Assembly: GCA_945863085.1 (NCBI GenBank)
Contig: CAMBCD010000110.1
Span: forward strand, 1 to 8,197
Reading direction: 5' to 3'
From: Bordetella parapertussis
GTDB taxonomy: Bacteria; Pseudomonadota; Gammaproteobacteria; Burkholderiales; SG8-41
Length of the DNA stretch: 8,197 bases
Under the pieces are notes generated by a model. The model was not told the origin of the DNA, did not search any database, and worked only from the letters and a program-made list of their open reading frames with translations. The translations under genes and the position numbers were made by a program. This document shows positions 1-8,197 of this stretch, one piece after another (positions within the stretch are counted from its first letter, which is position 1; every line of letters begins with the position of its first letter).

Positions 1-1061
1 TCGCGCTGTATTTTTTCCACAGCGCCAGGGCAGCCCTGGCGCGCAACACTGGCCCGTATTTCTATCTGCCGAAAATGGAAAGCCACCTCGAAGCACGGCT
101 GTGGAACGACATTTTCGTGATGGCGCAGCAGGAACTCGGCGTGCCGCAGGGCACGATCAAGGGCACGGTACTGATCGAGACCGTGCTCGCCGCTTTCGAG
201 ATGGACGAAATCCTCTTTGAGCTGCGCGAACATTGCGTCGGCCTCAACATCGGCCGCTGGGACTACATTTTCAGCTGCATCAAGAAATTCCGTTCCAACA
301 AGGATTTCTGTCTCGCCGACCGCAGCCAGGTGCTGATGACCGCGCCCTTCATGCGCGCCTACGCGCTGCTGCTAATCCAGACTTGCCACAAGCGCAAGGC
401 TTTTGCGATGGGCGGCATGGCGGCGCAAATCCCGATCAAGAACGATCCCGCCGCCAACGATGCCGCAATGGCCAAGGTACGTGCCGACAAGGAACGCGAA
501 GCCACCGACGGTTGCGACGGCACCTGGGTCGCGCATCCAGGCCTGGTCGGCATTGCAAAGGAAATTTTCGACAAACACATGCCGGCAGCCAACCAGGTCA
601 GCCGCCTGCGTCCCGACGTCAATGTCACCGCCCGCGACCTGCTCAACTTCCAGCCGGAAGCGCCGATCAGCGAAGCCGGCCTGCGCAACAACATCAGCGT
701 CGGCATCCAGTACATCGGCGCCTGGCTCGCCGGCAACGGTTGTGTGCCGGTGTACAACCTGATGGAAGACGCCGCCACCGCGGAAATTTCGCGGTCGCAG
801 ATCTGGCAATGGATGCGCAGCCCCAAGGGCGTACTCGACGACGGCCGCAAGGTCACCCGCGACATGTTCCGCAAAATGCTGCCGGAAGAACTGGCGCGGG
901 TGCGCCGCGAACTCGGCGAGGACGCCTGGGGGGCAGGCCGTTATGAAGAAGCGGCCCGGCTTTTCGATGAAATCACCACCAGCGACGACTACGTGGAATT
1001 CCTGACGCTGCCCGGTTACGAGCAACTGACCAAGGGTATTGAAGCCGGCGTCGCGGCATAA
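1..1061 (+). CDS. aceB: Malate synthase A, 3' part (5' end outside window)
   Basis: Malate synthase condenses glyoxylate with acetyl-CoA to give malate, the second step of the glyoxylate bypass, in the cytoplasm. The frame is open from position 3 to a TAA at 1059-1061 and gives 352 residues; the family is about 530 residues, so roughly the first third lies outside the window. Residues before the first internal ATG (75) are already family-like (LYFFHSA, then [20 protein letters not shown]), so ATG 75 is not the start. Active-site motifs are present: LIET with the Mg-binding glutamate (codon 177-179), GRWDY with the Mg-binding aspartate (261-263), and [12 protein letters not shown] with the probable catalytic base aspartate (768-770). 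The C-terminal helical plug (TLPGYEQL near the end) is intact. The gene is followed at once by a strong terminator. The compact length and motif order suit the A isoform rather than the larger GlcB type. The assignment is firm; only the 5' end is missing. Confidence 0.96.
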
Positions 1062-1085
1062 ACCGCAGCAACCGCCCGCAACACC

Positions 1086-1115
1086 AAAAAGGCCCCGTAT
1101 CTGCGGGGCCTTTTT
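1086..1115 (+). terminator. Intrinsic terminator after malate synthase
   Basis: A perfect 12-bp inverted repeat: AAAAAGGCCCCG (1086-1097), loop TATCTG, then CGGGGCCTTTTT (1104-1115). The GC-rich core followed by five T residues is a textbook Rho-independent terminator. The A tract on the other arm means it could also work in reverse. It separates the malate synthase transcript from rluE, whose start is only 15 nt downstream. Confidence 0.93.
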
Positions 1116-1118
1116 CCG

Positions 1119-1131
1119 TACAATCCCCCGA
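1119..1131 (+). promoter_or_regulatory. Candidate -10 box for a leaderless rluE transcript
   Basis: TACAAT (1119-1124; five of six consensus bases) is followed by 6 nt and then the rluE ATG at 1131. A start of transcription 7 nt after the hexamer would fall on the A of the ATG. No Shine-Dalgarno is visible and the terminator hairpin ends at 1115, so there is no room for a normal leader. A -35 match is poor. This is an inference from spacing. Confidence 0.4.
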
Positions 1132-1772
1132 TGGCATCACAGGTCATCCTGCTCAACAAACCCTATGGCGTGATCTGCCAGTTCACGCCTTCGGGCAAGC
1201 ACCCGACACTGAAGGATGTGGTGCCGATCGCCGAGGTCTACCCGGCGGGACGGCTGGATACCGACAGCGAAGGGCTGGTCGTGCTGACCGGCGACGGGGA
1301 TCTGCAGCACCGGATCACCGACCCCCGGCACAAGCTGCCAAAAACCTATTTTGTCGAAGTCGAGGGCGCCCCGGACGATGCGGCGCTGGCACCGTTGCGC
1401 AAGGGCGTGCAATTGAGCGACTATCGCGCCCGCCCGGCGGAAGTTGCACTGGTCGCGCCGCCGGACTGGTTATGGCCGCGGGTGCCACCGGTCCGCTTCC
1501 GGCAGAACATTCCCACAACCTGGCTGCAACTGACCATCCGCGAAGGCCGTAATCGCCAGGTCCGGCAGATGACGGCCGCTGTCGGATTTCCGACCCTGCG
1601 ACTGATCCGCCACAGTGTGGGCCCGTGGACCCTGACTGGAATTACACCTGGAAGCTGGAAAATCGCTGAGTCGTCAATTCTAGGTTACGCCCCCTCAACT
1701 CCGGAGCCCGCGCACCCCCGGCAACATCGCAATCGCCCCTCAACCCGGGTGCCCAAACCCGGGAAATACTGA
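1131..1772 (+). CDS. rluE: 23S rRNA pseudouridine synthase RluE (RsuA family)
   Basis: In E. coli RluE converts U2457 of 23S rRNA to pseudouridine. The 213-residue product shows the RsuA-family core: VILLNKPYGVICQFT near the N terminus, the catalytic-aspartate motif GRLDTDSEGLVVLT with Asp43, KTYFVEVEG (71-79), the RluE-like segment LWPRVPPVRFRQNIPTTWL (114-132), and the closing motif EGRNRQVRQMTAAVGFPTLRL. There is no N-terminal S4 domain, as in RluE rather than RsuA or RluB. Start: ATG 1131 gives the expected N terminus, 15 nt after the upstream terminator, with no Shine-Dalgarno. After about residue 182 the protein continues with a 30-residue Pro/Arg-rich tail (TPEPAHPRQH onward) beyond the E. 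coli domain end; it is probably disordered. Nearby nudJ and mnmA in the same orientation reproduce the E. coli order, supporting RluE over paralogues. Confidence 0.93.
   Translation: MASQVILLNKPYGVICQFTPSGKHPTLKDVVPIAEVYPAGRLDTDSEGLVVLTGDGDLQHRITDPRHKLPKTYFVEVEGAPDDAALAPLRKGVQLSDYRARPAEVALVAPPDWLWPRVPPVRFRQNIPTTWLQLTIREGRNRQVRQMTAAVGFPTLRLIRHSVGPWTLTGITPGSWKIAESSILGYAPSTPEPAHPRQHRNRPSTRVPKPGKY
1744..1763 (+). repeat. Inverted repeat at the 3' end of rluE
   Basis: CCCGGGT (1744-1750), loop GCCCAA, ACCCGGG (1757-1763): a perfect 7-bp hairpin inside the last codons of rluE. A T-rich stretch (TTTGTTTTTATTG) begins 14 nt later, too far for a classical terminator. It could stabilise the 3' end or attenuate transcription; function is unknown. 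Confidence 0.4.
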
Positions 1773-1786
1773 AAACTTTGTTTTTA

Positions 1787-1836
1787 TTGTCACTTTTATC
1801 AATAAAACTTACACCAGACTGTCAACCGACTGTAAT
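1787..1836 (+). promoter_or_regulatory. Candidate promoter of the first small exported peptide gene
   Basis: Two weak solutions are visible in an AT-rich patch that contrasts with the GC-rich surroundings. One is TTGTCA (1787-1792) with TACACC 17 nt downstream. The other is CTTACA (1808-1813), 17 nt, TGTAAT (1831-1836; five of six -10 bases). The second paralogue also has TTGTCA at a similar place (2182-2187), which supports a promoter in this interval but does not decide which boxes are used. Confidence 0.4.
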
Positions 1837-1854
1837 CCCGCCCGTTATTGGCGC

Positions 1855-1900
1855 TTGACCGGCTTTTCGGTCAAAGGCCAAAAGGCCTGGTTGATCAACC
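1855..1900 (+). promoter_or_regulatory. Structured 5' leader: three abutting hairpins
   Basis: Three perfect inverted repeats lie end to end with no spacer. TTGACCG-GCTTTT-CGGTCAA spans 1855-1874. AGGCC-AAAA-GGCCT spans 1875-1888. GGTTGATCAACC, a 12-nt palindrome, spans 1889-1900. The block ends 6 nt before the GAGG ribosome-binding site of the small gene at 1916, so folding could affect ribosome access. The repeats are seen directly; a regulatory role is inference. I cannot match it to a known riboswitch. Confidence 0.5.
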
Positions 1901-1915
1901 ATTAATGAGGAAATC

Positions 1916-2074
1916 ATGAACAAACTGTTTGCCGCCATTATCGCCGCCGCTTTCGCCACCGTTGCTGTTGCCCCGGCGTACGCCGCTGATGCGAAAAAAG
2001 AAGAGAAAAAAGAAGAGAAAAAGGCCCCCGCCAAGGCTGAGAAAAAAGCCGAGAAAAAAGCCGACAAGAAGTAA
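1916..2074 (+). CDS. Small exported Lys/Glu/Ala-rich peptide (52 aa)
   Basis: The reading frame from ATG 1916 to TAA 2072-2074 gives 52 residues. A Shine-Dalgarno GAGG (1907-1910) sits 5 nt before the ATG. The N terminus MNKLFAAIIAAAFATVAVAP is a clear Sec signal peptide; AYA-A gives a signal-peptidase I site after residue 23. The predicted mature chain is only about 29 residues and almost wholly Lys, Glu, Ala and Asp, with repeats of KKEE and AEKKAEKKADKK. It contains no Cys and no aromatic residue, and should be highly charged and either helical or disordered. It has its own leader and terminator. A second gene 204 nt downstream encodes a similar precursor, so the two are tandem paralogues. 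I do not recognise a named family; composition recalls acid-shock-type periplasmic proteins, but no homology can be claimed. Export to the periplasm is a confident inference, function is unknown. Confidence 0.75.
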   Translation: MNKLFAAIIAAAFATVAVAPAYAADAKKEEKKEEKKAPAKAEKKAEKKADKK

Positions 2075-2090
2075 TTCTTCGGTTTCTCGT

Positions 2091-2122
2091 AAAAAGGCAG
2101 GGCTTGCGCCCTGCTTTTTTTC
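2091..2122 (+). terminator. Terminator after first small peptide gene
   Basis: GCAGGGC (2097-2103), loop TTGC, GCCCTGC (2108-2114), followed by eight T residues and flanked upstream by AAAAAG that can extend the stem. It starts 17 nt after the TAA. A weaker hairpin (CGCC/GGCG, 2123-2136) with a further T5 tract follows and may act as backup. The short peptide gene is therefore probably monocistronic. Confidence 0.92.
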
Positions 2123-2181
2123 GCCCTTTTTTGGCGCTTTTTCCCGGCAATAAGGCCATATCCCCCCCAGTTGTTATTCAG

Positions 2182-2210
2182 TTGTCATTTATAAACGCAT
2201 GCGCTAATGT
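2182..2210 (+). promoter_or_regulatory. Candidate promoter of the second small peptide gene
   Basis: TTGTCA (2182-2187; five of six -35 bases) is followed 17 nt later by TAATGT (2205-2210; weak -10). An overlapping TATAAA (2190-2195) has no good -35 partner. An 8-nt palindrome CGCATGCG (2196-2203) lies in the spacer. The TTGTCA plus AT-rich run resembles that before the first peptide gene, hinting at common regulation. No other gene shares this 203-nt gap. Confidence 0.4.
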
Positions 2211-2235
2211 GACGCCGCTCACCTAGAGCTACCGA

Positions 2236-2250
2236 CCGGCCACCGGCCGG
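2236..2250 (+). promoter_or_regulatory. GC-rich hairpin in the leader of the second small peptide gene
   Basis: CCGGCC (2236-2241), loop ACC, GGCCGG (2245-2250): a perfect 6-bp all-GC stem located 15 nt before the AAGGGAGG ribosome-binding site. It parallels the hairpin block in front of the first paralogue although the sequence differs. It may stabilise the mRNA 5' end or tune translation; that is inference. Confidence 0.4.
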
Positions 2251-2277
2251 ATCAGTCTAATCACCAAGGGAGGAAAC

Positions 2278-2427
2278 ATGAAGAAACTGCTCGCAATTGC
2301 ATTTGCTGCAATGTTCTCGGTCGTGTCCGTTGCTCCGGTGTTTGCAGCCGAAAAGAAGGAAGCTGCAAAAGTGGACTGCAAGGACGCAAAAAACAAAGAC
2401 AATAAAGCCTGCAAAGCAAAGAAATAA
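2278..2427 (+). CDS. Small exported Lys-rich peptide with two Cys (49 aa)
   Basis: ATG 2278 to TAA 2425-2427 encodes 49 residues. A strong Shine-Dalgarno AAGGGAGG (2266-2273) lies 4 nt before the ATG. MKKLLAIAFAAMFSVVSVAP is a Sec signal peptide, with VFA-A giving a cleavage site after residue 23, the same length as in the upstream paralogue (shared VAPxxAA junction). The mature chain is about 26 residues, rich in Lys, Asp and Ala, and contains Cys34 and Cys45 (VDCKDAK and KACKAK). The two Cys are 11 residues apart and could form a disulfide in the periplasm or bind a metal or cofactor; neither can be shown from sequence. The gene has its own leader and terminator. I do not recognise the family. 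Precursor architecture, ribosome-binding site and terminator together make it a real gene. Confidence 0.78.
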   Translation: MKKLLAIAFAAMFSVVSVAPVFAAEKKEAAKVDCKDAKNKDNKACKAKK

Positions 2428-2450
2428 AGCTGTAATTTCCAGCGTCATTG

Positions 2451-2486
2451 AAAAGGCGGGGCCTAGGCCCCGCCTTTTCTTTTTTT
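2451..2486 (+). terminator. Terminator after second small peptide gene
   Basis: AAAAGGCGGGGC (2451-2462), loop CTAG, GCCCCGCCTTTT (2467-2478) form a perfect 12-bp stem, followed by CTTTTTT to 2486. The core GGGGCCTAGGCCCC is a full palindrome. This is one of the strongest terminators in the window, and the A tract makes it potentially bidirectional. Confidence 0.94.
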
Positions 2487-2519
2487 GAGGCGCAAGCCGC
2501 TGGCGATAAAATACCGGCA
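2485..2519 (+). promoter_or_regulatory. Candidate leaderless promoter of nudJ-mnmA
   Basis: TTGAGG (2485-2490; four of six -35 bases), 16 nt, TAAAAT (2507-2512; five of six -10 bases), then 6 nt and the nudJ ATG at 2519. Transcription would start on or next to the ATG. There is no Shine-Dalgarno. The -35 box abuts the T tract of the preceding terminator. The -10 to ATG distance equals that in front of rluE. Confidence 0.5.
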
Positions 2520-2980
2520 TGAGCGACAAAACCAGCCAGTGGAAACCCAATGTCACCGTCGCCGCCGTCGTTGAGCGTGACGGCGCCTTCCTGCTGGTCG
2601 AGGAGCAGACGGCCGATGGTGTCCGCTACAACCAGCCCGCGGGCCATCTCGAAGCGGGTGAGTCCCTGCTGGACGCCGTGATCCGCGAGACGCGGGAAGA
2701 GTCGGCCTGGCGTTTCACGCCGACCGCGCTGGTCGGCGTTTACCAGTACCATCAGGCCGCATCCGGCATCACCTACCTGCGCTTCGCCTTCGCCGGGGAA
2801 CTCTCGGATCATGACGCAGGTCGGAAACTCGATGCCGGCATCATGCGTGCGTTGTGGATGCCGGTTGCCGAAATCCGCGCCTGCCGCGCAAAACACCGCA
2901 GCCCACTGCTGATGCAATGCGTCGACGATTACCTGGCCGGCCGGCGCCATGCGCTGGACCTGCTGCATCACCATATCTAG
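2519..2980 (+). CDS. nudJ: Nudix hydrolase NudJ-like (phosphatase/pyrophosphohydrolase)
   Basis: Nudix enzymes cleave nucleoside-diphosphate-linked compounds; E. coli NudJ acts on thiamine-pyrophosphate-type phosphomethylpyrimidine and nucleotides. The 153-residue product begins [15 protein letters not shown] and carries the Nudix box at residues 42-64, starting [13 protein letters not shown] and containing the metal-binding RETREE. The element preceding it, YNQPAGHLE, and the C-terminal [18 protein letters not shown] match the NudJ subgroup. Two departures from the GX5EX7REUXEEXGU consensus: Thr58 replaces the hydrophobic residue after RE, and Ala63 replaces the usual Gly near the end. The catalytic Glu residues are all kept, so activity is expected. 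Start: ATG 2519, without a Shine-Dalgarno, just after a -10-like box. The TAG ends at 2980, 4 nt before mnmA, the same neighbour as in E. coli. Substrate is inferred from orthology, not visible. Confidence 0.92.
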
Positions 2981-2984
2981 GATC

Positions 2985-4136
2985 ATGGCACGCAAGCAAA
3001 AAATCGTGGTCGGCATGTCGGGCGGTGTTGACTCCTCTGTAGCCGCACTGCTGCTCAAACAACAGGGCCATGAAGTCATCGGCCTGTTCATGAAAAACTG
3101 GGAAGACGACGACACCGACGAACACTGCACGTCACGGCAGGACCTGATCGACGCTGTCGCCGTTGCCGATCGCATCGGCATCGATATCGAGGCGGTCAAT
3201 TTCAGCACCGAATACAAGGATCGCGTATTCAGCGAATTCCTCAGCGAATACCAGGCTGGCCGCACGCCCAATCCAGACGTGCTGTGCAATGCCGAAATCA
3301 AGTTCAAGGCTTTCCTCGCCCATGCCATGAACCTCGGCGCCGACCGCATCGCCACCGGCCACTATGCGCAGGTGCGCGAAATCGACGGCCTGCACCAGTT
3401 GCTCAAAGCCGAGGACGGCAGCAAGGATCAGAGTTATTTCCTCTATCGCCTCAACCAGCAGCAGCTGGCCAAAACCTGGTTCCCGCTGGGCGCGCTTTAT
3501 AAACGTGATGTACGCGAAATCGCCCGCCGCGAAGGCATGCCCAACCATGACAAAAAGGATTCAACCGGGATCTGTTTCATCGGCGAGCGTCCTTTCCGCG
3601 AATTCCTCAATCGTTACCTGCCGGCGAACCCCGGCGACATCGTCACCCCGGAAGGCGTCAAGGTCGGCAAACACATGGGGCTGACTTTCTACACGCTGGG
3701 ACAACGCCAGGGCCTCGGCATCGGCGGCACCCGCAACGGCGACGGTGATGCCTGGTATGTCGCGCACAAGGACATGCAGAACAACCGGCTGGTGGTCGTG
3801 CAGGGTCACGATCATCCCTTGCTGCTTGCCGACCAGCTGACTGCCGTCAACCTGAACTGGATCAGCGGCGAGACGCCGCACACCCAGTGGGTGTACAGCG
3901 CCAAGACGCGTTACCGGCAAAAAGACGCCGCGTGTTCGCTGTCATCGACAACGCCGGAAAAATGCGTGGTGGAATTTGCCGAAAGCCAGTGGGCTGTGAC
4001 GCCCGGCCAGTCGGTAGTGATCTACGAAAGCCGCGTCTGCATCGGCGGCGGCATCATCCAGTCAGCACGCCAGGCGCAGACGGTATCGCTTGATACCAGC
4101 TGCCCGCCGGATACGGAGCCGTTCAGCAAGGACTGA
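2985..4136 (+). CDS. mnmA: tRNA-specific 2-thiouridylase MnmA
   Basis: MnmA inserts sulfur at C2 of the wobble uridine (U34) in tRNA-Lys, -Glu and -Gln, using ATP to adenylate the base and persulfide sulfur delivered by the IscS-Tus relay. The product has 383 residues (E. coli 368). The ATP PP-loop SGGVDSS is at residues 12-18. The catalytic cysteines are in place: Cys101 in [12 protein letters not shown] and Cys197 in [12 protein letters not shown]. Other markers are [38 protein letters not shown] and the C-terminal beta-barrel ending [11 protein letters not shown]. Start: ATG 2985 gives the normal [15 protein letters not shown] terminus; the in-frame ATG at 2949 would add 12 odd residues inside nudJ. 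AGGA lies only 2 nt before the ATG, so translation probably depends on coupling to nudJ, whose stop is 4 nt upstream. All active-site residues are present. Confidence 0.97.
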
Positions 4137-4163
4137 CGGCTTGATATAAAGCTGCGACGCGCC

Positions 4164-4201
4164 ACTTACGCAGCGACACGCCTCTCCGTCGCCTCGTAAG
4201 T
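4164..4201. repeat. Imperfect palindrome between convergent mnmA and GST genes
   Basis: ACTTACG (4164-4170) and GCGAC (4173-4177) pair with GTCGC (4188-4192) and CGTAAGT (4195-4201), separated by a symmetric CA/CT internal bulge and a 10-nt loop. Twelve base pairs in 38 nt is well above chance. There is no T tract on either strand, so it is not a textbook intrinsic terminator, though its position between two converging gene ends suggests transcript 3'-end processing or an extragenic palindromic element. Confidence 0.5.
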
Positions 4202-4216
4202 TATCGTTGCCAATCC

Positions 4217-4825
4217 TTATTCTGGCGCTGTATCCCTGAATGACTGGCGCTGCGCAAGTTTGTCGGCGAGACGCGCCAAGTTCGGATGATTGCGCCGCCA
4301 CGGCAGATCCGGCAGCCGCAATTCCATCCAGCCCAGGCAGCAGCCGACGGCGATGTCGGCCAATGAAAAAAAGTCGCCGGTGCACCAGTTTTTTGCCGCG
4401 AGGTCATCGGCCATCATCTGCAGCGCGCGGTCCACCTTGCCCTGCTGGCGTGCGATCAACTCAGGCGACTGCTGCTCCACCGGACGGCGTTTTTCCGCCA
4501 GTACCGCGATCGCGGCGTCCGTGCACCCGTCGGCCAGCGCCTCCCAGCGCCGTGCCTGGATGCGCGGGCGTTTCTCCTCCGGAATCAGCCGGTTGCCCGG
4601 GCTGGCATTGTCCAGGTATTCGGCGATCACCCGTGAATCAAACAAGGTGCTCTCGTCGTCCAGCACCAGCACCGGTATTTTTCCCAGCGGATTGTATTGA
4701 GTGACCGTGCTGTTGTCGGTATTCGGCGCATCGACAACAAATTCACATTCCAGGCGTTTTTCGGCAAGGACGACGCGCACCTTGCGGGTATAGGGACTGG
4801 TGGCAGTCCCGATCAGCTTCATCAT
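4217..4825 (-). CDS. Glutathione S-transferase, YibF-like
   Basis: Cytosolic GST fold: thioredoxin-like N-terminal domain followed by an all-helical domain, 202 residues as usual for the family. The N terminus LIGTATSPYTRKVRVVLAEK carries the glutathione-site Ser10 region. GKIPVLV contains the conserved cis-proline (Pro51), and FDSRVIAEYL contains the glutathione-binding acidic-Ser pair. In the helical domain WEALADGCTDAA and the N-capping box SLADIAVGC (154-162) are seen. Overall it resembles E. coli YibF, whose physiological substrate is not established. Start: two adjacent ATGs (4825 and 4822); neither has a Shine-Dalgarno, so the choice is uncertain by one residue. It converges on mnmA and diverges from the putative selenoprotein glutaredoxin gene, sharing a 150-bp regulatory region; a common role in thiol redox or detoxification is a reasonable inference. 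Confidence 0.93.
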   Translation of the reverse strand: MMKLIGTATSPYTRKVRVVLAEKRLECEFVVDAPNTDNSTVTQYNPLGKIPVLVLDDESTLFDSRVIAEYLDNASPGNRLIPEEKRPRIQARRWEALADGCTDAAIAVLAEKRRPVEQQSPELIARQQGKVDRALQMMADDLAAKNWCTGDFFSLADIAVGCCLGWMELRLPDLPWRRNHPNLARLADKLAQRQSFRDTAPE

Positions 4826-4844
4826 ATGGATTTTTACGCGCTAT

Positions 4845-4878
4845 GTTGCGAGGCGATGTTGCGGGATAAGTTGCGGGG
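4845..4878 (-). repeat. Three tandem GTTGCG repeats in the GST leader
   Basis: On the + strand GTTGCG occurs at 4845-4850, 4858-4863 and 4870-4875, each followed by an (A/G)GG-like stretch, with spacings of 13 and 12 nt (on the GST mRNA: three CCCGCAAC-like units). They lie between the predicted GST promoter and its ATG. Near-helical spacing suggests protein-binding half-sites or an mRNA-level element. The repeats are seen directly; function is unknown. Confidence 0.45.
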
Positions 4879-4892
4879 TAAAAAGCGCGCGG

Positions 4893-4901
4893 ATTATAAC
4901 A
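4893..4901 (-). promoter_or_regulatory. Extended -10 promoter of the GST gene
   Basis: On the minus strand TGTTATAAT (plus 4901 down to 4893) is a perfect extended -10 element (TGn-TATAAT). No good -35 is present at 16-18 nt, as is usual for extended -10 promoters. Transcription should begin near 4886, leaving a leader of about 60 nt. The region 16-18 nt upstream overlaps the palindrome at 4918-4930. Confidence 0.6.
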
Positions 4902-4910
4902 TCGCGATCC

Positions 4911-4939
4911 TTGACGCCCGGCAATGCCGGTCGTAGTCT
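4911..4939 (+). promoter_or_regulatory. Candidate promoter with internal palindrome, upstream of the glutaredoxin gene
   Basis: TTGACG (4911-4916; five of six -35 bases) and TAGTCT (4934-4939; weak -10) are exactly 17 nt apart. The spacer contains CCGGCA-A-TGCCGG (4918-4930), a perfect 13-nt palindrome that looks like an operator. The same palindrome covers the -35 region of the divergent GST promoter, so a single regulator could control both genes. Predicted transcription start is near 4946. Confidence 0.45.
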
Positions 4940-4975
4940 TGCCCTTCACCCCCACCGCCTCCCGAAAGGTCACAT

Positions 4976-5746
4976 ATGGGCGCCATCGAACAGTTCATCC
5001 TCTTCACCCAACCCGGGTGAAGCAGCTGTCTCCGGGCGAAAGAGTTTCTTTCGCGCAAAAAAATTGATTTCATCGCCATCGACGTACTGAACGATCCGCA
5101 GGGCCGTGAACGTCTGCTGAAGTTCGGTGTGCGCAATGTTCCGGTCGTCGCCAAGGGCGATCAGTTTGTGTTCGGCCAGAACCTTGAAGACGTTGCGGAG
5201 TTTGTCGGCCTGCAGGGCACCGGCCACAAACCGCTGCCGCCGCAAGAGCTGATCAAGCGCTGGGTGATGGTGCTGCGCACCGCGCAGCGGCTGATGCGCC
5301 AGCTGCCAGACGCGCAACTGACGGAACGCGTGATCCCCAATCGCGACCGCTCGATCCGCCTGATGTGCCATCACATCTTCCGCATCGGCGAAGCCTTCCT
5401 CGAATCCGTCGAAGGCGGTGTCGAATATGCGGTGCAGCTCGCCAACATGCCGCCGAAAGACGGCGAGTTCATGAGCGGCGACGAAATCGCGCGTTACGGT
5501 GACACCATCATCGCGCGGCTCGAGAACTGGTGGAACAGGCTCGAGGACAAATCCTGCCAGCAGAAAATCAAGACCTTCTTCGGCATGCAGCCCATCTACA
5601 TGCTCTACGAACGTTCGACCTGGCACAGCGCCCAGCACGGACGGCAACTCGCCGCAGTGCTGGAACGGGTGGGCATCACACCCGACCGGCCGCTGACGGC
5701 GGAACAACTGGCGGGCTTGCCGCTGCCCGAGAGACTCTGGGAATAA
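4976..5746 (+). CDS. Putative selenoprotein: glutaredoxin-like (Sec-x-x-Cys) domain fused to DinB-like domain
   Basis: ATG 4976 has a Shine-Dalgarno AAAGG (4965-4969) 6 nt upstream; the frame is closed above by TAG 4934. It reads MGAIEQFILFTQPG, then TGA (codon 15), then SSCLRAKEFLSRKKIDF and on to TAA 5744-5746: 256 residues if the TGA is decoded as selenocysteine. Residues 5-79 have the thioredoxin/glutaredoxin order: a beta strand (QFILFTQ), the redox motif PG-U-SS-C (15-18), a helix, IDFIAIDVLNDP, and the cis-Pro loop NVPVV (Pro56). TGA replaces the N-terminal, nucleophilic Cys of CxxC. Residues 90-256 are helical and DinB-like, with possible metal ligands His133 and the HxxxH pair His217/His221 (WHSAQHGRQ). 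A hairpin follows the TGA. The intact downstream frame and coherent fold argue against simple decay, but a TGC/TGT-to-TGA nonsense mutation or sequencing error remains possible. A start at GTG 5129 would lose the active site. Substrate unknown; a glutathione- or thiol-dependent reaction is inferred from the fold and the GST neighbour. Confidence 0.8.
5018..5020 (+). other. In-frame TGA, probable selenocysteine codon
   Basis: The TGA is codon 15 of the frame opened at 4976, flanked by Pro-Gly before and Ser-Ser-Cys after. In the glutaredoxin CxxC motif this is the catalytic, solvent-exposed Cys, the position where selenocysteine replaces cysteine in known thiol-oxidoreductase selenoproteins. 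One base change would give TGC or TGT (Cys). Confidence 0.75.
5036..5054 (+). promoter_or_regulatory. SECIS-like hairpin downstream of the TGA
   Basis: GCGAAAGA (5036-5043), loop GTT (5044-5046), TCTTTCGC (5047-5054): a perfect 8-bp stem within the coding sequence. The stem starts 15 nt after the TGA and the loop lies 24-26 nt after it, within the range known for bacterial SECIS elements, where SelB binds a small apical loop containing G and U. The loop here begins with G-U. Sequence resemblance to the E. coli fdhF element is otherwise low, as is usual for bacterial SECIS. Confidence 0.6.
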
Positions 5747-5778
5747 TCATTAAAATATTCATTTTAAATCAATGACTT

Positions 5779-5806
5779 AAAACGGCGCTCCAAGGCGCCG
5801 TTTTTT
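5779..5806 (+). terminator. Terminator after the glutaredoxin/DinB gene
   Basis: AAAACGGCGC (5779-5788), loop TCCAAG, GCGCCGTTTT (5795-5804), then TT: a perfect 10-bp stem ending in a T6 run. It lies 33 nt after the TAA and isolates this gene from the amidase. Confidence 0.92.
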
Positions 5807-5816
5807 CGGCCTGCAA

Positions 5817-5846
5817 TTGACGCCCGCTTCGCCATGCAGTGATACT
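5817..5846 (+). promoter_or_regulatory. Candidate amidase promoter
   Basis: TTGACG (5817-5822), 18 nt, GATACT (5841-5846; four of six). Predicted start of transcription near 5853 gives a leader of about 33 nt before ATG 5886. Its -35 box coincides with the TTG that would otherwise extend the amidase frame, which argues for the downstream ATG. Confidence 0.45.
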
Positions 5847-5885
5847 CGAACGGATTCAACAACCCCTCCTTTGCCGCCACTCCCC

Positions 5886-7172
5886 ATGCAAACCAAAGCC
5901 TTGCACCAATACACCGCAACTGAAATCGTCAGCGCCATTGCTGCGGGACGGACCACAGCCACCGCTGTCGCCGAATCCTGCCTCGAACACATCGCACAAC
6001 GTGAACCGCAGGTTGCAGCCTGGCATTACCTTGATCCACAGCTGGTGCTGGCCCAGGCGCGCGAACTCGACAAACGCGGCACCACAGGGCCGCTGCAGGG
6101 CGTGCCGGTGGGCATCAAGGACATCATCGACACGGCCGACATGCCCACCGAATACGGCACCCCCATCCACCGCGGACACCGGCCGCGCATCGACGCCACC
6201 TGCGTCGCACTCACCCGCCGCGCCGGCGGCCTGATCATGGGCAAAACCGTGACCACCGAGTTCGCCAATTTTTTCCCGGGCAAAACCCGGAACCCGTTTG
6301 ATCCGCAACGCACCCCCGGCGGTTCGTCGAGCGGTTCGGCCGCAGCTGTCGGCGCCGGCATGGTGCCGCTGGGTGTGGGCACACAGACCACCGCATCGAC
6401 CATCCGCCCGGCAGCGTTCTGTGGCTGTGTCGGTTACCGCCCGACCTGGGGCGACCTGCGTTGTGCCGGCGTGATGGAAGCTTCAGGCTCACTCGACACG
6501 CTGGGCCTGATAACACGCAGCGTTGAGGATGTCGCCCTGTACCGCGATGTGTTGCTCGGCGTCACGCCGGTGGCACTGCCCGCGGACAACGCCCCGCCGC
6601 GCATCGGTTTCTGCCGCACCCACATCTGGAACCAGTGTGAACCCGAAACCCAGCAGCTGCTTGAAACCTGTGCGAGCCGTCTGGCGCAGGCCGGTGCAAC
6701 TGTGTCCGACGTCACGCTGCCCGCGGAGTTTTCACGCATTGAAGACGCGCACCGCTGGATATCCAGTTTTGAATTCGCCCGCAACCGCGCCTGGGAAATC
6801 GACCACCACTGGGAGATGATCAGCGAGCGGCTACGCAACAACCGGATCCGCGACGGTCTGGACTGCAGCTACGAAACCTACCGCGATGCGCGCGATTTCC
6901 TCGAACGGCAGCGACTCGCGTTCGACGACCTCATGGCGGATTACGACGTGCTGCTGACTCCCGCCGCAGCCGGCGAAGCACCGCTGGGACTGCATGCGAC
7001 AGGCAACGCCTCGTTCTGCGCAATCTGGACCAGCATGCATGTGCCGGCGGTCACATTGCCGCTGTTCGAGGGCCCCAACGGATTGCCGGTCGGCACCCAG
7101 CTGATCGCCCGCCGCAACAATGACCGCCGGTTGTTCGTGGCGGCGCGCTGGGTGCAACGCGCCTCAAGCTGA
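5886..7172 (+). CDS. Amidase-signature family enzyme
   Basis: Amidase-signature hydrolases cleave amide (sometimes ester) bonds with a Ser-cisSer-Lys triad. The product has 428 residues. Lys78 is in VGIKDIIDT, the cis-Ser is Ser147 in TPGGSSSGSAAAV, and the nucleophile is Ser171 in GTQTTASTIRPAAFCG; the 24-residue gap between the two Ser matches the family. The usual Gly-Gly before the nucleophile is Thr-Ala here, a change in the oxyanion strand. The segment CGCVGYRPTWG and the C-terminal ALPLFEGPNGLPVGTQLIARR-type closing region (here PLFEGPNGLPVGTQ) are normal. Start: ATG 5886 gives MQTKALHQYTATEI, the expected first helix; the in-frame TTG 5817 lies in the promoter. No Shine-Dalgarno is seen. 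It ends 9 nt from the convergent Bug-family gene. It is not GatA, since no GatB/GatC neighbour is present; the substrate cannot be told from sequence. Confidence 0.92.
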   Translation: MQTKALHQYTATEIVSAIAAGRTTATAVAESCLEHIAQREPQVAAWHYLDPQLVLAQARELDKRGTTGPLQGVPVGIKDIIDTADMPTEYGTPIHRGHRPRIDATCVALTRRAGGLIMGKTVTTEFANFFPGKTRNPFDPQRTPGGSSSGSAAAVGAGMVPLGVGTQTTASTIRPAAFCGCVGYRPTWGDLRCAGVMEASGSLDTLGLITRSVEDVALYRDVLLGVTPVALPADNAPPRIGFCRTHIWNQCEPETQQLLETCASRLAQAGATVSDVTLPAEFSRIEDAHRWISSFEFARNRAWEIDHHWEMISERLRNNRIRDGLDCSYETYRDARDFLERQRLAFDDLMADYDVLLTPAAAGEAPLGLHATGNASFCAIWTSMHVPAVTLPLFEGPNGLPVGTQLIARRNNDRRLFVAARWVQRASS

Positions 7173-7181
7173 GTTCGGTGC

Positions 7182-8153
7182 TCAGCCGCCCTTGATGTTC
7201 GCGTCCTTGATGACCTTGCCCCACTTCGCGGTTTCGGCACGGATGTAATTTGAGAATCCTTCCGGCGAACTCGAGGTGGCAATGATGCCGGCGTCCATCA
7301 GACGTTTTTTCACATCAGGCGCCGCCAGCGCCCTGACGGTTTCGGCATTCGCCCGGGCAATGATGTCTTTGGCGGTACCCGCAGGTGCAAACAGGCCGTA
7401 CCAGTTGTTAACCTCAAAACCTTTCAGGCCGGCTTCCGACATCGTCGGCAGGTCAGGCATGCCCTCGAAACGTTTGCTGCCGGCCACCGCCAGTGCCCGG
7501 ACCTTGCCGCCGTCTATGGCCGCAGTCGCCGTGGACAGGGTCGAAAACACCATCTGCACATTGCCCGAAACCAGGTCGAGCATGGCCGGCGCCCCGCCTT
7601 TGTACGGGATATGCGCCATCTTCACCTTGACCATGGCATTGAACAGTTCACCGGCCAGGTGATCCGCTGCGCCGGACCCCGACGAGCCGTAATTGAGATC
7701 CGTGGGCCGCGCCTTCGCAATCGCCACCAGTTCTTTGACCGATTTGGCCGGCAATGACGGATGCACCACCAGCACGTTGACGGCCACTGCGGCCTGGGAC
7801 ACCGGCGCCAGATCCTTCAGCGGATCGTAGGGCATCTTGCTCAACAGGCTTGGATTGATGGCTATGGGTCCAATCGTTCCCAACACCAGGGTATAACCAT
7901 CGGGGGGCGACTTCGCGGCCAGATCCACACCGAGCATGCCGCCCGCACCGCCGCGATTATCGACAATCACCTGCTGCCCCAGCGCCACAGTCAATTTCTG
8001 CGCCAAAGCCCGCGACGTGATGTCCGCGCCGCCACCAGGGGCAAACGGACTGATCAGTCGCACCGAGCGGTTAGGCCAGGACTGCGCGACAGCAGATCCG
8101 GCGACCACCACCATCACCACGGCACCCAGCAATCGAATCACGCGTTTTTTCAT
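7182..8153 (-). CDS. Bug/TctC-family periplasmic solute-binding protein
   Basis: Bug proteins are periplasmic receptors, greatly expanded in betaproteobacteria, that bind small carboxylates or amides; some feed tripartite tricarboxylate transporters, many are orphans. The product has 323 residues with a Sec signal peptide (KKR, then LLGAVVMVVVAGS) and cleavage at AVA-Q after residue 23. Family motifs follow: WPNRSVRLISPFAPGGGADI (25-44), VDNRGGAGG, DGYTLVLGT, NYGSSGSGAADHLAGELF, HIPYKGGAPAM, and GLFAPAGT. Start: ATG 8153 has AGGAG (8165-8161) 7 nt upstream and gives a normal signal peptide; the in-frame ATG at 8171 adds MNRSSA and has no ribosome-binding site. No tctA/tctB genes are next to it, so it is an orphan receptor in this window. 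It converges on the amidase; a shared amide or carboxylate substrate is speculation. Confidence 0.95.
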   Translation of the reverse strand: MKKRVIRLLGAVVMVVVAGSAVAQSWPNRSVRLISPFAPGGGADITSRALAQKLTVALGQQVIVDNRGGAGGMLGVDLAAKSPPDGYTLVLGTIGPIAINPSLLSKMPYDPLKDLAPVSQAAVAVNVLVVHPSLPAKSVKELVAIAKARPTDLNYGSSGSGAADHLAGELFNAMVKVKMAHIPYKGGAPAMLDLVSGNVQMVFSTLSTATAAIDGGKVRALAVAGSKRFEGMPDLPTMSEAGLKGFEVNNWYGLFAPAGTAKDIIARANAETVRALAAPDVKKRLMDAGIIATSSSPEGFSNYIRAETAKWGKVIKDANIKGG

Positions 8154-8197
8154 TGCACTGCTCCTGTTCATTCATCGTTTTCGACATGGACAACACT

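What the first reader, a model, noticed from the sequence alone, without database searches (positions are those of the whole stretch)
4976..5746. Probable unannotated selenoprotein: glutaredoxin-like domain with UGA at the catalytic Cys
Seen: an ATG with a good Shine-Dalgarno opens a frame that meets TGA at codon 15 and then continues for 241 sense codons. The TGA falls exactly at the first Cys of a CxxC glutaredoxin motif (PG-TGA-SSC), and the residues on both sides form one coherent glutaredoxin fold. Known: Sec-for-Cys replacement at this position is the hallmark of thiol-oxidoreductase selenoproteins, and glutaredoxin-type cases have been reported in bacteria. Inferred: the UGA is recoded. 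Standard gene calling would start near GTG 5129 and drop the active site, so the protein would be recorded as a DinB-like fragment.
Basis: partly seen in the sequence, partly recalled or inferred. Interest (0 to 1): 0.95.

Follow-up and report, generated by a model that had tools for sequence, protein, structure and literature searches.

The report
Hidden selenium-containing glutaredoxin–DinB enzyme
This bacterial gene has a stop codon exactly at the catalytic site of a two-part redox protein, and because in relatives that stop goes together with an almost unchanging sequence behind it and with the selenocysteine machinery, it is likely read as selenocysteine; the related database entries examined here lack that active site, so this predicted selenium enzyme has been overlooked.

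Summary
The 256-codon frame at 4976-5746 has TGA at codon 15 (5018-5020), at the first Cys of a glutaredoxin motif, fused to a DinB/thiol-transferase-type domain. Of 100 distinct homologous sites the codon is TGA in 91, TGC in 8, TGT in 1. All 91 TGA sites, down to about 25% protein identity, hold a near-invariant hairpin sequence 16 nt after the UGA; 0 of 9 Cys sites do. One further TGA site has the same hairpin with a compensated outer pair. The window's hairpin meets four published bacterial SECIS criteria. Of 31 relatives' genomes, SelA is in 31, SelB 31, tRNA-Sec 30, SelD 30; the gene is within 9 kb of selB in 25. The window's own genome is not held, so its sel genes are inferred. No such family is among 119 listed in a 2026 inventory or over cut-off in NCBIfam. 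All 120 listed database relatives lack the active site. Function is inferred; selenium is untested.

The parts
4976..5746 (+). grx-dinB gene (256 codons, one in-frame UGA)
5018..5020 (+). in-frame TGA, residue 15, predicted selenocysteine (first position of UxxC)
   Evidence: Cys at this column in 9 of 100 distinct sites
5027..5029 (+). Cys18, second Cys of the UxxC motif
   Evidence: C in 100 of 100 aligned homologues
5036..5054 (+). predicted SECIS hairpin: arms 5036-5043 and 5047-5054, apical loop GUU 5044-5046
   Evidence: criteria
4966..4969 (+). Shine-Dalgarno-like AAGG
   Evidence: sequence
4997..5170 (+). glutaredoxin domain (residues 8-65)
   Evidence: PF00462; model and fold search
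5276..5650 (+). DinB_2 / S-transferase-like domain (residues 101-225)
5372..5374 (+). His133, predicted metal ligand
   Evidence: 100 of 100 homologues
5624..5638 (+). HxxxH, His217 and His221, predicted metal ligands
   Evidence: all three His together in 95 of 100 homologues

Best explanation
The gene encodes a glutaredoxin-DinB fusion whose first active-site residue is an in-frame UGA, likely decoded as selenocysteine by SelB with the help of a predicted hairpin whose loop lies 23 nt downstream. Shown: UGA/Cys exchange at one column, a frozen hairpin sequence, and linkage and co-occurrence with the Sec machinery in relatives. Inferred: the SelB-GTP-Sec-tRNA complex binds the hairpin and inserts Sec at codon 15, giving a protein of about 29 kDa. 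Its N-terminal Grx domain would use Sec15-Cys18 as a fast selenol/thiol redox pair on glutathione mixed disulfides. Its C-terminal DinB domain would hold a divalent metal on His133, His217 and His221 and activate a small thiol, most likely glutathione. The two would work together as a selenium-dependent thiol-transfer and thiol-repair enzyme under electrophile or oxidative stress. The divergent thioredoxin-reductase-like flavoprotein behind selB in many relatives is a candidate electron donor.
For: TGA in 32 of 32 orthologs and 91 of 100 distinct sites, Cys in the other 9. The 17-nt core is at the same offset in 91 of 91 TGA sites (86 exact, 3 with an A to G that keeps a G-U pair, 2 with a loop change) and 0 of 9 Cys sites; the one TGA match that missed the pattern has the same hairpin at the same offset with its outer C-G pair changed to U-A. 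In 74 genomes of one family all 100 copies of the core lie inside TGA grx-dinB matches, reversed-pattern control 0; in an order draw of 399 genomes 44 of 45 do, control 2, the other copy being part of a terminator-like repeat. bSECIS criteria met by the window (loop 3 nt, 8-bp stem, G first in loop, spacing 23, -12.3 kcal/mol). SelA 31 of 31, SelB 31 of 31, tRNA-Sec 30 of 31, SelD 30 of 31. SelB in 26 of 28 genomes with a TGA form and 3 of 8 with only a Cys form, Fisher p 0.0026; 26 of 28 against 77 of the other 371, p 9e-15. grx-dinB within 9 kb of selB on one contig in 25 of 31. Both sides of the UGA evolve as coding sequence. AlphaFold model pLDDT 87.6 with both folds. Database contrast: 0 of 120 listed relatives of the Sec form hold the active site, 120 of 120 of a Cys form do.
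Against: No protein or selenium data. The window's own genome is not held, so selABCD there is inferred. The generic SECIS criteria are loose: 41 of 160 synonymously recoded controls and 4 of 9 Cys forms also meet them somewhere, and 2 of 91 TGA sites do not meet them by my script; the weight rests on the frozen core. The hairpin's folding z-score is only -0.56 in the 50-nt stretch and -1.19 in the 40-nt stretch (-3.45 for the 28-nt hairpin), and with a near-invariant stem there is one compensatory pair only. Two of 28 TGA genomes show no SelB, one of 31 no tRNA-Sec over cut-off, one of 31 no SelD; nearly all are MAGs, but completeness was not tested. Three of 8 Cys-only genomes do have SelB. 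Five distant TGA paralogues lack the second and/or third His, so metal binding is not universal. Function is inferred from domain kinship only.
Confidence: 0.93

Rival explanations
1. The UGA is a real stop: the 14-codon leader ends there and the cell makes only a DinB-type protein from an internal start, as databases record it.
For: The 120 listed relatives are annotated this way, 192-238 aa, that is with starts from about residue 19 to 65; GTG 5129 is a possible start. Partial termination with internal initiation cannot be excluded as a second product.
Against: Codons before and just after the UGA evolve as coding sequence; Cys homologues read straight through and keep the whole active site; codons +6 to +11 are frozen where the UGA is present and not in the Cys forms; presence tracks SelB.
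Confidence: 0.04
2. UGA is decoded as another residue (Cys or Trp) by a variant tRNA or a reassigned code.
For: Cys occupies the column in 9 of 100 sites; variant tRNAs that put Cys at Sec codons are reported from other bacteria (recalled, no call).
Against: UGA still ends genes here: mnmA, the pseudouridine synthase and the amidase of the window end in TGA, and several TGA-form relatives end in TGA. ARAGORN calls tRNA-SeC(tca) at 13 of 14 cluster loci; the tRNA scores 73-78 bits to RF01852, cut-off 47, in 30 of 31 genomes. SelD, itself with a TGA, is present.
Confidence: 0.02
3. Assembly error or decaying pseudogene.
For: A stop inside a frame is the usual sign of decay.
Against: The same TGA in 32 of 32 orthologs with no second stop or frameshift and in paralogues down to about 25% identity.
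Confidence: 0.01

Closest known systems
Selenoprotein glutaredoxin (Grx, UxxC; entry WP_010943784.1 in the 2026 inventory); structures titled cGrx1 (7c10, 7c12), which I recall as from Clostridium oremlandii
   Different: The known form is listed as a Grx; here it is fused to a DinB domain, in Burkholderiales, with a sequence-frozen hairpin
Cys-form glutaredoxin-DinB proteins (Paraburkholderia, Ramlibacter, Xylophilus, Herminiimonas among the named ones)
   Same: Same two-domain architecture; nine read here are 36-47% identical with Cys in place of the UGA; 120 of 120 listed hold a GCxxC motif
   Different: Cys codon instead of UGA, no hairpin core (0 of 9), annotated full length (254-283 aa), SelB in only 3 of 8 sampled genomes that have only this form
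UXX-star and HUGP/GUXX-star Grx-like selenoproteins (NF041212, NF041211, NF041114, NF045501)
   Same: Grx-like selenoprotein models with weak matches
   Different: All below their cut-offs (41.2, 29.2, 24.2 and 21.4 bits against 66, 100, 72 and 325); the matches cover the Grx part only
DinB / S-transferase-like superfamily (BstA, mycothiol S-transferase, maleylpyruvate isomerase)
   Different: Fused to a Sec-Grx; thiol substrate and activity unknown

Membership tests
Bacterial selenoproteins (UGA-encoded Sec) | In-frame UGA at a redox position conserved in homologues | tested here: met
   TGA in 91 of 100 distinct sites, Cys codon in 9, no TAA or TAG
Bacterial selenoproteins (UGA-encoded Sec) | Homologues with Cys at the same column | tested here: met
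   9 of 9 no-stop homologues read have Cys; 120 of 120 listed hold GCxxC
Bacterial selenoproteins (UGA-encoded Sec) | bSECIS: loop 3-9 nt, stem 4-16 bp, G in the first two loop positions, spacing 16-37 nt, MFE at most -7.5 (PMC13188914 Fig. 2A legend) | tested here: met
   GUU loop, 8 bp, G first, 23 nt, -12.3 kcal/mol; criteria are loose, 41 of 160 controls also pass
Bacterial selenoproteins (UGA-encoded Sec) | selA, selB, selC, selD in the window's own genome | tested here: inconclusive
   Own genome not held; present in 30-31 of 31 relatives' genomes
Bacterial selenoproteins (UGA-encoded Sec) | Selenium in the protein | not testable with these tools
   needs 75Se labelling or mass spectrometry
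Glutaredoxin (PF00462) | Profile over cut-off, CxxC-type motif, conserved Pro, fold | tested here: met
   49.4 bits against 22.9; U/C15, C18 and P56 in 100 of 100; fold
Glutaredoxin (PF00462) | Glutathione-disulfide oxidoreductase activity | not testable with these tools
   needs a purified protein
DinB / S-transferase-like superfamily (PF12867) | Profile over cut-off, helical-bundle fold, three-His site | tested here: met
DinB / S-transferase-like superfamily (PF12867) | Metal-dependent transfer of a small thiol | not testable with these tools
   needs a purified protein
Uxx-star glutaredoxin-like (seleno)proteins (NF041212) | NCBIfam curated cut-off | tested here: not met
   41.2 bits against 66

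The most novel reading that the evidence does not exclude
A two-site selenoenzyme: the Sec of the glutaredoxin domain hands glutathione or electrons straight to a metal-bound thiol site in the fused DinB domain, the first selenium-dependent metallo-thiol transferase; and its SECIS is a sequence-frozen, gene-family-specific signal for SelB in a Burkholderiales lineage where no listed formate dehydrogenase carries a UGA.
Probability: 0.25. Interest if true: 0.82.

Novelty: new variant of a known kind. Interest (0 to 1): 0.66.

Why it matters
It adds a two-domain selenoprotein family, with up to four UGA-containing copies in one genome (G058, G576), to the Betaproteobacteria, for which a 2006 survey counted one selenoprotein family (PMC1794560, passages). 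It offers a reason for uncultured Burkholderiales to keep the Sec machinery, since formate dehydrogenase, the usual client there, shows no UGA in any match listed. The 120 database relatives listed lack the active site, so a redox enzyme is being missed. The hairpin, fixed in sequence and offset in proteins only about 25% identical, is an unusual natural experiment on how narrow a SelB recognition signal can be, and a ready probe for more members.

Tried and rejected
Sole-selenoprotein idea: after grx-dinB looked like the only selenoprotein of the lineage; then selD proved to carry a TGA in 30 of 31 listed matches, the other being a fragment, and UGSC-type genes with TGA lie close by in some genomes, so the idea was dropped. 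Rfam on 4700-5900 gave one sub-threshold hit, no SECIS. The 17-mer in G534 outside any grx-dinB gene sits in a terminator-like repeat. The generic SECIS criteria alone do not discriminate. Direction of Sec/Cys change: one change on a quick tree, support 73, root unknown, so not concluded. The class draw was too broad (2 of 369 genomes). My first selA distance, about 0.3 kb past the window's end, came from G001 alone; searches give about 1.3 kb in G002 and G003, so a range is now given. Literature: searches listed no Grx-DinB selenoprotein. Of PMC13188914 I read two of three parts of section 7 (with Table 1) and passages; of PMC1794560, PMC2398784, PMC5330540, PMC9312934 and PMC10950700 passages only; the other listed papers as listings. 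The library lacks most subscription journals and all bioRxiv preprints.

Full report
What is there. The frame ATG 4976 to TAA 5746 has one in-frame TGA at codon 15 (5018-5020) and 241 sense codons after it. With the TGA read as a residue the protein has a glutaredoxin domain (PF00462, residues 8-65) and a DinB_2 domain (PF12867, 101-225), both over Pfam's cut-offs. The TGA stands at the first Cys of the glutaredoxin motif, TQPG-U-SSC.

Is the frame translated across the TGA? Window against 31 orthologs: the nine codons before the TGA show 105 synonymous and 17 non-synonymous differences in 279 comparisons; the first five after it 44 and 0 in 155; codons +6 to +11 none at all in 186; codons +12 to +37 250 and 136 in 806. 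The 5' leader read in the same frame shows 27 and 217 in 279. Selection thus acts on the protein on both sides of the TGA. In 32 of 32 orthologs the codon is TGA and the next stop lies at the end of the frame.

Homologues. A genome-contig scan gave 31 loci at 64-95% identity, 30 titled MAG, mostly Betaproteobacteria or Burkholderiales. In 74 genomes of the family of one of them (G001), 67 had a match at E 1e-3; 101 listed matches hold exactly one TGA and none TAA or TAG; the only no-stop matches spanning residue 15 are three weak glutaredoxin-only hits, E 1.6e-4 to 8.3e-4. In an order draw of 399 genomes 36 matched at E 1e-10: 28 with a TGA form and 8 with only a no-stop form; in a class draw 2 of 369, one of them a no-stop form. 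I read 105 sites, 5 of them repeats: of 100 distinct sites 91 have TGA, 8 TGC and 1 TGT. All nine no-stop homologues have Cys at that column. Several genomes carry two to four copies with TGA, some only 24-29% identical to the query. A quick tree with residue 15 masked needs one Sec/Cys change; support is 73 and the root is unknown.

The hairpin. Sixteen nt after the TGA, 91 of 91 TGA sites have CGAA[A/G]GAGT[T/A]TCTTTCG (86 the exact CGAAAGAGTTTCTTTCG); 0 of 9 Cys sites do, although they keep KEFL or KEYL. It can form a 7-bp stem with a GUU loop; in the window an eighth pair is added (5036-5054), -12.3 kcal/mol. One TGA match missed the pattern (G049:C492); read later, it has the same hairpin at the same offset with the outer C-G pair changed to U-A on both sides, the one compensatory change seen. 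The bacterial SECIS model in PMC13188914 (Fig. 2A legend) asks for a 3-9-nt loop, 4-16-bp stem, a G in the first two loop positions, 16-37 nt from UGA to loop and at most -7.5 kcal/mol; the window meets each. By my script 89 of 91 TGA sites meet the model (83 with the loop at 23 nt), 4 of 9 Cys sites do at scattered positions, and 41 of 160 synonymously recoded controls do, but 0 of 160 hold the 17-mer. So the model alone is weak evidence and the frozen core strong. As a comparison, the UGA of selD in the same lineage is followed by a different stem with a GUU or GGU loop at 20 nt in 14 of 16 loci. Genome-wide, 100 of 100 copies of the core in the 74 genomes lie inside TGA grx-dinB matches, reversed control 0. 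In the order draw 44 of 45 do, reversed control 2; the other sits in a terminator-like repeat.

Machinery. In the 31 genomes of the first loci: SelA 31, SelB 31, tRNA-Sec over cut-off 30, SelD 30. In the order draw SelB (E at most 1e-75) is in 103 of 399; in 26 of 28 genomes with a TGA form and 3 of 8 with only a Cys form (Fisher p 0.0026). grx-dinB lies within 9 kb of selB on one contig in 25 of 31; in the other 6 they are on different contigs. In 14 fetched cluster loci, motif or ARAGORN hits are: grx-dinB core 13 (the fourteenth stretch stops short of it), mnmA 10, SelA 13, a thioredoxin-reductase-like CxxC 11, tRNA-Sec 13, in the order mnmA, grx-dinB, selA, (selB, placed), TrxR-like, tRNA-Sec where present (Pfam support). 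The flavoprotein is below the TIGR01292 cut-off in the three tested. The window is collinear with G001 at 87-91% nucleotide identity, apart from an extra stretch of about 2.3 kb behind grx-dinB in G001. selA begins about 0.3 kb past the point matching the window's 3' end in G001 and about 1.3 kb in G002 and G003. The window's own genome is not held, so its machinery is inferred.

Other selenoproteins of the lineage. Formate dehydrogenase alpha shows no stop in any listed match in the 74 genomes (more matches existed than were listed). SelD carries a TGA in 30 of 31 listed matches. A UGSC-family gene with TGA (Pfam, TGA) or its motif sits beside the cluster in some genomes. So grx-dinB is one of several.

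Annotation gap. The 120 database relatives listed for the Sec form are 192-238 aa and 0 of 120 hold the active-site motif. The 120 listed for a Cys form are 254-283 aa, all with PF00462, and all hold GCxxC (119 in the first 45 residues, one with a longer N-terminus).

Known or new. The 2026 inventory of 119 prokaryotic selenoprotein families lists Grx (UxxC), distant Grx-like and UXX-star forms, UGSC and SelD, but none with DinB (Table 1 read; word search). No NCBIfam model reaches its cut-off. I file it as a new fusion variant of Sec-glutaredoxin selenoproteins.

Noticed in passing
window 1916-2074 and 2278-2427 (+): Two small genes in a row for short proteins with signal-peptide-like starts and Lys-rich tails (the second with Cys), each followed by a terminator-like hairpin (read from the sequence).
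   Followed up: no
L146 (7783, -), L145 (7485, - and 13447, +), L150 (6579, -), L020: Genes with an in-frame TGA at a UGSC/UGAC-type motif near the grx-dinB/sel cluster; L146 matches Pfam UGSC, the others are by motif only.
   Followed up: partly
L144:9242-10162, L137:12929-13855, L138:11580-12500: A divergent thioredoxin-reductase-like flavoprotein (CxxC present, below the TIGR01292 cut-off) sits directly behind selB; a candidate partner.
   Followed up: partly
L087, L094, L095, L096, L134: Five distant TGA paralogues (25-28% identity) keep the UxxC motif and hairpin but lack the second and/or third His of the DinB site.
   Followed up: partly
L013, L015, L021, L024: MAG records titled Bordetella parapertussis or Chitinophaga pinensis group with the uncultured Burkholderiales; the titles look wrong.
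   Followed up: partly
L192-L207: selD of the same lineage is itself a UGA gene (SHGGG-U-GCKL) with another hairpin stem but mostly a GUU or GGU loop.
   Followed up: yes
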